Below are positions 1-64,000 of a DNA stretch of 64,000 bases, one piece after another (within the stretch, counting starts at the first letter, position 1; each line of letters begins with the position of its first letter). Made by a program: the position numbers and the translations under genes. The DNA comes from Haloterrigena salifodinae. GTDB lineage: Archaea > Halobacteriota > Halobacteria > Halobacteriales > Natrialbaceae. The notes under the pieces were generated by a model. It was not told the DNA's origin. It did not search any database and saw nothing but the letters and a program-made list of their open reading frames with translations. The stretch lies in the NCBI RefSeq assembly GCF_003977755.1, contig NZ_RQWN01000001.1, positions 1,611,969 to 1,675,968 on the forward strand, read 5' to 3'.

Positions 1-283
1 TCCCCACCCCCCACCCCCACCCTGTCGTTTTCGTCCGGCTGAATCGACCTCGAGCCGGTCGTCTCGCCTCCCTCGGCGTCCCCGAAGTCGACCAGCCGAA
101 CCGCGAACGAGAGAGCGGCGACGCCGAAGCGATTCGGATCGACGGCGCTGGCGTTCGGTCTGTCGAAGCCGGTCGTATGGATCACCTCGAGCGGATACCG
201 AGGTCTCAATACCCCAATTAGCAGCAGCTATGTGCGTTTCCGAAGGTTCGCTATGTACGGACCATCCGCGAGGCCAACAAGTC
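1..283. other. Left-edge region, possible N-terminus of a minus-strand gene
   Basis: No complete gene is visible here. On the minus strand a frame starting with GTG near position 185 stays open to the window edge with C or G at most third codon positions, which is how real genes here look. Its roughly 60 residues do not resemble any family I know. It could be the start of a gene cut by the edge or plain intergenic sequence. A C-rich tract occupies the first 20 bases. Confidence 0.2.
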
Positions 284-523
284 ATGAGCGAATCCGCAAA
301 CGGCTACGACGATCGCACGATCAAACAGCGACTGGCCAGCGCCCGGGCCGCGGCCGAGGGCGAGTCGGCTCGCCGGAAACAGCTCGAGTGTCTCGTCGTT
401 CGCTACCGAAACCGACCCGATCGGTGCACGATCACGCCCCGGGAGTGTTCCGAGGAGGAGCGGCTCACCCACTGGCTGTCGGCCGATCTATCGGCGGTCG
501 TCGATCTCGAGGACGCTCGCTGA
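284..523 (+). CDS. Small haloarchaeal protein, DUF7511-like
   Basis: A 79-residue acidic protein starting at the ATG at 284. An in-frame ATG at 230 would add 18 residues that look non-coding, so the later start is preferred. The second half holds the run RNRPDRCTITP followed by a tryptophan and an acidic end (LTHWLSADLSAVVDLED). This pattern is common in short haloarchaeal proteins annotated as DUF7511. No catalytic motif, signal peptide or membrane segment is visible. It is a single-gene unit upstream of aIF2-gamma. The function is unknown, and the family name is from memory. Confidence 0.65.
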   Translation: MSESANGYDDRTIKQRLASARAAAEGESARRKQLECLVVRYRNRPDRCTITPRECSEEERLTHWLSADLSAVVDLEDAR

Positions 524-713
524 CGGCGCCGAGACCCGCCGGTAGCGACGCCGCGCGAGTACTTCGAAACCGGGCCGCTGCCCGGGACTCGTGCGGGCCG
601 TTCGTCGCTCCTCGGGGCCGTCAGTCACGACGCGTATCCGAACGTTCGGATATTGGTGTACGAATGGCCGACACGACGCGCCGTCGGCCGGCTCTCGGCG
701 CGGATAGCTCGCA

Positions 714-723
714 ACCTTTATCA
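714..723 (+). promoter_or_regulatory. TATA box for the aIF2-gamma operon
   Basis: The AT-rich element CCTTTATCAA stands out in GC-rich surroundings, centred about 46 bases before the ATG at 765. Transcription would start near 745, giving a short leader of about 20 bases. Inference from spacing and composition. Confidence 0.5.
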
Positions 724-764
724 AGCGCACGGGGGAAGCTACAGCCAAGATTACTCATCGTCTT

Positions 765-1997
765 ATGGAAGGAAATGGACAACCGGAGGTGAACATCGGG
801 CTCGTCGGTCACGTCGACCACGGCAAGACGACACTGGTGCAAGCACTCAGTGGGTCGTGGACGGACCAGCACAGCGAGGAGATGAAACGCGGTATCTCTA
901 TCCGGCTGGGGTACGCGGACGCGACGTTCCGCTACTGTGACGGACTCGAGGAACCCGAATGTTACACCGTCGAGGAGGAGTGTGCGGACGGCTCGCCGAG
1001 CGAGCCGCTCCGGACCGTGTCGTTCGTCGACGCCCCGGGTCACGAGACCCTCATGGCGACGATGCTATCGGGCGCCTCGCTGATGGACGGCGCCGTGTTG
1101 GTGGTCAGCGCCAACGAACCCGTCCCGCAGCCCCAGACCGAAGAGCATCTGATGGCGCTCGACATCATTGGCATCGACAACATCGTCATCGCTCAGAACA
1201 AGGTCGACCTCGTCAGCAGCGATCAGGCTCGTCAGAACTACGAGGAGATCCAAGAGTTCGTCGAGGGCACCGTCGCCGAAGGCGCGCCCGTCGTTCCGGT
1301 GTCGGCCGGCCAGGAGGTCAACCTTGACCTGCTGATTCAGGCCATCGAGGAGGAGATCCCCACGCCCGACCGGGATCCCGACGCCAATCCGCGGATGCAC
1401 GTCGCCCGCAGTTTCGACATTAACAAGCCGGGAACGAGCGCGAAGGATCTCGCCGGCGGCGTCCTCGGAGGCAGCCTCGTACAGGGTCAACTCGAGGTCG
1501 ACGACGAGATCGAAATCCGCCCCGGTCGCGAGGTCGAGGAAGGCGGCCAGACCGAGTACGTCCCGATCGAGACGACGGTTCGGTCGCTGCAAGCCGGCGG
1601 AGAGACCGTCGACACCGTCACGCCGGGCGGCCTGCTTGGCGTCGGAACCGGTCTCGACCCCTCGCTGACGAAAGGCGACGCGCTGGCCGGCCGACTCGCC
1701 GGGCCGCCGGGATCGCTCCCGCCGACCTGGCAGTCCTTCACGATGGAGGTCGACCTGCTCGAGCGCGTCGTCGGCGCCGAGAGCGGCGAGACGGTCGACG
1801 AGATCAGCACGGGCGAACCGCTGATGATGACCGTCGGCACGGCGACGACCGTCGGCGCCGTCACCAGCGCCCGCGAGGGCGAGTGCGAGGTCAACCTCAA
1901 GCGGCCCGTCGCCGCCGAACCGGGCGCGAAGATCGCGATCAACCGCCGCATCGGCGCGCGCTGGCGGCTGATCGGGCTCGGAACGCTCACAGAATAA
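765..1997 (+). CDS. eif2g: Translation initiation factor aIF2, gamma subunit
   Basis: The GTPase subunit of the archaeal aIF2 complex, which brings initiator Met-tRNA to the small ribosomal subunit. The 410 residues match the family length. The G domain shows Walker A GHVDHGKT at residues 15-22, a switch I region around [11 protein letters not shown], the DAPGHE motif and NKVD for guanine recognition. A cysteine-containing insertion ([17 protein letters not shown]) is typical of the zinc knuckle in aIF2-gamma. Two beta-barrel domains follow, ending near [15 protein letters not shown]. It heads a tight operon with a PIN protein, Rpo7, Spt4 and a DUF359 kinase, a gene order I recall as conserved in archaea. 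Confidence 0.97.
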
Positions 1998-2027
1998 CAC
2001 GACCGACGACGAGACATCCGACAACGA

Positions 2028-2420
2028 ATGGCTACGCCGACGCAGGTCGCCCTCGACACGAGCGCGCTCATGATGCCCGTCGAACTCGACGTTCGGCTGT
2101 TCGACGAACTCGAGCGGTTGCTCAACGACTACGAGGCGACGGCTCCCCAAGCCGTCCTCGAGGAACTCCGTCGCCTCTCGGAGAAGGGCGGCGAGGAGGG
2201 AACGGCCGCGAACGTTGGCCACGATCTGGCGACCGAGCGCTGTCTCGTCGTCGACACGGAGGCGTCGTACGCCGACGACGCGCTGGTCGAACTCGCCCGC
2301 GAGGACGTCGTCGACTACGTCGTCACGAACGATCGCCCGCTGCGCGACCGGGTGCTCGAGGCGAGTGTACCGGTAATTGCATTACGCGGGAGAAACAAGT
2401 TAGCGATCACTCAACCATAG
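2028..2420 (+). CDS. PIN-domain protein, Fcf1/VapC9-like
   Basis: A 130-residue single-domain PIN protein, the fold of Mg-dependent ribonucleases. It shows the first acidic ligand in ALDTSALM (D10), a middle glutamate in the AVLEEL helix and the C-terminal YVVTNDRPLRDR signature. The gene sits 30 bases after aIF2-gamma and one base before rpo7. It has no antitoxin partner. This placement in a translation/transcription operon argues for an rRNA or ribosome-maturation role like eukaryotic Fcf1 rather than a toxin. The exact substrate is not predictable from the sequence. Confidence 0.9.
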   Translation: MATPTQVALDTSALMMPVELDVRLFDELERLLNDYEATAPQAVLEELRRLSEKGGEEGTAANVGHDLATERCLVVDTEASYADDALVELAREDVVDYVVTNDRPLRDRVLEASVPVIALRGRNKLAITQP

Positions 2421-2421
2421 A

Positions 2422-2997
2422 ATGTACAAACGGGTCAAACTGAAAGACACGGTAGAAGTACCGCCGGAGGAGCTCGGCGACGTCTCGCCGGACCTCGTGA
2501 AGCGACTGCTGCAGGACAAACTCGAGGGGCGCATGGACGAGGAGGTCGGTAGCGTCGTCTCGGTTACCGAGGTTCACGACATCGGCGAGGGGACGGTCCT
2601 CCCGAACCGACCGGGCGTCTACTACGAGGCCGAGTTCGACGCGGTCACCTTCGATCCGCAGATGCAGGAAGTCGTCGACGGCACCGTCGTCGAAGTCGTC
2701 GAGTTCGGCGCCTTCGTCGGCATCGGCCCGGTCGACGGCCTACTGCACGTCTCGCAGATCAGCGACGAGTACCTCGCCTTCGACGGCGAGAACCAGCGGC
2801 TCTCCTCGAACGAGTCCGACCGCGCGCTCGGCGTCGAGGACGCCGTCCGCGCTCGGATCGTCACCAAAAGCATCGACGAGCGCAACCCGCGGGACTCGAA
2901 GATCGGCCTCACGGCCAAACAGCCCGGCCTGGGCAAACACGGCTGGCTCGAGGAGGAACACGAGAAACGCGAAGCCACGACAGCCGAGGGTGAGTAA
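2422..2997 (+). CDS. rpoE1: DNA-directed RNA polymerase subunit Rpo7 (RpoE1)
   Basis: The stalk subunit of archaeal RNA polymerase, homologous to eukaryotic Rpb7, which with Rpo4 binds emerging RNA and helps promoter opening. The 191 residues have an N-terminal RNP-like domain starting MYKRVKLKDTVEVPPEELG. A C-terminal S1 domain begins near GTVVEVVEFGAFVGIGPVDG and includes LLHVSQIS. The C-terminal tail is acidic and lysine-poor, as is usual in halophiles. It begins one base after the PIN gene stop and ends two bases before spt4, so it must be co-translated in the operon. Confidence 0.97.
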   Translation: MYKRVKLKDTVEVPPEELGDVSPDLVKRLLQDKLEGRMDEEVGSVVSVTEVHDIGEGTVLPNRPGVYYEAEFDAVTFDPQMQEVVDGTVVEVVEFGAFVGIGPVDGLLHVSQISDEYLAFDGENQRLSSNESDRALGVEDAVRARIVTKSIDERNPRDSKIGLTAKQPGLGKHGWLEEEHEKREATTAEGE

Positions 2998-2999
2998 CC

Positions 3000-3197
3000 A
3001 TGGCATCGGATCGTCTCGTCTGTCGCGAGTGTCACCGGGTCAACGAACCCAACAACGACACCTGCGAGAGCTGTAACTCCTCGTCGCTGACCGAGGACTG
3101 GGCGGGCTACGTCGTCATCGCCCACCCCGAGGAGAGCCAGATCGCCACCGAGATGCAGGTCACCGAACCCGGCGCGTACGCGCTGAAGGTCCGCTGA
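3000..3197 (+). CDS. spt4: Transcription elongation factor Spt4 (RpoE2)
   Basis: A 65-residue zinc protein that pairs with Spt5/NusG to increase RNA polymerase processivity. The N-terminus has two Cys pairs, CRECHR and CESC, spaced 16 residues apart, which form the zinc site. The Spt5-contact region continues through LTEDWAGYVVIAHPEESQIA. The length is normal for archaeal Spt4. It lies two bases after rpo7 in the same operon, the usual archaeal arrangement. Confidence 0.96.
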   Translation: MASDRLVCRECHRVNEPNNDTCESCNSSSLTEDWAGYVVIAHPEESQIATEMQVTEPGAYALKVR

Positions 3198-3204
3198 CGG
3201 CGCT

Positions 3205-3831
3205 GTGACCCGCGACGATTCTCCCGCCGAGACGGACGCGGACACGAACGAGACTACGGACGAAGCAGACGCGGCGTCGACTCCCGACATCGACGATCAG
3301 CTACTGGTCCTGCCCGACGAACTCCGCCACGAACTCAAGGAGCCGATGGGTCCAATCGAGACCGACGCCGACCGACTCCTCGAGGACGTCGACGGGCCGC
3401 TGATCGCCGTCGGCGACGTCGTCACCTACCACTTCCTGCGAGCGGGTCGCCCGCCGGACGTCGCGCTCGTCGACGAGCGGACCAAGCGGTCGGCCGTCGA
3501 CGAGGAGATCCGCGAGACCGTCACCGAGGGGACGACCGTCGAGGTCGTCAACCCGCCCGCGGAGATCTCGCAGGCGGTCGTCGAGGCCCTCCTCGAGGGG
3601 TTGGCCCGCGACGATCCGACGACCATCCTCGTCGAGGGCGAGGAGGACCTGGTCGCTCTGCCGGCGATCGTCGCCGCCCCCGAAGGCGCGAGCGTCGTCT
3701 ACGGCCAGCCCGACGAGGGGATGGTCCACGTGAAGATTACCGACGACCACCGGGCGGATATCCGCGAACTGCTCGGTCGGTTCGAGGGCGACGTCGATCG
3801 CTTCTGGGAAATACTCGAGGACGGAACGTAG
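3205..3831 (+). CDS. GTP-dependent dephospho-CoA kinase (DUF359)
   Basis: It catalyses the last step of coenzyme A synthesis, phosphorylating dephospho-CoA with GTP; this role was assigned to archaeal DUF359 proteins. The protein has 208 residues from a GTG start at 3205, seven bases after spt4. The first 35 residues are a Thr/Asp/Glu-rich acidic extension. The family core then runs through GPLIAVGDVVTYHFL, VDERTKR and the segment VEGEEDLVALPAIVAAPEG, followed by YGQPDEGMV. It closes the operon, and the next gene is about 100 bases away with its own AT-rich promoter. Confidence 0.9.
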   Translation: MTRDDSPAETDADTNETTDEADAASTPDIDDQLLVLPDELRHELKEPMGPIETDADRLLEDVDGPLIAVGDVVTYHFLRAGRPPDVALVDERTKRSAVDEEIRETVTEGTTVEVVNPPAEISQAVVEALLEGLARDDPTTILVEGEEDLVALPAIVAAPEGASVVYGQPDEGMVHVKITDDHRADIRELLGRFEGDVDRFWEILEDGT

Positions 3832-3930
3832 CGCTCGAGCGAATTCGCGATCGGTCCCGATTCGAGCCGACGCCGCGAGTGCGCACGGCGTTTCACAAGA
3901 ATATTGTCAGCAGGAATTGTTTTCTGAGCT

Positions 3931-4287
3931 ATGGATAGAGCCGTCCTCGCGGGGATCGCCATCGGCGCGGCCGCCGGCGGGGCGCTACGCGTCGCGTTCG
4001 GCTCGAACTGGTTCCTAATCACCGCCGTGGTTGCGATCTACGCCGGCTGGGGGTACTTCGAAGTGCGCTACCGTCGACTGCTCTGGAGCGAGTTTCCCAC
4101 CTTCGATCGGTCGGCGGACCGACTCGGCTACGCGATCGGGCTGTTCGGCGTCACTCTCGGCACCTCGGCGTTCGGCCAGCGGTACGCGGCGGGCGGGGCC
4201 GGCATCGAGTTCCTCGTCGGCTACCTCGGCGTTATCGGCTTCCTCCTTACCTCGAGCAGGGCGAGCGCGGACGCCGACTCAGATTGA
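3931..4287 (+). CDS. Membrane protein of unknown function
   Basis: A 118-residue protein with an Ala/Gly-rich N-terminal helix (AIGAAAGGALRVAF), a second hydrophobic stretch (FLITAVVAIYAGWGYF) and a hydrophobic C-terminal half (GIEFLVGYLGVIGFLL), so three or four membrane segments. A basic loop EVRYRRLLW lies between. I do not recognise the family. An AT-rich element (AAGAATATTG) lies about 30 bases before the ATG. It is convergent with the FAH-family gene. Confidence 0.7.
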   Translation: MDRAVLAGIAIGAAAGGALRVAFGSNWFLITAVVAIYAGWGYFEVRYRRLLWSEFPTFDRSADRLGYAIGLFGVTLGTSAFGQRYAAGGAGIEFLVGYLGVIGFLLTSSRASADADSD

Positions 4288-4331
4288 ACAGGGTCGACGC
4301 GCTTCCCTGTTCTCGCTCGACCGACACGCTG

Positions 4332-5327
4332 TCACTCGAGGACCGTGTGCTCGAGTGTGCCGATTCCCTCGATCTCGAGTTCGACCGTATCCCCGTCCTC
4401 GAGGAACGTCCCCAACTCGAGTCCACAGCCCTCGCCGACGGTGCCGCTTCCGATGACGTCGCCCGGATGCAGCGTCTCGGACCGCGAGACGTGTTCGATG
4501 ATGTCGGCGAAGGAGTGGTACATCTCGTCGACCGTCCCCTCCGACCAGACCTCGCCGTCGACGCGGGCGGTCATCGTCGCCTCGAGAACGTCGATATCGT
4601 CCGCGGGCACGACGTAGGGGCCGAGACCGTTCGCGAAGTCCTTCCCCTTCGCCGGACCCAGTTGCCCCTCCATCTCCTCGCCCTGGATGTCGCGGGCGCT
4701 GAAGTCGTTGAAGACGGTGTAGCCGGCGATGTGTTCCGCCGCGTTTTCGGCGTCGATGTCCCGGCCCCGCGTTCCGATCACGGCCGCAATTTCGAGTTCG
4801 TAGTCCATGATCGACGAGTAGTCGGGCCACCGGATCGTCTCGCCGGGCGCGACGACGCTGTCGGCGTTGCCCTTGTAGTAGACCGGCAGGTCGTACCAGA
4901 CGTCGGGGATCTCGCCGTCCATGCTGTTCCGCACGTGCTCCTCGATGGCCATGAAATCGCGCAGCGAGTTGGGACGAGGAAGCGGCGCGAGCAGATCGTA
5001 CTCGTCCGGCTCGTACCGGAGTTTCGCGCCGCCGGGGCCGCGCTCGGCGTCGGTCTCAGCCGCGTACTCGAGGGCTTCGCGGGCGTCTTCGATCGCCCGA
5101 TCGCCGCGCTCGAGAAAGGCGATCATCTCCGGCGGGACGTGGGCGCGTGCAAGGTCGGCGGGCGCGGGTTCGCCCTCGGCCTCGAGGACGGCGCCGTAGG
5201 CGGCGGTGAGGTCGACGAGCGTCGCCGCTCCCGCAGGGGCGTCCTCGTCATCGGTCGCTTCGGCGACGGCCCCAATGCGTTCGACGGGGCCGACGGGGGT
5301 CTCGACCTCGAAGGTGGCGAGTTTCAC
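4332..5327 (-). CDS. Fumarylacetoacetate hydrolase family protein
   Basis: A 331-residue member of the FAH superfamily, which cleaves or isomerises beta-diketo acids using a bound metal. The C-terminal catalytic domain shows the acidic metal-ligand block YELEIAAVIGTRGRDID, then GYTVFNDFSARDIQ, KGKDFANGLGPYVV and the C-terminal GDVIGSGTVGEGCG. The start is GTG at 5327 and overlaps the stop of the upstream cyclase gene by four bases (GTGA), so the two are translationally coupled. The pairing suggests a short ring-cleavage or keto-acid degradation route. The substrate is not predictable. Confidence 0.92.
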   Translation of the reverse strand: MKLATFEVETPVGPVERIGAVAEATDDEDAPAGAATLVDLTAAYGAVLEAEGEPAPADLARAHVPPEMIAFLERGDRAIEDAREALEYAAETDAERGPGGAKLRYEPDEYDLLAPLPRPNSLRDFMAIEEHVRNSMDGEIPDVWYDLPVYYKGNADSVVAPGETIRWPDYSSIMDYELEIAAVIGTRGRDIDAENAAEHIAGYTVFNDFSARDIQGEEMEGQLGPAKGKDFANGLGPYVVPADDIDVLEATMTARVDGEVWSEGTVDEMYHSFADIIEHVSRSETLHPGDVIGSGTVGEGCGLELGTFLEDGDTVELEIEGIGTLEHTVLE

Positions 5328-6175
5328 GCCGTCTCACCTCCGGAGCTGGCATCATCGCTTCCGGCGTCCGCACCGTCTCCGACGAAGGCCACGGGCCGCA
5401 CCCAGCCCGCGCTGCCGTTCTCGATCTTGATCGGGAACGCGACGATCGGGATATCCGTCTTGCACGGGAGCGCGTCGAGGTTCGCCATCTTCTCGATCTG
5501 GCAGTACTCGACCTCGCGGCCGGCGAAGTGGGCCGGCCACAGCTCTTCCTCGTCGCCGGACTCGATGTACCGCCGACCCATCTTGGCGAACGGCTTATCG
5601 AAGCCGTAGGCGTCGGTTCCGATCACCTTCACCCCCTGCTCGACGAGGTATTTCGTCCCCGCGGCGCTCATTCCGGGGAACTGCGTGAGGTACTCGGGCG
5701 TGCCCCACAGCTCGTCGGCGCCGGTCTGGATCAGGACGATCTCCCCCGGCGAGAGGTCGTGGTCTAACTCCTCGAGGGCGTCCTCGAGGTCGGCGGCGCC
5801 GATCTCTTCGCCCGCGTCCATCTCGCGGAAGTCGAGGACGACCGCGTTCCCTCGACACCACTCCAGCGGGATCTCCTCGATCGTCTTCGCCGGTTCGCCG
5901 TCGACTTCCGGGCCGTAGTGCCACGGCGCGTCGAGGTGGGTGCCGGCGTGGGGAATGACCTCGAGGTCCTCCCACGCGAGCCCCATCCCGGCCGGGAAAT
6001 CCGTGGCGTCGACGTCGTGGCCCAGCTCCCGGAGGTTCTCGGCGAGCCGTTGGGCGCCGGCCTCGTGGTCGAACGCGTCGATCGACGGCGGCATCGGTTC
6101 GCTCGGCGGGCCGTCCTCGAGGCCGATGCTCAGGTCGATCAGCGCGGTATCGTCGGATGTCAACAATTCGCTCAT
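5324..6175 (-). CDS. Cyclase family protein (kynurenine formamidase-like)
   Basis: A metal-dependent hydrolase of the cyclase/KynB-like family, 283 residues from the ATG at 6175. The family signature HAGTHLDAPWHY gives ligands H76, H80, D82 and H86. The N-terminus ALIDLSIGLEDG and the segment VLIQTGADELWG also match. A GTG nine bases upstream is possible, but the AT-rich element near 6200 sits 25 bases from the ATG and favours it. Co-expressed with the overlapping FAH-family gene. Plausible substrates are N-formyl or cyclic amides of aromatic breakdown; this is inference. Confidence 0.9.
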   Translation of the reverse strand: MSELLTSDDTALIDLSIGLEDGPPSEPMPPSIDAFDHEAGAQRLAENLRELGHDVDATDFPAGMGLAWEDLEVIPHAGTHLDAPWHYGPEVDGEPAKTIEEIPLEWCRGNAVVLDFREMDAGEEIGAADLEDALEELDHDLSPGEIVLIQTGADELWGTPEYLTQFPGMSAAGTKYLVEQGVKVIGTDAYGFDKPFAKMGRRYIESGDEEELWPAHFAGREVEYCQIEKMANLDALPCKTDIPIVAFPIKIENGSAGWVRPVAFVGDGADAGSDDASSGGETA

Positions 6176-6194
6176 AGTAGTCACGATTCCGAGC

Positions 6195-6204
6195 TCCTAT
6201 TTGA
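6195..6204 (-). promoter_or_regulatory. Promoter of the cyclase/FAH operon
   Basis: On the minus strand the sequence CAAATAGGAG centred near 6200 is the only AT-rich element upstream. It lies about 25 bases from the ATG at 6175, the distance expected for a leaderless transcript. Confidence 0.45.
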
Positions 6205-6298
6205 AAGTGACCCGGTAGCGAACGGCCACCGCCGTCGATCACTGACCGTCGGGAGAATCTCGAGAAACTATTTACCGTCCGCCGTGAACGTGCCGGAC

Positions 6299-7387
6299 AT
6301 GTACGATTTCGTCGTCGTCGGCGTCGGTCCGCCGGGCGCGCGGTTCGCCCGCCGGGCCGCCGAGGAAGGGTACGACGTGCTCGCTCTCGAGAAGGGCCGG
6401 ATCGGGAAACCGCTCGCCTGTTCCGGCCACGTGAGCACGGACGTCTGGGAGTTCACGGGTGAGGGCGCCCGCGAGGAACTGTTCCAAAACGAGATCTACG
6501 GCGCGCGGTTCCACGTTGGCGGGCCGCGAAGCGACGCCTACCCCTTCTACAAGCGCGAGGTCGCCTCGAACGTCATCGACCGCGTCGGACTGGACCGCCA
6601 CCTCGCCGACCTCGCTCGCGAGGCGGGCGCAGACGTTCGCGAGGAACACACCGTGACCGACGTCACGGAGCACCGCGACCGCGTCGAACTCGTCGCCAGC
6701 GGTCCCGACGGAACCCTCGAGTTCGAGGCGAAGATGATCGCCGGTTGCGACGGCCCGCGCTCCCGCGTTCGGGACGAACTCGGGCTGCCCGAACCCGAGG
6801 AACTGCTCCACGGCGTGCTCGCGTTCTCCGACGAGGAGGACCACCAGGACTTCGTCGACGTCCACCTCACCGCGCCCACGTTCTTCGCGTGGCGCATCCC
6901 GCGGGGCGACGCCGGCGTTGAGTACGGACTGGCCGCGCCGCCGGGAGTCCAGGTGACCAAGCACTTCGAGGAATTGATCGACGGCTACGAGATCGACGTC
7001 TCCCACCGCTGTTCGGGCGCGATTCCGATCGGACCGCCCGATCGCGTCACGTCCCGCCGGGCGTTCCTCATCGGCGACGCGGCCGCCCAGACCAAGCCGT
7101 TCACCGGCGGCGGCATCCTCTACAGCATGACCAGCGCCGACCACGCGGTCCGCGAGATCGATCCCGACCGGCCGACGACGCTGGCCGCCTACGAGCGCGT
7201 CTGGCGCGAGGACTTGGAACGGGAACAGCAACTCGGCTACTGGCTCCGCCGGGCCTACTCGCTGCCGGAGCCAGTCCAACACCTCGGGCTGGGCGCCCTT
7301 TCGGGCGAGATCGGCGTCCACATGGACCGCCCGACATCGCTCGTCTCGCCGTCACACCTGCGGGCGGTGCTCTCGCGGCTTCGGTGA
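6299..7387 (+). CDS. Geranylgeranyl reductase family FAD oxidoreductase
   Basis: A 362-residue flavoprotein of the GGR/digeranylgeranylglycerophospholipid reductase family. The FAD Rossmann motif is at the extreme N-terminus (VVGVGPPGARFARRAAEEG), with PP where GxGxxG usually has PA. Family features follow: the cysteine segment LACSGHVS, AGCDGPRSRVRDELGLP and the FAD-binding GDAAAQTKPFTGGGI. In archaea this family saturates isoprenoid lipid chains or acts on related prenyl groups. The start at 6299 is chosen because the Rossmann strand begins there and an AT-rich stretch (ACTATTTACC) lies about 25 bases upstream. The exact substrate is uncertain. Confidence 0.88.
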   Translation: MYDFVVVGVGPPGARFARRAAEEGYDVLALEKGRIGKPLACSGHVSTDVWEFTGEGAREELFQNEIYGARFHVGGPRSDAYPFYKREVASNVIDRVGLDRHLADLAREAGADVREEHTVTDVTEHRDRVELVASGPDGTLEFEAKMIAGCDGPRSRVRDELGLPEPEELLHGVLAFSDEEDHQDFVDVHLTAPTFFAWRIPRGDAGVEYGLAAPPGVQVTKHFEELIDGYEIDVSHRCSGAIPIGPPDRVTSRRAFLIGDAAAQTKPFTGGGILYSMTSADHAVREIDPDRPTTLAAYERVWREDLEREQQLGYWLRRAYSLPEPVQHLGLGALSGEIGVHMDRPTSLVSPSHLRAVLSRLR

Positions 7388-7390
7388 GTT

Positions 7391-7425
7391 GTCGGTCCTT
7401 TCCCGTGGTTTTACGGTTTTCTCGA
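7391..7425 (+). terminator. T-rich tract, likely terminator
   Basis: Three short T runs (CCTTTC, GGTTTTAC, GGTTTTCT) follow the flavoprotein stop directly. Archaeal termination uses T-rich stretches without needing a hairpin. No stem is evident here. Confidence 0.35.
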
Positions 7426-7446
7426 GTTGCTCGAGACGACTCGTTC

Positions 7447-7466
7447 AGTGCGCGCCACCGCACACC
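7447..7466 (-). repeat. Short remnant of the dispersed GTGCGGTGGCGCGC repeat
   Basis: The sequence AGTGCGCGCCACCGCACACC matches, in reverse, the left edge of the longer repeats at 38276, 39963 and 42716. Only the edge motif is retained. Confidence 0.5.
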
Positions 7467-7537
7467 GATTGAATCGTCAGAAGGGAAGCGAACAGCAGCC
7501 GACAGACCGAAGGTTCCCCTCCGGCAACGCCCAGTAG

Positions 7538-8965
7538 ATGACAGGTCGGGAAACTGCTGCGCTCGAGTACGTCGCGAGCGCACTCGAGCGCTGCGGGATC
7601 ATCGACGCCGAGCAGTTCCGCCCGACCGTCGACCTCGCGTGGCCCCGGATCGTCACCGGCTTCGCGATCATGTCCAAGCAGACGGCCGACCTCGCGATGG
7701 TCGGCGTCGCCGTCGGCACGGCCGGCACCGCGGGGCTGGCGTACGCGCTGGCCTTCTGGGAGATCGTCACGATGCTCGGCCTCGGGCTCGCGGGCGGCAC
7801 CGTCAGCCTCGTCTCGCAGAACTACGGCGGCGAGGAAACCGGCCGCGCCTCGCTGGTGGTCACCCAGAGCGTCCTGTTGGCCGTCGGGATCGCCCTCCCG
7901 CTCGCGGCCGCGTTTCTGCTCTTCGCCGACCCGCTGATCGGGCTGTTCGACGCCGAACCGGAATCGATCGCCCACGGTGCGACCTACCTGACCCTCGTCG
8001 CGCCGGCGGTCCTGTTCGAACTGCTCAACCTGATCGCCAGTCGCACCTACACCGGCGTCGGCGACACGTTCACGGAGATGGTCGCCCGCGCGGGCGGCGC
8101 CGCGCTCAATATCCTCATCAGCGGCCTGCTCATCTTCGGGTTCGGTCTGGGCGTCGCCGGGGCGGCGATCGGTACGACACTTTCGACGGGGTTCGTAACG
8201 GTCGTCCTCGCGTGGGGGATGGTCGGCCGGTCCTACGGCGTCCTCGGGATGGAGTCCAGCCCGGTTCCGCTCGCGCGATCGGGGCCGTGGCTCGAGCCGA
8301 CGCTGCTGGCCCAGCTCGTCGAGATCTCCGCGCCGGAGATCGGCCGTCGGCTCGCCCAGGGGATCGTCGTCTTCCCGCTGCTGTGGGTGGCCGGCTCCTT
8401 CGGACCGGTGGTCGTCACCGCCCTCGAGGTCGGCCGGCGGGTGCGCGCGCTGATCAACAGCGTCAACTGGGGGCTCTCGCTGGCCGCGAGTTCGCTGGTC
8501 GGGCAGCGACTCGGCGCGAACGACGAGGGCGGGGCCGACGCCTACGGCATGGGGATCATCCGGCTCTCGGCGCTCTGTTACGCGGCGATCGCCGTTCTGG
8601 TCGTCGTCTTCGCGGAGCCGATCGCGAGCCTGTTCGTGGGACCGGACGGACGCGCGCTCGCGGCCGCGTTCGTCGCGGTCGGCGCCGTCAGTTCGATCGG
8701 CTACGGAATCGACGGCGCCGCCTCCGGCGCACTGCTGGGCGCCGGCGACACGCGGTGGCCGTTCGTCGCCTCGCTGGTCGGCCGCTACGCCTTCGCCCTG
8801 CCGGCGGCCGCGCTGGGGCTGGTGACCGCGCTCGATATCACGGGGCTCTACCTCGCCTTGTTGCTCGAGACCGCCGTCCCCGGCGGGATCAACTACTGGC
8901 TGTTCCGAAGCGGACGCTGGAAGGCAGTGAGTCGGCGGTACCGGCCGGCGTCCGAAGCGAGCTGA
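7538..8965 (+). CDS. MATE family efflux transporter
   Basis: A 475-residue cation-coupled exporter of the MATE (NorM/DinF) family with about twelve hydrophobic segments in two homologous halves. Half one starts near ARPRIVTGFAIMSKQTADL with the family-like GTAGLAYALAFWE and GLGLAGGTVSLVSQNYG. Half two repeats the pattern with LINSVNWGLSLAASSLVGQRLG. The soluble N-terminus of about 25 residues is slightly long. It stands alone on the plus strand after the flavoprotein. Likely substrates are organic cations or drugs, not predictable from sequence. A nucleotide-binding or kinase domain is absent. Confidence 0.93.
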   Translation: MTGRETAALEYVASALERCGIIDAEQFRPTVDLAWPRIVTGFAIMSKQTADLAMVGVAVGTAGTAGLAYALAFWEIVTMLGLGLAGGTVSLVSQNYGGEETGRASLVVTQSVLLAVGIALPLAAAFLLFADPLIGLFDAEPESIAHGATYLTLVAPAVLFELLNLIASRTYTGVGDTFTEMVARAGGAALNILISGLLIFGFGLGVAGAAIGTTLSTGFVTVVLAWGMVGRSYGVLGMESSPVPLARSGPWLEPTLLAQLVEISAPEIGRRLAQGIVVFPLLWVAGSFGPVVVTALEVGRRVRALINSVNWGLSLAASSLVGQRLGANDEGGADAYGMGIIRLSALCYAAIAVLVVVFAEPIASLFVGPDGRALAAAFVAVGAVSSIGYGIDGAASGALLGAGDTRWPFVASLVGRYAFALPAAALGLVTALDITGLYLALLLETAVPGGINYWLFRSGRWKAVSRRYRPASEAS

Positions 8966-9016
8966 CGCCGATGGCGGTACCGATGCAGTCGCGGACTGTC
9001 GCGGAAAATGGGGTCG

Positions 9017-10450
9017 TCAGTCGGCCCCGGTTCGCGGCGCGACGGTCCCGGTCGTTCCGAACAGGTTCGTCGGATCGTACTCGGTCTTGAGGTCGACTAG
9101 CCGCTCGTAGTTGCCCCCGAAGCGCCGTTCGACGGGGTCCTCGTTCAGCCCCGGGAAGTTTCCGTATCGGCCGGACGCGACCGGCAGTCGCTCGACCTCG
9201 GCGAAGGCGGCCCGCGCCCAGTCGACGTTCGCGTCGTCTTCGGCCGGGTCTTCCCAGTTCGCTTCGATGGTGAGCATGTACGGCTTGTCGCGGTGCCGGA
9301 ACGCGGTCGCGTCCGGCGACACCTCGCTGACCGCGCCGTCGAGGTGCCAGAGGTCGATCGTCGAGAGCGCCGACGGCGTCGACTCGTTGTACCGGAGCAT
9401 GACCTCGACGACCTCGTCAGTGACGTCGGTGAGATAGATAGATTTCCAGTAGTACCGGAGACCGTCGGGGTAGTCCTCGTCGAGCATCGACTGCAGGGCG
9501 ACGTATTCCATCGGGCCGCTGAAATCGGCGGTAGGCGTCGCGCTCGTTCGCAGCGGCTCGAAGACATCGGCGGCGTCCTCGAGGTCGCCGCGGTAGGAGC
9601 CGAGCATGGCTACGACGGGCTCGCCCCACGTCTCTTCGGGGAACTCCTCGAGTTCCGGGACGTGCGCGGCGAAGGCGAGCACGCCCGCCTCGCAGGGCGC
9701 GTCGGCGGTCCACTCGAGGTAGCGGTCCATCACGGCGGCCGCGTCGTCGGCGTGGAACCAGGTGAAGAAGGCGTATACCTCGGGACCGACCTCGTGGAGC
9801 TCGAACTCGAAGGACGTGACGACGCCGAGAACGCCACCGCCGCCGCGGAGCCCCCAGAAGAGGTCCGCGTTCCGATCGGCGCTGGCGGTCCGTACCTGAC
9901 CGTCCGCGGTAACGACGTCGACGCTACGGAGGTTGTCAAGCGCCAACCCATACTGACGGCTCAGATGGCCGTAGCCGCCGTTGAGCGTCAGCCCGGCGAC
10001 CCCGGTCTGCGAGACGGCGCCCAGCGCCGTCGCGAGACCGAACAGTTGCGTCTCGCGATCGACGTCGCCGAGCGTCGCGCCGCCTTCGACGCGGACGGTC
10101 CGTTCCTCGGGATCGACGCGGACGGCATTCATCGGCGTCAGGTCGACGACGAGGCCGCCGTCGCAGACGGCCGTTCCGGCGACGTTGTGGCCGCCGCCCC
10201 GAACCGCGAGCGGGAGCCCCTGCTCGCGGGCGAACGTCACCGCCGCGACGACGTCCGCGACCCCGGAACAGCGAGCGATGATCGCCGGGTACCGGTCGAT
10301 CATCCCGTTCCAGACCTGCCGTTCCCGTCCGTACTCCGGGTCCGCCGGAAGGACGACGTCGCCGGCGAACTCGGTGTCGAACGATCGAACCGCACTGCCC
10401 GGGACGTTTGCGAGCGCTTCCTCACCGGGTGTTTTGTGTACTGTTCCCAT
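9017..10450 (-). CDS. FAD-binding oxidoreductase (berberine-bridge enzyme type), copy 1
   Basis: A 477-residue oxidase of the p-cresol methylhydroxylase/berberine bridge family. The FAD-binding half contains RGGGHNVAG, whose His is the usual attachment point for FAD, and GGYGHLSRQYGLALDNLRS. The cysteine that makes the second FAD bond in bicovalent relatives is absent (L-A-L-D instead of T-C-D), so single attachment is expected. The BBE domain ends GNYERLVDLKTEYDPTNLF. It is transcribed away from a clear paralogue starting at 10660. The substrate is probably an alcohol, sugar or phenolic compound. Confidence 0.93.
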   Translation of the reverse strand: MGTVHKTPGEEALANVPGSAVRSFDTEFAGDVVLPADPEYGRERQVWNGMIDRYPAIIARCSGVADVVAAVTFAREQGLPLAVRGGGHNVAGTAVCDGGLVVDLTPMNAVRVDPEERTVRVEGGATLGDVDRETQLFGLATALGAVSQTGVAGLTLNGGYGHLSRQYGLALDNLRSVDVVTADGQVRTASADRNADLFWGLRGGGGVLGVVTSFEFELHEVGPEVYAFFTWFHADDAAAVMDRYLEWTADAPCEAGVLAFAAHVPELEEFPEETWGEPVVAMLGSYRGDLEDAADVFEPLRTSATPTADFSGPMEYVALQSMLDEDYPDGLRYYWKSIYLTDVTDEVVEVMLRYNESTPSALSTIDLWHLDGAVSEVSPDATAFRHRDKPYMLTIEANWEDPAEDDANVDWARAAFAEVERLPVASGRYGNFPGLNEDPVERRFGGNYERLVDLKTEYDPTNLFGTTGTVAPRTGAD

Positions 10451-10477
10451 AATGCACGATACGCCGTCTGCGACGAT

Positions 10478-10627
10478 AAACTAGTTTGGCCGTTTACACG
10501 ACGGTCAATCGCCCGGATATGACGGTCGGGTGACGTCCGAGACCGTGGAGCCGCGTCCGTCCGACGCGCTTCTCGAGACTGTGCCCGCAGGGACCATATC
10601 TTGGTTATTAATTATGCATATCTATAT
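10478..10627. promoter_or_regulatory. Shared divergent promoter region of two FAD oxidases
   Basis: This 209-base intergenic region serves both flanking genes. The perfect 10-base palindrome AAACTAGTTT (10478-10487) lies about 30 bases before the minus-strand gene and can be its TATA region plus operator. A long AT stretch (10605-10627, including TTATTAATTATGCATA) precedes the plus-strand gene by 33-55 bases. Both sites suggest regulated expression. Confidence 0.5.
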
Positions 10628-10659
10628 CGCCACTGGTGACCTATAGACACTGAGGAACG

Positions 10660-12057
10660 ATGGCAGTAACGACCACACCCGTAGACGACGGTGCAATAGA
10701 CGGATTCGGCGAGGAGCTTCGCGGCGACCTGCTCCGACCGGAGGATCCGAACTACGACGACGCCAGAGCCATCTGGAACGGGATGATCGACCGGTCACCG
10801 GCGGCAATCGTGCGCGCCAAGGGTGTGTCGGACGTGATCGAATCGGTGAACTTCGCCCGCGAACAGGAGCTGCTCCTTGCGATTCGCGGCGGCGGCCACA
10901 ACATCGCCGGGAACGCGGTCTGTGACGACGGCTTGCTGCTCGATCTCTCCGCGATGCGGGCGGTTCGTGTCAATCCGGCGGACCAAACGGCTCGAGTCGA
11001 GCCCGGTGCGACGCTCGCCGATTTCGACCACGAGGCGCAAGCGTTCGGACTCGCGACCCCGTTGGGAATCAACTCGACGACCGGCGTGGCCGGGCTGACG
11101 CTCGGCGGTGGGTTCGGCTGGCTCACTCGGAAGTACGGCATGACCGTGGATAACCTGCGATCGGTCGACGTCGTCACGGCGGACGGGGAACTCCGTCACG
11201 CCAGCGAAACGGAGAACTCGGATCTCTTCTGGGGGATTCGCGGCGGCGGCGGCAACTTCGGCGTCGTCACCTCCTTCGAGTTCGAGCTCCACGAAGTCGG
11301 TCCGGAGGTGCTCACCGGAATGGTCGTCTACCGCGGCGCGGACGCCCCGGACGTCCTCCGACACGTGCGTGACTTCAACGCGGACGCGCCGGACGAGTCG
11401 ACCGTCTGGGTCGTCCTCCGCAAGGCGCCGCCGCTCCCGTTCCTGCCGGAGGACATCCACGGCGAGGACGTGATCGTGGTGGTACCGTTCTACACCGGTG
11501 ATGTCGCCGAGGGCGAAGCGGTGCTGGCGCCGATCCGGGAGTACGGCGACCCGGTCGCCGACGTCGTCGGCCCGCACCGGTACGCCGAGTTCCAACAGGC
11601 GTTCGACCCGCTGCTCACCGAAGGGGCCCGAAACTACTGGAAGTCACACAACTTCAGTACGATTCCGGACGAGGCGATCGATACCGTCGTCGAGTACGCG
11701 CGGAACCTGCCGACGGTCCAGTCCGAGATCTTCTTCGGACAGATCGGCGGCGCGATGGGACGCGTACCGGCGGACGCGACGGCCTTCCCGCACCGCGACG
11801 CGGAGTACGGGATGAACGTCCACACCCGTTGGGAAGATCCCGCGATGGACGATGCGTGTATCGCCTGGTCCCGCGAGTTCTTCGACGCCATGGCGCCGTA
11901 CGCGACCGGCGGCGTCTATGTGAACTTCATCAGCGAGCGCGAGGGCGAGGAGAACCTCGGCTACGGAGACAACTACGACCGTCTCGTCGCGCTCAAAACA
12001 ACGTACGATCCGAAGAACCTGTTCCGGATGAATCAGAACGTCGAACCGGCCGTCTAA
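10660..12057 (+). CDS. FAD-binding oxidoreductase (berberine-bridge enzyme type), copy 2
   Basis: A 465-residue paralogue of the divergent neighbour, sharing the same block order. RGGGHNIAGNAVCDDG carries the FAD-linking His, GGGFGWLTRKYGMTVDNLRS again lacks the second cysteine, and LFWGIRGGGGNFGVVTSFEF is near identical in both. The C-terminus YDRLVALKTTYDPKNLF is the BBE signature. The two copies diverge most in the central substrate domain (residues 230-400), so they probably act on different substrates. Preceded by an AT-rich promoter. Confidence 0.94.
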   Translation: MAVTTTPVDDGAIDGFGEELRGDLLRPEDPNYDDARAIWNGMIDRSPAAIVRAKGVSDVIESVNFAREQELLLAIRGGGHNIAGNAVCDDGLLLDLSAMRAVRVNPADQTARVEPGATLADFDHEAQAFGLATPLGINSTTGVAGLTLGGGFGWLTRKYGMTVDNLRSVDVVTADGELRHASETENSDLFWGIRGGGGNFGVVTSFEFELHEVGPEVLTGMVVYRGADAPDVLRHVRDFNADAPDESTVWVVLRKAPPLPFLPEDIHGEDVIVVVPFYTGDVAEGEAVLAPIREYGDPVADVVGPHRYAEFQQAFDPLLTEGARNYWKSHNFSTIPDEAIDTVVEYARNLPTVQSEIFFGQIGGAMGRVPADATAFPHRDAEYGMNVHTRWEDPAMDDACIAWSREFFDAMAPYATGGVYVNFISEREGEENLGYGDNYDRLVALKTTYDPKNLFRMNQNVEPAV

Positions 12058-12109
12058 CGGACGCGACGGCCGCAGTTCCGGATCGCCGCCGGGTCGGTGA
12101 GAAGCGGCG

Positions 12110-12361
12110 TTACTCGAGGACGGGCAGTCCGTTCGCTTCGAGGGAGGCGAACAGGCGCGTAAGCGCAAGTCCGACAGCGACGATCCCGACGGTTACGATC
12201 GCGACCGTGACGACGTCCTCGGGGACGCCGATCGACGCGGTCAGCAGCGACGCCGCGAACGCGAGCGCGAGGACGGTCGTCAGCGCCGAGAGCGTCTCGC
12301 AACTCAGCGTCGTCCACGTCGACCGCTGGACGTATCGATTCTGGACGGCGTTACGTTCCAT
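12110..12361 (-). CDS. Small two-helix membrane protein
   Basis: An 83-residue protein with a polar N-terminus (MERNAVQNRYVQRSTW) and two hydrophobic helices (TVLALAFAASLLTASIG and VVTVAIVTVGIVAVGLAL), then a short polar tail. A TATA-like GATTTATGTT lies about 30 bases before its ATG, supporting a real leaderless gene. I know no family for it. It sits convergent to the FAD oxidase. Confidence 0.65.
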   Translation of the reverse strand: MERNAVQNRYVQRSTWTTLSCETLSALTTVLALAFAASLLTASIGVPEDVVTVAIVTVGIVAVGLALTRLFASLEANGLPVLE

Positions 12362-12445
12362 GGAAAGTTGTTAGATACTTATCAACATAAATCTTCGCTA
12401 CCTACCTCTCGTTCCGAATCTCTGGAAAGTCATAGAACACCGACA

Positions 12446-12455
12446 GCTATTATCC
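12446..12455 (+). promoter_or_regulatory. TATA box of the glycine-zipper protein gene
   Basis: GCTATTATCC lies 25 bases before the ATG at 12475, the spacing for a leaderless haloarchaeal transcript. Confidence 0.5.
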
Positions 12456-12474
12456 ACTGACGCCATCGTGCGGT

Positions 12475-12669
12475 ATGGACGAGCCAGTAGCGTCGACGGA
12501 CGGGGGAAGCGACGACGGGTTCGACGGCGACGAACTCGGAGTTGGAATCGCGATCGGGCTGTCGATCGGTGTCGCTATCGGCGTCGCGACCGACGATCTC
12601 GGGCTCTGGATTCCGGTCGGCGTTGCGCTCGGCGTTGCGCTGGGGGCGGGATTGAGCGGACGCGAGTGA
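12475..12669 (+). CDS. Small glycine-zipper membrane protein
   Basis: A 64-residue protein with an acidic N-terminus (Asp/Gly/Ser-rich, residues 1-22) and two helices built from repeated small-residue spacing: GVGIAIGLSIGVAIGVA and IPVGVALGVALGAGLSG. This GxxxG-type pattern drives helix packing and oligomerisation in membranes. A TATA box stands 25 bases upstream. No function is known to me. Its stop lies one base from the convergent DUF389 gene stop. Confidence 0.7.
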   Translation: MDEPVASTDGGSDDGFDGDELGVGIAIGLSIGVAIGVATDDLGLWIPVGVALGVALGAGLSGRE

Positions 12670-12670
12670 G

Positions 12671-14020
12671 TCACGTCCCGTCGGCGGTCCGGATCGTCAC
12701 CCGCTGAGCGTCGGCCTCGTCGTTCTCGCCGCGCTCCTCGGCGACGACGTACTGCACCTCGACGATCAGGGAGTCGTCGCTGTGGGCTTGGATCTCCTCG
12801 TAGAGCCGATCCGCCAGCTCCGACTCCGGTTCCGGATTCCGAGTGCTGACGGTGACGACGACCCGCTCGACCGACTGGATCGGGTAGTCGCCGTCGAGTT
12901 CGACCGCGACGTCGTCCGCCTCGAGGCCGTCGTACCGCGGTTGCGCGAGCACCGCGTCGACCTCGTCTTCGGCCGCCGACTCGAGTTCGGTTGTGTGGAA
13001 CTCGAGCAGGGTGACGCCGGCCAGCGGCGCCGCGAGCACCAGCAGTCCGACACCGAAGATCGCCGCGTAGGTGTAGGTCGGCGTCCGCGTTGGTGAGACC
13101 TCGAACAGGCCCTGCGGACGGTAGCCGGCGATCCACAGGGTGGCCAGCGCGGCGAGGTTGATCGACAGGAGGTTGACGATCACGAGGACGGCGGCGCCGA
13201 TCGCCGCGCCGTACATCCCCCAGGCGACCGTGATCCCGACCGCGGCCGACGGCGGAATGAGCGCCGCGGCGATCATGACGCCGACGATCGCCTCCGAGAA
13301 CCCCCGTGTGAGACTCAGGATACCGGCGATGCCGGCACCGAGGGCGACCGCGAGCGAGAACAGGTTGGGCGCGACCCGCTCCTCGAGTTCGGTAGCGACG
13401 ACGATGTCGACCCCCGCCGGCTCGAGGCCGGCCAGCCGGGCGAGCGTGGCGAGGGCGATCGAGGCGACGACGACCATCGCCACGCCGACGATCTGGTACC
13501 TGAAGCCGGTCGACTTGAGGCGGCTGTCGCCGGTGACGATGCCGACGTTGGCGGCGAGGGCCGGCCCGAGCAGGGGCGCGATGACCATCGCGCCGATCAC
13601 GACCGCCGGCGAGTCGGCCAGCAGCCCGGCGGTGGCGACGACGGCGCTGATCAGCAGCATGACGGTGTAGATCGAAAACGGGGGCGTCAGTTCGTCGGCC
13701 TTCGTGCGCAACACCTGTCTCGAGGTGCGCGCGCCCAACTGGCCGCCCTGGCTGTACCGATCCCGGAGCGTCGAGAACTGCTCGGAGAGGACCGTCTCCG
13801 CGTTGATCACGACGACGCTGGCTTCGTCGCCGATCCCTGCCCGCTGCAGTCGGTCGAGCAGCGGTTCGACGGCCCGCGTCGGAACCGGAAACCGGACGAC
13901 GGCGGCGTACCCCCGACCGCTGGTCTCGTCGCTGACGACGTAGTCGATCCCCTCGTCTTCGAGGATCTCGAGGACGGTCCCTCGCTTCCCCTCGGGCACT
14001 GTCACCTCCAGGTAGCGCAT
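12671..14020 (-). CDS. TIGR00341/DUF389 family membrane protein
   Basis: A 449-residue protein. An N-terminal cytoplasmic domain of about 80 residues begins MRYLEVTVPEGKRGTVLEIL and resembles a small ferredoxin-like fold. A core of about six hydrophobic segments follows, carrying the DUF389 signature GAMVIAPLLGPALAANVG and the later GVMIAAALIPPSAAVGI. A soluble C-terminal region of about 115 residues ends the protein. The family is widespread in haloarchaea and its role is not established. A transport function is a guess from the paired Gly/Pro motifs. Confidence 0.93.
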   Translation of the reverse strand: MRYLEVTVPEGKRGTVLEILEDEGIDYVVSDETSGRGYAAVVRFPVPTRAVEPLLDRLQRAGIGDEASVVVINAETVLSEQFSTLRDRYSQGGQLGARTSRQVLRTKADELTPPFSIYTVMLLISAVVATAGLLADSPAVVIGAMVIAPLLGPALAANVGIVTGDSRLKSTGFRYQIVGVAMVVVASIALATLARLAGLEPAGVDIVVATELEERVAPNLFSLAVALGAGIAGILSLTRGFSEAIVGVMIAAALIPPSAAVGITVAWGMYGAAIGAAVLVIVNLLSINLAALATLWIAGYRPQGLFEVSPTRTPTYTYAAIFGVGLLVLAAPLAGVTLLEFHTTELESAAEDEVDAVLAQPRYDGLEADDVAVELDGDYPIQSVERVVVTVSTRNPEPESELADRLYEEIQAHSDDSLIVEVQYVVAEERGENDEADAQRVTIRTADGT

Positions 14021-14117
14021 ACCGAGGTCACAGCGAAGTCGTAGAAAGTACCACGGGCGGCAGTAGACGGGTTGCGAAGCGTCAACATCGCGACGGCAGC
14101 GCGTCCTCCGAACCGCG

Positions 14118-14537
14118 TCAGTCGTCGGTGCCGACGATCCCGCAGGCGATGGCGTCCGGGTCGCGGATCTCCTCGGCGTCGACCGCGTCCGGATCCAACA
14201 GGAGGATCGTGTCGTCGGGCATCTCGTCTTCGACCTGAACCGTCTGCCCCAGGGCGTCCTCGAGTTCGTCGACGTCGTCGATGTCGAACTCGCGCTCGAC
14301 GAGTAGTTCGGCGTTGGCCCGCGAGAGGACGAAGACCAGGTCGCCCGGCGCGGTCCCCTCGCTTTCCTCCGCCTCGAGCAACTCAGCCATTGCGTCGGAG
14401 GTGACGCCCTCGAGCGAGCGGATCGTCACGCGCTCGGTGTCGGAGCCGGGCGCATTGTCCGACTGGGTGCGCAGGCGCGCGGCCAGTTCCTCGAAGTCGG
14501 TGGCGCCGTCGATCGGGGTGTCACTACTCGAGCCCAT
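14118..14537 (-). CDS. Acidic hypothetical protein
   Basis: A 139-residue, very acidic soluble protein starting at the ATG at 14537. A longer frame to 14615 reads through a Pro/Arg-rich stretch that looks non-coding. Segments TERVTIRSLEGVTSDAMAEL and GDLVFVLSRANAELLVE suggest an alpha/beta fold, and DDTILLLDPDAVDAEEIRDPD follows. No motif of known function is visible. It is flanked by the DUF389 and MFS genes on the same strand but with gaps near 100 bases. Confidence 0.65.
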   Translation of the reverse strand: MGSSSDTPIDGATDFEELAARLRTQSDNAPGSDTERVTIRSLEGVTSDAMAELLEAEESEGTAPGDLVFVLSRANAELLVEREFDIDDVDELEDALGQTVQVEDEMPDDTILLLDPDAVDAEEIRDPDAIACGIVGTDD

Positions 14538-14620
14538 ACGGAAGCGACAGTCCCGCCGGCCTTGAGGGTGGGGCTGGCCAGTTCCGGCCGGAACGGGACC
14601 GGCCGACGTCCGCACGGGGA

Positions 14621-15808
14621 TCAGGAACGACGCGTGCCGACCGAGATCGCCCAGAAGGAGGCGACGGTGACAACGAACGTGAGGGCGACGGCGAGGGCGT
14701 AGCCGTCAGTGTACGCGACACTCGCGGTCCCGAGCGGCGGCATCGCCAGCGCGCTGGTTCCGATGGCGACGTTGAACGTGCCGACGATGGCAGTCCCCCT
14801 GTCGGCGCCGTAGATCCCCAGCAGCAGCGGGATGTACAGCGTCGCCGTCCCGCCGAGCCCGATTCCGAGCAGGAAGACGCCGACGGCGAGCACCGGGAAC
14901 TGCGGGGCGAACAGCAACAGGACGCCGGCGGCCGCGGACACGAGCGAGGCAAGAAACGCCCGTCTGGCCCCGACGCTGTCGGCGATGTAGCCGCCGCCGA
15001 TCCGCGAGATGATGCTGACGCCGCCGACGAGTCCGAACGCCGTCGAGGCTCCGGCGACCGTCAGCCCGCGGGCGGCAAAGAGGTCGATCGCGAACGCGGC
15101 GAGCAGCTGGTACCACGAGAACGCGAGCGCGATGCCGACGAACAGCAGTTGGAACGTCCGCGTTCCGGCCAGCCGGCCGATCCACTCGAGGACGTCGCCG
15201 CTCGAGTCCGTCGTGCCGTCCGTCCACGGCGGGCGTCGGCACGCGATCCCGGCGAGGAGGAACGCAACCGCGGTCGCCGCCATGACGGCGGCGAACCCAC
15301 GACGGACGCCGAATCGGGCGATGACGGCCTGCCAGATCGGCGGCAGGAGAAACAGTCCCAGGCCATTGCCGACGAAGATCAGTCCCGTCGCGGCGCCCCG
15401 TCGCTCGTCGAACCAGCGCGGGACGATCGACGCGAGCAGGACGTACACTGTCCCGAGCGCGAGGCCGAGCAGCGCGAACACGAGACTCAACCCGAGATAC
15501 GACTCCGTGAAGAACAGCGCGGGCGCGATCGCAGCAGTGACGGCCGTACAGGCGAGCAACAGCGGGCGGGCCGGCAGTCGCGCGGCGAAGACGCCGACTA
15601 CGCCGGCGCCGATGAAGAAGGTAAACAGCATGATCGAGAAGACCGTCGAGAGCGCGACCGGCGAAACGGCGAACGCCTCGCTGAACGGCTGCCGCAGGAT
15701 CCCGTAGGAAAACGGCGTACCGAACGTGAACACCATGCCGATCGCGCCGGCGACTGCCACGAGCCAACTCCGTCGGCTATCGGGCCGCTCCGTCTCGTCG
15801 TTCGTCAC
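14621..15808 (-). CDS. MFS transporter
   Basis: A 395-residue major facilitator carrier with twelve predicted helices. The first helix starts at WLVAVAGAIGMVFTFG. The loop 2-3 region carries the degenerate signature GVFAARLPARPLLL and the second half has GGYIADSVGARRAFLASLV, the typical G-x-x-x-D-x-x-G-x-R pattern. The N-terminal arrangement (GTPFSYGILRQPFSEAF) resembles monocarboxylate or oxalate/formate-type carriers, but the substrate is unknown. The start is GTG at 15808. Confidence 0.9.
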   Translation of the reverse strand: MTNDETERPDSRRSWLVAVAGAIGMVFTFGTPFSYGILRQPFSEAFAVSPVALSTVFSIMLFTFFIGAGVVGVFAARLPARPLLLACTAVTAAIAPALFFTESYLGLSLVFALLGLALGTVYVLLASIVPRWFDERRGAATGLIFVGNGLGLFLLPPIWQAVIARFGVRRGFAAVMAATAVAFLLAGIACRRPPWTDGTTDSSGDVLEWIGRLAGTRTFQLLFVGIALAFSWYQLLAAFAIDLFAARGLTVAGASTAFGLVGGVSIISRIGGGYIADSVGARRAFLASLVSAAAGVLLLFAPQFPVLAVGVFLLGIGLGGTATLYIPLLLGIYGADRGTAIVGTFNVAIGTSALAMPPLGTASVAYTDGYALAVALTFVVTVASFWAISVGTRRS

Positions 15809-15885
15809 GGCGAATCGTATCCCTCCGGCCGGCGAAAACGTTCTGTTTCGAACCGGGCTCGGGGCGGCCTGGCACAGCGATCGGA

Positions 15886-17004
15886 TTACTGGTACGCGGG
15901 CAGGCGATCCGATCGATCCGACCCCTCGACGAACGGCAACTCGGTCACCATCGCGGGGACCTCCTCGCCGTCGACCCGAACCGTCAGCGCGTCGCTCTCG
16001 AGGCCGTAGTCGACGACGGCGAGCGCGATGACCTCCTCGAGCAGCGGGCTCTCACCGGCACGGGTCACCTCGCCGACGGTGGCGTCGCCGTCGAAGACGG
16101 CGGCGGCAGCGTCAGGAACCGCTGGCGATTCGCCCTCGTCGCCGCTCGCAGCGCCCTCGAGCGTCAGCCCGACCAGTTTTCGGCTCGGCTGACCGCGGTT
16201 CTCGACGCGGGAGACGACCTCCTGGCCGACGTAACAGCCCTTCTTCCAGTCCAGAGCGTTGCGCAGGCCGAGCACGTTCGGGAGCGTCCCCTCGAGTTCG
16301 GTCTCGAAGAGGGGGGAGCCGGCCTCAAGCGCGAGGCTCTCGAACGTGCGGTAGCCGAAGGGGGCGGCGTTGAGGCCCTGGGTCTCGAGGATGTCGTAGA
16401 CGTCCGCGGCGGCGTCGGCCGCACAGATAACCTCGTAGCTCTCCTCGCCGGTCAGCGCGTCGGTGCGGATGACGGTCACGCCCTCGTCACCCATCGTCCC
16501 GCGGACGAACGAGTAGCGCTCGTCGGGCGAGGCGGCGCCGTTGAGAACGCTGGCGACCTTCTCGGTTGCCGTCGGACCGTGGATCCCGAAGACAGCGTAG
16601 TCGTCGGTCGCGAGGCGGATGTCGACGTCCTGGATGAATACCTTCTCGGACCAGTCCTCGACCAGCGGCTCGGCCGTCGAGGGCGGCGTGAAGAGGAGCA
16701 GTCGCTCGCCCGCGTTGTAGATGTAGAGTTCGATCTCGATCCCGCCCTGCGGGTCGAGGACGAGCGCGTAACAGCCCTGACCGTCCTCGGCCGGCACGCG
16801 GTTCGAGACGACGTTATCGACGTACTCGAGTCGATCGTCGCCCTCGACCACGACGACGCCGTAGGCCATCTCGATCAGACCGACGCCGTTGCGGACCGCC
16901 CGGTGGGTCCGTTCCGGGCGGCCGAAGTGTTCGACGATCGTCCGGCCGTCGCGCTCGCCGAACGCGGCCCCGTGCTCCGAATGAATCGCCTCGATAATGG
17001 TCAT
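15886..17004 (-). CDS. YgfZ/GcvT-like folate-binding protein
   Basis: A 372-residue protein of the aminomethyltransferase fold. It carries the YgfZ hallmark KGCYVGQEVVSR, whose cysteine is essential in bacterial YgfZ for repair or assembly of certain Fe-S enzymes. It was probably once annotated as glycine cleavage T protein, but the KGCYxGQE block points to the YgfZ/IBA57 branch. The C-terminal barrel contains ARRIxA-like features replaced by VTRAGESPLLEEVIALAVV. It lies 39 bases downstream of the small winged-helix gene, so the two are likely co-transcribed. Confidence 0.88.
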   Translation of the reverse strand: MTIIEAIHSEHGAAFGERDGRTIVEHFGRPERTHRAVRNGVGLIEMAYGVVVVEGDDRLEYVDNVVSNRVPAEDGQGCYALVLDPQGGIEIELYIYNAGERLLLFTPPSTAEPLVEDWSEKVFIQDVDIRLATDDYAVFGIHGPTATEKVASVLNGAASPDERYSFVRGTMGDEGVTVIRTDALTGEESYEVICAADAAADVYDILETQGLNAAPFGYRTFESLALEAGSPLFETELEGTLPNVLGLRNALDWKKGCYVGQEVVSRVENRGQPSRKLVGLTLEGAASGDEGESPAVPDAAAAVFDGDATVGEVTRAGESPLLEEVIALAVVDYGLESDALTVRVDGEEVPAMVTELPFVEGSDRSDRLPAYQ

Positions 17005-17043
17005 ACGGTTGCAGAGGTGCCTGCGCCTCTCAGGCGTTTCGAT

Positions 17044-17343
17044 TCAAAAGGGGAATCGATCGCGAAGCCACTCGCCGATCGTCTGGTCCTCGTTCTCGTC
17101 GGTCGGCGCCTCGGGGATCACCTGCTCGTCGGGCTTGATGACGGTCTCGCTGCCGCCGGATTCGACGACGATCAGCCCGTCCTGCTTGAGCGTCGAGAGC
17201 GCCGTCTCGAGTTCGTCGATATCGACTTCGACCGCCGCCCGGAGTTCGAAGACGCTCATGCCCTCGTCGGCCCGATCGACGAGCGCGTCGAGTACCGCCA
17301 CCTGCGTCCTCGTTCGATCCCGGTACTCCCGCTTTGCTCTCAT
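17044..17343 (-). CDS. Small winged-helix protein (DUF6432-like)
   Basis: A 99-residue protein starting at the ATG at 17343 (MRAKREYRDRTRTQVAVLDALVDR). The central part has a helix-turn-helix pattern, SVFELRAAVEVDIDELETALSTLKQDGLIVV, with a following beta wing, as in small archaeal winged-helix proteins. The C-terminus IGEWLRDRFPF is a conserved-looking amphipathic end. It is upstream of and co-directional with the YgfZ-like gene. It may regulate that gene or act as a general DNA-binding protein. The DUF number is from memory. Confidence 0.75.
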   Translation of the reverse strand: MRAKREYRDRTRTQVAVLDALVDRADEGMSVFELRAAVEVDIDELETALSTLKQDGLIVVESGGSETVIKPDEQVIPEAPTDENEDQTIGEWLRDRFPF

Positions 17344-17466
17344 TCGTCGGCGTATTCGACGACCGGGGATTTGACGTTTGTCGTTGCTCGGTCGATGAGC
17401 GAAGTGAGATCGTCCCCGCACCGATCGGTTGCGTCGCCGTCACGATCGGGTTCCCGGAGGCAGCAC

Positions 17467-17477
17467 GTTTTTTATGT
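17467..17477 (+). promoter_or_regulatory. TATA box of the DUF7093-like gene
   Basis: TTTTTTATGTG lies about 27 bases before the ATG at 17500 in otherwise GC-rich sequence, which supports that start rather than the long upstream in-frame extension. Confidence 0.55.
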
Positions 17478-17499
17478 GATGACTGGGTACGGTGAGACA

Positions 17500-18495
17500 A
17501 TGGCCCTTCGATGTTCGTTGCTCGGACACGACTACGGTGACCCCGAAGTCGAACGCGAGCGCGAAGAACGGGGCAGCGAGGTCGTCGTAACCGTCCAGGA
17601 GTTCGAAGAGTGTGCCCGCTGTGGCGACCGAAACGTCCTCAGCGAGAACACGGAGGTCACGAGCCTCTCCGCCGTGACGGACGCCGATTCGCTCCCCCCC
17701 GAGCCCGAACCCGAAACAGCGATACCCGACAGCGACGCCGAGGCTGTCGAACCACCGACCGGCGCGGCCGACGAGGTCGCCTTCAGCGACGACGGTGACG
17801 ACGACTTCATCGACGCCGAAGCAGACGAACCGGCGGCAGCCGCGGACGAGTCGACCGACGACTTCGACGTGCCGACCGACGAGAACGGCGACCCCGTGAC
17901 CGACGACGGGGAGATCCTCGACGATGATGACGACGATCCCTTCTCTGCCGACCGCGAGCGCGACCACGGCGAGTGGCCCGACTCCGATGACGTCGGTCCG
18001 CCCGTCGGAAGCGAGAACGAGCCCTCGGAGTGGCCCGACTCCGACGAGGACGGCGACCGCGAGGACGACGCCCCGATCGACGCCGAACTCAAGGACCCGG
18101 TCGAACCCAACGAGCCGGTGACCGACGACGCGGTCGTCCTCGAGGACGACACCGGGACCGTCTCCGGCAGGCGAGGCGAGTCGACCGCAGCGGCCGACGC
18201 CAGATCCGTGACCGCGGAGCCGCCGAACGCACCCGAAACGCAGGTGTCGGCCGACGCGGGCCCAGCGACGGGCGACGAGTCGGCCGAGGACGGAGCCGCC
18301 TCGGGAAGCGGAATTGAACGAGCGGGGTCGGCGCCGACGCCAAGCCAGAGTGACGGGCCGCACGAGGACGTCCCGACCGAGTTCTACTGTCCGCGGTGCG
18401 ACTTCGTCTCGGACGGCAACCGGGGGTCGCTGCGCGCCGGCGACATCTGCCCCGACTGCCGAAAGGGATACCTCAGCGAACGGGAACGCCGCTGA
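17500..18495 (+). CDS. Zinc-ribbon protein with acidic linker (DUF7093-like)
   Basis: A 331-residue protein. The N-terminus MALRCSLLGHDYGDPEVERE and the Cys pair ECARCGDRN form one half of a zinc ribbon. The middle 220 residues are a disordered Asp/Glu/Pro-rich linker with repeats of EWPDSDxxG. The C-terminus has two more pairs, FYCPRCDF and DICPDCRKGYL, a complete zinc ribbon. The frame is open for 300 codons upstream, but the ATG at 17500 with its TATA box is clearly the start. The family is haloarchaeal. The role is unknown, with nucleic-acid or protein binding likely. Confidence 0.85.
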   Translation: MALRCSLLGHDYGDPEVEREREERGSEVVVTVQEFEECARCGDRNVLSENTEVTSLSAVTDADSLPPEPEPETAIPDSDAEAVEPPTGAADEVAFSDDGDDDFIDAEADEPAAAADESTDDFDVPTDENGDPVTDDGEILDDDDDDPFSADRERDHGEWPDSDDVGPPVGSENEPSEWPDSDEDGDREDDAPIDAELKDPVEPNEPVTDDAVVLEDDTGTVSGRRGESTAAADARSVTAEPPNAPETQVSADAGPATGDESAEDGAASGSGIERAGSAPTPSQSDGPHEDVPTEFYCPRCDFVSDGNRGSLRAGDICPDCRKGYLSERERR

Positions 18496-18623
18496 CAGGT
18501 CCGCTCGAACCCGCGGCCACAGCGCGGGGACCGCGCGCCCGTCACTGTTCTCGAGGCGCGTGTTGGCTGGTCGTAACGTCGGCTATGAAAAGAGGTAAAC
18601 ACTCCGCCGTGTATCTCCAATCC

Positions 18624-19007
18624 ATGAAGGAGTACAAGATGCGACGCGGTGAGTATCTCGAGGAGCGAATCCCCGATATGGAGTCGACGGTCGAGGAGTA
18701 CTTCGGCCCCATCACGGGGACCGAGGAGTACAAGGGGAGCGATCTCTACGTCATCGGCGAACCCGACAACCCCGTCTTCGAGAAGATCGTCGTCGGAACC
18801 GTCGAGTACTCCGGGAAGAAGGACAAACTCGCCGTCGAGTTCTACGAGCGCGACCCGACGGAGCTCGGCCCCGAGGAGCTCGAGGCCGCCGCCGACGCCG
18901 TCGACGTCAAAAACGACTTCCTGCTCGAGGCGACCGCCCGAGACGCCAAGGCCCGCCGCGACTCGCTGAAACGGTCCGTCGAAGACGATCCGGATCACGA
19001 CTTCTAA
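18624..19007 (+). CDS. DUF5611-like protein
   Basis: A 127-residue soluble protein starting MKEYKMRRGEYLEERIPDM at 18624. The frame extends to 18396, but the N-terminus as chosen matches the form I recall for this archaeal family. It has an alpha/beta appearance: EEYFGPITG, LYVIGEPDNPVFEKIVVGTVEYSGKKDKLAVEFYERD, then helices rich in Ala/Glu/Asp. No catalytic motif is obvious. Conserved in haloarchaea and many other archaea, function unknown. Confidence 0.8.
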   Translation: MKEYKMRRGEYLEERIPDMESTVEEYFGPITGTEEYKGSDLYVIGEPDNPVFEKIVVGTVEYSGKKDKLAVEFYERDPTELGPEELEAAADAVDVKNDFLLEATARDAKARRDSLKRSVEDDPDHDF

Positions 19008-19077
19008 GGCTTCACAGCGGCAGTAGAACACCGCTCGAGGGAGAGCCGCCGTCTCGTGACGAGGTCGAGAGCAACGG

Positions 19078-19533
19078 CTAGTCGCGCTCCTCGCGTCGTT
19101 CGTGAATGTTGACCAGCCCGGCGCCGGAGCTGCGGCTGACGATATCGACGACGTCGCCGGCCTCGACCGCGTTGAAGTCCTCGCGCACGAGCGTCGTCTC
19201 CCGGCAGTCGTCGCCGTCCAGGGCGCAGGCGTAGATCCGGTACTCGACGATCTCGTACTCGGCGGCGAGTCGATCGGCTACCGAGTCGGAGACGACCAGC
19301 GGCTCGTCGGGATCGACCTCGTCGGCGAGCGCCTCGTGGGGGTCGTCGTCGTAGGCGACCCCATCGTCGGGATCGTAGCGTCGCACGACCGCGTCGATCG
19401 GCTCGTCGTCGTCCCACGGGTGGAGCCGAACGAACTTCCGCGTGATCTCGACACGATCGGCGATCCCGAGGCGGGTCGCACACCCCGCGAGCGCGATCGA
19501 CGGCACCGCGGCGAGCAACGCGCGTCGGTTCAC
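19078..19533 (-). CDS. Putative lipoprotein
   Basis: A 151-residue secreted protein. The N-terminus MNRRALLAAVPSIALAGC has two arginines, a hydrophobic segment and a lipobox ending at C18, so it is probably exported (RR suggests possible Tat use) and lipid-anchored outside the membrane. The mature part is acidic with ERRYDPDDGVAYDDDPHEA-like stretches and a pair of cysteines (YACALDGDDC) that could form a disulfide. The C-terminus AGDVVDIVSRSSGAGLV looks like a beta domain. No family is recognised. Confidence 0.75.
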   Translation of the reverse strand: MNRRALLAAVPSIALAGCATRLGIADRVEITRKFVRLHPWDDDEPIDAVVRRYDPDDGVAYDDDPHEALADEVDPDEPLVVSDSVADRLAAEYEIVEYRIYACALDGDDCRETTLVREDFNAVEAGDVVDIVSRSSGAGLVNIHERREERD

Positions 19534-19631
19534 TACTCAGAGGGTAGTCGGAGGACCCTCGAGTAGCTTTCGCCGGCAGTGGGAAACGGCGCTCCGAAAC
19601 GGCTATTATCGGCCCGTCAAATCTCCGGATA

Positions 19632-19805
19632 ATGGATTTCGTCTCCTTCCTGACGGCGACGCTCGTCGCCCACGTCGGATTCGCGATCTTCGTCGCCGGC
19701 CACGCCGCGATGACCGACCGCGACGCCGGCTATTGGCCGTACCTAACGCTCGCGCTGGGTATCGCGGGACTGGCCGGCTACTTCTTCTACGACGGCGAGC
19801 AGTAG
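19632..19805 (+). CDS. Small two-helix membrane protein (57 residues)
   Basis: A short gene. It encodes MDFVSFLTATLVAHVGFAIF then VAGHAAMTDRDAGYWPYLTL and a second helix ALGIAGLAGYFFYDGEQ, so two transmembrane helices with a short polar loop. Codon choice is strongly haloarchaeal. A TATA-like GGCTATTATC lies about 27 bases before the ATG, consistent with a leaderless transcript. Function unknown. Confidence 0.7.
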   Translation: MDFVSFLTATLVAHVGFAIFVAGHAAMTDRDAGYWPYLTLALGIAGLAGYFFYDGEQ

Positions 19806-19872
19806 TCTCGAGTCGCGCCTCGAAGGCGAACGCAGGTGGTGCAGAAACGGAGAACGTCGGGTGCGACTGGAC

Positions 19873-21426
19873 TCAGGCCAGGAAGACGTGGCGCGGCCGG
19901 TCGGTCAAGACGTCGCGGCCGAACTCGACGGCCTCCGAGAAGGCGTCGCTGCGGAAGAACTGCATGGCGTCCTCGCGGGAATCCCAGCGGCTGGCGATGA
20001 ACATGTCGTTTTCGTCCTCGCGGTTGATCAGGAGGTCCGTCTTTCGGTGGCCGTCCATCTCCGCGAGCAGTTCGCCGGCCTCCTCGAAGGTGCCGACAAA
20101 GTCCCCGCGGTGTTCGGGCTTGACGGAGTAGAACATCCCCATCGTGCCCCAGGAGTCGCCCTCGTCGTCGCCGGCCTGTCGGACGATATCGGGCAGATCA
20201 GCGAGGAACCCCGCTGCGGTGCTCGCGGCCCGTTCAGTCTCCCAGAGGCTGACAACTGCGGTTTCGCCGTCGTCACCGCCCACCTGGGGTTCATAGACAG
20301 CCGTCTTCACGTGCGTATCGTAGTGATCGAAGTTACCGCGGAGACCGTCGACCTCCTCGAACAGTTTCTCGGCGTCGGCCGCGGAGTAGAGCACGACCGC
20401 GTGGACGTCCTCGCCGTGGGGCTGGCCGGCGTAGACGCCCATGTCCTCGAGTTCGCTGCGGAGATCTTCGTCGTCGTCGCCGTGCGGACCGCCGGAGCCA
20501 CCATGGTCGCCGCGGCCGCTGGAACTCGAGTCACCGTGGTGACCGGCGGAGTCCCCGTGATGGCCACCGGAGTCGCCGTGGTGATGACCGCCGCTCTCGC
20601 CGCCGGCGTGCGGATGCTCGCCGTGGGACTCGTCGCCCTCCCGGGGGATCCGCTCGCCCGCGAGGAACGCGCCGAGATCTTCCGGCGGGAACCGGCGGGC
20701 CGAGAGGAACCGGCCGAACTCGGCGAACCGAGAGCTCGAGGGATCGAAACGCATCTCGTAGAGGAGTTCCTTCACGTCGGTCGGATCGTCGCCGAACAGG
20801 GTGACGCCCCACTCGAAGTCGTCGAGGCCGATGCTGCCGGAGATGATCTGGGTGACCCGGCCGGCGTAGTCCCGGCCGATGTCGCCGTGCGAGGAGAGGT
20901 GCTCGGCGCGCTCGTCGAAGGGCAGATCGTACCAGTTGTCCTCCGGCTCGCGGCGCTTGTCCATCGGGTAGAAGCTCAGGAACTCGCTGTCGGGAATCTC
21001 GGGTTTGAGCCGGGTTTCGATGTAGCGCGCCATGCCGGTGTCCTCGACCTCCGCGTCCTCGTCGAAGAACTCCTGGGACATGTAGCCCGAGACCTCCGTC
21101 ACCGAGAGGTAGGAATCAGCGCGCTCGGTGAACTCCGCCAGTGCCGTCCCTTCGAACCGGCGCTCTAACGCGTCGAGGTCGGCCAGCGTCGGGCGGAGGT
21201 GGAGAACGAGAAGGTCGGCCTTGTGGCCGAGCACCGCGAACGTCGCCGATTCGCCTTCCTCGGCGTCCGCGACCGACTCGGCGGCGGAGAGATACTCGAT
21301 TCCCTCCTCGATCGCTTGCGAGCGCCGGCGTTCGGGGGCGTCTCGCCAGGCGTCCCAGTCGATCGAGCGGAAATCGTGCAGGACGTACCAGCCCTCTTCG
21401 GTCTGTGGCGGCTGCCGTCGTTCCAT
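19873..21426 (-). CDS. pitA: PitA-type heme protein: HemQ/chlorite-dismutase domain fused to ABM domain
   Basis: A 517-residue two-domain protein. Residues 1-250 are a chlorite-dismutase/HemQ domain with Y153 in FYPMDKRRE and H180 in LSSHGDIGRDYAG. The 27-residue spacing equals that of the catalytic Tyr and heme-ligating His in bacterial coproheme decarboxylase HemQ. Residues 268-317 are a His/Gly/Ser-rich linker with many HHGDS-like units. Residues 330-517 hold an antibiotic-biosynthesis-monooxygenase domain. This architecture is PitA of Haloferax, reported to interact with the proteasome-activating ATPase. A role in heme synthesis or heme stress is likely. It diverges from a PadR regulator. 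Confidence 0.93.
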   Translation of the reverse strand: MERRQPPQTEEGWYVLHDFRSIDWDAWRDAPERRRSQAIEEGIEYLSAAESVADAEEGESATFAVLGHKADLLVLHLRPTLADLDALERRFEGTALAEFTERADSYLSVTEVSGYMSQEFFDEDAEVEDTGMARYIETRLKPEIPDSEFLSFYPMDKRREPEDNWYDLPFDERAEHLSSHGDIGRDYAGRVTQIISGSIGLDDFEWGVTLFGDDPTDVKELLYEMRFDPSSSRFAEFGRFLSARRFPPEDLGAFLAGERIPREGDESHGEHPHAGGESGGHHHGDSGGHHGDSAGHHGDSSSSGRGDHGGSGGPHGDDDEDLRSELEDMGVYAGQPHGEDVHAVVLYSAADAEKLFEEVDGLRGNFDHYDTHVKTAVYEPQVGGDDGETAVVSLWETERAASTAAGFLADLPDIVRQAGDDEGDSWGTMGMFYSVKPEHRGDFVGTFEEAGELLAEMDGHRKTDLLINREDENDMFIASRWDSREDAMQFFRSDAFSEAVEFGRDVLTDRPRHVFLA

Positions 21427-21635
21427 GGGCGACGATTAGGACGGCGAGGCTAAGAAGGACGGGGTTTCGGTTCGACGCTCGGGGTGGGTGACCAGCGCGA
21501 ACCCGGGACTGGACGCCGAACGCGTTCGGTTTCCGACGCAAGGGTCGGCGGCTTCGGCGACGAATTTCGATCGACTGTGTCGCTTCCCTCGGCGACAGAA
21601 CGCCTTTCCGTCTGCCCGTGTAATTCACGGCGCAC

Positions 21636-22211
21636 ATGCGGAAAAGTGGGCCGCCGAAAGGACTCATCGCCTATCTCGTTCTCGAGCTACTCGAGGAAAA
21701 GCCCCGCTACGGCTACGAGATCTTGAAGGAGATCCGCGAGATCAGCGGCGGCCACTGGGAACCGTCCTACGGCTCGGTCTACCCCATCCTCTACAAGTTC
21801 GAAGAGAAGGGGTGGGCCGAGCGGATCGACCGTGAGGACGAACCCGATCGGAAGTACTTCGAGCTCACCGAGGCGGGCTCCGCGGAGCTCGCGGATCGGC
21901 GGGAGAGCTGCGCCGAGAAGGCCCGCGACTTCGCCGACGTCATCCTGGGCTTCTTTCACGTCTACGCGGCGTTCTCGACCGACGAGCGGTTCGAGATCCC
22001 CGACCGAGACGGCGAGTGGCGCTTCGACGAGACCTGCAGCGCGTGGATCGTCGAACAGCTCGCCCGCCACCACGAACGCTACTTCGACGCCGCGTTCGAG
22101 CGCATCGAAGCGACGCCCGAGGAGTTCTCCGTGCGCCACGGTATCACGACGGATTCGGACGAGGGGACGCCGACCGACGCCGGCGACGCCTCGGACGCCG
22201 AGACGGAGTGA
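21636..22211 (+). CDS. PadR family transcriptional regulator
   Basis: A 191-residue repressor-type protein. The N-terminal winged helix (residues 8-85) shows LIAYLVLELLEEKPRYGYEILKEI and the PadR hallmark WEPSYGSVYPILYKFEEKGW, then RKYFELTEAG. The C-terminal half (residues 95-170) is helical with several aromatics and should form the dimer or ligand domain. It is transcribed divergently from pitA across 209 bases, so pitA or a transport gene may be its target. No operator was identified. Confidence 0.93.
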   Translation: MRKSGPPKGLIAYLVLELLEEKPRYGYEILKEIREISGGHWEPSYGSVYPILYKFEEKGWAERIDREDEPDRKYFELTEAGSAELADRRESCAEKARDFADVILGFFHVYAAFSTDERFEIPDRDGEWRFDETCSAWIVEQLARHHERYFDAAFERIEATPEEFSVRHGITTDSDEGTPTDAGDASDAETE

Positions 22212-22304
22212 CCGTCGGCGACGAGCGCGATACCAAGGGTAGCAATGTGTCGATCGGACGTTCAGAAACAGTCCAGTGAGCGGCGGCGCGAGCGTCCGAC
22301 CGGT

Positions 22305-24128
22305 CTACTGGAGCAACGGAACGGACAGCATGAGCACGAAGCTCCCGAGCATCGTCAACCCGACGGCCGTCGTGACGGTGCGGACGTGCCCCCGGGTGGT
22401 CTCGAAGGGGAGCCGCGAGACGATCGCTTCGGTGCTCGTCCGGAGGATGTGGCCGCCGTCCAGCGGGAACGCCGGAATGCAGTTGAAGAAGCCGAGCTGG
22501 ACGTTGATCCAGCCGGTCCAGAACAGGATGTTCGCGAGGAAGAAGACCGTCCCGTCGCCGAGCGCCGCCAGCGCCCCTTGCACCTCGTAGAAGTTCTGGA
22601 CGCCGCCGGTGAAGCCGGCGAAGTTGAACGGGAGGAGGCCGGCCACGGCGCTGACCGGGAGCATCACCGCGAGGACGATTTTCCCGATAAACGAGTTCAT
22701 CAGGGCGTTGCCAGTGCCGTCCCCGCCGCCAAGAATCGCCAGGTAGTCCTCGGCGGGGTAGAGCTGGACCCCGATATCGCTGAGTTCGAAGCCGGACGCC
22801 CCGGTGTGGCCGACGACGCCGAGGAAGCTCCCGTCGTTGCGCGGGTGCTCGCCGAGCGTGACCTCGTACTCGACGCGCTCCCCGTCGAGATACCCCTCGA
22901 CGGTGACCTCGCTGCCGACCTCGCGTTCGTCGACCAGCGAGGTGAGGTCGTCGTAGGTGTGGGTTCGCTCGCCGTCGAACCGGGTGATGATCAGCGACTC
23001 GTCGATCGAGCCGGTCGCCTCCTGGAGGGGGCCATCGTCGGTGACGTCGACGGCGGCCCCGATCGGCAGTTCGCGCTCGAGTTCCTCCCCATCGCGTTCG
23101 ATCGTCACGGAGACGCGCTCGTCGTCGCCGACGGCGTCGAGGAAGTCGCGTTCGGTTGCGACCGACTGGTCGCCGACCTGGAGGATTCGATCGCCGACTT
23201 CCAGGCCTCCAGGCCCGTTCTCGATCGCGGCGGTCACCAGCAGCGCGCGATCGACCGTCACCGTCCGCTCGCCGTTGAGTTCGAGTTCGACCTGCTCGCC
23301 CTCGGCGGCGTCCAGTCGATCGGCGAGCTCGTCGTTGGTCTCGACGGGCTCGCCCCCGACGGCGGTGATGCGGTCGTGGGGCTGAACGTCGGCTTCGTCG
23401 GCCGGCGAGCCGGGAGCGACGCCGCCGACGGCGGCGCCCGGAGCGACGGCGATCGATCCCGCGATCGGGCCGAACAACAGGGCGAAGACGAGGATCGTCA
23501 CCGCGAAGTTGTTGGTGACGCCCGCGGCGAACATCCGCGTCTGGCCGCCTCGAGAGGCCTCTTTGCTGCCTTCCTGATCGGGTTCGACGAACGCGCCCAT
23601 CGGGATGAACGCGAGCATGGCCACGCCCATCGACTCGATCTCGATGTCCTCGACACGACAGAGCAGGCCGTGGCCGCCCTCGTGGACGACCAGTCCGACC
23701 AGCAGTCCGGTGACGATCCCGGGCGTCGCCGATACCGGGAGGAAGTCGTTGACCCCGGGGAACGGGATGACGTTTCGCGGCTGGTTGATGCTGCTGGCCG
23801 GCTGCGGCGACGTCAGCGCCGAAATCGCCCCGAGCGCGAGCACGACGAACATCGCCGCCATCACGACGATGGCGATGCCGACGCCGAGGTTCGACCAGGC
23901 GCGCCAGAACCGTTTGGGCCGCGCGAGGCGGTCGAGAAACCGCCGGCCGCGCTTGGTGTGGAAGGTCAGAATCGGCCCCTGTGTACCGACGTACGACGGC
24001 AACAGCTCCGCTCGACGGAGCGCGATGATCCCGAACCAGTAGACGAGCAGGCCGGCGACGACCCAGGTCAGGGTCTCCGATCCGGCGAGTTCGGGGACCG
24101 AGACGACAGCAGGGAAACCGTAGTCCAT
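22305..24128 (-). CDS. Site-2 protease family membrane metalloprotease with PDZ domains
   Basis: A 607-residue intramembrane protease of the M50 family. The zinc motif is HEGGH at residues 149-153 in a membrane helix (LVGLVVHEGGHGLLCR). The third ligand lies in CIPAFPLDGGHILR near the C-terminus. About six membrane segments frame a large extracytoplasmic section with two PDZ-like repeats (GVAPGSPADEADVQPHDRI and GGLEVGDRILQVGDQSV). Such proteins cleave membrane-bound regulators or signal-peptide remnants. It is the first of three M50-like proteins in this window. Confidence 0.92.
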   Translation of the reverse strand: MDYGFPAVVSVPELAGSETLTWVVAGLLVYWFGIIALRRAELLPSYVGTQGPILTFHTKRGRRFLDRLARPKRFWRAWSNLGVGIAIVVMAAMFVVLALGAISALTSPQPASSINQPRNVIPFPGVNDFLPVSATPGIVTGLLVGLVVHEGGHGLLCRVEDIEIESMGVAMLAFIPMGAFVEPDQEGSKEASRGGQTRMFAAGVTNNFAVTILVFALLFGPIAGSIAVAPGAAVGGVAPGSPADEADVQPHDRITAVGGEPVETNDELADRLDAAEGEQVELELNGERTVTVDRALLVTAAIENGPGGLEVGDRILQVGDQSVATERDFLDAVGDDERVSVTIERDGEELERELPIGAAVDVTDDGPLQEATGSIDESLIITRFDGERTHTYDDLTSLVDEREVGSEVTVEGYLDGERVEYEVTLGEHPRNDGSFLGVVGHTGASGFELSDIGVQLYPAEDYLAILGGGDGTGNALMNSFIGKIVLAVMLPVSAVAGLLPFNFAGFTGGVQNFYEVQGALAALGDGTVFFLANILFWTGWINVQLGFFNCIPAFPLDGGHILRTSTEAIVSRLPFETTRGHVRTVTTAVGLTMLGSFVLMLSVPLLQ

Positions 24129-24219
24129 CGGTCCTATCTCCGGGAGGCGTTCTCAAAGGGCTTTTGTCTATCCTGTCGGCAGAACGGGAGACTCGAGGAC
24201 GAGGATACGGACCGCGCGA

Positions 24220-25878
24220 TCAGCGTTCCCGGCGCAATCGGGCGACGACGAACTCGCGGTCGACCTTCGCGAGGAACGGGCCGAGTTTTGGCCCCTGATT
24301 CTCGTCGAAGAACAGGCGGTAGCCGGCGCCGAAGAAGTCGCCGACGTCGACGTCGTGGCGCTTGGCGGTCTCGTAGATCTCGCCCTGAATCTCGTCGGGT
24401 TCGCGGCCCGCCTCGATGAAGTCGGCGAGTTCCGCGAGGGCGTCCTCGGTCGCTGCGTCGAACTCGTGATCCGGAATCTCGGTGCGCTTGAGCTCGTAGT
24501 CGAACTCGTTTGCGGTCCGTCGGGCCCAGTTGCGGGCCTTCTCGACCCGCGCGAGAGCGTCCTCGACGGCCCACTCAGGAGCGTCGTCGGGGATGTGACC
24601 CTCCTTGCGAGCGACGTCTTCACGCAGGTCGGGGTCGTCGAACATCCCGAGGACGGCGGCGAACGTGTACGGAAGCCGAATCCGCTCTTCTCTGGGTTCC
24701 TCGACAACGAGCGGGTAGACTCGCTCCGCGAAGGCCGTCTCGTCCTCGTCGGCCTCGACCTCGCCGAAGTAGATCGCCTCGAGGCGGTCGAACTCGTCGA
24801 CTAGCTGGTCGAGGCGCTCGATGCTGAAGTCTCGGGCCTTGGAGGGGTCCTTGGCGAAGAAGTACCGCAGTACCTCGGGCTCGAGCAGTTCGAGGACGTC
24901 CGAGACGAGGATCACGTTGCCCTCGGAGGAGGAGAACGGCTGGCCCTCGAGGGTGAACCACTCGTAGACCATCGGGATCGGCGGCTCGATCTCGAAGACG
25001 TTTCGCGCGACGTCCTGGCCGCTGGGCCAGGAGCCCTCGGCGTGGTCCTTGCCGAAGGGCTCGAAATCGACGCCGAGTTCCTTCCACTGGGCGGGCCACT
25101 CGAAGCGCCAGGGCATCTTGCCTTCCCGCAGCGTGGCGGTGCCCTCGTGGCCGCAGCCGTCGATCGTCTGGTCGCCGGCGTCCATGTCAGTACAGCGGTA
25201 GTCGACGGTCGGCGTCTCCCCCTCAAGGTCGACGCTCGTCACCGTCTCGGTGATCTTCCCGCACTCCTCGCAGATCGGGTTGAACGGGACGTAGTCTTCG
25301 TCGACCTTGTCCTGATACGCCGAGAGCACCTCGCGTGCGCGGTCTTGGTGCTCGAGGACAAAGCGCGTGACGTCCTCGAGGTCGCCGTTCTCGTACATCT
25401 CCGTGTTCGACACCAGGTCGATCGGCACGCCGACGGCGTCGGCGCTGTCCTGGATGATCGTCGAGAAGTGGTCGCCGTAGGAGTCACAGCAGCCGAAGGG
25501 GTCCGGAATGTCCGTGTAGGGAGCGCCGAGGTTGCGCCCGAGCGCGCCCGCGTCGACCTCGCCGAGATCGACGAGGTTCCCCTCGAGGTCACAGAGGGTG
25601 CGAGGCAGCTTGCGGAGCGGGTCGCGATCGTCGGCGGTGAACACCTGCCGGACCTCGTGGCCCCGCTCGCGGAGCACTTCGGCGACGTAGTAGCCCCGCA
25701 TGATCTCGTTGACGTTCCCGAGGTGGGGAACGCCGGACGGCGAGATGCCGCCCTTGACGACGATCGGCTCGTCCGGGTCGCGCGACTCTACCCGATCCGC
25801 GACGATATCCGCCCAGAACGCGTGGCGCTCGTCTTCCTCGAGGTCGCGTTGCAGCGTATAGGGACTCTCGTCGCTCAT
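24220..25878 (-). CDS. lysS: Lysine--tRNA ligase, class I
   Basis: It charges tRNA-Lys. The 552-residue protein is the class I (Rossmann) form typical of archaea. The HIGH-type motif reads SGVPHLGN in ISPSGVPHLGNVNEIMRG and the KMSKS-type loop reads SSSEGNVI. A four-cysteine zinc segment (ICEECGK and YRCTDMDAGDQTIDGC) sits in the insertion. The C-terminal anticodon-binding domain is helical. The start ATG at 25878 overlaps the stop of the upstream uridylate kinase gene by four bases, so the two form an operon. Confidence 0.97.
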   Translation of the reverse strand: MSDESPYTLQRDLEEDERHAFWADIVADRVESRDPDEPIVVKGGISPSGVPHLGNVNEIMRGYYVAEVLRERGHEVRQVFTADDRDPLRKLPRTLCDLEGNLVDLGEVDAGALGRNLGAPYTDIPDPFGCCDSYGDHFSTIIQDSADAVGVPIDLVSNTEMYENGDLEDVTRFVLEHQDRAREVLSAYQDKVDEDYVPFNPICEECGKITETVTSVDLEGETPTVDYRCTDMDAGDQTIDGCGHEGTATLREGKMPWRFEWPAQWKELGVDFEPFGKDHAEGSWPSGQDVARNVFEIEPPIPMVYEWFTLEGQPFSSSEGNVILVSDVLELLEPEVLRYFFAKDPSKARDFSIERLDQLVDEFDRLEAIYFGEVEADEDETAFAERVYPLVVEEPREERIRLPYTFAAVLGMFDDPDLREDVARKEGHIPDDAPEWAVEDALARVEKARNWARRTANEFDYELKRTEIPDHEFDAATEDALAELADFIEAGREPDEIQGEIYETAKRHDVDVGDFFGAGYRLFFDENQGPKLGPFLAKVDREFVVARLRRER

Positions 25879-26600
25879 TGCTCGTCGGCGGCCCAGTAGG
25901 TCGGTTCCTCGCCCGCTCCCTCGGGGATGACATCGGTCCCGTCGTGGTCGCCGTAGCGAACGGCGCGGGCGATCCGGTCGGGATCGGTGCCGTCGAGGAC
26001 GATCGTCCGCATCCCCGAGCGCTCGATGATCTTCGCCGCCAGCAGGTCGACGGGCGCCGAGGCGCCGGCGTTCATCTCGAGGCCGGCGATGGCGTCGACC
26101 AGCTCCGCCGCGGAGAGGGAGTCGTACTTGGTCGCGTCGTCGTCCTCGTTCGGGTCGGCACTGTAGACGCCGGGGACGCTGGTCGCGTAGACGAGCAGAT
26201 CGGCGTCGATGTACTCCGCCAGCGCGGCGCCGACCGCGTCGGTGGTCTGGGCCGGCGCGACGCCGCCCATGATACAGATATCGTCCCGGCGGAGCGCCTC
26301 GCTGGCCTCCTCGTAGTCCAGCGCCGGCGCGGTCACGGACTCCTCGCTCAACGCGGCGATGAGCAGGCGCGCGTTGAGCCGCGTGACGTCGATTCCGAGC
26401 TGATCGAGTTCGATTTCGTTCGCCCCCAGATCGCGGGCCGCCGAGATGTAGTCGCGGGCGACGCCGCCGCCCCCGACGACGGCACCAACGCGACAGCCGT
26501 CCGCGATAAGGTCTTCGACGACGGCCGCGTGTTCGGCCACCCGATCCGCGCCCGGCTCGGGCACGAGCACGCTCCCGCCGATAGAGACGACCACTTTCAT
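25875..26600 (-). CDS. pyrH: UMP kinase, archaeal type
   Basis: It phosphorylates UMP to UDP in pyrimidine nucleotide synthesis. The 241-residue protein belongs to the amino-acid-kinase fold: MKVVVSIGGSVL binds the phosphates, VVGGGGVARDYISAARDLG forms the glycine loop and LLVYATSVPGVYSADPNEDD is the nucleotide-binding region. The start at 26600 replaces a longer frame, because a TATA-like CTTAAGATAG (minus strand) lies about 27 bases away. The stop overlaps lysS by four bases. A 12-base palindrome lies just before the start. Confidence 0.94.
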   Translation of the reverse strand: MKVVVSIGGSVLVPEPGADRVAEHAAVVEDLIADGCRVGAVVGGGGVARDYISAARDLGANEIELDQLGIDVTRLNARLLIAALSEESVTAPALDYEEASEALRRDDICIMGGVAPAQTTDAVGAALAEYIDADLLVYATSVPGVYSADPNEDDDATKYDSLSAAELVDAIAGLEMNAGASAPVDLLAAKIIERSGMRTIVLDGTDPDRIARAVRYGDHDGTDVIPEGAGEEPTYWAADEQ

Positions 26601-26602
26601 AC

Positions 26603-26614
26603 TACACCGGTGTA
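26603..26614. promoter_or_regulatory. 12-base palindrome at the pyrH start
   Basis: TACACCGGTGTA is a perfect palindrome two bases upstream of the pyrH ATG and about 12 bases downstream of the TATA element. It therefore spans the expected transcription start and could be a repressor site. It is the only palindrome of this length in this intergenic region. Confidence 0.45.
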
Positions 26615-26734
26615 ACCGGGTTGCTATCTTAAGGGTTGCCAACTCCGGATCACCGCGCGTGTCTCACTCTCACGGGACGATTCTCGAGGCGGCAGCCGGC
26701 CCCGAAACGGGAACGATTCGACCCGGCGCCGGCG

Positions 26735-27754
26735 CTACGACTCGAGCGCCAACACCAGCGCCTCGCCGTCGCGATCGAACGCGGTTCCGAAGGGGGCCGA
26801 TAGCTCGCGCATTCGGTCGCGAGCCCACGCGGCGGCGTCGGGGCTCGCCTCGTGGACGGCACAGCCGTCGATCTCGGTCGGCTCGAGTCGCAGTTCGGTC
26901 GGCGTCCCGTCCTCGGTCACCGCGAGTTCGAACAGAAACCCGCGGTCATTGCGCAACTCGTCGTCGACCGCGTAGTCGTCGACGAAATCGCCCGCGTCGT
27001 AGACGATCGGCGCGCCATCGTAGACCTCGATCCCCTGGAAGACGTGGGCGCTGTGGCCGTGGATCACGTCGACGCCCTCCTCGACCAGCCAGCGGCCGAA
27101 CGCCCGGAACGAGTCGGGCGGTTCGGTGACCATGTTCGGCCCCCAGTGTAGCGAGGAGACCAGCAGGTCGGGATCCGTTTCGCGGGCGCGGGAGAGCGCC
27201 TCGCGGACCCGCTCTCGCGTTTTCTCGTCGTCGACATCGACGTCGATCCACGCGGTTCCGGGCGACTCCTCGTCGGCCGCGTACTCGGGCGTGTTGTCGG
27301 TGAACGAAACGACGGCCAGCTCGAGGCCGTCGGTTTCGTCGCTCCCGCTGCCGTCGACGGTTACGACCGCCGGATCGAGCGCCTCGTCGATCGTCTCTCC
27401 CGCGCCGGCTCGCGCGATCCCGGCCTCGTCCACGTGCTCGAGCGTGTCTCGCAGCGCCACCTCCTCGTAGTCTAACACGTGGTTGTTCGCGAGCGCGCAG
27501 ACGTCGACGCCGGCGCGCTCGAGGGCCGGAACCGCCCAGTCGGGGTCCGCGCGGAAGTGAAACGGGCGGTGAGTCCGCCGCCACTCGCTCCCGCGCGTCG
27601 AGAGCACGCACTCGAGGTTGATCACGAGCGCGTCGAGATCCCGGAGGCGCTCGCGGACGTTCCCCCAGACCGCGTCGACCGACCGCTGGCGCTGGCGGTC
27701 GTCGACCAGTCGCCCGGGCATGACGTCGCCGGTGAAACCGATTCGCCGGATCAT
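26735..27754 (-). CDS. CapA family metallophosphatase-like protein
   Basis: A 339-residue protein of the CapA/PgsA family (PGA_cap domain), a calcineurin-like fold named after a poly-gamma-glutamate factor. Motifs: FTGDVMPGR at the N-terminus, VINLECVLSTRG, ALANNHVLDYEE, SLHWGPNM and IHGHSAHVFQG near the C-terminus; the Asp/Asn/His residues of these are the expected metal ligands. A frame extending to 28753 covers the divergent gene antisense and is not real. The protein has no signal peptide, so it may act in the cytoplasm. Natrialba-type haloarchaea make poly-glutamate, but no pgs partners are present here. Confidence 0.9.
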   Translation of the reverse strand: MIRRIGFTGDVMPGRLVDDRQRQRSVDAVWGNVRERLRDLDALVINLECVLSTRGSEWRRTHRPFHFRADPDWAVPALERAGVDVCALANNHVLDYEEVALRDTLEHVDEAGIARAGAGETIDEALDPAVVTVDGSGSDETDGLELAVVSFTDNTPEYAADEESPGTAWIDVDVDDEKTRERVREALSRARETDPDLLVSSLHWGPNMVTEPPDSFRAFGRWLVEEGVDVIHGHSAHVFQGIEVYDGAPIVYDAGDFVDDYAVDDELRNDRGFLFELAVTEDGTPTELRLEPTEIDGCAVHEASPDAAAWARDRMRELSAPFGTAFDRDGEALVLALES

Positions 27755-27937
27755 GTGTGTGACTCGGTGGCGCAGTTCCAAAGTCCCTGTAGTACGCAGC
27801 CCCTCGTTGAACAGAAACGATAGCCGGCCGGTCGAGTGCGGCGGGCAGTGCTGAAAGAGGCGCGTGGGTGTGCGCTGGACGCCCACCCGCGCGGCTTTGT
27901 CGACAGCTACAAAGCCCGACGCCGCCATGTCACAACT

Positions 27938-28765
27938 ATGCACGTACTCGGCATCTGCGACCGCGGCGCGGACCGCGACGCCGTCGAGCGGGTCTGCGAT
28001 CGCCTCGTCGATCGCCTCGAGCGGGAGGGACGCGTCGGCGTGGTCAGATACGACGCGACGATCGCGGACGGGACGGCCGTCCACGACTCGACGACGGTCG
28101 GCGGCGACGTCAGCTACGAGCTCGGCGCCGACGGCGACTGGGCCGCGTCCGGGACGGGACTGGGCGTCGGCGACGCCCTCGATCGGCTGGCGTCCGACTG
28201 CGCGTACGCCGTCGTCGTGGGCGTCGAGGATCTCCGCCATCCGACGGTCGTCGTCGGGACGGACGACGCGGACGAGGAGGGCATTATCGCGGCCGTCGAA
28301 CAGTCCGACGACCTCGATCCCGACGCCGTCGCGGCCGAACTCGAGTCGCGCGAGCCCCACGAAACCCTCCACTCGCTGGTCGATCGCATCAAGCGGTCGC
28401 CGAAGGCCGATCAAGCGGGGGCGATCGCGACGTTCACCGGCCGCGTCCGCGCGAAGGACGACACCGACGACGCGCGCACCCAGTACCTCGAGTTCGAGAA
28501 GTACGAGGGCGTCGCCGACGAGCGAATGGCCGCCCTCGAGACGGATCTCGAGGCCCGCGACGGCGTTCTCGAGGTCGAACTCTACCACCGAACCGGCGTC
28601 GTCGAGGACGGCGAGGACATCGTTTTCGTCGTCGTTCTCGCCGGACACCGCGAGGAGGCGTTTCGGACCGTCGAAGACGGGATCAACCGGTTGAAAGACG
28701 AGGTGCCGCTGTTCAAGAAAGAAGTGACAGTCGAGGACGAATTCTGGGTTCACGAACGAAGTTAG
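27938..28765 (+). CDS. moaE: MobB-like/MoaE fusion, molybdopterin synthase large subunit
   Basis: A 275-residue protein. Residues 1-130 look like a MobB domain (MHVLGICDRGADRDAVERV) in which the usual Walker A GxGKT is lost. Residues 140-275 are MoaE, which with MoaD inserts sulfur to make molybdopterin. The conserved features are GAIATFTGRVR, YLEFEKYEGVADERM, LYHRTGVVEDGE and the C-terminal Lys segment FKKEVTVEDEFWVHE with the catalytic lysines. The start at 27938 is where the MobB-like strand begins. It is divergent from the CapA gene. Confidence 0.9.
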   Translation: MHVLGICDRGADRDAVERVCDRLVDRLEREGRVGVVRYDATIADGTAVHDSTTVGGDVSYELGADGDWAASGTGLGVGDALDRLASDCAYAVVVGVEDLRHPTVVVGTDDADEEGIIAAVEQSDDLDPDAVAAELESREPHETLHSLVDRIKRSPKADQAGAIATFTGRVRAKDDTDDARTQYLEFEKYEGVADERMAALETDLEARDGVLEVELYHRTGVVEDGEDIVFVVVLAGHREEAFRTVEDGINRLKDEVPLFKKEVTVEDEFWVHERS

Positions 28766-29014
28766 TACTTGATTCCATGAACTTTCCGTTCAAAATAGGT
28801 CAAGCCTCCCGGAACGGAACACTCTATCAGCCATGATAATCGAATGTGCGATAATAAGTTAGCGGCGGTTTTAAAAGGTCTCGAGCCCGCTCACCGTTCG
28901 ATAAATAATCACCGAATCGAGAATAAAACGTCCATTACCCACCAAATACCTAAACACAACCGAAATTTCGCTAACCATCCTCCCTTTATAACATATCCCG
29001 GCAACAAGCAGTGG
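28766..29014. other. AT-rich intergenic region
   Basis: These 249 bases are markedly AT-rich for this genome, with several runs such as GGTTTTAAAAGG, GATAAATAATC and ACCAAATACCTAAAC. No open frame here looks like protein. It contains the promoter of the next gene at its right end. The rest could hold additional promoters or a short RNA, but I see no clear structure. Confidence 0.4.
28984..28992 (+). promoter_or_regulatory. TATA box of the DUF7123-like gene
   Basis: CTTTATAAC lies about 27 bases before the ATG at 29015 and is a strong match to the haloarchaeal TATA element. A leaderless transcript is expected. Confidence 0.6.
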
Positions 29015-29260
29015 ATGTCGATGAGCACGACAGCCCAACCCTCCACGGACAGCAAGGAACGACGCCTGAAACGATATCTCCGCGACCGCGCCGAAGACGG
29101 AGAGCTATACTTCAAGGGCAAGTTCATTGCTGACGACGTCGGGATGTCCCCCAAGGAGATCGGCGCGCTGATGGTCAAACTCTCGGAGTCGGCTACCGAC
29201 CTCGAGATCGAGAAGTGGTCGTACACGAGCGCAACCACCTGGCGCGTCGAATCGGCCTGA
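29015..29260 (+). CDS. Small winged-helix-like protein (DUF7123-like)
   Basis: An 81-residue protein, or 79 if the second ATG at 29021 is used. After a Ser/Thr-rich start it reads KERRLKRYLRDRAEDGELYFKGKFIADDVGMSPKEIGALMVKL and ends with WSYTSATTWRVE. This resembles a short winged helix with a recognition helix around SPKEIGALM. The upstream in-frame extension to 28844 crosses AT-rich non-coding sequence and is rejected. The gene has its own strong TATA box. Function unknown; a chromatin or regulatory role is possible. Confidence 0.8.
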   Translation: MSMSTTAQPSTDSKERRLKRYLRDRAEDGELYFKGKFIADDVGMSPKEIGALMVKLSESATDLEIEKWSYTSATTWRVESA

Positions 29261-29455
29261 TCGTGCCCTCGCTTCGCTCGAACAGCCCCAGGTCCCCGGT
29301 AGCGACCTGACGAACGCCCTCGTACCGCGCGACACCCTGCCGGCCGGCGCGTCTCCGACGCCATCCGGCCCACCCTGAGGTCCCTTTCCTCCGTTTTCGT
29401 CGGCCCGTACTAGCGCTCGAGTTCGACTCGCCGAAGACCCTGCCGACGACAGTCG

Positions 29456-29464
29456 ATTTATACG
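29456..29464 (+). promoter_or_regulatory. TATA box of the second site-2 protease gene
   Basis: ATTTATACG lies about 24 bases before the ATG at 29484, giving a leaderless transcript. Confidence 0.5.
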
Positions 29465-29483
29465 CCGGGCTCTTTAATCACGG

Positions 29484-30650
29484 ATGATGGACGACGCCGA
29501 TGTCCCCCGGGTCGGTCCGTCGATCGACGACGACCCCTCGCTCGGGGACGGCCCGCCGCTCGAGCGTATCGAGTCGGTCTTTCGGGTCTACGAGATGCGG
29601 GCCGAGGACGATCAGCTGGTGTACTACGGCGATCCGCGTACCAATCCGGAGCGGACGATGGAGGAGCTGTGGCCGGTATTTCGCGAAGCGGGCTACGACC
29701 CGCAGTTGACGGTGCGCCACGGCGAGTACGTCCTCGTCGCCGAGCCGATCAGCATCGGGATTGACGGCATCCCATGGACTAACATCCTGTTGCTGTGTGC
29801 GACGATCTGTTCGACGCTGTTCGTCGGCGCCTTCTGGTGGTATCCGGGAATCGATCCGTTCGGGGGTCCGATCGAGATCCTCGGCGCGTGGCCGTTTTCG
29901 GCCGCGGTGCTGACGGTGCTCGGTGTCCACGAGCTGGGCCACTACGTGATGAGCCGCTACCATCAGGTCGACGCCTCCCTGCCGTACTTCATTCCCATCC
30001 CGACGATCATCGGGACGATGGGGGCGGTAATCAAGCTGAAGGGGCGGATGCCGAACCGAAAGGCCCTGTTCGACATCGGCATCGCCGGTCCGCTGGCGGG
30101 ACTCGTCGCGACGGTCACTATCGCCGTCGTCGGACTCCACCTGCCGCCAGTGACGATCCCCGAACCGGTCGTGCAGCAGGCCGAAGAGAGCGGCTTCCGA
30201 CTCGGGATCCCGCCGATGCTCGAACTGATCGCGGCGGCGATCGATCAGCCGCTGTATCTCGACGACCCGTCGCGAAACGTCAATCCGGTCGTCATCGGCG
30301 CCTGGGTCGGCATGTTCGTCACCTTCCTCAACCTGATCCCCGTCGGCCAGCTCGACGGCGGCCACATCCTGCGGGCGATGATCGGCGACCTCCACGAGAC
30401 GGTCAGCGCGCTCGTCCCCGGCGCGCTGTTCGCCCTCGCCGGCTACCTGTACTACATCGGCGGCTACGGGCTGCAGACGATCTTCATCTGGATCCTCTGG
30501 GGGTTCCTGGCCACGCTCCTCGCGTCGGCGGGCGGAGCGCAGCCGGTCACCGACGGCCGGCTCGGTACCTGGCGGCAGCTACTGGGCGTCGTCACCTTCG
30601 GGCTCGGACTGCTCTGTTTCATGCCAGTCCCGCTCGAGGTCATCCAGTAG
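29484..30650 (+). CDS. Site-2 protease family protein (no PDZ)
   Basis: A 388-residue membrane metalloprotease of the M50 family. The first 95 residues form a soluble domain (MEELWPVFREAGYDPQLTV). The zinc motif HELGH is at residues 149-153 in VLTVLGVHELGHYVMSRY. The substrate-binding signature FNPxxG-like GRMPNRKALFDIGIAGPLAG and the third ligand in NLIPVGQLDGGHILRAM follow. About seven membrane segments. It lacks the PDZ domains of the protease at 22.3 kb and so probably has a different substrate. It stands alone between DUF7123 and the convergent thiL. Confidence 0.93.
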   Translation: MMDDADVPRVGPSIDDDPSLGDGPPLERIESVFRVYEMRAEDDQLVYYGDPRTNPERTMEELWPVFREAGYDPQLTVRHGEYVLVAEPISIGIDGIPWTNILLLCATICSTLFVGAFWWYPGIDPFGGPIEILGAWPFSAAVLTVLGVHELGHYVMSRYHQVDASLPYFIPIPTIIGTMGAVIKLKGRMPNRKALFDIGIAGPLAGLVATVTIAVVGLHLPPVTIPEPVVQQAEESGFRLGIPPMLELIAAAIDQPLYLDDPSRNVNPVVIGAWVGMFVTFLNLIPVGQLDGGHILRAMIGDLHETVSALVPGALFALAGYLYYIGGYGLQTIFIWILWGFLATLLASAGGAQPVTDGRLGTWRQLLGVVTFGLGLLCFMPVPLEVIQ

Positions 30651-30743
30651 CGACGGACGCCGACGGCCCGGAGCTGTCTCCGATCGTCGACGACCTGTTT
30701 TCCGTCCCCGGTCGCCAATGGTCTGCTTTCCGTCCGCAATAGC

Positions 30744-31670
30744 TCACGTCCCGTGGGTATAGCCCCGATCCGGGAGTTTCTCGCCGTCCAGCGTGATTCC
30801 CTCGACCGGCTCCGTGACCGACCCGATCGCCGAGAGGTCGACGTCGATCGCCGCCCGCACCGTCTCGAGGGCCGACTCCGGAAGCGTCACGACGAGTTCG
30901 AAGTCCTCGCCGAAGGTGATCGCGCGCTCGAGCGGCTCCGCGTCCGTCCCCTCGTCGTCAGCTAGTTCGAAAAGCGCCTCGGCGACGGGGACCGCCCCTG
31001 AGTCGACCGCGAAGCCGCAGTCGCTGGCCTCGGCGAGCTGGTGGAGCGACCGGGCAAGGCCGTCGCTCGAGTCCATCATCGCCGTCGCGTGGGGCGCGAG
31101 GGCCGCGCCGGCCGCGACTCGGGGCTCGAAGCGAAACAGCTCGTTCGCCCGGTCGACGCTGCTGGCGTCTTCGTCGCTCCCGGCGTTATCCCGAGCGCTG
31201 CGTTCGAACAACTCGAGGCCGGCCGCGCTGCGGCCCAGCGTCCCGGTGACACAGAGCAGGTCGCCGGGTTCGGCCCCGCTACGGCGGACGGGGTTGTCGC
31301 TCCGGCCGACCGCGGTCGTCGAGACAGTGAACTCGGTGTGGCCGTCGAGGTCGCCGCCGACGTAGGTCGCGTCGACACGGTCACAGACGTCGCGTGCGCC
31401 CCGAACGAACGCGAGGAGTTCGTCGCGGTCGAATTCGGGGGCGGCGTAGGCCGCGACCGCGGCGGTCGCGTCGGCGCCCATCGCGGCGACGTCCGACAGC
31501 GACGCGCCGACCGCACGCCAGCCCGCCGTGTAGCGGGTCGTCCCCGTCGGGAAATCCGTCCGCTCGTGGAGCATGTCCGTCGTGATCACCAGGTCGTCGA
31601 CGACGGCCGCGTCGTCACCGGCAGCCTCGAGTTCGCCCTCCAGCAGCGACAGGGCGGCGCGTTCGTCCAT
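30744..31670 (-). CDS. thiL: Thiamine-monophosphate kinase
   Basis: It makes thiamine diphosphate by phosphorylating thiamine monophosphate. The 308-residue protein of the PurM/ThiL fold shows DDAAVVDDLVITTDMLHERTDF at the N-terminus with acidic metal ligands, GWRAVGASLSDVAAMGADA, VTGTLGRSAAGLE and the C-terminal AMMDSSDGLARSLHQLAE. All four family blocks are present. It is convergent with the protease gene and divergent from rps19e, with no thiamine riboswitch visible upstream. Confidence 0.95.
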   Translation of the reverse strand: MDERAALSLLEGELEAAGDDAAVVDDLVITTDMLHERTDFPTGTTRYTAGWRAVGASLSDVAAMGADATAAVAAYAAPEFDRDELLAFVRGARDVCDRVDATYVGGDLDGHTEFTVSTTAVGRSDNPVRRSGAEPGDLLCVTGTLGRSAAGLELFERSARDNAGSDEDASSVDRANELFRFEPRVAAGAALAPHATAMMDSSDGLARSLHQLAEASDCGFAVDSGAVPVAEALFELADDEGTDAEPLERAITFGEDFELVVTLPESALETVRAAIDVDLSAIGSVTEPVEGITLDGEKLPDRGYTHGT

Positions 31671-31801
31671 ACGTCCCGTTTCTATTCCAACACGAAAAAC
31701 CGCCCGGACTGCAAGCTGGACGCCTCGAGAAACCGCGGCCCGCCGGGCGCCGAGTCCCTGCGAGCGGTCGCCACACCACCGCTGCGCGGGACAACGATGG
31801 C

Positions 31802-31809
31802 CTTAAATG
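31802..31809 (+). promoter_or_regulatory. TATA box of the rps19e operon
   Basis: CTTAAATG is centred about 27 bases before the ATG at 31833, so transcription would start at or beside the start codon. Confidence 0.55.
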
Positions 31810-31832
31810 CCGGCGACGGGAACCACACGCCA

Positions 31833-32288
31833 ATGGCTACGATGTACGACGTTCCGGCGGACGACCTCATCGAGGCGCTCGCCGACGATCTCTCGGATCG
31901 ACTCGAGGAACCGGAATGGGGCAAGTTCGCCAAGAGCGGTGTCGCCAACGAGCTGCCGCCCGAACAGGAGGAGTTCTGGGCGACTCGCGCGGCGAGTCTC
32001 CTGCGGAAGGTCGCCGACCGCGGCCCGATCGGCGTCGAGCGACTCTCGACCGAGTACGGCGGCGCGAAGGGCGGTTCGAACCGCTACCAGGTCGCCCCCG
32101 ACAAGCGCACCGACGGCTCGAAGAACCTCATCCGAACGATCCTCCAGCAGCTCGAAGAGGAAGACCTCGTCGAAACCGCCGAGGGTGAAGGCCGACGCAT
32201 CACCGCCGAGGGTCAGAGCCTCCTCGACGACACCGCCGGCGAGGTCCTCGAGGAACTCGACCGTCCGGAACTCGAGCGCTACGCGTAA
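31833..32288 (+). CDS. rps19e: 30S ribosomal protein S19e
   Basis: A small-subunit ribosomal protein found only in archaea and eukaryotes. The 151 residues start MATMYDVPADDLIEALA. The central S19e signature WATRAASLLRKVADRGPIGV, then YGGAKGGSNRYQVAPDK and the helical C-terminus are intact. Translation may start at 31833 or nine bases later; the TATA spacing favours the first. It leads a short cluster with the PDCD5-like gene and a PP-loop gene. Confidence 0.96.
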   Translation: MATMYDVPADDLIEALADDLSDRLEEPEWGKFAKSGVANELPPEQEEFWATRAASLLRKVADRGPIGVERLSTEYGGAKGGSNRYQVAPDKRTDGSKNLIRTILQQLEEEDLVETAEGEGRRITAEGQSLLDDTAGEVLEELDRPELERYA

Positions 32289-32393
32289 CGCGAGATAAAT
32301 TCAGTTTTCACGCCGAACACCCCTCGAGCGCCGACAGTATCGTCTGTCGTCCGAAATCATTTTCCGCCGTGCGAAACAACAGTTGTGATAGCA

Positions 32394-32741
32394 ATGAGCG
32401 ATGCACCCGACGAGGAGAAACTCGAGGAGCTGCGACAGAAGAAAATGGAGCAGCTACAGGAGCAGGCCGACGGCCAGCAGGGTGGCTCGCAGGAGGCCGC
32501 CAAACAACAGGCCGAGGCCCAGAAGAAGGCCGTCCTCCGCCAGCACCTGACCGACGACGCCCGCAAGCGGCTCAACACGGTCAAGATGAGCAAACCGCAG
32601 TTCGGCGAACAGGTCGAACGACAGGTCGTCAGCCTGGCCCGCAGCGGCCGTATGCAGGGCAAGATCGACGACGAGAAGATGAAACAGCTCCTCCAGGAGC
32701 TGAAACCCGACTCCCAGAGCTTCGATATCAAGCGGCGCTGA
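32394..32741 (+). CDS. DNA-binding protein, PDCD5-like
   Basis: A 115-residue helical protein of the PDCD5 family, small nucleic-acid-binding or chaperone-associated proteins of archaea and eukaryotes. It opens with [20 protein letters not shown], a charged helix, then a Gln/Ala-rich segment. The family core follows: [40 protein letters not shown] and QLLQELKP. The start at 32394 is chosen over one three codons earlier because the family normally begins at this point. Its last base overlaps the ATG of the PP-loop gene. Confidence 0.93.
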
Positions 32742-33343
32742 TGGAGCTGGGACTGCTCTACAGCGGCGGCAAGGACTCGACGCTCGCGGCCCTTCTCCTC
32801 GAGGAGTTCTACGACGTCACGCTGGTGACGGCCCACTTCGGCGTCAGCGACGACTGGAAACACGCCCGCGAGACCGCCGCCTCGATGGGATTCGAGTTCG
32901 AGCGACTCGAACTGGACGCCGATGTCGCTCGCGAGGCCGCGGCGACGATTCGAGAGGATGGCTTCCCCCGCAACGGCATCCAGCGGGTTCACCAGCACGC
33001 CCTCGAGCGACTGGCCGACCACGAGTACGACGCCATCGCCGACGGGACGCGCCGGGACGACCGCGTGCCGACGATCTCTCGCGCGCAGGCCCAGAGCCTA
33101 GAGGATCGCCACGATGTCGACTACATCGCACCGCTGTCGGGCTTCGGCCGCACCGCCGTCGATCGGCTGGTCGAGGCGCGACTCGAGGTGACCGTCGGCC
33201 CGAGCGAGGAGATCGATCGCGCCGACTACGAGGCGGAACTCCGGACGATCATCGCCGACGAGGGCGGCCCCGGGGCCGTCGACGACTGCTTCCCCGATCA
33301 CACGCAGACGTACGTGACGGGCGTTCGGCGAGCGAGCGAATAA
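32741..33343 (+). CDS. PP-loop ATPase (DUF7411-like)
   Basis: A 200-residue protein of the adenine-nucleotide alpha-hydrolase fold. The ATP-binding PP-loop SGGKDST is at residues 9-15. Later blocks include TAHFGVSDDWKHARETA, DAIADGTRRDDRVPTISRAQAQSL (the second ATP-binding segment) and the acidic C-terminus. These enzymes adenylate a substrate, often a tRNA base or an amide. The ATG at 32741 overlaps the stop of the PDCD5-like gene (TGATG), so translation is coupled, and the pairing with S19e and PDCD5 points to a translation or tRNA-modification role. This last step is inference. Confidence 0.88.
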   Translation: MELGLLYSGGKDSTLAALLLEEFYDVTLVTAHFGVSDDWKHARETAASMGFEFERLELDADVAREAAATIREDGFPRNGIQRVHQHALERLADHEYDAIADGTRRDDRVPTISRAQAQSLEDRHDVDYIAPLSGFGRTAVDRLVEARLEVTVGPSEEIDRADYEAELRTIIADEGGPGAVDDCFPDHTQTYVTGVRRASE

Positions 33344-33387
33344 GCCGCGTTGTGCCGGCGCGCTCGAGCAGAGAGAGGCGCCGAGCG

Positions 33388-34428
33388 CTACCGCGTGAAC
33401 TCGAACCGCGCGCCGCCGTTTTCGCTTTCCGTGACCGCGACCGACCAGCCGTGTGCGTCCGCGATGGCGCGGACGATCGCGAGCCCGAGTCCGGACCCGT
33501 CCTCGGCCGTCGAATACCCCTGCTCTAAGATCTTGTCGCGTTCGTCCTCGGGAATCCCAGGGCCGTCGTCTTCGACGAAAAAGCCCCCCGAACAGACGCC
33601 GACGCGGATGGTGATGTCCTCTCGGCCGTGCTCGATCGAATTCCGAAAGAGGTTCTCGAAGAGCTGTTTCGCCCGCAGCGGATCGACCTGGAGCGTTCGG
33701 TGGTCGACCACCTCGTAGGTCGCCTCGTCGGTTGCGGTCGACGACCAGGCGTCGCCGGCGAGTTCCTCGAGGGGCACCTCGTAAGTCTCCTCGACCTGGG
33801 TCCCGCTGCGGGCGACCGACAGCGACTCCTCGATCAGCTCGTCCATCCGCGTCAGGGCGGCGTCGACCTCCTTGAGGTGGTCGGCGTTCCCGGTTTGGAA
33901 GGCCGCATCGAGGCGCCCGCGCGCGACGCTGAGGGGGTTCCGGAGGTCGTGGCTGACGACGCTGGCGAACTCCTCTAAGCGCTCGCTCTGCCGGCGCGCC
34001 TCGCGGGTCGCGGCCCGCTGTTTGATGTCGTAGATGCCGGCGACGGTGCCGGCGCCGACGCCCATCGTCCCGCTCATCAACAACAGGAACAGCGGCGAGC
34101 GGGAGCCGAGTCCGTCGAGGTAGGCGATGTAAAGGTGTAACGCCGCCACAATGAACGCGGCGAGAAAGCCGCCGAGACTGTACGCGAAGACGGTAAGTCG
34201 ATCCCGCGCCGAGACGTCCTGCGCGACGAGGAACCGGTCGGCGAGGATGACCGCCGTCGCGATCACGAGCGGAAAGATGCTCTCGAGTATCGTCCTCGTC
34301 GAGAGGGTCTCGCCGGCGATCCGCACGCCGATGGTAGCGGCGAGGACGAATCCGAGGATCGACAGCGGCGAGACCGGGAGCTGTTTACCGACGTCCGCGA
34401 CCCAGTCATCCTCTTCGAGCCGTTGCAC
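33388..34428 (-). CDS. Membrane-bound sensor histidine kinase
   Basis: A 346-residue kinase from a GTG start at 34428. Four hydrophobic segments lie in residues 20-140 (SILGFVLAATIGV, IFPLVIATAVILA, YSLGGFLAAFIVAALHLYIAYL and FLLLMSGTMGVGAGTVAGI). A phosphoacceptor helix has H160 in FASVVSHDLRNPLSVARG. The ATPase domain has the N box LFENLFRNSIEHG, G1 VEDDGPGIP and G2 GSGLGLAIV. There is no sensor domain outside the membrane segments, and no receiver protein is adjacent. The signal is unknown. Confidence 0.94.
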   Translation of the reverse strand: MQRLEEDDWVADVGKQLPVSPLSILGFVLAATIGVRIAGETLSTRTILESIFPLVIATAVILADRFLVAQDVSARDRLTVFAYSLGGFLAAFIVAALHLYIAYLDGLGSRSPLFLLLMSGTMGVGAGTVAGIYDIKQRAATREARRQSERLEEFASVVSHDLRNPLSVARGRLDAAFQTGNADHLKEVDAALTRMDELIEESLSVARSGTQVEETYEVPLEELAGDAWSSTATDEATYEVVDHRTLQVDPLRAKQLFENLFRNSIEHGREDITIRVGVCSGGFFVEDDGPGIPEDERDKILEQGYSTAEDGSGLGLAIVRAIADAHGWSVAVTESENGGARFEFTR

Positions 34429-34623
34429 GGGCGTATCTCAGCACCGAGCGAGCTATCAATGTATTGGAGAATCTCGCCGCGAAGTGCGTCGAACTAACGC
34501 CTCCAGCGGTCGAACCAAACGGGCGACGGCGAGAACGCCGAACGCACGGACGCTGACGGGGGACGAATCGCCACCCGAGCGACAAAGGACAGTTTGAAGC
34601 GCGGCCTAAACGAATCGGGGGAC

Positions 34624-35928
34624 ATGTACGACCACCTCAAGGGATTTCGTGACTTCTACCCCGCCGAGATGGGGGCGCGCCGGGAGGTTATCGACAGCCT
34701 GGAGGCCGCGGCACGACGGTACGGCTTCCGGGAGGTCGGCACCCCCGCACTCGAGCGCACCCAGATGTACGTCGACAAGAGCGGCGAGGAGATCGTCGAA
34801 GAGCTCTACGCGTTCGAGGACAAGGGCGGCCGCGAGGTCGCACTGACCCCCGAGTTGACCCCGACTGTCGCGCGGATGGTCGTCGCCAAACAGCAGGAGC
34901 TCTCGAAGCCGATCAAGTGGGTCTCGACGCGGCCGTTCTGGCGCTACGAGCAGGTCCAGCAGGGCCGGTTCCGCGAGTTCTACCAGACCAACGTCGACAT
35001 CTTCGGCTCGAGCGAACCCGAGGCCGACGCCGAGATTCTCGCGTTCGCCGCCGACGCGCTGACCGACCTCGGCCTGACCGGCGAGGAGTTCGAGTTCCGC
35101 GTCTCCCACCGCGACATCCTCGGCGGGCTCTTCGAGTCGTTCGACGCCGACGTGGACACGGCCGCGGCCATCCGCGCCGTCGACAAATCCGAGAAGATCA
35201 GCCACAACGAGTACCACGACCTGCTCGTCGAGGCCGGCCTCAGCTACGATCAGGCCGCCGAGTTCGACGACCTGCTCGCGGTCGGCGAGGACGACCTCGA
35301 CGAACTCGTCGAGTTCGCCGGGACGGACCGCGTCGAAGCGGCCGTGACCAACCTCCAGAACGTCCTCGAGGCCGCGGCGGACTTCGGCGCCCGCGAGTAC
35401 TGTACGCTCTCGCTGGAGACCGCCCGCGGACTCGATTACTACACGGGCGTGGTCTTCGAGTGTTTCGACTCGACCGGCGAGGTCTCCCGGTCGGTCTTCG
35501 GCGGCGGCCGCTACGACGATCTGATCGAGAGCTTCGGCGGCCAGCCGACGCCCGCCGTCGGCGTCGCGCCCGGCCTCGCGCCGCTCTCCTTGCTCCTCCA
35601 GCGGGCGGACGTCTGGCCGGACGAGGCGTTTACGACCGACTACTACGTCCTCCAGATCGGCGACACGCGGTCCGAGGCCGCCCGGATCGTCCGCGACCTC
35701 CGCGAGCACGGCCACGTCGTCGAGACCGACGTCGCGGATCGCTCCTTCGGATCGCAGCTGAACTACGCCGACTCGATCAACGCCGAGACGGTCGTCGTCG
35801 CCGGCGAGCAGGACCTCGAAAACGACGAGGTGACGATCAAGGAGATGGAGTCGGGCGACCAGACGCAGGTCCCGGTCGATGAGTTCCCCGGCGACCTCGA
35901 GCGACCGACGTACGACGACTTCGCCTGA
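34624..35928 (+). CDS. hisS: Histidine--tRNA ligase
   Basis: It charges tRNA-His. The 434-residue class II enzyme starts at MYDHLKGFRDFYPAEM. Motif 2 is visible as STRPFWRYEQVQQGRFREFYQTNVDIFG, the histidine-specific block ETARGLDYYTGVVFE follows, and motif 3 reads VFGGGRYDDLIESFGG...AVGVAPGLAPL. The C-terminal anticodon domain carries DVADRSFGSQLNYADS. A frame ten codons longer is possible, but the family starts at this methionine. Confidence 0.97.
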   Translation: MYDHLKGFRDFYPAEMGARREVIDSLEAAARRYGFREVGTPALERTQMYVDKSGEEIVEELYAFEDKGGREVALTPELTPTVARMVVAKQQELSKPIKWVSTRPFWRYEQVQQGRFREFYQTNVDIFGSSEPEADAEILAFAADALTDLGLTGEEFEFRVSHRDILGGLFESFDADVDTAAAIRAVDKSEKISHNEYHDLLVEAGLSYDQAAEFDDLLAVGEDDLDELVEFAGTDRVEAAVTNLQNVLEAAADFGAREYCTLSLETARGLDYYTGVVFECFDSTGEVSRSVFGGGRYDDLIESFGGQPTPAVGVAPGLAPLSLLLQRADVWPDEAFTTDYYVLQIGDTRSEAARIVRDLREHGHVVETDVADRSFGSQLNYADSINAETVVVAGEQDLENDEVTIKEMESGDQTQVPVDEFPGDLERPTYDDFA

Positions 35929-35950
35929 CGGTCGCCGCTTGCCGGCACTG

Positions 35951-35968
35951 GTTTTCGATTCCGATTTC
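35951..35968 (+). terminator. T-rich tract after hisS
   Basis: GTTTTCGATTCCGATTTC begins 23 bases after the hisS stop. Archaeal terminators are T-rich runs of this kind. No stable stem is present. Confidence 0.35.
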
Positions 35969-36033
35969 CGAACGGAAGCGCGCGTGACGGGACGAACCGA
36001 CGGGTTCGAAGACGTCGAACAGCTTGCGGTTGC

Positions 36034-36110
36034 AGCCCGTCTTTTAAACACCCACTATTGCAGGGGAGATTCGGGCTCGTTCCACTCGAACGAGAATCTG
36101 AGCCCGTCTT
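36034..36110. repeat. Direct repeat and hairpin upstream of DoxX
   Basis: The decamer AGCCCGTCTT occurs at 36034-36043 and again at 36101-36110, each followed by an AT run (TTAAACA and AAGCCC). Between them lies a hairpin at 36076-36094 with seven-base arms CTCGTTC and GAACGAG, extended outward by GATT and AATC. It may be a regulatory region for the DoxX gene or an unannotated RNA. Confidence 0.5.
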
Positions 36111-36137
36111 AAGCCCGTATAGCGCCGAGTAGTGACT

Positions 36138-36147
36138 GGAAGGTGAG
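36138..36147 (+). promoter_or_regulatory. Ribosome binding site of the DoxX gene
   Basis: GGAAGGTGAG ends five bases before the ATG at 36153 and matches the 16S anti-SD. It indicates a leadered transcript, unusual among the leaderless genes nearby; a TATA-like GTATAGC is at 36117-36123. Confidence 0.4.
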
Positions 36148-36152
36148 CGCTA

Positions 36153-36680
36153 ATGGCAACTAACGAAGCAACCGTGCAGTGGCTGGGGAAGCGCCAGGAG
36201 TTCGACTACGCCGACGGGGTCGCCGGCTACGTGATGGTGGGGGTCCGACTGATCGTCGGTTACTGGTTCCTCCACGCCGGGTGGGGGAAACTCGTGGCCG
36301 GCGAGCCGTTCGACGCGGCGGGCTACCTGCAACACGCCGAGACGCCTATCGCCCCGCTGTTCGAGCTCGTCGCCGGGACGCCCTGGCTGCTCGAGTTCAC
36401 CAACGTGATGATCCCGCTCGGTGAGTTCTGCATCGGACTGGGGCTCATTGTGGGGGCGCTCGTGCGCCTGGCCGCCTTCTTCGGTGGCGTCCTCATGGTG
36501 TTGTTCTATCTTGGCAACGCCGACTGGGCGAACGGCTACGTCAACGGCGACCTGCTCGGACTCCTCATGTTCGTGCTCGTCGGGGTCTTCGCCGCGGGAC
36601 GGCTCCTCGGCGTCGACGCCTACCTCGAGGAGACCGAGTTCGTCCGTCAGCGGCCGTGGCTGGGCTACCTCCTCGGGTAA
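36153..36680 (+). CDS. DoxX family membrane protein
   Basis: A 175-residue protein with four hydrophobic helices, the DoxX/SURF4 fold. The characteristic pieces are VRLIVGYWFLHAGWGKLVAG in helix 1, NVMIPLGEFCIGLGLIVGALVRLAA and LLMFVLVGVFAAGRLLG. Relatives form membrane oxidoreductase complexes or quinone-associated proteins; the specific role here is unknown. It stands alone after hisS with its own promoter region and SD site. Confidence 0.92.
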   Translation: MATNEATVQWLGKRQEFDYADGVAGYVMVGVRLIVGYWFLHAGWGKLVAGEPFDAAGYLQHAETPIAPLFELVAGTPWLLEFTNVMIPLGEFCIGLGLIVGALVRLAAFFGGVLMVLFYLGNADWANGYVNGDLLGLLMFVLVGVFAAGRLLGVDAYLEETEFVRQRPWLGYLLG

Positions 36681-36782
36681 TGCCGCGGGGTAGCCCGGCC
36701 CGGTTCGATCGGTTTCGGTTTTCCACTATTCTACTCCGCAGCAGGGCCCACCATTAACTACGGCGTCGGTGTACGACGCCCG

Positions 36783-38258
36783 ATGGCCGACAGCCGCCCG
36801 AACGTTCTGTTCGTCCTCACCGATCAGGAGCGCTACGACTGCACGGCGCCCGAGGGGCCACCCGTCGAGACGCCGGCGATGGATCAACTCTCGAGCGAGG
36901 GGATGCGCTTCTCGCGGGCGTGTACGCCGATCAGCATCTGCACGAGCGCCCGCGCCTCCCTCATGACTGGCCTGTTCCCCCACGGCCACGGGATGTTGAA
37001 CAACAGCCACGAGGCCGACGCGATCCGGCCGAACCTGCCGACAGACCTGCCGACGTTCTCCGAGGAATTGGCCGACAGCGGCTACGACTGCAGCTACACC
37101 GGGAAGTGGCACGTGGGCCGCGACCAGACCCCCGAGGACTTCGGCTTCTCCTATCTCGGCGGCAGCGACAAACACCACGACGACATCGACGAGGCGTTCC
37201 GCGAGTACCGCGAGGAGCGCGGGGTTCCGCTCGGCGAGGTCGATCTCGAGGAGGAACTCTACACCGGCGACGACCCGCGCGATGCGAGCGAGGGGACGTT
37301 CGTCGCGGCGACGACGTCCGTCGACGTCGAGGAGACCCGCGCGTACTTACTCGCCGAGCGGACAGTCGACGCGATCGAGGACCACGCCGAGAGCGGTGGC
37401 GACGCGCCCTTCTTCCACCGCGCCGACTTCTACGGTCCCCACCACCCCTACGTCGTCCCCGAGCCCTACGCCTCGATGTACGACCCCGACGAGATCGACC
37501 CGCCCGAAAGCTACGCCGAGACCTACGACGGGAAGCCCCAAATTCACGAGAATTTTCACCACTATCGGGGCGCCGACGGCCTCGAGTGGGATCACTGGGC
37601 CGAGGCCACCGCGAAGTACTGGGGGTTCGTCTCGCTGATCGACGACCAGCTCGCGCGGATCCTCGAGGCGCTCGAGGACCGCGGACTGGCGGACGAGACG
37701 GCCGTCGTCCACGCCTCGGATCACGGTGACTTCGTCGGCAACCACCGCCAGTTCAATAAGGGCCCGCTGATGTACGACGACACCTACCGGATCCCCCTCC
37801 AGGTGCGCTGGCCCGGCGTCGTCGAGCCCGGATCGACCTGCGAAGCGCCCGTCCACCTGCACGACCTCACGGCGACCTTCCTCGAGATGGGCGGCGTCGA
37901 CGTCCCGGAGTCGTTCGACTCGCGGAGTCTGGTGCCACTGCTCGAGGCCGGCGGCGACCCGGACGCCGCGCCCGACGACTGGCCCGACTCTACCTTCGCC
38001 CAGTACCACGGCGACGAGTTCGGCCTCTACACCCAGCGGATGGTCCGCACGGAGCGGTACAAGTACGTCTACAACGGCCCCGACATCGACGAGTTGTACG
38101 ACCTCGAGGCCGACCCTGCCGAGTTGCAGAATCTGATCGACCACCCCGACTACGCCGACGTTCGCGAGGAGATGCGAGAGCGGCTCATCGACTGGATGCA
38201 CAAGACGGACGACCCGAATCAGGGGTGGGTTCCGGATGTGCTCGAGGACGTCTCGTGA
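36783..38258 (+). CDS. Sulfatase family hydrolase
   Basis: A 491-residue alkaline-phosphatase-superfamily enzyme. The N-terminus RPNVLFVLTDQERYD carries the metal ligands D14 and Q15. The active-site motif reads CTSAR at residues 53-57 (inside SICTSARASLMTGL), where most sulfatases have CxPxR or CxAxR. Further blocks are GKWHVG, FYGPHHPYV and the metal site HASDHGDFVGNH. Without signal peptide it is cytoplasmic. The cysteine would need conversion to formylglycine for activity. It probably removes sulfate, but choline-sulfatase or phosphonate hydrolysis is possible. Confidence 0.92.
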   Translation: MADSRPNVLFVLTDQERYDCTAPEGPPVETPAMDQLSSEGMRFSRACTPISICTSARASLMTGLFPHGHGMLNNSHEADAIRPNLPTDLPTFSEELADSGYDCSYTGKWHVGRDQTPEDFGFSYLGGSDKHHDDIDEAFREYREERGVPLGEVDLEEELYTGDDPRDASEGTFVAATTSVDVEETRAYLLAERTVDAIEDHAESGGDAPFFHRADFYGPHHPYVVPEPYASMYDPDEIDPPESYAETYDGKPQIHENFHHYRGADGLEWDHWAEATAKYWGFVSLIDDQLARILEALEDRGLADETAVVHASDHGDFVGNHRQFNKGPLMYDDTYRIPLQVRWPGVVEPGSTCEAPVHLHDLTATFLEMGGVDVPESFDSRSLVPLLEAGGDPDAAPDDWPDSTFAQYHGDEFGLYTQRMVRTERYKYVYNGPDIDELYDLEADPAELQNLIDHPDYADVREEMRERLIDWMHKTDDPNQGWVPDVLEDVS

Positions 38259-38275
38259 CGGACCCGACGAACTAC

Positions 38276-38413
38276 GTGCGGTGGCGCGCGGCGTGACGTG
38301 GTGAGCGAACGGCGAACCACGTCACGAAGTCGTGCGAGGGATGAGCGAGCGACGGGAGGAGAGAGCGAGTCGGCTGGGGAGGAACGTGGAAATCCCCGTT
38401 GCCACGGGTGCAG
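38276..38413 (+). repeat. Dispersed intergenic repeat, copy A
   Basis: It starts GTGCGGTGGCGCGC and ends near CCGTTGCCACGGGTGCAG. In the middle an inverted repeat GTGACGTGGT ... ACCACGTCAC (10-base arms) forms a hairpin. The right half matches copies B and C: GAGTCGGCTGGGGAGG, then GTGGAAATCCCCGTTGCC. It lies between the convergent sulfatase and JAMM genes. It encodes no protein. Confidence 0.75.
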
Positions 38414-38438
38414 GGTGCTCGTCGTCGGTAGCCGCCGA

Positions 38439-38876
38439 TCATTCGAGAGCGAGCCGTTCGCTCTCGAACCGTTCGCCAGCAGCATCCTCCCGCCACCGCC
38501 ACGAGCCGATCTCGAGAGGCTCGAGCGAGACGATCAGGTACGACCGATCGGGCCAGGTCGCCTGCGTTTCGTCGGTCGCACTGGGCTGGGGTGGCCCGCG
38601 GGGATGGGAGTGATAGAAGCCAACGATTTCCTCGCCGCGGTCCTCGAGGCGCTCGAAGACCTCGAGTTGCTCCTCGGGATCAATTCGATACCGGGTCCGC
38701 GGCGTCTCGGCGATGTTTTCGGCGGGATACTGCGAGTGAACCCGACTCCGTCCCTCGGGCTCGAAGTCGCCGCCGAAGATTCCGCAAATCTCCTCTGGAG
38801 CGCCTTCGCGGGCGTGCTCGAGGATCGCGTCACGAATCTCGGTCGGAACGATGAGTTCGGGATCGGAACCGGTCAC
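38439..38876 (-). CDS. JAMM/MPN+ metalloprotease, desampylase-like
   Basis: A 145-residue protein with the full zinc JAMM motif: E29 in APEEICGIFGG, H89 and H91 in FYHSHPRG, S99, and D102 exactly ten residues after H91. Haloferax HvJAMM1, a protein of similar size, removes ubiquitin-like SAMP modifiers, and that is the most likely role. The family also includes cysteine-cleaving MEC+ enzymes. Its stop and the cobalamin-binding gene stop are close, and both are on the minus strand, so co-transcription with that gene is possible. Confidence 0.9.
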   Translation of the reverse strand: MTGSDPELIVPTEIRDAILEHAREGAPEEICGIFGGDFEPEGRSRVHSQYPAENIAETPRTRYRIDPEEQLEVFERLEDRGEEIVGFYHSHPRGPPQPSATDETQATWPDRSYLIVSLEPLEIGSWRWREDAAGERFESERLALE

Positions 38877-38882
38877 GGGTAG

Positions 38883-39839
38883 CTATGCCTCCGCCTCGAG
38901 TCGATCGGTCAACTGCTCGAAGGGGACCGCGATCTCCTCGAGCGCGACGGGCGGCGTCTCGGAGTCGAACAGCTCCGGCTGGACGACCGGGGCCAGCGCC
39001 TCGAGGGTATCCACCAGTCGCGGACCCGGCCGGTTCAGGTAGTGGTGACCGTCCATCGCCCAGACGCGGCCCTCGCGGACCGCGGTGAGGTCGTCCCACC
39101 CCTCGTGCTCGGTGAGGTCCGTCGTGTTCTCAGCAGTCTGCTCGAGGCCGAAGCCGCAGGGCGCGACGACGATCAGTTCGGGGTCGTACTCGCGGATGGA
39201 GGCCCACTCGCGGGGACTCGAGCGCTGGCCCGGATCGGCCAGTCCGTACTCGCCGCCGGCCCAGTCGACCAAGTCGGCGGTCCAGTGGCCCGCGATCATG
39301 ACGGGGTCAGTCCAGTCGAAGATCGCGACGCGGGGCCGGTCGTCAGGCTCGAGGTCTGCTCCGGCGGTTCGCTCTCGAACGGCGTCGATTCGGGACTCGA
39401 GGTCCGCGCGAACCGCTCGAGCGTGTTCCTCGCGACCCGCCGCGCGGCCGATCCGCTCGAGGTCCTCGAGCATGTCGTCGACACTGTGCGGATCGGTAGT
39501 GAGAATCTCCGGGTCCGCGTCGATCTCCTCGATAGCGTCCTCCATGACCACTTCGTCGACTGCACAGACGTCACACATCCCCTGCGTGACGATCAGGTCC
39601 GGCTCGAGGGCCTCGAGGAGTTCGGTGTCGACGTCGTAGACGCCCCCGTCGTCGGCGGTCTCGAGCACCTGTTCGTCGATCTCCGAACTCGAGGCGTCGG
39701 CGTCGATCCTCGAGTCGGTGACCGATGGGACCGACTCGACGCCGGGCGGATAGTCGCACTCGTGGGAGACGCCCACGGGTTCGATCCCGAGCGCGGCCAC
39801 GGTTTCGGTCGCCGAGGGGAGCGTCGTGACGATTCGCAT
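38883..39839 (-). CDS. btuF: Cobalamin-binding protein, BtuF-like
   Basis: A 318-residue helical-backbone binding protein of the BtuF/periplasmic type III family. The start at 39839 gives MRIVTTLPSATETVAALGIEP, which fits the family, and it has no signal peptide, so this form is cytoplasmic. Key blocks: VGVSHECDYP, EALEPDLIVTQGMCDVCAVD and RPGPRLVDTLEALAP. A longer frame upstream enters a repeat region and is not used. Many haloarchaea have this soluble version, whose partner is unclear. It lies six bases upstream of the JAMM gene stop region on the same strand. Confidence 0.9.
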   Translation of the reverse strand: MRIVTTLPSATETVAALGIEPVGVSHECDYPPGVESVPSVTDSRIDADASSSEIDEQVLETADDGGVYDVDTELLEALEPDLIVTQGMCDVCAVDEVVMEDAIEEIDADPEILTTDPHSVDDMLEDLERIGRAAGREEHARAVRADLESRIDAVRERTAGADLEPDDRPRVAIFDWTDPVMIAGHWTADLVDWAGGEYGLADPGQRSSPREWASIREYDPELIVVAPCGFGLEQTAENTTDLTEHEGWDDLTAVREGRVWAMDGHHYLNRPGPRLVDTLEALAPVVQPELFDSETPPVALEEIAVPFEQLTDRLEAEA

Positions 39840-39962
39840 GGCTTGTCGTAGGTGGGGAAGGGTGAAAAACCGCCGCCTCTCCTCGAGTTCGTCCGTCCTC
39901 GAGTTGTTCATCCAAGGAATCAGATTGCAACGATTACAAAGACAGACGAAGACTCGAGCGTT

Positions 39963-40104
39963 CTGCTCATGCTGGCGGCGAGGGTTTCCACACGCCTCCC
40001 CAGCCGATTCGCTCACTCACTTCGTTCGTTCACTCATCCCTCGCGCAGAGTCGTCGATCGATCCTCGCTATCGCTCGGCCGATCGATAGCGCGCGCCACC
40101 GCAC
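39963..40104 (-). repeat. Dispersed intergenic repeat, copy B (reverse orientation)
   Basis: Read on the minus strand it starts GTGCGGTGGCGCGC (complement at 40091-40104). A local hairpin made from CTATCGATCGGCCGAGCGATAG follows. It ends with GAATCGGCTGGGGAGGCGTG and a version of CCAGCATGAGCAG. The edges match copies A and C, the centre differs. It fills most of the 304-base gap between the cobalamin and F420 reductase genes. Confidence 0.75.
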
Positions 40105-40143
40105 GTGGTTCGACCGGAGTGCGACAGAAACGCCGATAGACGT

Positions 40144-40812
40144 TCAATTAAACTTCACACCGACGTCGTGCAGGTCGTCGTTGTACTTTGCGATGTTGAT
40201 CACGAGTGGCGTGACGCTCTCGACCTCGGCCGCGTTCGCGAGGGGACCGACGTCGAGCGCGCGCAGGCCCTCGATCTCGTTGGCGAGGTTGCGGACGGTC
40301 TCCTTGGCGTCATCGTCGTCAGCGACGAGGAGGGTGTCCAGGTCCAGCTCGTTGTCCAGATCCGAGAGCGCGTCGGCCGCGAGGTTATGGAAAGCGCCGA
40401 CGACGGGCACCTCGTCGGGCGCTCGTTCGGCGACCAGTTGGGTGACGCTGCCGGTTCCCGGCGGGTGGTAGTGCAGGCCGTCCTCGTCGCCCTGCATGCC
40501 GACCGCGGGGGTGACCAGGATCGTGTCGGAATCGAGGTTGTCGGCGACGGCTTCGACGGTGTCACCGGCGTAGTACGGCGGGACGCTGAGAACGACGACG
40601 TCGGCCCGGTCGGCCGCCATCTCGTTGGCGAAGCCCTTGACGTCCGCGTCGGCGCCGCGGGACTCGAGGTTCTCCTCGTAGGTGTCGACCGCGTCGCGGG
40701 CCTTCTCGGGATCGCGCGAGCCGATGAGGACTTCGTGATCCGTATCGCGTGCAAAGCGCAGGGCCAGCCCCTGCCCGATATCGCCGGTTCCGCCGAGTAG
40801 TGCGATTCGCAT
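40144..40812 (-). CDS. npdG: F420-dependent NADP reductase
   Basis: It transfers hydride between coenzyme F420 and NADP. The 222-residue protein starts MRIALLGGTGDIGQGLALRF, a Rossmann fold with the NADP motif GGTGDIG and the RDPEKAR segment for phosphate binding. Later blocks: VVVLSVPPYYAGDTV, ILVTPAVGMQGDEDG and VVGAFHNLAADALSD, with the C-terminal helices. The start at 40812 is supported by a TATA-like CCTTTTATTC about 28 bases upstream, and an ATG at 40833 would overlap it. Confidence 0.94.
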   Translation of the reverse strand: MRIALLGGTGDIGQGLALRFARDTDHEVLIGSRDPEKARDAVDTYEENLESRGADADVKGFANEMAADRADVVVLSVPPYYAGDTVEAVADNLDSDTILVTPAVGMQGDEDGLHYHPPGTGSVTQLVAERAPDEVPVVGAFHNLAADALSDLDNELDLDTLLVADDDDAKETVRNLANEIEGLRALDVGPLANAAEVESVTPLVINIAKYNDDLHDVGVKFN

Positions 40813-40836
40813 ACTCGCCTTTCGGGACGGCATCCG

Positions 40837-40846
40837 AATAAAAGGG
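40837..40846 (-). promoter_or_regulatory. TATA box of npdG
   Basis: On the minus strand CCTTTTATTC lies about 28 bases before the ATG at 40812. It decides the start codon. Confidence 0.5.
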
Positions 40847-40905
40847 GTGGAGGCCGGCCGATATCGCCGGATTTTCCGAGATCAAGGAATAGCCGCCAGA
40901 TCGGC

Positions 40906-41187
40906 TCACTCGCGGATCGACGGCCCGAGTCCGAGGGCCGACGCGGCGATCCCGAAGCCGACGAGGATCCCGCCGATTCCAAGTGCGGTTCCGCCCGACG
41001 AGGGATCGGCCAGCACTCGAGCGCCCGTGGCTACGAACAGAAGCGCGAGGCCGAGCAGCAAGACCGTTCCGAGGACGTCGAGCAGCGCGTCCCTGACGGC
41101 GGTCCGGATGACCGTATACAGTTCGTCTCGCTCGAGGGCAACCACCACGTCGTCTGAGCCGACATCCCGTCCGGAATCTGTTGTCAT
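40906..41187 (-). CDS. Small membrane protein
   Basis: A 93-residue protein with an acidic N-terminus of about 35 residues and two hydrophobic helices (VLGTVLLLGLALLFVATGARVLA and GGTALGIGGILVGFGIAASALGLG). Glycine-rich helix 2. No known family. It is oriented with the F420 reductase and coiled-coil genes but separated by 70-90 bases from each. Confidence 0.6.
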   Translation of the reverse strand: MTTDSGRDVGSDDVVVALERDELYTVIRTAVRDALLDVLGTVLLLGLALLFVATGARVLADPSSGGTALGIGGILVGFGIAASALGLGPSIRE

Positions 41188-41254
41188 ACTAACGAGTTAT
41201 CGCTGGTCCCGATAAAGATGACAGGATCGACACCAACGCACGGCGACGGAAACC

Positions 41255-41512
41255 TCAGGGCGCGTCGTCGTCCTCTGGGTTCATCGCCGCGCCAAGCCCG
41301 CTGTCGTACGCGTCGCGCTCTTTGATCTCGCGAATGCGCTGGTCGAGGCGCTCTTCGAGTTCCTGCCGTCGCCCCTCGTCGACGTCGGGATCGTTCCCGA
41401 GATTTTCGATATCCTGGCGAGCGGTCCGCAGGACTGACACCGCCTCGTCGGTCTCGAGGTCGGTCGCGCGGTCGAGGCTCCGTTCGACGTCCTCGAGGGT
41501 GGTCTCGGTCAT
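41255..41512 (-). CDS. Small helical acidic protein
   Basis: An 85-residue soluble protein with two predicted helices or a coiled coil: TLEDVERSLDRATDLETDEA and RRQELEERLDQRIREIKERD. The C-terminus is disordered (AAMNPEDDDAP). Codon use is normal for the genome. No family is recognised. Confidence 0.6.
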   Translation of the reverse strand: MTETTLEDVERSLDRATDLETDEAVSVLRTARQDIENLGNDPDVDEGRRQELEERLDQRIREIKERDAYDSGLGAAMNPEDDDAP

Positions 41513-41644
41513 GGGAACGGCTTCGGGTGCGAGCGGGGTGAAAGCTGGGCCGTCAGTGGTCGGGTACGGAGCCGTCGCCGACCGAGAGTCGGCAAGGGCT
41601 CGGCGAAAGGCTACACACTTCCCGCGCTGCCCCCATCACGAGGT

Positions 41645-42682
41645 ATGGAGCTCTCGATCGTCGATCTCGCACCGATGCCGGAGGACGGTACCGCGACAGA
41701 GGCGTTCGACCACACGGTCAAACGCGCCCAGCGGGCCGAGCAACTCGGCTACTCGCGGTTCTGGGTGGCCGAACACCACGACTTCACCGACTCCGTCGCG
41801 AGCACGACGCCGGAGGTGGTGATCCCCTACGTCGCCGCGAAGACCGACGAGATCCGGGTCGGCTCGGGTACCGTATTGCTCAACCACTACAGCCCGTACA
41901 AGGTCGCCGAGACGTTCGGCGTCCTCGACGCCCTGGAGCCCGGCCGGATCGACCTCGGTCTGGGCCGGGCGACGGGGAACCCGGCGAGCGACCTCGCCCT
42001 CCAGCCGGATCGCAGCCAGCGGCGACGGACCGGCGACGATCAGGCGGAGAAGATCGACGAGGTCGCAAGCCACTTCCATGACGGATTCGCGGACGACCAC
42101 CCGTTCGGCGAACTCGAGATCCCCCGGTCGGGCGACTCCGCGCCCGAAATCTGGGTCCACGGCTCGAGTCCCGCGAGCGCGAAGATCGCCGGCGAACTGG
42201 GACTGCCGTACTGTTTCGCCGCGTTCATCCGCCCCGAGCCGGCCGTGCAGGCGTTCGACACCTACCGGGAGCACTTCGAGCCCTCGCCGGACGGCGCCGG
42301 CCTCGAGGAGCCCAGCGGCGCCATCGCGGTGAACATGACCTGCGCCGAGACCGACGCGGAGGCCGCGCGGCTCCGCGCGACCGCCGAAGCCTCGTCGCGA
42401 CTGCTCCGCAACGGGCAGGTCGACCGACTCCCGATCCGGTCGGTCGACCGGGCGATCGACGTCCTCGGCGGGGTGCCCGATCCGACGCCGACGGACATCG
42501 AACCCGGCGACTGGCCGCGGTACCTCTCCGGCGGGCCGGAGACGGCCCGCGAGATCCTCGAGGAACTGACCGCACAGGCCGGGGTCGACGAGGTCGTGAT
42601 CCAGAGCCAGCACGCAGACCCCGAAACGACGCTGCGCTCGCACGAACTGCTCGCCGACGCCGTTGGACTCGAGGCGCGGTGA
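41645..42682 (+). CDS. LLM-class flavin oxidoreductase
   Basis: A 345-residue TIM-barrel oxidoreductase of the bacterial luciferase-like family (type 1), using FMN or F420. The N-terminus LSIVDLAPMPEDGT then GYSRFWVAEHHDF is the family signature, and VGSGTVLLNHYSPYKVAETFGVLDALEPGRIDLGLGR matches closely. The C-terminal half ends ILEELTAQAGVDEVVIQSQH. In haloarchaea such proteins often use F420, and npdG is a near neighbour. The substrate is unknown. Confidence 0.93.
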   Translation: MELSIVDLAPMPEDGTATEAFDHTVKRAQRAEQLGYSRFWVAEHHDFTDSVASTTPEVVIPYVAAKTDEIRVGSGTVLLNHYSPYKVAETFGVLDALEPGRIDLGLGRATGNPASDLALQPDRSQRRRTGDDQAEKIDEVASHFHDGFADDHPFGELEIPRSGDSAPEIWVHGSSPASAKIAGELGLPYCFAAFIRPEPAVQAFDTYREHFEPSPDGAGLEEPSGAIAVNMTCAETDAEAARLRATAEASSRLLRNGQVDRLPIRSVDRAIDVLGGVPDPTPTDIEPGDWPRYLSGGPETAREILEELTAQAGVDEVVIQSQHADPETTLRSHELLADAVGLEAR

Positions 42683-42715
42683 CAGGAACTATCGACCTTC
42701 GGACTGACGAACTGA

Positions 42716-43065
42716 GTGCGGTGGCGCGCGCTGGGACGTGGTAAGCGAACAGCGAACCACGGCGCGAAGTCGTGCGAGATCTTCGTGAGTGAACGAACGA
42801 AGTCGTTCGAGACGGCTTCGCCGTCTCGTGATGCGAAAAATCCCCAATTTTTCAGCAGCTTGTCAGAACTCACTCTGACAGTGGATGTGTGAGCGAGCGC
42901 AGCGAGTGAGCGTTAGCGTGGAACCGGAGGTTCCGCGAACCATGCGAACGGGCAGAGCGCGGCGCAACGCGCCGCGATTGTCGGGACGGCGGAGCCGTCC
43001 CGCAGCGCCCGTGAGCAGAAATCGGTTGGGGAGGGTGTGGCAATCCCCGTTGCCAGGATGAGCAG
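42716..43065 (+). repeat. Dispersed intergenic repeat, copy C, with a six-hairpin insertion
   Basis: The left edge (GTGCGGTGGCGCGC) and right edge (ATCGGTTGGGGAGG, then CCCCGTTGCCAGGATGAGCAG) match copies A and B. About 210 bases between them are not in the other copies. They hold six consecutive inverted repeats: 42794-42809, 42809-42827, 42861-42880, 42920-42934, 42958-42976 and 42982-43002, the last with nine-base arms. No open frame of significance. It occupies most of the 479-base gap between the LLM and GDPD genes. Confidence 0.75.
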
Positions 43066-43161
43066 CGTGCGAGATTTGTTTCCTCGAGTCATCGAACGCT
43101 ATCCTCCGACGAATACCCACGAGAACACAGCCTCCATTAGCCCCGCCGTCGTCCTCCGACC

Positions 43162-44001
43162 ATGGACAGTCCAGCGGTGATCGCCCACCGCGGTTACGCC
43201 GGCGTCGCCCCGGAGAACACCGTCGCAGCGGCCACAAATGCGGCAGCGAACGACGAAACGGCGATGCTCGAGATCGACGTCCAGCCCGCGGCCTGCGGCA
43301 CGCCGGTCGTGATCCACGACGAGCGCCTCGAGGGCACCGATACCCGCGACGGCCGTCCGCTGACCGACGCAACGGGCCTCGTCTGGGAAACGTCGCTCGA
43401 GGAAATCCGAGCCGCACGCGTCCTCGGGACCGACGAGACGGTGCCGACGCTCGCGGAACTGCTCGAGGCGATCCCCGAAACGGTCGGCGTCAACGTCGAA
43501 CTCAAAAATCCGGGGACGGCCGACCTGCGGTTCGGCGAGTCCCTCCCAGCCGAGGATCGGGCCGACCGCCGCGAGGTCTGGACGCCGTTCGTCGAGCGCG
43601 TGATCGAAACCTGCGACGCGTTCGACGGCGAACTCCTCTTCTCGTCGTTCTGTGAGGGCGCGCTCGCGACCGTCCGCGAGATCGCTCCTCGGTACGCCGC
43701 CGCGACGCTCGTCTGGGACGACCTCGAGGCGGGACTCGAGATTGCCCGCCGCTACGACTGCGAGGCGATCCACCCGCCGAGAAACGCGATCGCCGGGACG
43801 GCGCTGGCTGACACCGAGTACGCCGGGTTCGGCGCCGGCGGGCCCGAGATCGACGTGCTCAAGGACGCCCACGCCGAGGGCCGGACGGTCAACGTCTGGA
43901 CGGCCGAGAACTGGCGCCAGTTCGAGGCGCTGGCCGCCGCCGGCGTCGACGGGATCGTCGTCGATTACCCGGGGCTTGGAACGTACTCGAGCGATCAGTA
44001 G
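43162..44001 (+). CDS. Glycerophosphodiester phosphodiesterase
   Basis: A 279-residue TIM-barrel enzyme that hydrolyses glycerophosphodiesters to glycerol phosphate and an alcohol. The catalytic HRGYAG is at residues 10-15 with PENT following. The metal-binding EIDV and PVVIHDERLEGTDTRDGR block come next, then GVNVELKNPG. The C-terminus DGIVVDYPGLG completes the barrel. No signal peptide, so cytoplasmic. A role in lipid turnover, probably of archaeal phosphodiesters, is inferred. Confidence 0.95.
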   Translation: MDSPAVIAHRGYAGVAPENTVAAATNAAANDETAMLEIDVQPAACGTPVVIHDERLEGTDTRDGRPLTDATGLVWETSLEEIRAARVLGTDETVPTLAELLEAIPETVGVNVELKNPGTADLRFGESLPAEDRADRREVWTPFVERVIETCDAFDGELLFSSFCEGALATVREIAPRYAAATLVWDDLEAGLEIARRYDCEAIHPPRNAIAGTALADTEYAGFGAGGPEIDVLKDAHAEGRTVNVWTAENWRQFEALAAAGVDGIVVDYPGLGTYSSDQ

Positions 44002-44022
44002 CCGGTAGCGGGACCGAACGCC

Positions 44023-44904
44023 CTACGACTCGAGCAGGTCGGGCAACGCGTTGATCGACTCGAGGACGGCCGAGGCGTCCTCGGTCTCGTACTTCTGACG
44101 CCCCTCCTCACCGGTGAGACCGCCCGTGAGGACGCCGATCCCGTGGTACTCGCGGTCCGGGTCCGCCTCACGAGCGTTATTGGCCGTCCGAACGTCGTCT
44201 AACGTGTCGCCGACGAAGACCACGCTGTCAGCGTCGAACCGTTCGGCGAGCGTCGTCAGCGCCCGCGGGTGGGGCTTCCCTTCCTCCCAGTCGTCCATCG
44301 TGAACCGATGCTCGAGCGGAATCGCCGCCTCGAGGCCGACGCGCTCGAGGGCGATCTCGGCCTCGGCTTCCGGCCGCCCCGTCAGGATTCCGACGTCGAT
44401 CGCATCGTCCTCGACGATCGCGTCGCGGGTCGACTCCTCGAGCAGGACCGGTTCGTCGTGGATGAACCCGCGCGTCTCGACGTCGGGCTCGCCGCCCTCG
44501 AGCCCCCGGTAGAGATCGGCGCCGAGGTACAGTTGCTGGAAGACGTCGCGAAGCCGCTCGCGGTCCCAGCGCTCGAGAACGCGCTGGGTCGCTCGGGCAC
44601 CGAGATCTGCGCGGATCGCGTCCTCGGCGGCCTCGAGGCCGCCGCCGCGGGCGGCGATCTCGTCCGTGAAGTCGTCGATCGACGCGCCGTACCCCTCGCC
44701 GGTCGCGAGGACGTACAGCGCGGCGGCGTAGGTCAGTTCCCAGTCGTTGTTGAACCCGCCGGCGTCCTTGAACTGCTGGATGTCGGCCTTGCGGATCGTC
44801 CGGTCGTAGACGCGCTCGACGGAGTCGACGATCGCGCGTCGGTAAGAGTCGGCGACGTCGACGAGCACTCCGTCGACGTCTAACACGACGGCGTCTGCGT
44901 TCAT
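44023..44904 (-). CDS. HAD-family hydrolase, TIGR01548-like
   Basis: A 293-residue HAD hydrolase. Motif I reads [17 protein letters not shown] with the nucleophile Asp, motif II is ILTGRP, motif III the Lys in [10 protein letters not shown] and motif [18 protein letters not shown]. The helical cap between residues 25 and 170 matches the TIGR01548 form found in haloarchaea. A frame extended to 45249 crosses the convergent region and is not used; a TATA-like CCTTTATCT lies about 27 bases upstream of the chosen ATG. The substrate is unknown. Confidence 0.9.
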
Positions 44905-45017
44905 ACCCGTCCAGACGGGCCGCCGAAGATAAAGGCGGTCGGATTCCGCTCGTGGGAACGCCCCAACTATGTGCGACCTGCGTCTCCCGGCGCAGCGACC
45001 AGGAACGACGCGATCCC

Positions 45018-45710
45018 TCAGAACCCGAGCCCGCCGACCGCGTAGAACGCCAGCAGACAGAGCCCCAGCGCGTACAGGACGTCGGCCCACAGCCACGAGA
45101 GCAGGTTCACGACGTAAATCACGACGACGACGGGGACGCCGAGCAGGACGACCGGTCGTCGCCGCCACTCCGAGCGGGAGTGCGTCCAGAGCGTGTTCGC
45201 GTCGCCGGTGCTCGGGAACGCCTGCACGCCGACCGCGAGGCCGAGCCATCCCAGCGCGATTGCGAGCGCGAGTTCGCCGCTCGAGGCCGCCGCGAGACCG
45301 TCGCGCAGTGCGGTCACCGACGCAATCGGGTCCGCGGTCGCGGTAGCGAGGGCGTCCGCGATTCCGAGCGACGACGCGAGCGCGGCGAACCCGAGGAAGG
45401 CCGCGACCGAGACGACGGTGTTGACCAGAAACGGGGCGACGCTGATCGCGAACGACTCGCGGTACCGTCCGGGCTGGGCGTGGCGGACGTAGCCCGGCGG
45501 GTCGCCGAACCGGAAGTAGACGACCTCTTTGACGGGCACCCCGACGAGGTGACAGACTTGCTTGTGGGCGAGTTCGTGGACGACGACGCCGGGGGCGGCG
45601 AGGAGGCGCATTACGACTCGGGTGATAGAGCCGACGACGGAGACGATCACCGTCACCGCGACGAGAACGGCGAGGGTCGCGACAAGGGGCGAAGCGGCAT
45701 CAGGGATCAT
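45018..45710 (-). CDS. Third M50-like membrane metalloprotease
   Basis: A 230-residue protein with about five hydrophobic helices. A zinc motif HELAH lies at residues 45-49 ([14 protein letters not shown]), and [15 protein letters not shown] is in the membrane core. It has no LDGGH third-ligand block, unlike the two proteases at 22.3 and 29.5 kb, and it is half their length. It may be a small, different M50 family or an inactive relative. It is between the HAD and UPF0146 genes, with no clear operon link. Confidence 0.8.
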
Positions 45711-45776
45711 CGGTAACTGAACTGTTCCGAACGGTGGTAATTCCTTCGACCACGAACAATGGGGCGCGGCCGACGA

Positions 45777-46190
45777 TCACCGCCGGCGTCCGGCCGCCGC
45801 TCGAGCGACGTACAGCGTTCCCGTCTCGATCGTCCGGCGTTCGACCGGGATCGCGGGCTGGTCGCCGCCGAGGGTCGTAAACAGGAGGTCGGCGTCGGCC
45901 TCGCGGGCGACCGCGAGCGCCGGTCGGTGGAGTTCCGGGGGAAGGTTCAGCGCGTAAATCGCGTCAGTCGCGGCGTAGACCGCCGGGTCGGGGTCGACGA
46001 TATCGTCGCGGACGAACCGCACGCCGTCGGGGACCGACCGGTCGTGGACGTCCGTCGCGGTGACGGCGACGCCGCGATCGGCCAGCGCGGCCGCCACGTC
46101 GGTCCGACGACCGATCCCGACCTCGACGAGCCGATCGTACTTGGTCAGGGTCTCGAGCAGCGTCTCCGCGTTCCGGCGAGAGTGGGCCAC
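45777..46190 (-). CDS. UPF0146 family protein
   Basis: A 137-residue protein from a GTG at 46190 (reading MAHSRRNAETLLETLTKY). Its Rossmann-like core is a small methyltransferase-type fold: YDRLVEVGIGRRTDVAAALADRGV (glycine loop), TATDVHD and IYALNLPPELHRP. The family is archaeal, with no assigned activity. A longer frame to 46631 runs antisense through the archaemetzincin gene. It is divergent from amzA across 39 bases. Confidence 0.82.
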   Translation of the reverse strand: MAHSRRNAETLLETLTKYDRLVEVGIGRRTDVAAALADRGVAVTATDVHDRSVPDGVRFVRDDIVDPDPAVYAATDAIYALNLPPELHRPALAVAREADADLLFTTLGGDQPAIPVERRTIETGTLYVARAAAGRRR

Positions 46191-46196
46191 GGCGGG

Positions 46197-46206
46197 ACGT
46201 TTATGC
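46197..46206 (+). promoter_or_regulatory. TATA box of the archaemetzincin gene
   Basis: ACGTTTATGC is about 28 bases before the ATG at 46230, giving a leaderless transcript. Confidence 0.45.
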
Positions 46207-46229
46207 CACCCGCGGCCATAGCCCTTGCC

Positions 46230-46751
46230 ATGCTCGTCGATATCGTGCCGGTCGGCAACGTCCCCGCGAACGTCAAGCGGGCGGCCTCTACAGCGTTGCG
46301 ATCGGTTTACGACTGCGACGTCACTGTCAACGACTCGCAGTCGATCCCCAACGGTGCTTACGACGCCGACCGGAACCAGTACGCCGCCGAAACGTTCATC
46401 CAGCTCGCCGAACGGGTCGGCCGCGGGACGAAAAACATCGCGATCACGCCACACGACCTCTTCTACCGCCGGCGCAATTACGTCTTCGGGCTGGCCTACC
46501 TCGACGGCAGCGGGAGCGTCGTCTCGACCTATCGCCTCCAGACCTCGAGCGACGGCGGCTTCTCGAATCAGAGCGCCGAGGATATCTTCGAGGATCGAGT
46601 CCGCAAGGAGATCGTCCACGAGATCGGCCACACCTACGGGTTAGAACACTGCGACAACAACCGCTGTGTCATGAACTTCTCGCCGACGGTCCGCGAGGTC
46701 GATATCAAAGAAGAGAACCTCTGCGGGAGCTGTCAGCGGCTGATTAGCTGA
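46230..46751 (+). CDS. amzA: Archaemetzincin
   Basis: A 173-residue zinc protease of the archaemetzincin family. The site HEIGHTYGLEH has H130, E131, H134 and H140 as ligands and catalyst. It is followed by CDNNRCVMNFSPTVREVDIKEENLCGSC, a second cysteine-rich zinc site and the metzincin Met-turn. Start at 46230 is the first in-frame methionine that gives a family-length protein. It is cytoplasmic, and the natural substrate is unknown. Confidence 0.95.
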   Translation: MLVDIVPVGNVPANVKRAASTALRSVYDCDVTVNDSQSIPNGAYDADRNQYAAETFIQLAERVGRGTKNIAITPHDLFYRRRNYVFGLAYLDGSGSVVSTYRLQTSSDGGFSNQSAEDIFEDRVRKEIVHEIGHTYGLEHCDNNRCVMNFSPTVREVDIKEENLCGSCQRLIS

Positions 46752-46853
46752 TCATCGGGCCAGAAGGTCGCTTCGGATCTCTGCTGACTGGAGCCACGGC
46801 TCACCGGTTCGGATATCAGTATCGTTCGGACGAAAGATCGGTCAGGACCGACG

Positions 46854-48668
46854 TTAGGGCGCGTAGTAGTACTCGCCGTTCTGCTTCTGCTGTTTGTCGA
46901 GTTGCGACTCGGGCTTGTTGATCCGCGGTCGCGAGGTCCGCTCGTCGCGGCGGAACGTGACCTCGAGGTTCGCGAGGAACTCGTTCATCCCGTCGCGCAT
47001 CGGCTGGGGCTGGCCAGCGCGGCCCTGGACGGCGGGTTCACCGTCGAAGACCATCAGCCGGTCGGCCAGCAGGTCGATCATGTAGATGTCGTGGTCGATG
47101 ACCATGACCGTCGCGTCCTGCTGTTCGGCGTAGCGTCGGATCGCCTTGGTCGCCTGAACGCGCTGTTCGACGTCGAGGTGAGCCGAGGGTTCGTCGAGCA
47201 GGTAGAGGTCGGCCGATTCGGAGAGGCAGGCCGCGATGGCCACCCGCTGGCGCTCGCCGCCCGAGAGGTCCGAGAGGTTCTGCTCCATGATCCGCTCGAG
47301 TTGGAGCGGCTGAGCGATCTCGGTGTTCCAGTACGAGGAGCCGAACTGGTCCGTGATCGAGGAGAGGAAGGCGTCGACCCGCATGTGCTGGTCGATCGTG
47401 ACGTACTGGGGCTTGTAGGAGATGTCTAGATCGAGGTCCGCGTCGCCCTCGTCCGGTTCGAGATTGCCCGTCAGGAGCTTCGCGAAGGTGGACTTCCCGA
47501 TCCCGTTCGGACCGACGATGCCGAGCACCTCGTTTTCCCGGATCTCGCCGCCCTCGACCTCAAGGGAGAACTCGCCGTCGCCGTAGCTCTTGGTGAGGTC
47601 GGGGTACTCGACGAGTGTGTCGCCGCGAGTCGCGGCGCGAGGAGCGTGTTCCTCGAACTCGATGGGATTCGGTCGGATCCGCATGTTCTCGTTGTCGAGG
47701 TAGCCCGAGAGGTACTCGTTGATCCCGTTGCGGACGGACTTGGGCGCCGTGATAACACCGTAGGCGCCGGGCTCGCCGTAGGCGACGTGGAGCGTATCGG
47801 CGAGCAGATCCAGGATCGCGAGGTCGTGTTCGATGACGAGCATCGACCGGTTCTCCTCCTCGGCGAGTTCCCGGATCAGCCGCGCCGCGGTGACGCGCTG
47901 CCCGATGTCGAGGTAGGGCGTGATCTCGTCGAGGAAATAAAAGTCCGTGTCCCGGGCCAGCGTGGCCGCGATGGCGACCCGCTGAAGTTCGCCGCCCGAG
48001 AGGTCGTCGATCGACTGCTCCATGACGGGGCCGATCGAGAGCCGCTCGACCAGCTCGTCTAAGGCACCGCGCTCGTCGGTCTGCTCGAGCAACTCGCGGG
48101 TGTTGCCGTCGAAACTGTTCGGAATCTGGTCGACGTACTGTGGTTTCCGCGCGATTGTGACGTCGCCGTCGCGCACGTCGGCGATGTAATCCTGCAGTTC
48201 CGTGCCGCGATAGGCCTCGAGGACCTCGTCCCAGCCCGGGGACTCCTCGTGGCGGCCGAGATTCGGCTCGAGTTCCCCCGCGAGGATGCGAACGGCGGTG
48301 GTCTTCCCGATCCCGTTGGGTCCCAGAATCCCCGTTACCTGCCCTTCCTGGGGCGCAGGAAGTCCGTACAGCGAGAAGGCGTTTTCGCCATAGCGGTGGG
48401 CGGGATCGTCCTGCAGTTCCTCTGGCAGGTTGATGATCTCGATGGCGTCGAACGGACACTTCTCGACGCAGATCCCGCAGGTCTCGCCGAGACAGATCTC
48501 CTCGGAGATGTGGACCTGGTCGGGCTGGCCCTCGTCGGCCTCCTCCCCACGGAGGGTGATACACTCCTTGCCGGTCCGGTTGGGCGGACAGTAGTTCTTA
48601 CACTCGTAGCTACAGCGGTCGGGTTGGCACCGATCGAGGTCTACGACGGCGATGCTGTCGTCGGCCAT
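46854..48668 (-). CDS. rli: ABCE1/RLI ribosome recycling ATPase
   Basis: It splits 70S ribosomes after termination with aPelota/aRF1. The 604-residue protein has two [4Fe-4S] domains (RCQPDRCSYECKNYCP and EICLGETCGICVEKCPFDAI). Two ABC domains follow, with Walker A GPNGIGKTT and GPNGIGKST, signature motifs LSGGELQRVAIA and LSGGERQRVAIA, and a hinge. The start at 48668 (MADDSIAVVDLDRC) is chosen. A small membrane protein ends two bases upstream and is likely co-transcribed. Confidence 0.97.
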   Translation of the reverse strand: MADDSIAVVDLDRCQPDRCSYECKNYCPPNRTGKECITLRGEEADEGQPDQVHISEEICLGETCGICVEKCPFDAIEIINLPEELQDDPAHRYGENAFSLYGLPAPQEGQVTGILGPNGIGKTTAVRILAGELEPNLGRHEESPGWDEVLEAYRGTELQDYIADVRDGDVTIARKPQYVDQIPNSFDGNTRELLEQTDERGALDELVERLSIGPVMEQSIDDLSGGELQRVAIAATLARDTDFYFLDEITPYLDIGQRVTAARLIRELAEEENRSMLVIEHDLAILDLLADTLHVAYGEPGAYGVITAPKSVRNGINEYLSGYLDNENMRIRPNPIEFEEHAPRAATRGDTLVEYPDLTKSYGDGEFSLEVEGGEIRENEVLGIVGPNGIGKSTFAKLLTGNLEPDEGDADLDLDISYKPQYVTIDQHMRVDAFLSSITDQFGSSYWNTEIAQPLQLERIMEQNLSDLSGGERQRVAIAACLSESADLYLLDEPSAHLDVEQRVQATKAIRRYAEQQDATVMVIDHDIYMIDLLADRLMVFDGEPAVQGRAGQPQPMRDGMNEFLANLEVTFRRDERTSRPRINKPESQLDKQQKQNGEYYYAP

Positions 48669-48670
48669 GG

Positions 48671-48997
48671 TTACGCGACGGCCCCCGTCGTGAGCAAGAT
48701 TCCCCACGTCACGAACCACAGGGCAAATGTCATGAACACGATGAACAGGTAGTGTTTCGGTCCGAACTCGTCGTCATCGTAGATGCTCGTGAAATCGTAG
48801 AGCACGAACTGGGCGAGAATCGCACCGGCGACGAGCATGAGCGTTCGCGTGTCGTTCGCGGCCGCGTCGGCCGATGACACGTCACCCACCAGTGCCATCG
48901 AGCCGAACGCCGCGGCGACACCCAACAGCGCGGCCAGAGCGGTCACGCTGATCGAGCGGATGTGCTCGCGTCGGTCACTGATCGATTCGGTCGACAT
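48671..48997 (-). CDS. Small membrane protein, EMC6-like
   Basis: A 108-residue protein with three hydrophobic helices: SVTALAALLGVAAAFGSMAL, TLMLVAGAILAQFVLYD and HYLFIVFMTFALWFVTWGI. The helical layout and the polar loops (YDFTSIYDDDEFGPKHY) are consistent with archaeal EMC6-type proteins, part of a membrane insertase in eukaryotes. Its stop is two bases before the RLI start, so the pair is co-expressed. The EMC6 link comes from memory of annotations, moderate confidence. Confidence 0.7.
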   Translation of the reverse strand: MSTESISDRREHIRSISVTALAALLGVAAAFGSMALVGDVSSADAAANDTRTLMLVAGAILAQFVLYDFTSIYDDDEFGPKHYLFIVFMTFALWFVTWGILLTTGAVA

Positions 48998-49083
48998 GGA
49001 TCGAATTCAGTGGCCGGTGGTGAAAAGGGGTTCGGGTTGGTCTCGAAAGAACGTCAGAATTCGAGGTCCAGAGCGAACAGTAT

Positions 49084-49950
49084 TCACGACTCGTAGCGAC
49101 CACAGGTCGCCTCATCAAGACAGAGATCGAACGTTTTGTGACTATCGTCACCAAAATACGCGGTCACGCGGACGTTTTCGCCGTCCATGCTAACCTTATT
49201 ACCGGACCCATCTGTAAACCGGCTCAGTTCGAAGGTGGCCGTTTCATTAAGCGAGAGTTCAAAGTCGGTATCGAAACCATATCGACTGTGGGACTTGGGA
49301 TCTGTGCTATCGATCGTGATTGACGTCGTGATGAGATCGCGTTTGTTTCCAGAGAGAGCCGCTCCGTTGTTTTTCGGCGTTACTGCCTGAACATCGCTCC
49401 GCGTCGTCGCATCAATCCCAATTCCAGTGAGAGTAATGGGTTTGTCGCCGGTGTTCTCGAGTTCGAACTCGAACTTCCCGCTTCCACCCGGACTTTTGGC
49501 CGTTCCCGTGAAGTCGGTTATCGCAGACTGTGGGGCGCTGAAATCGCGTTTCAGTGTTATTTCGCCACTCTTGGTTCCGTTATCGAACAGTTCGGCGGTA
49601 ACAGCGACGAGTGCGCTTTGAGCAGTATCTTCCGTCTCTACGGTAATCGTCTCGCTCCCGTTCGGACCGAGCGAAAAGCGATACGACGAGTCGTTTCCGT
49701 CGAAGGAAATAGTGGTATCGGGATCAGTATCGGTCAGTTTCACGTCCATTTCCAGTGTCGTATTGTTCGTGAACACTGGCTCATCAGTCGTATCGATGTT
49801 CTTAATTCCGAGGAGGGCTCCCTCGTGATCCTCAGCAGTAGTGACGGCGACTCCCCGATCAGCGGTAAGGGAGCTGAATGCGCCGGTACTGAACAGTGCA
49901 CCGACACCGATCGACGTGGCCCCGACGCACATGAAGACACGTCGTTTCAT
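49084..49950 (-). CDS. DUF1102-type secreted protein 1 (TasA-like candidate)
   Basis: A 288-residue exported protein. The N-terminus MKRRVFMCVGATSIGVGALF then STGAFSSL (residues 21-28) is a signal-peptide-like region with the motif TGAFSS. The body is beta-strand-rich with low charge: LEMDVKLTDTDPDTTISF, GSGKFEFELENTGDKPITL and RFTDGSGNKVSMDGENVRV. It ends in a cysteine pair (FDLCLDEATCGRYES). GC and codon bias are clearly lower than in the housekeeping genes. It lies on the minus strand next to a membrane-tethered regulator and, beyond it, a vWA gene. Confidence 0.8.
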   Translation of the reverse strand: MKRRVFMCVGATSIGVGALFSTGAFSSLTADRGVAVTTAEDHEGALLGIKNIDTTDEPVFTNNTTLEMDVKLTDTDPDTTISFDGNDSSYRFSLGPNGSETITVETEDTAQSALVAVTAELFDNGTKSGEITLKRDFSAPQSAITDFTGTAKSPGGSGKFEFELENTGDKPITLTGIGIDATTRSDVQAVTPKNNGAALSGNKRDLITTSITIDSTDPKSHSRYGFDTDFELSLNETATFELSRFTDGSGNKVSMDGENVRVTAYFGDDSHKTFDLCLDEATCGRYES

Positions 49951-49967
49951 TACGTATTCATTACACT

Positions 49968-49980
49968 CAAATAGTATAAC
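49968..49980 (-). promoter_or_regulatory. Promoter of DUF1102-type gene 1, with adjacent inverted repeat
   Basis: On the minus strand GTTATACTATTTG lies about 25 bases before the ATG at 49950. Directly upstream is an inverted repeat (ACTCT TCGT AGAGT on the plus strand, 49979-49992). Confidence 0.5.
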
Positions 49981-50088
49981 TCTTCGTAGAGTGATTATCA
50001 GGAAGACGACTATACCGATCAAAGTATGTTACGAAGACGGTTTCTTGACGACGAATGTGGTCACATATCCCCCGAATACGCCTCATCA

Positions 50089-50625
50089 TTACGGTGGTCG
50101 CTCCATTTCACCGAGTCGCATCCGTCGGCTCTGTACCACGTGCACAACTGCCGATACTGCAAACAGCGCGAACACCAGCGTCGCCCAGCCGAGTTCGGAT
50201 ACCGCCCCCGTCGGTACGACCTCGAGCCAGAGCCCCGTCATCACGACCGAGCTGACGATGGCCAGCCCCAGATAGTACAGTCCCCAGGGGATCGAGTCCG
50301 CCGGAACGACGTCCAGATAGACGTCTAACTCCGAGGCCTCGTCCGTGAGTTCGATCGTTCGGTTATCGAACTCGATCATCTCGGCTCGCTCGAGCGTCGG
50401 CAGATGCGTCTGCTGTAACGACGTGTACACCCGTTTCCGTTCGGCGGAGGTGATCTCCTCGACCTCCTTGTCGAGTTCCCAGGCGGCGACGTGCTCGGCG
50501 AGGTCCCCCAACGTGACCGGCTCGTCCTCGCGCTTGCAGTAGTGAATCGCGTATCGCCGTCGATGGTTGCTCAGAAGATCGAAAATCTTCCCCTGATTCG
50601 AATTACCCCCTATCTGCGTTGCCAT
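50089..50625 (-). CDS. Membrane-tethered HTH regulator (DUF7344-like)
   Basis: A 178-residue protein. The N-terminal winged helix (residues 12-85) reads GKIFDLLSNHRRRYAIHYC, LGDLAEHVAAWELD and KRVYTSLQQTHLPTLE. The C-terminal half has two hydrophobic helices (GLYYLGLAIVSSVVMTGLWL and LGWATLVFALFAVSAVVHVV), so it is a transcription factor held in the membrane. It lies between DUF1102-type gene 1 and the vWA gene, both on the same strand. A regulatory role for these is likely but not shown. Confidence 0.85.
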   Translation of the reverse strand: MATQIGGNSNQGKIFDLLSNHRRRYAIHYCKREDEPVTLGDLAEHVAAWELDKEVEEITSAERKRVYTSLQQTHLPTLERAEMIEFDNRTIELTDEASELDVYLDVVPADSIPWGLYYLGLAIVSSVVMTGLWLEVVPTGAVSELGWATLVFALFAVSAVVHVVQSRRMRLGEMERPP

Positions 50626-50791
50626 TGGTTCGTTCGTATTATAGAGAAAATACGCTTTTCTGATATATAATGCTTATTGCCGCGAAATGCGTCCATTTCC
50701 CACCGTACGGGCCCGGGCTCGACTAATCAGTCAGCACCGTATGGCAACTCCGGTCGTGACTACCCGGCTGCCGGGCGAAAACGGACGGTGG
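50626..50791. other. Intergenic region between the regulator and vWA gene
   Basis: These 166 bases begin AT-rich (TATAGAGAAAATACGCTTTTCTGATATATAATGC). The stretch holds two TATA-like candidates for the minus-strand regulator at about 50640 and 50670. The right half is GC-rich with no gene. It is downstream of the vWA stop at 50792. Confidence 0.4.
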
Positions 50792-53449
50792 TCAACGGTC
50801 GATCGCTACGGTCCGTTCGGAAACGTGTACCGCATAGTTAGCGGTACCCCCTGTCTCGTAGTTCACGGCGAGTTGCATCTGCGTATCCATCTCGAGGTCG
50901 ATCTCTTCGTTGACGATCTCCTCGAAGAGATCGAGCAGTTCGTCGGGATCGGCGGTCTGGTAGTAGTTCCCGCCGGTCTCCGCCGCCCACCCTTCGAGCT
51001 TGTCCTCGGGTATCGAGTCGTGCTCGAGGCCAGCGAGACCGACAGTGTGAAGGGTGTAATTGAGATCGTCCGACCGATCGACCAGTTCGTCCATCCGCTC
51101 GTCGTTGGCAGCGTTGGAGTTCTTTCCGTCGCTCAGGAGAATAACGACTCGCTCGCGGTCATCGGCACCGCGAGTGGCGTAATCATTGAGTGCCGCTTCC
51201 AGCCCAGCGGCCATGTTCGTCCCGCCGTAAGCGGTGCCGGCGACGCTCTCTTTTGCCGCCTCGAGATCGCCGCTAAGGGGGTGGAGAGTCCGACCACTGC
51301 CGGCGAAGTCATAGACTCCGACCCGATCAGCGCTGGGGTCGAGTTCGTCGATAACGTTTCTGGTCGCCTCGACACGCTGGCCCGTCGGATCGTTCCCGGG
51401 GTGAGCGTAGACGCCGATCGAGGCTGTGCTGGAGCCGTAACGGAACTGATAGTACGGATGGACCCGAATCTCCGTCCAGTCATCAGGATGGGCAAATTCT
51501 AAGGGCTCAAGCGTTCTGGTCATCCCGTTTTCGTCTCGAACTTGGAGCACCTTCCAGCCATGCGTATTTCGGAACGGTTCGTCCGTCGGAATCGGTTCCC
51601 ACCTCTCACCGACAGCTAGCTCGTAATCGGGCGCATACGCGTTTCTGGACGACGGGTTGTACGGCCCCATCGATCCCGACCGGTCGAGAACGAAGGTTAC
51701 GTCGACCGGAGGCCGCGTGTTGCTGTACTCGAATAACAGATCGGTGTCCTCCTCAGATAGCGGTGTTGCACTCCGCAGCGAGCGATCGAAGTTAATCTGA
51801 ACGTCGTCGCCGATTTCGAGCGTGCCGCCACGCCCGGCCGCATCGCCGGCGATGACGGCCCCGTCGATAGTCACACCGTCCTCGATCTCGAGGTCGGCAC
51901 CGGGAGCGTAGACGACCCCCTGAAAGTCGTCCTCGATGGTAATCGTCGAATCGCTGGTGGCGTACACCCACAGTGCGTCCGCTCGGTCGTCAGGTCTGAT
52001 ACTGACGTTCGAGAGTTCAGCGTGACCGTCGACGTAGAAGTTCGTCTGATTGTTACCGTTAATTTCGACGTTCGAGAGGTCGAGATTGCCGTCGACACCG
52101 ACATTGACGTTTCCATCGGCGGAATCCGTCGACTCGATCCCGTCTTCTCCACTGTACATGCCCGCAGAAACGTCACCGTCGGCCGACGGGTTGCCGGCGA
52201 GATACGCCGTCAGGAGCCGCTTGATCTCGTCGTCGATCGGAGCAACGTCGGCGTACGGTTGCGAAAGTTCGGTGGCGAGTGCCGTTCCTTCGACGCCTTT
52301 CCCCTTCCCTTCGTTCTCCGCATCTAGCCGATACAGGTTCTTGCCGCTCTCCGATTCGCCCTGCTCGGTCCCGTTGACGGTTACTCCATAGCCGATCGGT
52401 GAGATCGACGGATTACCTTTCGAACCAAGTTCGCCGTTTACGACCGGGATACCTTCGATATCGGCGTGATTGTGAAGATAGAATTCATCGTAATTCGCGA
52501 GCAAGAAGCCGGGGGAGCTGGCGCCATTCGCGTTATGATTTTCGTACGCGTTCATCGAAAGTGACGACCGTAGCGTACCCGTTTCACCGTCGATGTAGAG
52601 GCCACTGCGAACCGTCGGCTCGATATCGGCGAGTTCGCGGAGCGGTTTCTCGCCATCGACGTTTGCGACGACCGTAACCGTCTCTTCCGATTTGTCGTGG
52701 CAGATGATGTTCTCGTCGATCGAGCCGGAGATATCACAGTCGTTGGCATCGGTCGCGTCGAACTCGTCTTTCAGAAAGTTGTACCAACCGTGGTGGTAAG
52801 ACGATCCAGAGACCTCGACCGTAGTGTAACTGACGGCCTCGATATCCTCCCCGAGCGATTCGAACGAGTCGGTATCGGGATTCGGGATTTCTCGAACCGT
52901 ATGCTCGCCCGTGCCGACGCTTCCCTCGAGCGTGACTGGTTCGATATCGACTCGTCCGACTTCCCCGTCTTCGGTCGACTCGTAGTAATACCGGAGGTTC
53001 GGATCCGAAACGGCAGTCGCTCGATCGCCGGAAACGTCCCAGGCTCCGCCGGCTTGATACGCGAACTCGTTGCCACCCTTATCGGTTGCAACCAGCGTCT
53101 CGAGCTCTATCGAACGACTATCGTTCACGTATCCGTCCGAGACGGTGACCTCGAGCTGTCCGTCGGTAACCAGTTCTCCGTCTAAATTATTGATTTGAAC
53201 AGATTTCGGGGTATCGTCCTGCTTTCCGAGCGACGATATCGTCGAATCGAACTGCCGGAGTTCCTGCTGACTCTGTTCGTGATACGCCTGCGACTCGGCG
53301 GCGTCGAATGCACCCATCCCGACGACGTAAATACTCGTTGCGCCGAGGAATACCATTACGAACAGCAATACAATCCCTAACTGAGGGCTCGTCCCCCGGT
53401 CGGCCCGTTCGGAAAGAGAGAGCTCAGCTTTTCTACCAATCCGTCCCAT
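50792..53449 (-). CDS. Large vWA surface protein with pilin-like N-terminus (DUF7289-type)
   Basis: An 885-residue protein. Residues 18-50 (RGTSPQLGIVLLFVMVFLG) resemble the hydrophobic segment of archaeal type IV pilins; the charged region before it has no long signal. Residues 60-370 have beta-rich unknown sequence. Around 400-540 lies a repetitive Asn/Asp/Gly section (GVDGNLDLSNVEINGN and ATSDSTITIEDDFQG), solenoid-like. From about 583 a von Willebrand A domain has the MIDAS DRSGSMG, GTNMAAGL and ILLSDGKNS. Likely an adhesin or complex anchor outside the cell. Confidence 0.85.
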   Translation of the reverse strand: MGRIGRKAELSLSERADRGTSPQLGIVLLFVMVFLGATSIYVVGMGAFDAAESQAYHEQSQQELRQFDSTISSLGKQDDTPKSVQINNLDGELVTDGQLEVTVSDGYVNDSRSIELETLVATDKGGNEFAYQAGGAWDVSGDRATAVSDPNLRYYYESTEDGEVGRVDIEPVTLEGSVGTGEHTVREIPNPDTDSFESLGEDIEAVSYTTVEVSGSSYHHGWYNFLKDEFDATDANDCDISGSIDENIICHDKSEETVTVVANVDGEKPLRELADIEPTVRSGLYIDGETGTLRSSLSMNAYENHNANGASSPGFLLANYDEFYLHNHADIEGIPVVNGELGSKGNPSISPIGYGVTVNGTEQGESESGKNLYRLDAENEGKGKGVEGTALATELSQPYADVAPIDDEIKRLLTAYLAGNPSADGDVSAGMYSGEDGIESTDSADGNVNVGVDGNLDLSNVEINGNNQTNFYVDGHAELSNVSIRPDDRADALWVYATSDSTITIEDDFQGVVYAPGADLEIEDGVTIDGAVIAGDAAGRGGTLEIGDDVQINFDRSLRSATPLSEEDTDLLFEYSNTRPPVDVTFVLDRSGSMGPYNPSSRNAYAPDYELAVGERWEPIPTDEPFRNTHGWKVLQVRDENGMTRTLEPLEFAHPDDWTEIRVHPYYQFRYGSSTASIGVYAHPGNDPTGQRVEATRNVIDELDPSADRVGVYDFAGSGRTLHPLSGDLEAAKESVAGTAYGGTNMAAGLEAALNDYATRGADDRERVVILLSDGKNSNAANDERMDELVDRSDDLNYTLHTVGLAGLEHDSIPEDKLEGWAAETGGNYYQTADPDELLDLFEEIVNEEIDLEMDTQMQLAVNYETGGTANYAVHVSERTVAIDR

Positions 53450-53798
53450 TACGAATCCATATTAATTACTGTATTATAAAATGTAATGAGTGTTGATCAC
53501 ATCGGTAATAGACCAATCCTGATCGCTAACGAACAATGCGATCGGAGAGAATCCGACGAGCCTCTTCCAGTGCTACTGGCGATGAGTTGCTCCAGTTCGC
53601 CGTTATCAGTAGTTGTAGCGGCCGTAGACGCCAATATATATTCTTCAAGACTATCTTGAACGGGTGTATTACCGAGCTTTCAGTATTTCTGGCGACCTAA
53701 TACAAAGTGGGTTGCCGTCTACGGTGAGCGTAAGAACCGCGTCAAGTCTCCCCGCCTCGAGGCGGGAGTCCAGCACGCGGTCAGACGGAACCATAACC
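53450..53798. promoter_or_regulatory. Divergent regulatory region of the vWA and DUF1102-type gene 2
   Basis: A 349-base AT-rich gap with no protein. Near the minus-strand start, TTTTATAATAC is about 27 bases before the vWA ATG. On the plus side an AATATATATT element lies at 53634-53643, and directly after it a perfect inverted repeat TTCAAGA CTA TCTTGAA (53644-53660) looks like an operator. A stable GC hairpin CCCGCCTCGAGGCGGG (53751-53766) lies in the expected leader of the plus gene. Also an inverted repeat GATCGC/GCGATC at 53521-53543. Confidence 0.55.
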
Positions 53799-54359
53799 AT
53801 GAGAATGAATCGACGCAATGTGTTAGTCGGACTGGGGACGATTGTCGCGGGCGGCGGAGCAGCGCTTGGGACGGGGGCATTTAGCAGCGTGGAAGCAGAA
53901 CGAACCGTGTCGGTCGGGACAACGGGAGACGGGCAGGCGTATCTGGGCGTCAGCGTTACTAATAGTGCGTATGCGGTGGACGGCAGCACTGATAGTGAGG
54001 CTGCTGTCACGATCGATCTGGGAGACTCGGGCAATGAGAGCGTCGGCTTCAACGACGATGCGACGACGTACGTAAATGGTATTTTAGAACTCACCAACAA
54101 CGCTGCCGACGGCAACAGTATTGAGGTCAGCCTCGGAAGTGCCGCAAACGGTCACTCGAAAAGCCAGACCGTTTCGATCGCCGGTGCGGACGTCACCTTC
54201 ACGCTGAGCGACCCGGACACAGGTGCAGACGGTGATCTGGCGTACGCTACCGTTGCAGCTGGAGGAACGACAACCGTTGACGCTGAAATCAATACCGCTG
54301 TCGATAATAGCGGCGGCGATGAAATGCTGACTCTCTACGCCGAAGACGGCAGTAGCTAG
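53799..54359 (+). CDS. DUF1102-type secreted protein 2 (TasA-like candidate)
   Basis: A 186-residue exported protein (or 184 from the second ATG at 53805). Signal region MNRRNVLVGLGTIVAGGGAA, then LGTGAFSSVEAERTVSVG, the TGAFSS motif shared with DUF1102-type protein 1. The mature part is low in charge for this genome: GQAYLGVSVTNSAYAVDG, VGFNDDATTYVNGILELTNNA and TVDAEINTAV, beta-rich with Asn/Gly, as in fibre-forming subunits. A GTG 45 codons earlier is in frame but would put a polar stretch in front of the signal. Codon use is atypical. Confidence 0.82.
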   Translation: MRMNRRNVLVGLGTIVAGGGAALGTGAFSSVEAERTVSVGTTGDGQAYLGVSVTNSAYAVDGSTDSEAAVTIDLGDSGNESVGFNDDATTYVNGILELTNNAADGNSIEVSLGSAANGHSKSQTVSIAGADVTFTLSDPDTGADGDLAYATVAAGGTTTVDAEINTAVDNSGGDEMLTLYAEDGSS

Positions 54360-54503
54360 TAGAGATCCGTCTACCCGACCCGACCTCGGTAGATCGGTAA
54401 ATACCGGTATCCGCTTCTCGGGGACGGAGGACACTGGCTACGGAACGACCGAACGTGTCGCCAGTAAACTACGGCTCTCGAGTCGTGCCAGCGAACCGCA
54501 CAG

Positions 54504-55664
54504 ATGCTATCCACCGACGTCCTACTTACCGCCGTGGCTGCTTGCGTTCTCCTCGTGTTCGTAGTTCCGACGGTCGCGATCACGGTAGGTGAGAATTCGG
54601 CGGCTAATGACGTCCACCTCGAACCGACGTCTCAATACGCCACGATCCAAGACAATCAACTCGAACTCGACCTCGAGGAACTAAACAAAGACGCAATAAC
54701 AACCGCTGATGTCTTCACGATCGCGATCACCGATACCGACGTCCAGCGGGTCTGGATCGAGAACGACGTCGAAGGCCTCGAGTTCTACGCCGGAAACGAT
54801 CCGACGGCCGAAATCGCTAGAGCAATCCCGATCGAGCCGTCAGCGGGCGAGACGATCCACGTCGGCGTCGCGGTCGATACACACGTCACTCACACGGGGA
54901 CGGAGACGTTCACGGTACACGTCCGCTACGATGATGGCGAGGACGATGAAGACGAGGAGGACGACGAAAACGAGACACCCCAAGGAGTCACCCTCGAGTC
55001 CCTCGCAGTCTCCCCGACGAACCTCGAGGCCGGCGAGTCGGTGACGGTCGAGGGGACCTACCGAAACGAGAACGACACGGCAAAGCGACACACCGCGAAA
55101 CTGACCGTCGACGGCACCGTCATCGACAGCCGAACAGTCGAGATCGAGAGCGGCGAGACGCGAACGGTCTCCTTCGAACGGGTGATGCAGTGGCCCGGCG
55201 ACTACGACGTCGGACTGGATGGCGCGGCGAGCGAACGGGTAACGGTCACGGGATCGGGTGCCGAGATCGGCGACGCGTCGGTCGCCGACATCGAACTCAC
55301 CAAAGGCGATCGGACGACGATCTCGGCGACCGTCGAGAACCCGACGAACGAACCCGTCGAGCGCACCCTCGAGTTGGCGGTCGACGGGATCGTCGTCGAT
55401 ACCAGAACGGTCATCGTCCAACCGGGTACGGAGCGAACGGTGACGTTCGAGCGCCAGTTCGATGCTCCCGGAACGTACGACCTGGCGATCAGCGGCGTCG
55501 ACGCCGGTTCGGTCACCGTCTCGGAGCCGGAGCCGTTTCCGATCCGGAATCGGCAGCTGTCGGCGGCGACGACGGCTGCGCTCGCGCCGCCGCTGACGAT
55601 GGGGATTCTGTTCCTCGGCGCCGCCGCGAACCGTCGCTGGGCGATCGTCTCGAGCGAATACTGA
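54504..55664 (+). CDS. Membrane-anchored adhesin-like protein with CARDB-type repeats
   Basis: A 386-residue protein. An N-terminal hydrophobic segment (residues 5-28, LTAVAACVLLVFVVPTVAI) is followed by a domain like that of the DUF1102 proteins (to about residue 145, ending in an Asp/Glu-rich stretch DDEDEEDDENE). Two beta-sandwich repeats of about 90 residues follow, each with TVEGTYRNENDT/TVENPTNEP and the RTVSFERxM/RTVTFERQF motif. A C-terminal helix near 350-375 (LAPPLTMGILFLGAA) anchors it. It lies between DUF1102-type 2 and the signal peptidase, so it is a candidate minor fibre or anchor subunit. Confidence 0.78.
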   Translation: MLSTDVLLTAVAACVLLVFVVPTVAITVGENSAANDVHLEPTSQYATIQDNQLELDLEELNKDAITTADVFTIAITDTDVQRVWIENDVEGLEFYAGNDPTAEIARAIPIEPSAGETIHVGVAVDTHVTHTGTETFTVHVRYDDGEDDEDEEDDENETPQGVTLESLAVSPTNLEAGESVTVEGTYRNENDTAKRHTAKLTVDGTVIDSRTVEIESGETRTVSFERVMQWPGDYDVGLDGAASERVTVTGSGAEIGDASVADIELTKGDRTTISATVENPTNEPVERTLELAVDGIVVDTRTVIVQPGTERTVTFERQFDAPGTYDLAISGVDAGSVTVSEPEPFPIRNRQLSAATTAALAPPLTMGILFLGAAANRRWAIVSSEY

Positions 55665-55786
55665 TCCGACGATGAGAACCGACGAACACCTGCATCCCGG
55701 CTCGTTCGGGACTGTTAAGACGGCCCGATTCGAACGTCGTCTCGATAGACTGGTCAGAAATCGATGATGTTTCTCGAGGGGAGACG

Positions 55787-56962
55787 ATGACGGGGACGGC
55801 GCTCCTGAAGCGAACGCTGGGGGTAGGGATCGCCCTCGTCGTCGTCCTATTGCTGGTCGGGCAACTCCTCGGACAGCCGATCCTGCTCGGGTACGTCGCG
55901 ACCGGCAGCATGGAGCCGGCGATGAACGCCGGCGACGGGTTCGTCGCGGTTCCCAGTCTCGCCGATAGCTCGGTCGAACAGGGAGACGTCGTCGTCTTCG
56001 AGGCCAGGGAGCTCCACGGTGGTGGGCTGACGACCCACCGCGTAGTCGGCGAGACCGAGGAGGGGTACGTCACCAAGGGTGACGCCAACCCCTTCACTGA
56101 CCAGGACGGCGGCGAGCCCCACGTCACGGACGGTCAGATCGTCGCAAAAGCCTGGCAAGTAAACGGCGAGGTCGTGACAATTCCCCATCTCGGGACGGCG
56201 ATCATGGGCGCCCAGCACGTCGCGGAGTCGGCCTCCGGAACCGTCGCCTCGGTGGTCGGACTGACGGCGACCGACGACTCGGAGGGACTCGGCGCCGTCC
56301 TCGTCGCCGTCGGCGTCGCCCTGCTCGGGTTCGGGACGGTATTCGAACGGCTCGGCCCGGCGCGACGCGAGACGCGCCGATCGCGCTCTCGAGAGAACGT
56401 GATTGCGTTCTGGACGGCGCTGGGGCTGGTCTTGCTCGTGTTCGTGACCTTCGCGACCGCGGCGATGGTCGTCCCCTCCGGCACCGCCGAATACGAACTC
56501 GTAAGCACCGACTCGCCGACCGACGATCCGCAGGTGATCGCTCCCGGCGAGACGACCGAACTCACCCGCACGGTCGACAACGCAGGCTATCTCCCGATCG
56601 TGGCCGTCCACGAAGCCGAGAGTAACAACGTCGCGATCGGGCCCACCACGCAGACCGTCGGGATCCGATCGAGCGGAGAGACGACGGTCTCGCTGACCGC
56701 GCCCGACGAGACCGGATCGTACACACGACACGTCGGCGAGTACCGCTACCTCGCAGTGCTCCCGCCGGCGGCGATCGTCTGGCTACACGGGCTGCACCCG
56801 CTCGCCGCGATCGCCGCGGTCAACGTCGTCATCGTAGGCCTCGCCGTCGCGATCGTGCTCGTCGTCTTCGGGCACGACGATCTGCGCCTTCGCTCGGTGG
56901 GCGATCACGTTCCCGCCTCGACCCGCCTCGAGCGGAAACTGCGCGAGTGGCTCCGGGAGTGA
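55787..56962 (+). CDS. Signal peptidase I, archaeal/SipW type, with C-terminal Ig-like domain
   Basis: A 391-residue S26B-type peptidase. The catalytic Ser is S41 in GSMEPAM and the general base is H84 in TTHRVVGE (Lys in bacterial LepB, His in SipW and eukaryotic Sec11), followed by KGDAN. TM helices lie at residues 10-29, around 158-185 and 208-230. After these a beta-rich domain of about 90 residues (APGETTELTRTVDNAGYLP and SSGETTVSLTAPDETGSY) extends the protein, then a further TM helix. The usual length is near 200, so the extra domain is notable. It ends before a DUF5305 gene. Confidence 0.9.
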   Translation: MTGTALLKRTLGVGIALVVVLLLVGQLLGQPILLGYVATGSMEPAMNAGDGFVAVPSLADSSVEQGDVVVFEARELHGGGLTTHRVVGETEEGYVTKGDANPFTDQDGGEPHVTDGQIVAKAWQVNGEVVTIPHLGTAIMGAQHVAESASGTVASVVGLTATDDSEGLGAVLVAVGVALLGFGTVFERLGPARRETRRSRSRENVIAFWTALGLVLLVFVTFATAAMVVPSGTAEYELVSTDSPTDDPQVIAPGETTELTRTVDNAGYLPIVAVHEAESNNVAIGPTTQTVGIRSSGETTVSLTAPDETGSYTRHVGEYRYLAVLPPAAIVWLHGLHPLAAIAAVNVVIVGLAVAIVLVVFGHDDLRLRSVGDHVPASTRLERKLREWLRE

Positions 56963-57045
56963 TCCGTTCGCCGACGGCCAATATCGTTATAATGGTCGGA
57001 TCGGATGAATGAACGAACGAAACTCCGCAGTCAGTCGAGGGGTCA

Positions 57046-58281
57046 GTGCGGACGATCGGGGGAAGAAACGCCGTACGGGACGGCTTCGAGAGGGGTGTCC
57101 AACACGTGATCGATAATCCGCGTCTCGACCTGGTGCTCGCCAAATACGGGCGGTCGATCGTCGTCGTGCTCGTCGGGATCGGCATCCTCGCGTTTCTCGC
57201 CTCCGGGTGGGCCGTCGCGACGCCGTCGACGTCGACGAGCCACCAGTACGCCGACGAACGCGTCTCGAGCGACGTCGACACGAGCGCTGTCGTCGTGCAG
57301 AACGGAACGCTCTGGAACGAGGGCGACCGACTCGAGAACAGCGGCGTCTACATCCTGAACACGTCGCCGGAACTGACGCTTCGCCCGGAGACCAGGCTGA
57401 CGAACGCGACCGCGGAGGCGCCCGTCAACGACGGGACCGTGAGCCACGAGCTGACGCTTCGGTTCGAAGCGACTCGCGAGGGTACGGTGTTCTGGAACGA
57501 GACCAGGTCGCTCGTCGACGAGTCGCCGGCGGTCGAGAACGGCGTCGCGAGATCGGAGACGACTATCGACGTCGAATCCGTCCGCGATCGACAGCGCGAG
57601 ATCGAGCGCGAACTGTCCGGCGTCGGGGCCGTCGACGTCCGCCTCGAGTTCCGCGCCGCCTACGATACGGGCGCGGGACGGGGGGTACAGGAGGCGTCGA
57701 CGACCCTCGAGATTACCGACGACGCCTACTGGGTGGCGGACTCGCTGTCGGCGTCGGACGAACAGCGCTACCGGACGGGAACGACGGAGACGACCGAGTC
57801 GCGGAACCTCGGGCTGATCGCCGGCCTCTCGCTGCTCGGAACGCTCTCGCTGGCCGTCGCCGTCTCCCTCGCCCGTCGCTCGCCGGTCGACGAGGCGGCC
57901 GCCCGACGAGCCGTCCACGAGCGGCGCTACGCCGAGTGGATCTCCCGGGGATCGATCCCGATGTGGATCGGCGACTACCACGTCTCGCTCGACACCCTCG
58001 AGGACGTCGTCGACGTCGCGATCGACACGAACGAGCGCGTCGTCCACGACACCCAGCGCGGGCTGTTCGCCGTCGTCAACGACGGCGTGGTCTACTACTA
58101 CAGTGACCGCGGGCTCTGGGAGGAAACCGCTTGGCCCGAGATGGACCTCGACGACGGATCCGCGGTCGTCGACGCCGACGCGCCGCTGAACCCGGAAGAA
58201 CTCGAACTCGAGGGGAGCGACGAGTTCTCGGATCCGGACGACGGGTTCGACGACGACGCGGATGTCTGGCGAAAGCTCTGA
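57046..58281 (+). CDS. DUF5305 membrane protein
   Basis: A 411-residue protein from a GTG start at 57046. A TM helix (residues 36-58, RSIVVVLVGIGILAFLASGW) leads into an extracellular domain of about 200 residues with STSHQYADERV, VQNGTLWNEGDRLENSG and a series of beta segments. A second TM helix (LIAGLSLLGTLSLAVAVSLA) ends at residue 285, and a cytoplasmic tail with WISRGSIP follows. DUF5305 members of archaea are often next to signal peptidase and DUF1102 genes, as here. The function is unknown; a role in exporting or anchoring fibre subunits is inferred. Confidence 0.85.
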   Translation: MRTIGGRNAVRDGFERGVQHVIDNPRLDLVLAKYGRSIVVVLVGIGILAFLASGWAVATPSTSTSHQYADERVSSDVDTSAVVVQNGTLWNEGDRLENSGVYILNTSPELTLRPETRLTNATAEAPVNDGTVSHELTLRFEATREGTVFWNETRSLVDESPAVENGVARSETTIDVESVRDRQREIERELSGVGAVDVRLEFRAAYDTGAGRGVQEASTTLEITDDAYWVADSLSASDEQRYRTGTTETTESRNLGLIAGLSLLGTLSLAVAVSLARRSPVDEAAARRAVHERRYAEWISRGSIPMWIGDYHVSLDTLEDVVDVAIDTNERVVHDTQRGLFAVVNDGVVYYYSDRGLWEETAWPEMDLDDGSAVVDADAPLNPEELELEGSDEFSDPDDGFDDDADVWRKL

Positions 58282-58629
58282 GCGTGTGGGAGACCGGGCG
58301 CGGCCGACTGCTTCTTCGACGACTGCCATCGGGGGCCGACAACGAACGTCGACGACTCCGGGAGATCGTGCCAGACCTCGGCAGGAGGTCGTGTTAGACG
58401 CTCTCAGAGAGGGCGTCAGACACCGGCGCGATGAGTCGTCGACCGACCGTCGCAGCGCTCTCGGTAGTCCCAAATTTCACCGACCCCTGACCAGCCAGTC
58501 AACTCTCGATATCTCGGTTCATAGGGCCTTGCTACGTACTTTACTTCCCAGAAACTGTTGGAAAATTTTGTGATCGGCACCGTTCGTAAGGCTCAACTTT
58601 TATGCTGCTGGGAGCTTTCGATTCGTAAT
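58282..58629. other. Intergenic region between DUF5305 and HTH genes
   Basis: The first 200 bases are GC-rich with no supported gene. The right part has AT-rich runs (GGAAAATTTTGTGATC, palindromic AAAATTTT). The TATA-like CTTTTATGCT (58596-58605) is 25-30 bases before the next start. Confidence 0.4.
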
Positions 58630-58923
58630 ATGGCAGAGACCGACGGGGAGGACATCGAAGATTTGCCACCGAGCGCCAAACTGGTCTTCAAGGTTCTCGA
58701 GTACGACGGGCCGCTAACCCAGAAACAGATCGTCGAGGAATCGATGCTGTCAGCCCGAACCGTCCGCTACGCGCTCGAGCGGTTAGAGGAGATCGGGATC
58801 GTCGACGAGGACATCTACTTCGCCGACGCGCGCCAGAGTCTCTATCGACTCGAGGAGCCGGTGGCAGCCGACGGGAACGGCGTCGAGGAGTCCCCGAAGA
58901 AAGACGCCTGCTGCGCAGAATAA
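58630..58923 (+). CDS. Small winged-helix regulator with C-terminal Cys pair
   Basis: A 97-residue protein starting MAETDGEDIEDLPPSAKLVF. The winged helix is QKQIVEESMLSARTVRYALERLEEIGIVDED, in which ARTVRYAL is the recognition helix. The C-terminus KKDACCAE has two adjacent cysteines, not needed for the fold, that could bind metal or form a redox switch. The frame extends further upstream but the TATA box places the start here. MarR/TrmB-type annotation is likely. It lies directly after the DUF5305 gene and before a membrane protein. Confidence 0.85.
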   Translation: MAETDGEDIEDLPPSAKLVFKVLEYDGPLTQKQIVEESMLSARTVRYALERLEEIGIVDEDIYFADARQSLYRLEEPVAADGNGVEESPKKDACCAE

Positions 58924-58942
58924 CGGCGCGGAAACCGGGAGG

Positions 58943-58950
58943 ATTATTTT
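58943..58950 (+). promoter_or_regulatory. TATA-like element of the membrane protein gene
   Basis: ATTATTTT lies about 27 bases before the ATG at 58973. Confidence 0.45.
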
Positions 58951-58972
58951 CAGTCGGTGAACGTCCACCAGT

Positions 58973-59386
58973 ATGGACAAGGAGACGCTGCCCCGATGGG
59001 GATGGCTCTTGTTAGGACTGTTCGCGATGGCGATCGTCGCGAACACGTTCAATCTCTTCGTTCTCGGTCCGGCAGGAGTCGCCGAGCGGTACCACGTCGT
59101 TACCGTCATCACGTCGATGGCGCCGGTGTTGATCTACGTCGGTGTCTGGTACGACGACGACCGCCAGCAGTACTGGGACCACTCGCAGGAACACATCGTC
59201 GGCGATCTCGTGTTCGTCATCACGGGCGCGGCGATCGGGGCGGGCATGGGGGTCGTCGCGACCGAGGGGATCGGGCTCCCGCCGTTCGTCAAGGACGTCA
59301 TCGCCATGGGCATCGGATTCATGCTCTCGTGGGGATTGTTCTGGTGGCGGAACACGGAGCTGTATCGCGATCTCGATAGCCGCTGA
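58973..59386 (+). CDS. Four-helix membrane protein
   Basis: A 137-residue protein with four hydrophobic segments: GWLLLGLFAMAIVANTFNLFV, YHVVTVITSMAPVLIYVGV, LVFVITGAAIGAGMGVVATEG and DVIAMGIGFMLSWGLFWW. A charged loop DDDRQQYWDHSQEHIVGD lies between helices 2 and 3. No family is recognised. It follows the HTH gene in the same direction with 49 bases between, so a shared unit is possible. Confidence 0.65.
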   Translation: MDKETLPRWGWLLLGLFAMAIVANTFNLFVLGPAGVAERYHVVTVITSMAPVLIYVGVWYDDDRQQYWDHSQEHIVGDLVFVITGAAIGAGMGVVATEGIGLPPFVKDVIAMGIGFMLSWGLFWWRNTELYRDLDSR

Positions 59387-59437
59387 TCACGAGAGTTGCT
59401 ACGTCGCTCCGACGCGTGTGACCGCGTTCGCCGCCGC

Positions 59438-60346
59438 TCACTGACTTGTCAGCGATTGCTCGGCGCCGCGGTCGGCGATTCCGGGCGTCGACGGCATCGA
59501 TCGCTTGTGCTCGGTTTCGGCACAGAGCCACGCGATCGACCGCGCCGTCTCGCGGTCGATCTCGAGTGTCGCCGCGGCGTCCTCGATCGACTCGTCCTCG
59601 TCGACGAGCCGCTGTAACAGCGGGTCGATGACGTCGTAGGTGGCGCCGAGTTCGTCGGCGTCGGTCTGGCCTGCCCAGAACCCCGCCGACGGCTCCTTGC
59701 TGACGATCCGGCGCGGAACGCCGATCCGCTTCGCGAGCGCCCGGACTTCGGTCTTGTAGAGGTCGCCGAGCGGATACGCGTCGGCCGCCCCGTCGCCGTA
59801 CTTAGTGAAATAGCCCAGCAGCAACTCAGAGCGATTGGCGGTGCCGAGCACGATCCGGCGCTGGCGGTTCGCCGCGTAGTAGGCACAGCACATCCGCAGC
59901 CGCGCGATCACGTTGCCGAGCGCGTGAGTGCGCTCGTCGGGACGGGTGTCGTCACCGTCGTCTCCCGGCTCGAGTTCGATCGCGGCCGCCTCCTTGAACG
60001 CCTCGAGAACTGGCCGCAACTGGATCTCTCGGAACTCGATGCCCAGCCCTTCGGCGATCGTTCTGGCCTCGCTCACGCCGACTCGTTCGCTCTTGTGGCA
60101 GGGGAGCCCGAGCCCGAGAACCCGATCGCTGCCGAGGGCCTCGACGGCCAGTTCGGCGGTCGCCGTCGAATCGATCCCGCCGCTCATCGCGACGACGACG
60201 CCCGTGGCGCCCGCGTCCTCGACCGTCGTCCGGATGTCGTCGACGATCCGCGAGCGGACACGCTCGAGTCCCGGTCGATCCGTGATGAACGTCCCGGTCG
60301 TGCGCCCGATTCCAGCATCGACGATCGTCTTCCTCTCAGCTCCCAT
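59438..60346 (-). CDS. nadE: NAD synthase
   Basis: It makes NAD from deamido-NAD using ammonia. The 302-residue single-domain form has the PP-loop-type site VVAMSGGIDSTATAEL near residue 50, the conserved GLPCHKSER, NVIARLRMCCAYYAAN and GTANRSELLLGYFTKYGDGAAD, and ends PSAGFWAGQTDADELG. An additional TTG start at 60355 would add three residues. No glutaminase domain is present, so ammonia must come from elsewhere. Confidence 0.96.
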   Translation of the reverse strand: MGAERKTIVDAGIGRTTGTFITDRPGLERVRSRIVDDIRTTVEDAGATGVVVAMSGGIDSTATAELAVEALGSDRVLGLGLPCHKSERVGVSEARTIAEGLGIEFREIQLRPVLEAFKEAAAIELEPGDDGDDTRPDERTHALGNVIARLRMCCAYYAANRQRRIVLGTANRSELLLGYFTKYGDGAADAYPLGDLYKTEVRALAKRIGVPRRIVSKEPSAGFWAGQTDADELGATYDVIDPLLQRLVDEDESIEDAAATLEIDRETARSIAWLCAETEHKRSMPSTPGIADRGAEQSLTSQ

Positions 60347-60379
60347 AGCGATCAAACACCATTTGTTTCACACTTCCCC

Positions 60380-60400
60380 AGACATTTGTCTCGTATAAGT
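60380..60400 (-). promoter_or_regulatory. nadE promoter with adjacent inverted repeat
   Basis: On the minus strand ACTTATACG (around 60391-60400) is a TATA candidate 45-55 bases before the ATG. Directly downstream on that strand is the inverted repeat AGACA TT TGTCT (60380-60391), possibly an operator. Confidence 0.4.
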
Positions 60401-60552
60401 GCTTTATCCTTAAATAATATATTCTCCCATGCGCAATCAGAGGCCAAACAGTTGCAGATATATAGTAATCGACTGCAAACGTCCATTCCCTATCCCCTGT
60501 TCGTTCCTCGTAGAATTCAGTTAGTATACAATAGTTCCGGAGGCGAACTACG

Positions 60553-60700
60553 ATGCAGCTGGGTTCAGTCGTCTCCTCTCCGTTTGCGGAGGTGGACGCC
60601 ACCCAGGCTCGAGGAACTGGGCTGTGCAGGAAACGATTCCTCGTCGATGACCGGATCATCGCCGTCACCACCGAGGAGATGTACGGCTTCTGGAAATCGC
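60553..60700 (+). other. Possible truncated small gene
   Basis: An ATG at 60553 lies about 25 bases after a TATA-like GTATACAATA and opens a frame starting MQLGSVVSSPFAEVDATQAR. The first 48 residues have normal codon bias (then TTEEMYGFWKS), but the frame then runs antisense into the decayed copy of the PIN-KH ATPase 3' end. It may be a gene interrupted by the duplication, or no gene at all. Confidence 0.25.
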
Positions 60701-60793
60701 CGGGACAACCGTCACCGGCTCCTTTCGGTCGATCGCCCGCTCGAGTTCGTCCGCGATCACGCCTCCTCGAGAGACCTGGATCTCGCGCGCGGA
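60701..60793 (-). pseudogene. Decayed copy of the 3' end of the PIN-KH ATPase gene
   Basis: On the minus strand these 93 bases translate to SAREIQVSRGGVIADELERA then IDRKEPVTVVP. The intact gene beside it ends SRGGEIQVSRGSAIAEELEQ then AIDRKEPVTIVPS. About 75% of residues match and the stop is lost (the frame continues 11 residues further). Sequence upstream and downstream does not match. The fragment lies 85 bases beyond the stop of the intact gene and covers only its last 31 codons. Confidence 0.8.
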
Positions 60794-60877
60794 CCTTTTC
60801 CGCTCGGGTCGCCTGCGGCGACCGCTCCTCGAAAAATCTCCACTAAAAAGCCGTTCACTCCGTTCGCGGTACGACTC

Positions 60878-62755
60878 CTACGACGGCACGATCGTCACCG
60901 GCTCCTTCCGATCGATCGCCTGCTCTAACTCCTCGGCAATCGCACTGCCCCGCGAAACCTGAATTTCGCCGCCGCGGCTCACCGTCGCGGTGAAGAGGTA
61001 CTCGCCGCCGGCCTGGACCTCGACGGTCTCGCCGTGGTTGCCGTCGACGGGGATGACGATGTGTCGCGAGGTGATCTCGGGGGTGACCATCTGTCCGGCC
61101 TGGGTACCGCCTCCGCCTCTGCCGTCCGCGCTGGCGCTGCCGCCTCCGCTGCCGGCCCCGTAGTTGGGGTTCTCGTCGTGAGTCCGGACGTCGATGTCGA
61201 TCCCGAGGCGGTTCTCGACGTCGGTGATGCGACCGCCGCCCTTGCCGATGACGCTCGAGATGTCGTCCTCCTCGACGTAGACGACGGCCTTGTCCTGGCT
61301 CTTGAGTTCGACGTCGACGTAGCCGCGGGCGATCGAGCGGATCTCGCGTTCGATCTCCTGTTTGGCGATGCGGTCGACGCCGGACTCGTTACCGGGGCCG
61401 CCCTCTTCGTCTTTGAGCGGGACGGTGACGACCTGGCGGTTGAAGGTGTAGATCTCGTACTCGGGTTCGTCCGTCTCGAAGTTCGTGACCTGAATGACCG
61501 GCCGCGCGAGGTCCTCCTCGGTGAGTCCGGCGGGGACCTTGACCTCTGTTCGGACGTCGTAGACGGTGTTGACTTCCCCGGCCTCGATGTAGACGACGGT
61601 GTCGACGACCTGCGGGATCATCCCGAGTTCGACGCGACCAACGAGTCGCTGGAGGGCGTCGATCGGCCGCGTCGCGTGGACGACGCCGATCATGCCGACG
61701 CCGGCCAGCCGCATGTCCGAGAAGACCTCGAAGTCGTCGGTCTTCCGAACCTCGTCGTAGATGGTGTAGTCGGGCCGGACCATCAGCAGGGCGTCGGCCG
61801 TCTTGGCCATCTGTCCGCCCAGTTCCGTGTACTGGGTGATGTCGGGGCCGACCTGCAGGTCCCGCGGTTTCTCCATCGTCTTGACCGCATAGTCGTGATC
61901 GGAAATGAAGCGGGCGACCGCCTGCGCGAACGTCGACTTCCCGGCTCCGGGGGCGCCCGAGATCAGGACGCCGCGCTGGCGCTCGAGCAGCCGCTCTTTC
62001 AGTTCGTCGGCGTTCTCGTAGTCCTCAATGTCGGTCTGGGCGATCGGTCGGACGGCGGTGATCTCGATGCCGTCGGCGAAGGGGGGTCGGCCGATCGCGA
62101 TCCGGTAGTCCCGAAACTGGACGATCTTCATCCCCGGCTCAGAGAGCTCGAGGAAACCGTCGGGGGACTCCTTGGCGGCGTCGACGATCTCGCGGGCGTA
62201 CTCGTCCATCGTCGCCTCGTCGAGGGGCTCGTCGGCGATCGCCTCGTAGCGCATCTCGCCGAGTTCGCCGCGCTTTGCCTTGGGCACCGCGCCCGTCTTG
62301 AGGTGGACGCTCATCGTCTGATCGTCGAAGTAGGTCTCGACGGTGAGCGTGCCGACCTCGCGGGTCTCGGGGGAGACGTGTTCGACGTCGAGCCCCTTCG
62401 CCCGGGCGACCTCCGCCTGGACGACGTCGCTGGTCAGGAAGGTGGCGCCGAGATCCTCGGCGAGATCCCGAATGAGGGCGTCGATCTCGCCCTCCGAGGC
62501 GTGGCCCCGCTCGATGGCGTTGGGCCGCTCGCCGACGTACTCGAGTTCGATGACGCCCTCGTCGGCGAGGTCGGCGAGACGCTGGAGTTCCTCCAGCCCG
62601 TCCCAGCCGGTATCGATCCCGTCGTTGGCCTGCGCTTCGAGTTCCGCGACGACCGCTTCCGGTACCGAAATCGTCGCTCCCTCGAACTGCCCGTCGTCGA
62701 CTGTCGCCGAGACGCGGCCATCGATGACCACGCTCGTATCCGGCACGACGTTCAT
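60878..62755 (-). CDS. PIN-KH ATPase (PINA-type)
   Basis: A 625-residue protein. An N-terminal PIN nuclease domain (MNVVPDTSVVIDGRVSATVD, with catalytic Asp6) leads into a type II secretion-like RecA ATPase with Walker A GAPGAGKST near residue 270 and YEVRKTDDFEVFSDMRLAG. A KH domain (VYVEEDDISSVIGKGGGRI) and a Gly/Ser-rich linker then end the protein. Archaeal PINA forms hexameric rings with helicase activity on Holliday junctions. A short damaged copy of its 3' end lies downstream. It is divergent from the M20 gene at 62950. Confidence 0.94.
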   Translation of the reverse strand: MNVVPDTSVVIDGRVSATVDDGQFEGATISVPEAVVAELEAQANDGIDTGWDGLEELQRLADLADEGVIELEYVGERPNAIERGHASEGEIDALIRDLAEDLGATFLTSDVVQAEVARAKGLDVEHVSPETREVGTLTVETYFDDQTMSVHLKTGAVPKAKRGELGEMRYEAIADEPLDEATMDEYAREIVDAAKESPDGFLELSEPGMKIVQFRDYRIAIGRPPFADGIEITAVRPIAQTDIEDYENADELKERLLERQRGVLISGAPGAGKSTFAQAVARFISDHDYAVKTMEKPRDLQVGPDITQYTELGGQMAKTADALLMVRPDYTIYDEVRKTDDFEVFSDMRLAGVGMIGVVHATRPIDALQRLVGRVELGMIPQVVDTVVYIEAGEVNTVYDVRTEVKVPAGLTEEDLARPVIQVTNFETDEPEYEIYTFNRQVVTVPLKDEEGGPGNESGVDRIAKQEIEREIRSIARGYVDVELKSQDKAVVYVEEDDISSVIGKGGGRITDVENRLGIDIDVRTHDENPNYGAGSGGGSASADGRGGGGTQAGQMVTPEITSRHIVIPVDGNHGETVEVQAGGEYLFTATVSRGGEIQVSRGSAIAEELEQAIDRKEPVTIVPS

Positions 62756-62949
62756 ACGCTAACTGGTCGACGGACGCCTATAAGGGTGTTCCACCTGCGA
62801 AAGTCGTATCGGCGGGACCTACGACGCTCGTAGTTCCCGTATTCGACCTGCTCGAGGCCACGACCGTCTTCGCGTTCGACAGGAACCGAGCGGCCGCTCT
62901 GCCGACTGCGACCGGTGGCCTCAACTCGCCGCCCGTCGATGACTCGCCC

Positions 62950-64000
62950 ATGGAGGTCGCCGAACTGACCCGCGAACTCGTCTCGATCCCCAGCCACGCG
63001 GACGAGAGGGCCGCGGGAGACTACATCGAAGCGTGGCTCCGCCGCGAAACCGACGCCGACGTGGTTCGGGACGAGGTCGGGAACGTACTCGCCCGTCGGA
63101 GCGGAGACGGAGGCGCTGGCGCAGGTGCAGACTCACGGACGGACTCGAGTCCGGGAGACGAGACGACGCCGGCGGGACGGTCGCTGGCGCTGGTCGGCCA
63201 CCACGACGTCGTCGAGCCGGCCGACGCGCAGCTCGAGGACGGCGAGTACGTTCTGGAGGAGCGGGACGGTCGCCTCTACGGCCGCGGTGCGGCCGACATG
63301 AAGGGTGCCGTCGCAGCCGCCATGCTCGCGTTTCGCGACGCTGTAATCGGGAGCAACGAGGGGGAGGAAGACGGAGACAGAGATGGTGACGGGGCGGTGG
63401 AACTCGTCTTCGCGAGCTTCGTCGGCGAGGAGGTCGGCGGCGTCGGCGCGCGCCACGCCATCGACCGCGGGTTCGCGCCCGACTACGCCGTCGTCGGCGA
63501 GGGCTCGACGGGCTACTCGGGCCCGGGCGTCACTGACGTCGCGGTCGCTCACAAGGGCCGTCGCGGATCGACGATTACCGCCCGCGGGACGGCCGCCCAC
63601 GCCAGCGAGGTCGGCGCCGGCGAGAACGCCATCTATCGCGCGACCGACGCCGTCGATCGCGTCCGCGACCTCGAGCCGCCGTCGGTCGAGGTGGCCGGCG
63701 AAGACATCGAGGGAAGCCTCGCCGTCACCGAGATCGAGGGCGGCTCGGCGATGAACGTCGTCCCGGACCGCTGCGAACTGACCGTCGACGAACGGACCGT
63801 CCCGGGAGAGCGGGCCGCCCTCGAGCGCGTCGAGGATCTCGCTGGCGTCGAGTGGACCGTCGACCAGGACTTACCGCCGATGCGCTGCGACGACGAGGCG
63901 TTCGCGACGGCGGTCCTCGAGGCGGCCGACGACGTCCAGTCGGGGTCGCCGAAACTGATCACGAAGCCCCACGCGACCGACGCGGGGTGGCTCGCCGAGG
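62950..64000 (+). CDS. M20 family metallopeptidase (ArgE/DapE-like), partial
   Basis: The N-terminal 350 residues of a zinc-dependent amidohydrolase that runs off the right edge. Visible pieces: VSIPSHADERAAGDYIEAWL, LVGHHDVVEP (first zinc ligands), GRGAADMKGAVAAAML (second) and SFVGEEVGGVGAR with the catalytic Glu. The dimerisation domain starts after HKGRRGSTITARGTAAH. The start at 62950 is the first in-frame methionine. ArgE, DapE, LysK or aminoacylase activity all remain possible, and no ORF relation to a biosynthetic cluster is visible. The stop lies outside the window. Confidence 0.9.
   Translation, partial: MEVAELTRELVSIPSHADERAAGDYIEAWLRRETDADVVRDEVGNVLARRSGDGGAGAGADSRTDSSPGDETTPAGRSLALVGHHDVVEPADAQLEDGEYVLEERDGRLYGRGAADMKGAVAAAMLAFRDAVIGSNEGEEDGDRDGDGAVELVFASFVGEEVGGVGARHAIDRGFAPDYAVVGEGSTGYSGPGVTDVAVAHKGRRGSTITARGTAAHASEVGAGENAIYRATDAVDRVRDLEPPSVEVAGEDIEGSLAVTEIEGGSAMNVVPDRCELTVDERTVPGERAALERVEDLAGVEWTVDQDLPPMRCDDEAFATAVLEAADDVQSGSPKLITKPHATDAGWLAE

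Follow-up and report, generated by a model that had tools for sequence, protein, structure and literature searches.

The closest described systems to the locus studied here come from Haloquadratum. The PATEs (palindrome-associated transposable elements) of this genus, which other haloarchaea also have, carry palindromes near their termini, without terminal inverted repeats or target duplications, and the SMR-A repeats (small mobile repeats), of ~110 bp, insert into the palindromes of PATEs or of IS605 elements (PMC3119063). Expression of PATE-derived RNA has also been reported (PMC10544981). In this work we describe a dispersed repeat that hosts nested palindromes of its own, found in a stretch of 64,000 nucleotides from Haloterrigena salifodinae (the window). 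On balance, we think it probable that the locus belongs, as one of its copies, to a multi-copy family of structured-RNA elements in haloarchaea and specifies a folded RNA domain at the ends of transcripts, the function being one that we infer.

The initial annotation of the window had noted six inverted repeats at 42794-43002, and all six are present, far above the expectation from a first-order Markov control. They lie at 42794-42809 (7-bp arms, 2-nt loop), 42808-42828 (9-bp arms, loop TTC), 42835-42853 (7-bp arms, loop CCCCA), 42917-42937 (9-bp arms with one mismatch, 3-nt loop), 42958-42976 (8-bp arms, loop AAC) and 42982-43002 (9-bp arms, loop GGA). A seventh hairpin, absent from that annotation, occupies 42861-42880 (7 bp, 6-nt loop, TGTCAGA/TCTGACA). 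When hairpins are counted by perfect arms of at least 7 bases and loops of 2-6, the interval 42794-43002 holds 6, and no other 209-bp stretch of the 64-kb window holds more. The average in composition-matched first-order Markov sequences is 0.10 and the maximum 2 (2000 trials).

The same annotation had placed the hairpins inside a dispersed repeat, and this was borne out by 59 BLASTN matches in the own genome (E<=1e-3) with recurrent sharp boundaries. The real element is larger than had been noted, at 42717-43065, and the named hairpins are its least conserved parts. A lack of coding capacity, also claimed, is plausible; species differ by module insertions of ~52-107 nt, mostly not multiples of three. 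The minimal element measures ~145 nt and forms a core of four helices: a closing stem P1, a stem P2a capped by P2b, P3 and P4. This fold was obtained with RNAalifold on minimal copies and refined by hand, and a covariance model, R1, was built from five copies. P1 joins both ends of the element, P2a encloses P2b, and the tip of P2b carries tandem G.A pairs and a short loop. P3 consists of GAU and then 2-bp G-C/Y-R steps with tandem G.A between them, and P4 of GGY/GCC and GGGGA/UCCCC. The parts of the copy under study, its neighbours and the other traces of the core in the window are as follows.

Ends at 42682, + strand: upstream gene, luciferase-like oxidoreductase by inspection
42717..43065, + strand: whole element copy, core plus nested modules (sharp repeat ends; R1 matches at 42714-42851 and 42955-43069; orthologous locus in five congeners)
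42717..42719, + strand: 5' strand of P1, TGC, pairing with GCA at 43062-43064 (R1 structure; 86.5% of cells paired in the own genome, 94.7% across genera)
42725..42776, + strand: P2, that is P2a (42725-42730 with 42771-42776) and the hypervariable hairpin P2b as its cap (42737-42742 with 42756-42761)
42779..42882, + strand: module M1, which holds M1b, inserted at GCGAG^GGATGAG (absent in minimal cores; at one orthologous site present in L304 and absent in L104)
42794..42809, + strand: hairpin 1, across the M1/M1b junction (from the module boundaries)
42803..42857, + strand: module M1b, 55 bp, within M1 at GAAG^GCTTG, with hairpins 42808-42828 and 42835-42853
42861..42880, + strand: the other hairpin of M1, TGTCAGA/TCTGACA (paired in other copies too, with differing sequences)
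42884..42912, + strand: P3, of which the 5' side, the loop and the inner part of the 3' side lie here (GAT, then 2-bp steps with GA between them); the outer 3' part, ATC, is at 43021-43023 (RNAalifold)
42913..43019, + strand: module M2, 107 bp here, which holds M2b, inserted at GAGCG^AATCGG, with hairpin 42917-42937 and an outer hairpin split by M2b
42953..43004, + strand: module M2b, ~52 bp, at the tip of the second M2 hairpin, with hairpins 42958-42976 and 42982-43002 (most M2 copies skip exactly this stretch)
43024..43054, + strand: P4 hairpin, GGT/GCC and GGGGA/TCCCC (RNAalifold, pairing counts)
Starts near 43162, + strand: downstream gene, glycerophosphodiester phosphodiesterase-like by inspection
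38274..38417, + strand: second core copy in the window (R1, 87.5 bits)
39959..40106, - strand: third core copy in the window (R1, 128 bits)
7446..7463, - strand: 18-bp remnant of a core 5' end (G005 carries a tail-to-tail element pair at that border)

The six hairpins thus do not form a single unit; they belong to double-hairpin modules that are optional and lie nested in a dispersed element. Hairpins 2 and 3 constitute M1b, hairpin 4 belongs to M2, and hairpins 5 and 6 constitute M2b, while hairpin 1 spans the M1/M1b junction and is therefore a by-product. Nested palindromic elements were among the readings that the initial annotation had offered, and the comparison of orthologous sites agrees with it, as the modules are present at some of these sites and absent from others. 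When the same intergenic site is compared in five congeners (G001-G005), the element is present in all of them with differing content. For example, G002 and G005 have the core of ~145 nt, G003 has the core and M1, lacking both M1b and M2, and the window copy has the core, M1, M1b, M2 and M2b. Elsewhere, orthologous site 6 holds the core alone in G001 (L284) and carries M2 at GAGCG^AATCGG in the own genome (L135), and site 7 holds the core alone in G003 (L290), the same M2 insertion in the own genome (L131) and M1, M1b and M2 in G004 (L289). At site 11, M1 is found in G001 (L304) and not in the own genome (L104). No target duplication is evident at the module insertion points in the orthologous sites compared. 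The points at which the core has either gained or lost modules are fixed, and are junctions and hairpin tips.

Modules sit mostly inside cores, with a few isolated look-alikes. M1b has a near-complete separate match at G007:C34:22173-22232. Isolated double-hairpin look-alikes of M2 lie away from core motifs in G005 (L311:12220-12410, L330:14590-14780 and L316:8570-8760), which suggests that modules can exist on their own. The 3-base loops of otherwise conserved module hairpins read TTC or GAA in different copies of M1b and M2b (e.g. window 42808-42828 vs L289), as if hairpin tips had been inverted. We envisage the modules as secondary palindromic insertions. The core would tolerate them since they lengthen junctions or hairpin tips and leave its helices intact.

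Structure has constrained the evolution of the core. In the R1 alignment of the own genome 92.5% of pair cells are standard pairs and 34 of the 36 pairs have changes on both sides; double-change cells number 314, against 89 on shuffling and at most 50 with slid partners. The proportion of paired cells is 95.0% in the congener G005 (64 matches in 1.2 Mb) and 94.3% in a mostly cross-genus set, and 30-34 of the 36 pairs change on both sides over the sets; these alignments are fitted to R1, which inflates the pairing counts somewhat, and slid controls fall to 24-64%. Among the individual helices of the own genome, P2a is paired in 96.7% of cells and P2b in 92%, every pair of both with double changes, and the helices of P3 in 90-95% (98-100% across genera). 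The stem of P2b is replaced wholesale between orthologues with pairing kept. P4 may compete with an extended P1 (GTGGC/GCCAC), and the minimum free energy fold of a minimal copy uses this P1 extension. A pseudoknot between GGGG and CCCC was considered and dropped, as RNAalifold accounts for both strands as hairpin P4, and a tRNA-like cloverleaf was rejected after ARAGORN returned none in the 64-kb window.

A check for compensatory base changes in aligned homologous regions, which the initial annotation had called for, uncovered massive compensatory change and left its claim unrefuted. Between orthologous copies that are at least 80% identical we counted 31 compensatory double changes, compared with 0-2 in slid controls, and pairing has therefore been kept in place. 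Gene conversion or recombination between copies, importing whole compensated stems, is a possible contributor; the G001 orthologue looks recombinant.

The constraint is also strand-specific. G.U pairs outnumber A.C by 164 to 44 in the own genome and by 112 to 14 in the cross-genus set, and one P2a column reads G-U 26 times, G-C 23 times, A-U 4 times and unpaired once. The folding energy of a minimal copy is -63 kcal/mol (z -4.2) for the + strand and -44.7 (z -2.65) for the - strand. We conclude that the + strand is the folding molecule. This molecule is probably RNA in preference to single-stranded DNA, since G.T pairs are costly in DNA. The structured RNA that the initial annotation had listed as a possibility is accordingly supported for the core that holds the hairpins, by the compensatory change together with the G.U-biased strand asymmetry.

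The element is widespread in haloarchaea and fixed in its genus. The covariance model finds at least 50 core copies in the own genome. With the intergenic region as query, matches were obtained in 12 of 41 genomes, five congeners having many copies, and R1 matches 50 of 146 sampled Halobacteriales genomes from 22 of 57 genera (E<=1e-8). Copies in five relatives number at least 146, 105, 63, 41 and 24 (E<=1e-4, with no more than 150 candidates scored per genome). Among the matches listed, an exact-pattern search for the core motif returned Natrinema, Haloterrigena, Natronococcus, Halosimplex, Halococcus, Halorussus and others. The phylum sample gave no core outside Halobacteriales, all four matching genomes belonging to the order. 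None of the 4227 Rfam models matches the window, the element or the minimal core at its gathering threshold, the chance matches (E 4.7-4.9) being far below it, and in the open-access literature we found work on PATEs and SMRs and no description of this fold. A phage origin was rejected: phage records gave no match, and only 6 plasmid records did.

Flanks of 12 own sites were joined into a chimeric query, with which orthologous intervals were fetched from the five congeners. In 39 of the 45 intervals R1 finds the element, with place and strand unchanged, for sites that were taken from high-scoring own copies and may favour old ones. The six exceptions are two short empty intervals (L293, L299) and others with a different sequence at the border. 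The element is thus old and constrained, not recently mobile. It can be lost, as seen from the 18-bp remnant at 7446-7463, where G005 has a full tail-to-tail pair; this apparent empty site is a deletion remnant and not a clean vacancy. At the border orthologous to window ~39900-40170, another palindrome run replaces the core in G004 (L264) and G002 (L265), with GTGCGGTCGC...GCGACCGCAC and AGCCGCGC...GCGCGGCT; it is possibly another nested-hairpin family at the same border.

Gene borders differ in how often they host the element. In G005 (60 x 20 kb) it occupies 16 of 152 borders between convergent genes, 24 of 462 between codirectional genes and 6 of 159 between divergent ones, counts that rest on crude gene calls made for the purpose, and convergent borders are also the most occupied in the own genome. 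The upstream neighbour runs in the same sense for 35 of 51 copies in the own genome and 40 of 59 in G005, commonly with no more than 120 nt between its stop codon and the element. A strict sense 3'-UTR element, which these distances suggested, was set aside, as orientation between codirectional genes is near-random (sense vs antisense 12 vs 11 in the own genome, 17 vs 13 in G005); this weakens a 3'-UTR role. Two elements that lie close together are without exception inverted (13 of 13 pairs in G005, of which 11 meet 3' end to 3' end), and the own-genome pairs are arranged likewise. Inverted pairs within a few hundred bases are found, e.g. at L347:17716-18015 and L331:10631-11003 (G005) and L112:2016-2349 (own genome). 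Inverted duplication was discarded as the origin of pairs, since partners resemble each other to the same degree as non-partners do (0.741 vs 0.739). Some 6-20 nt beyond the core lies a stretch rich in pyrimidines and T; TTTT tracts follow only 13% of copies, which appears too few for a canonical terminator. Only 2 of 210 cores have a TATA-like box within 120 nt upstream, which is no promoter signal, and a promoter of the element's own was dropped as a candidate.

From these patterns we propose that transcription of the + strand would yield a folded RNA through which the element acts, in most cases within a transcript that continues beyond the 3' end of the upstream gene. The fold and its pyrimidine-rich tail may protect or define the transcript end, and tail-to-tail pairs would then serve both strands of one gene border.

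Several other explanations can be set against this proposal. That the hairpins are chance palindromes in GC-rich intergenic DNA has next to no probability: a G+C content of 66% is all that speaks for it, none of the 2000 random sequences reaches even 3 hairpins, and the covariation in the own genome, the congener and other genera speaks against it too; this reading is refuted. A double-stranded or cruciform DNA site for nucleoid, replication or recombination functions would fit the palindromic modules, the dispersal along chromosomes and the inverted pairs, and the initial annotation had suggested a nucleoid or replication-related site. We found no evidence for one; the elements are spread over whole chromosomes, and the strand asymmetry speaks against a duplex or cruciform role, with G.U tolerated and A.C not, tandem G.A pairs that exist solely on the + strand, and a P2a column that is so often G-U or G-C. 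Such a site is very improbable. An unlikely origin, with more in its favour, is a PATE-like, non-autonomous IS200/IS605-type element that is moved as single-stranded DNA by TnpA in trans and hit by SMR-A-type repeats; its palindromes would be transposase recognition structures and its fold would matter as single-stranded DNA. Here too we see nested palindromic inserts and strand-specific folding, a copy number that varies between relatives (24 to at least 146) and a few empty sites (L293, L299). However, the TnpA family (PF01797) has no match in any of the six genomes tested, namely the own genome, G001, G003, G047, G077 and G155, several of which carry at least 24-63 copies, and R1 has no match at the two own TnpB loci or at the TnpA loci of G002, G004 and G005, so that none of these has the element at its ends. 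With no TnpA in the own genome and unrelated TnpB ends, an IS605 origin was rejected. Furthermore, 39 of 45 sites are common to the genus, and what seemed an empty site in the window is a deletion remnant. Dead transposon copies would not be expected to show compensatory change in place. TnpB matches in the own genome number only two (L070 and L071, one with a stop codon) and TnpA matches none, which is few for a haloarchaeon by published counts.

There are two further alternatives. A transcription terminator or insulator cassette, made of structure and a U-rich tail at gene borders and often doubled for convergent genes, would explain the enrichment at convergent over divergent borders, the tail-to-tail pairs and the pyrimidine-rich tail. 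There is also a precedent in Haloferax: its terminators consist of T stretches that end with C, and a single hairpin put to the test there stopped 59% of transcripts (PMC7237163). We nevertheless hold it to be quite unlikely: T4 tracts are rare, antisense copies are nearly as common as sense ones between codirectional genes, and a four-helix fold of 145 nt far exceeds the needs of a terminator. A multi-locus family of trans-acting small-RNA genes, each member having a variable P2b hairpin of its own, is decidedly improbable. It could account for a conserved fold with a hypervariable arm, the random orientation to neighbours and the wide spread in Halobacteriales with no Rfam match; that said, there is no promoter signal of the TATA type ahead of the cores, an sRNA gene would not usually occur in tens to more than 140 copies in one genome, and a preference for convergent borders is unexpected. 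We therefore return to a folded RNA domain at transcript ends. Going beyond this, and more tentatively, it may represent a class of archaeal RNA, regulatory or structural, that has so far gone unrecognised. Such a class would be a four-helix domain found across the haloarchaea, one helix of which alternates 2-bp steps with tandem G.A pairs. It would be fixed at gene borders, up to a hundred or more of them in a genome and often as tail-to-tail pairs, and would have an arm that is quickly replaced yet always paired. By absorbing nested double-hairpin modules, its RNA would grow through palindromic insertion, like expansion segments.

What we regard as real and unusual is a covariation-supported element family without an Rfam entry, the palindromes of which are modularly nested. 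If the RNA reading is true, it would be among the more abundant structured non-coding elements of halophilic archaea, and one absent from Rfam. The element occurs in genera that can be cultivated (among them Natrinema, Haloterrigena, Natronococcus, Halosimplex and Halococcus) and offers a natural experiment, since a single fold stands in hundreds of copies at defined places, some bearing nested modules and some free of them. The way in which small palindromic repeats such as SMRs insert can also be approached directly through it, because orthologous sites give insertion points to within a base or two.

How does the element compare with the known systems? Like PATEs, it is short, non-coding and dispersed in haloarchaeal genomes, with heterogeneous copies that are struck by small repeats (PMC3119063). 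It shares with them the absence of terminal inverted repeats and a length too short to code, its ends TGCGGTGGC and GCCACGATAGCAG having only short imperfect complementarity (P1) and its core ~145 nt, as well as palindromes close to both ends, here P2 and P4. Ends like those of IS605 elements were not found at the own TnpB loci or the TnpA loci of the three congeners, and mobility by strain-specific clean insertions was not seen in the comparison of congeners, which is between species, the few empty sites being of unproven precision. In contrast to PATEs, no IS605-type partner was found for it, and it shows genus-wide occupancy, a four-helix core with in-place compensation, a hypervariable P2b and a tandem G.A helix. 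We do not file it as a PATE, because it fails PATE features that were tested, its modules differ from SMR-A and six genomes have no TnpA; it may descend from a PATE. The modules resemble SMR-A in being short palindromic inserts inside another non-coding repeat, with no target duplication seen and mobilisation unexplained (PMC3119063). They are double hairpins of ~52-60 bp at fixed points, whereas SMR-A measures ~110 bp and has terminal inverted repeats, a separation by size and ends. No terminal inverted repeats were seen in the modules, and location inside another palindrome applies to M2b.

Other systems are more distant. The omega RNA of TnpB and the right ends of IS605 elements are also structured RNA in small repeats without coding capacity, those associated with IS605. 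Our element bears no relation to the end of the own TnpB locus, and R1 has no match at the two own TnpB loci or at the TnpA loci of G002, G004 and G005. The double-hairpin elements and GC clusters of fungal mitochondria are compact double-hairpin modules in structured or intergenic regions. They belong to a different domain of life and are likened to our modules by architecture; our modules have as their host an element with a conserved fold of its own. Bacterial REP and BIME sequences are likewise intergenic, present in many copies and in inverted pairs, with proposed roles at transcript ends. However, these are simple palindromes of 20-40 nt, whereas the core described here is a 145-nt multi-helix fold with covariation.
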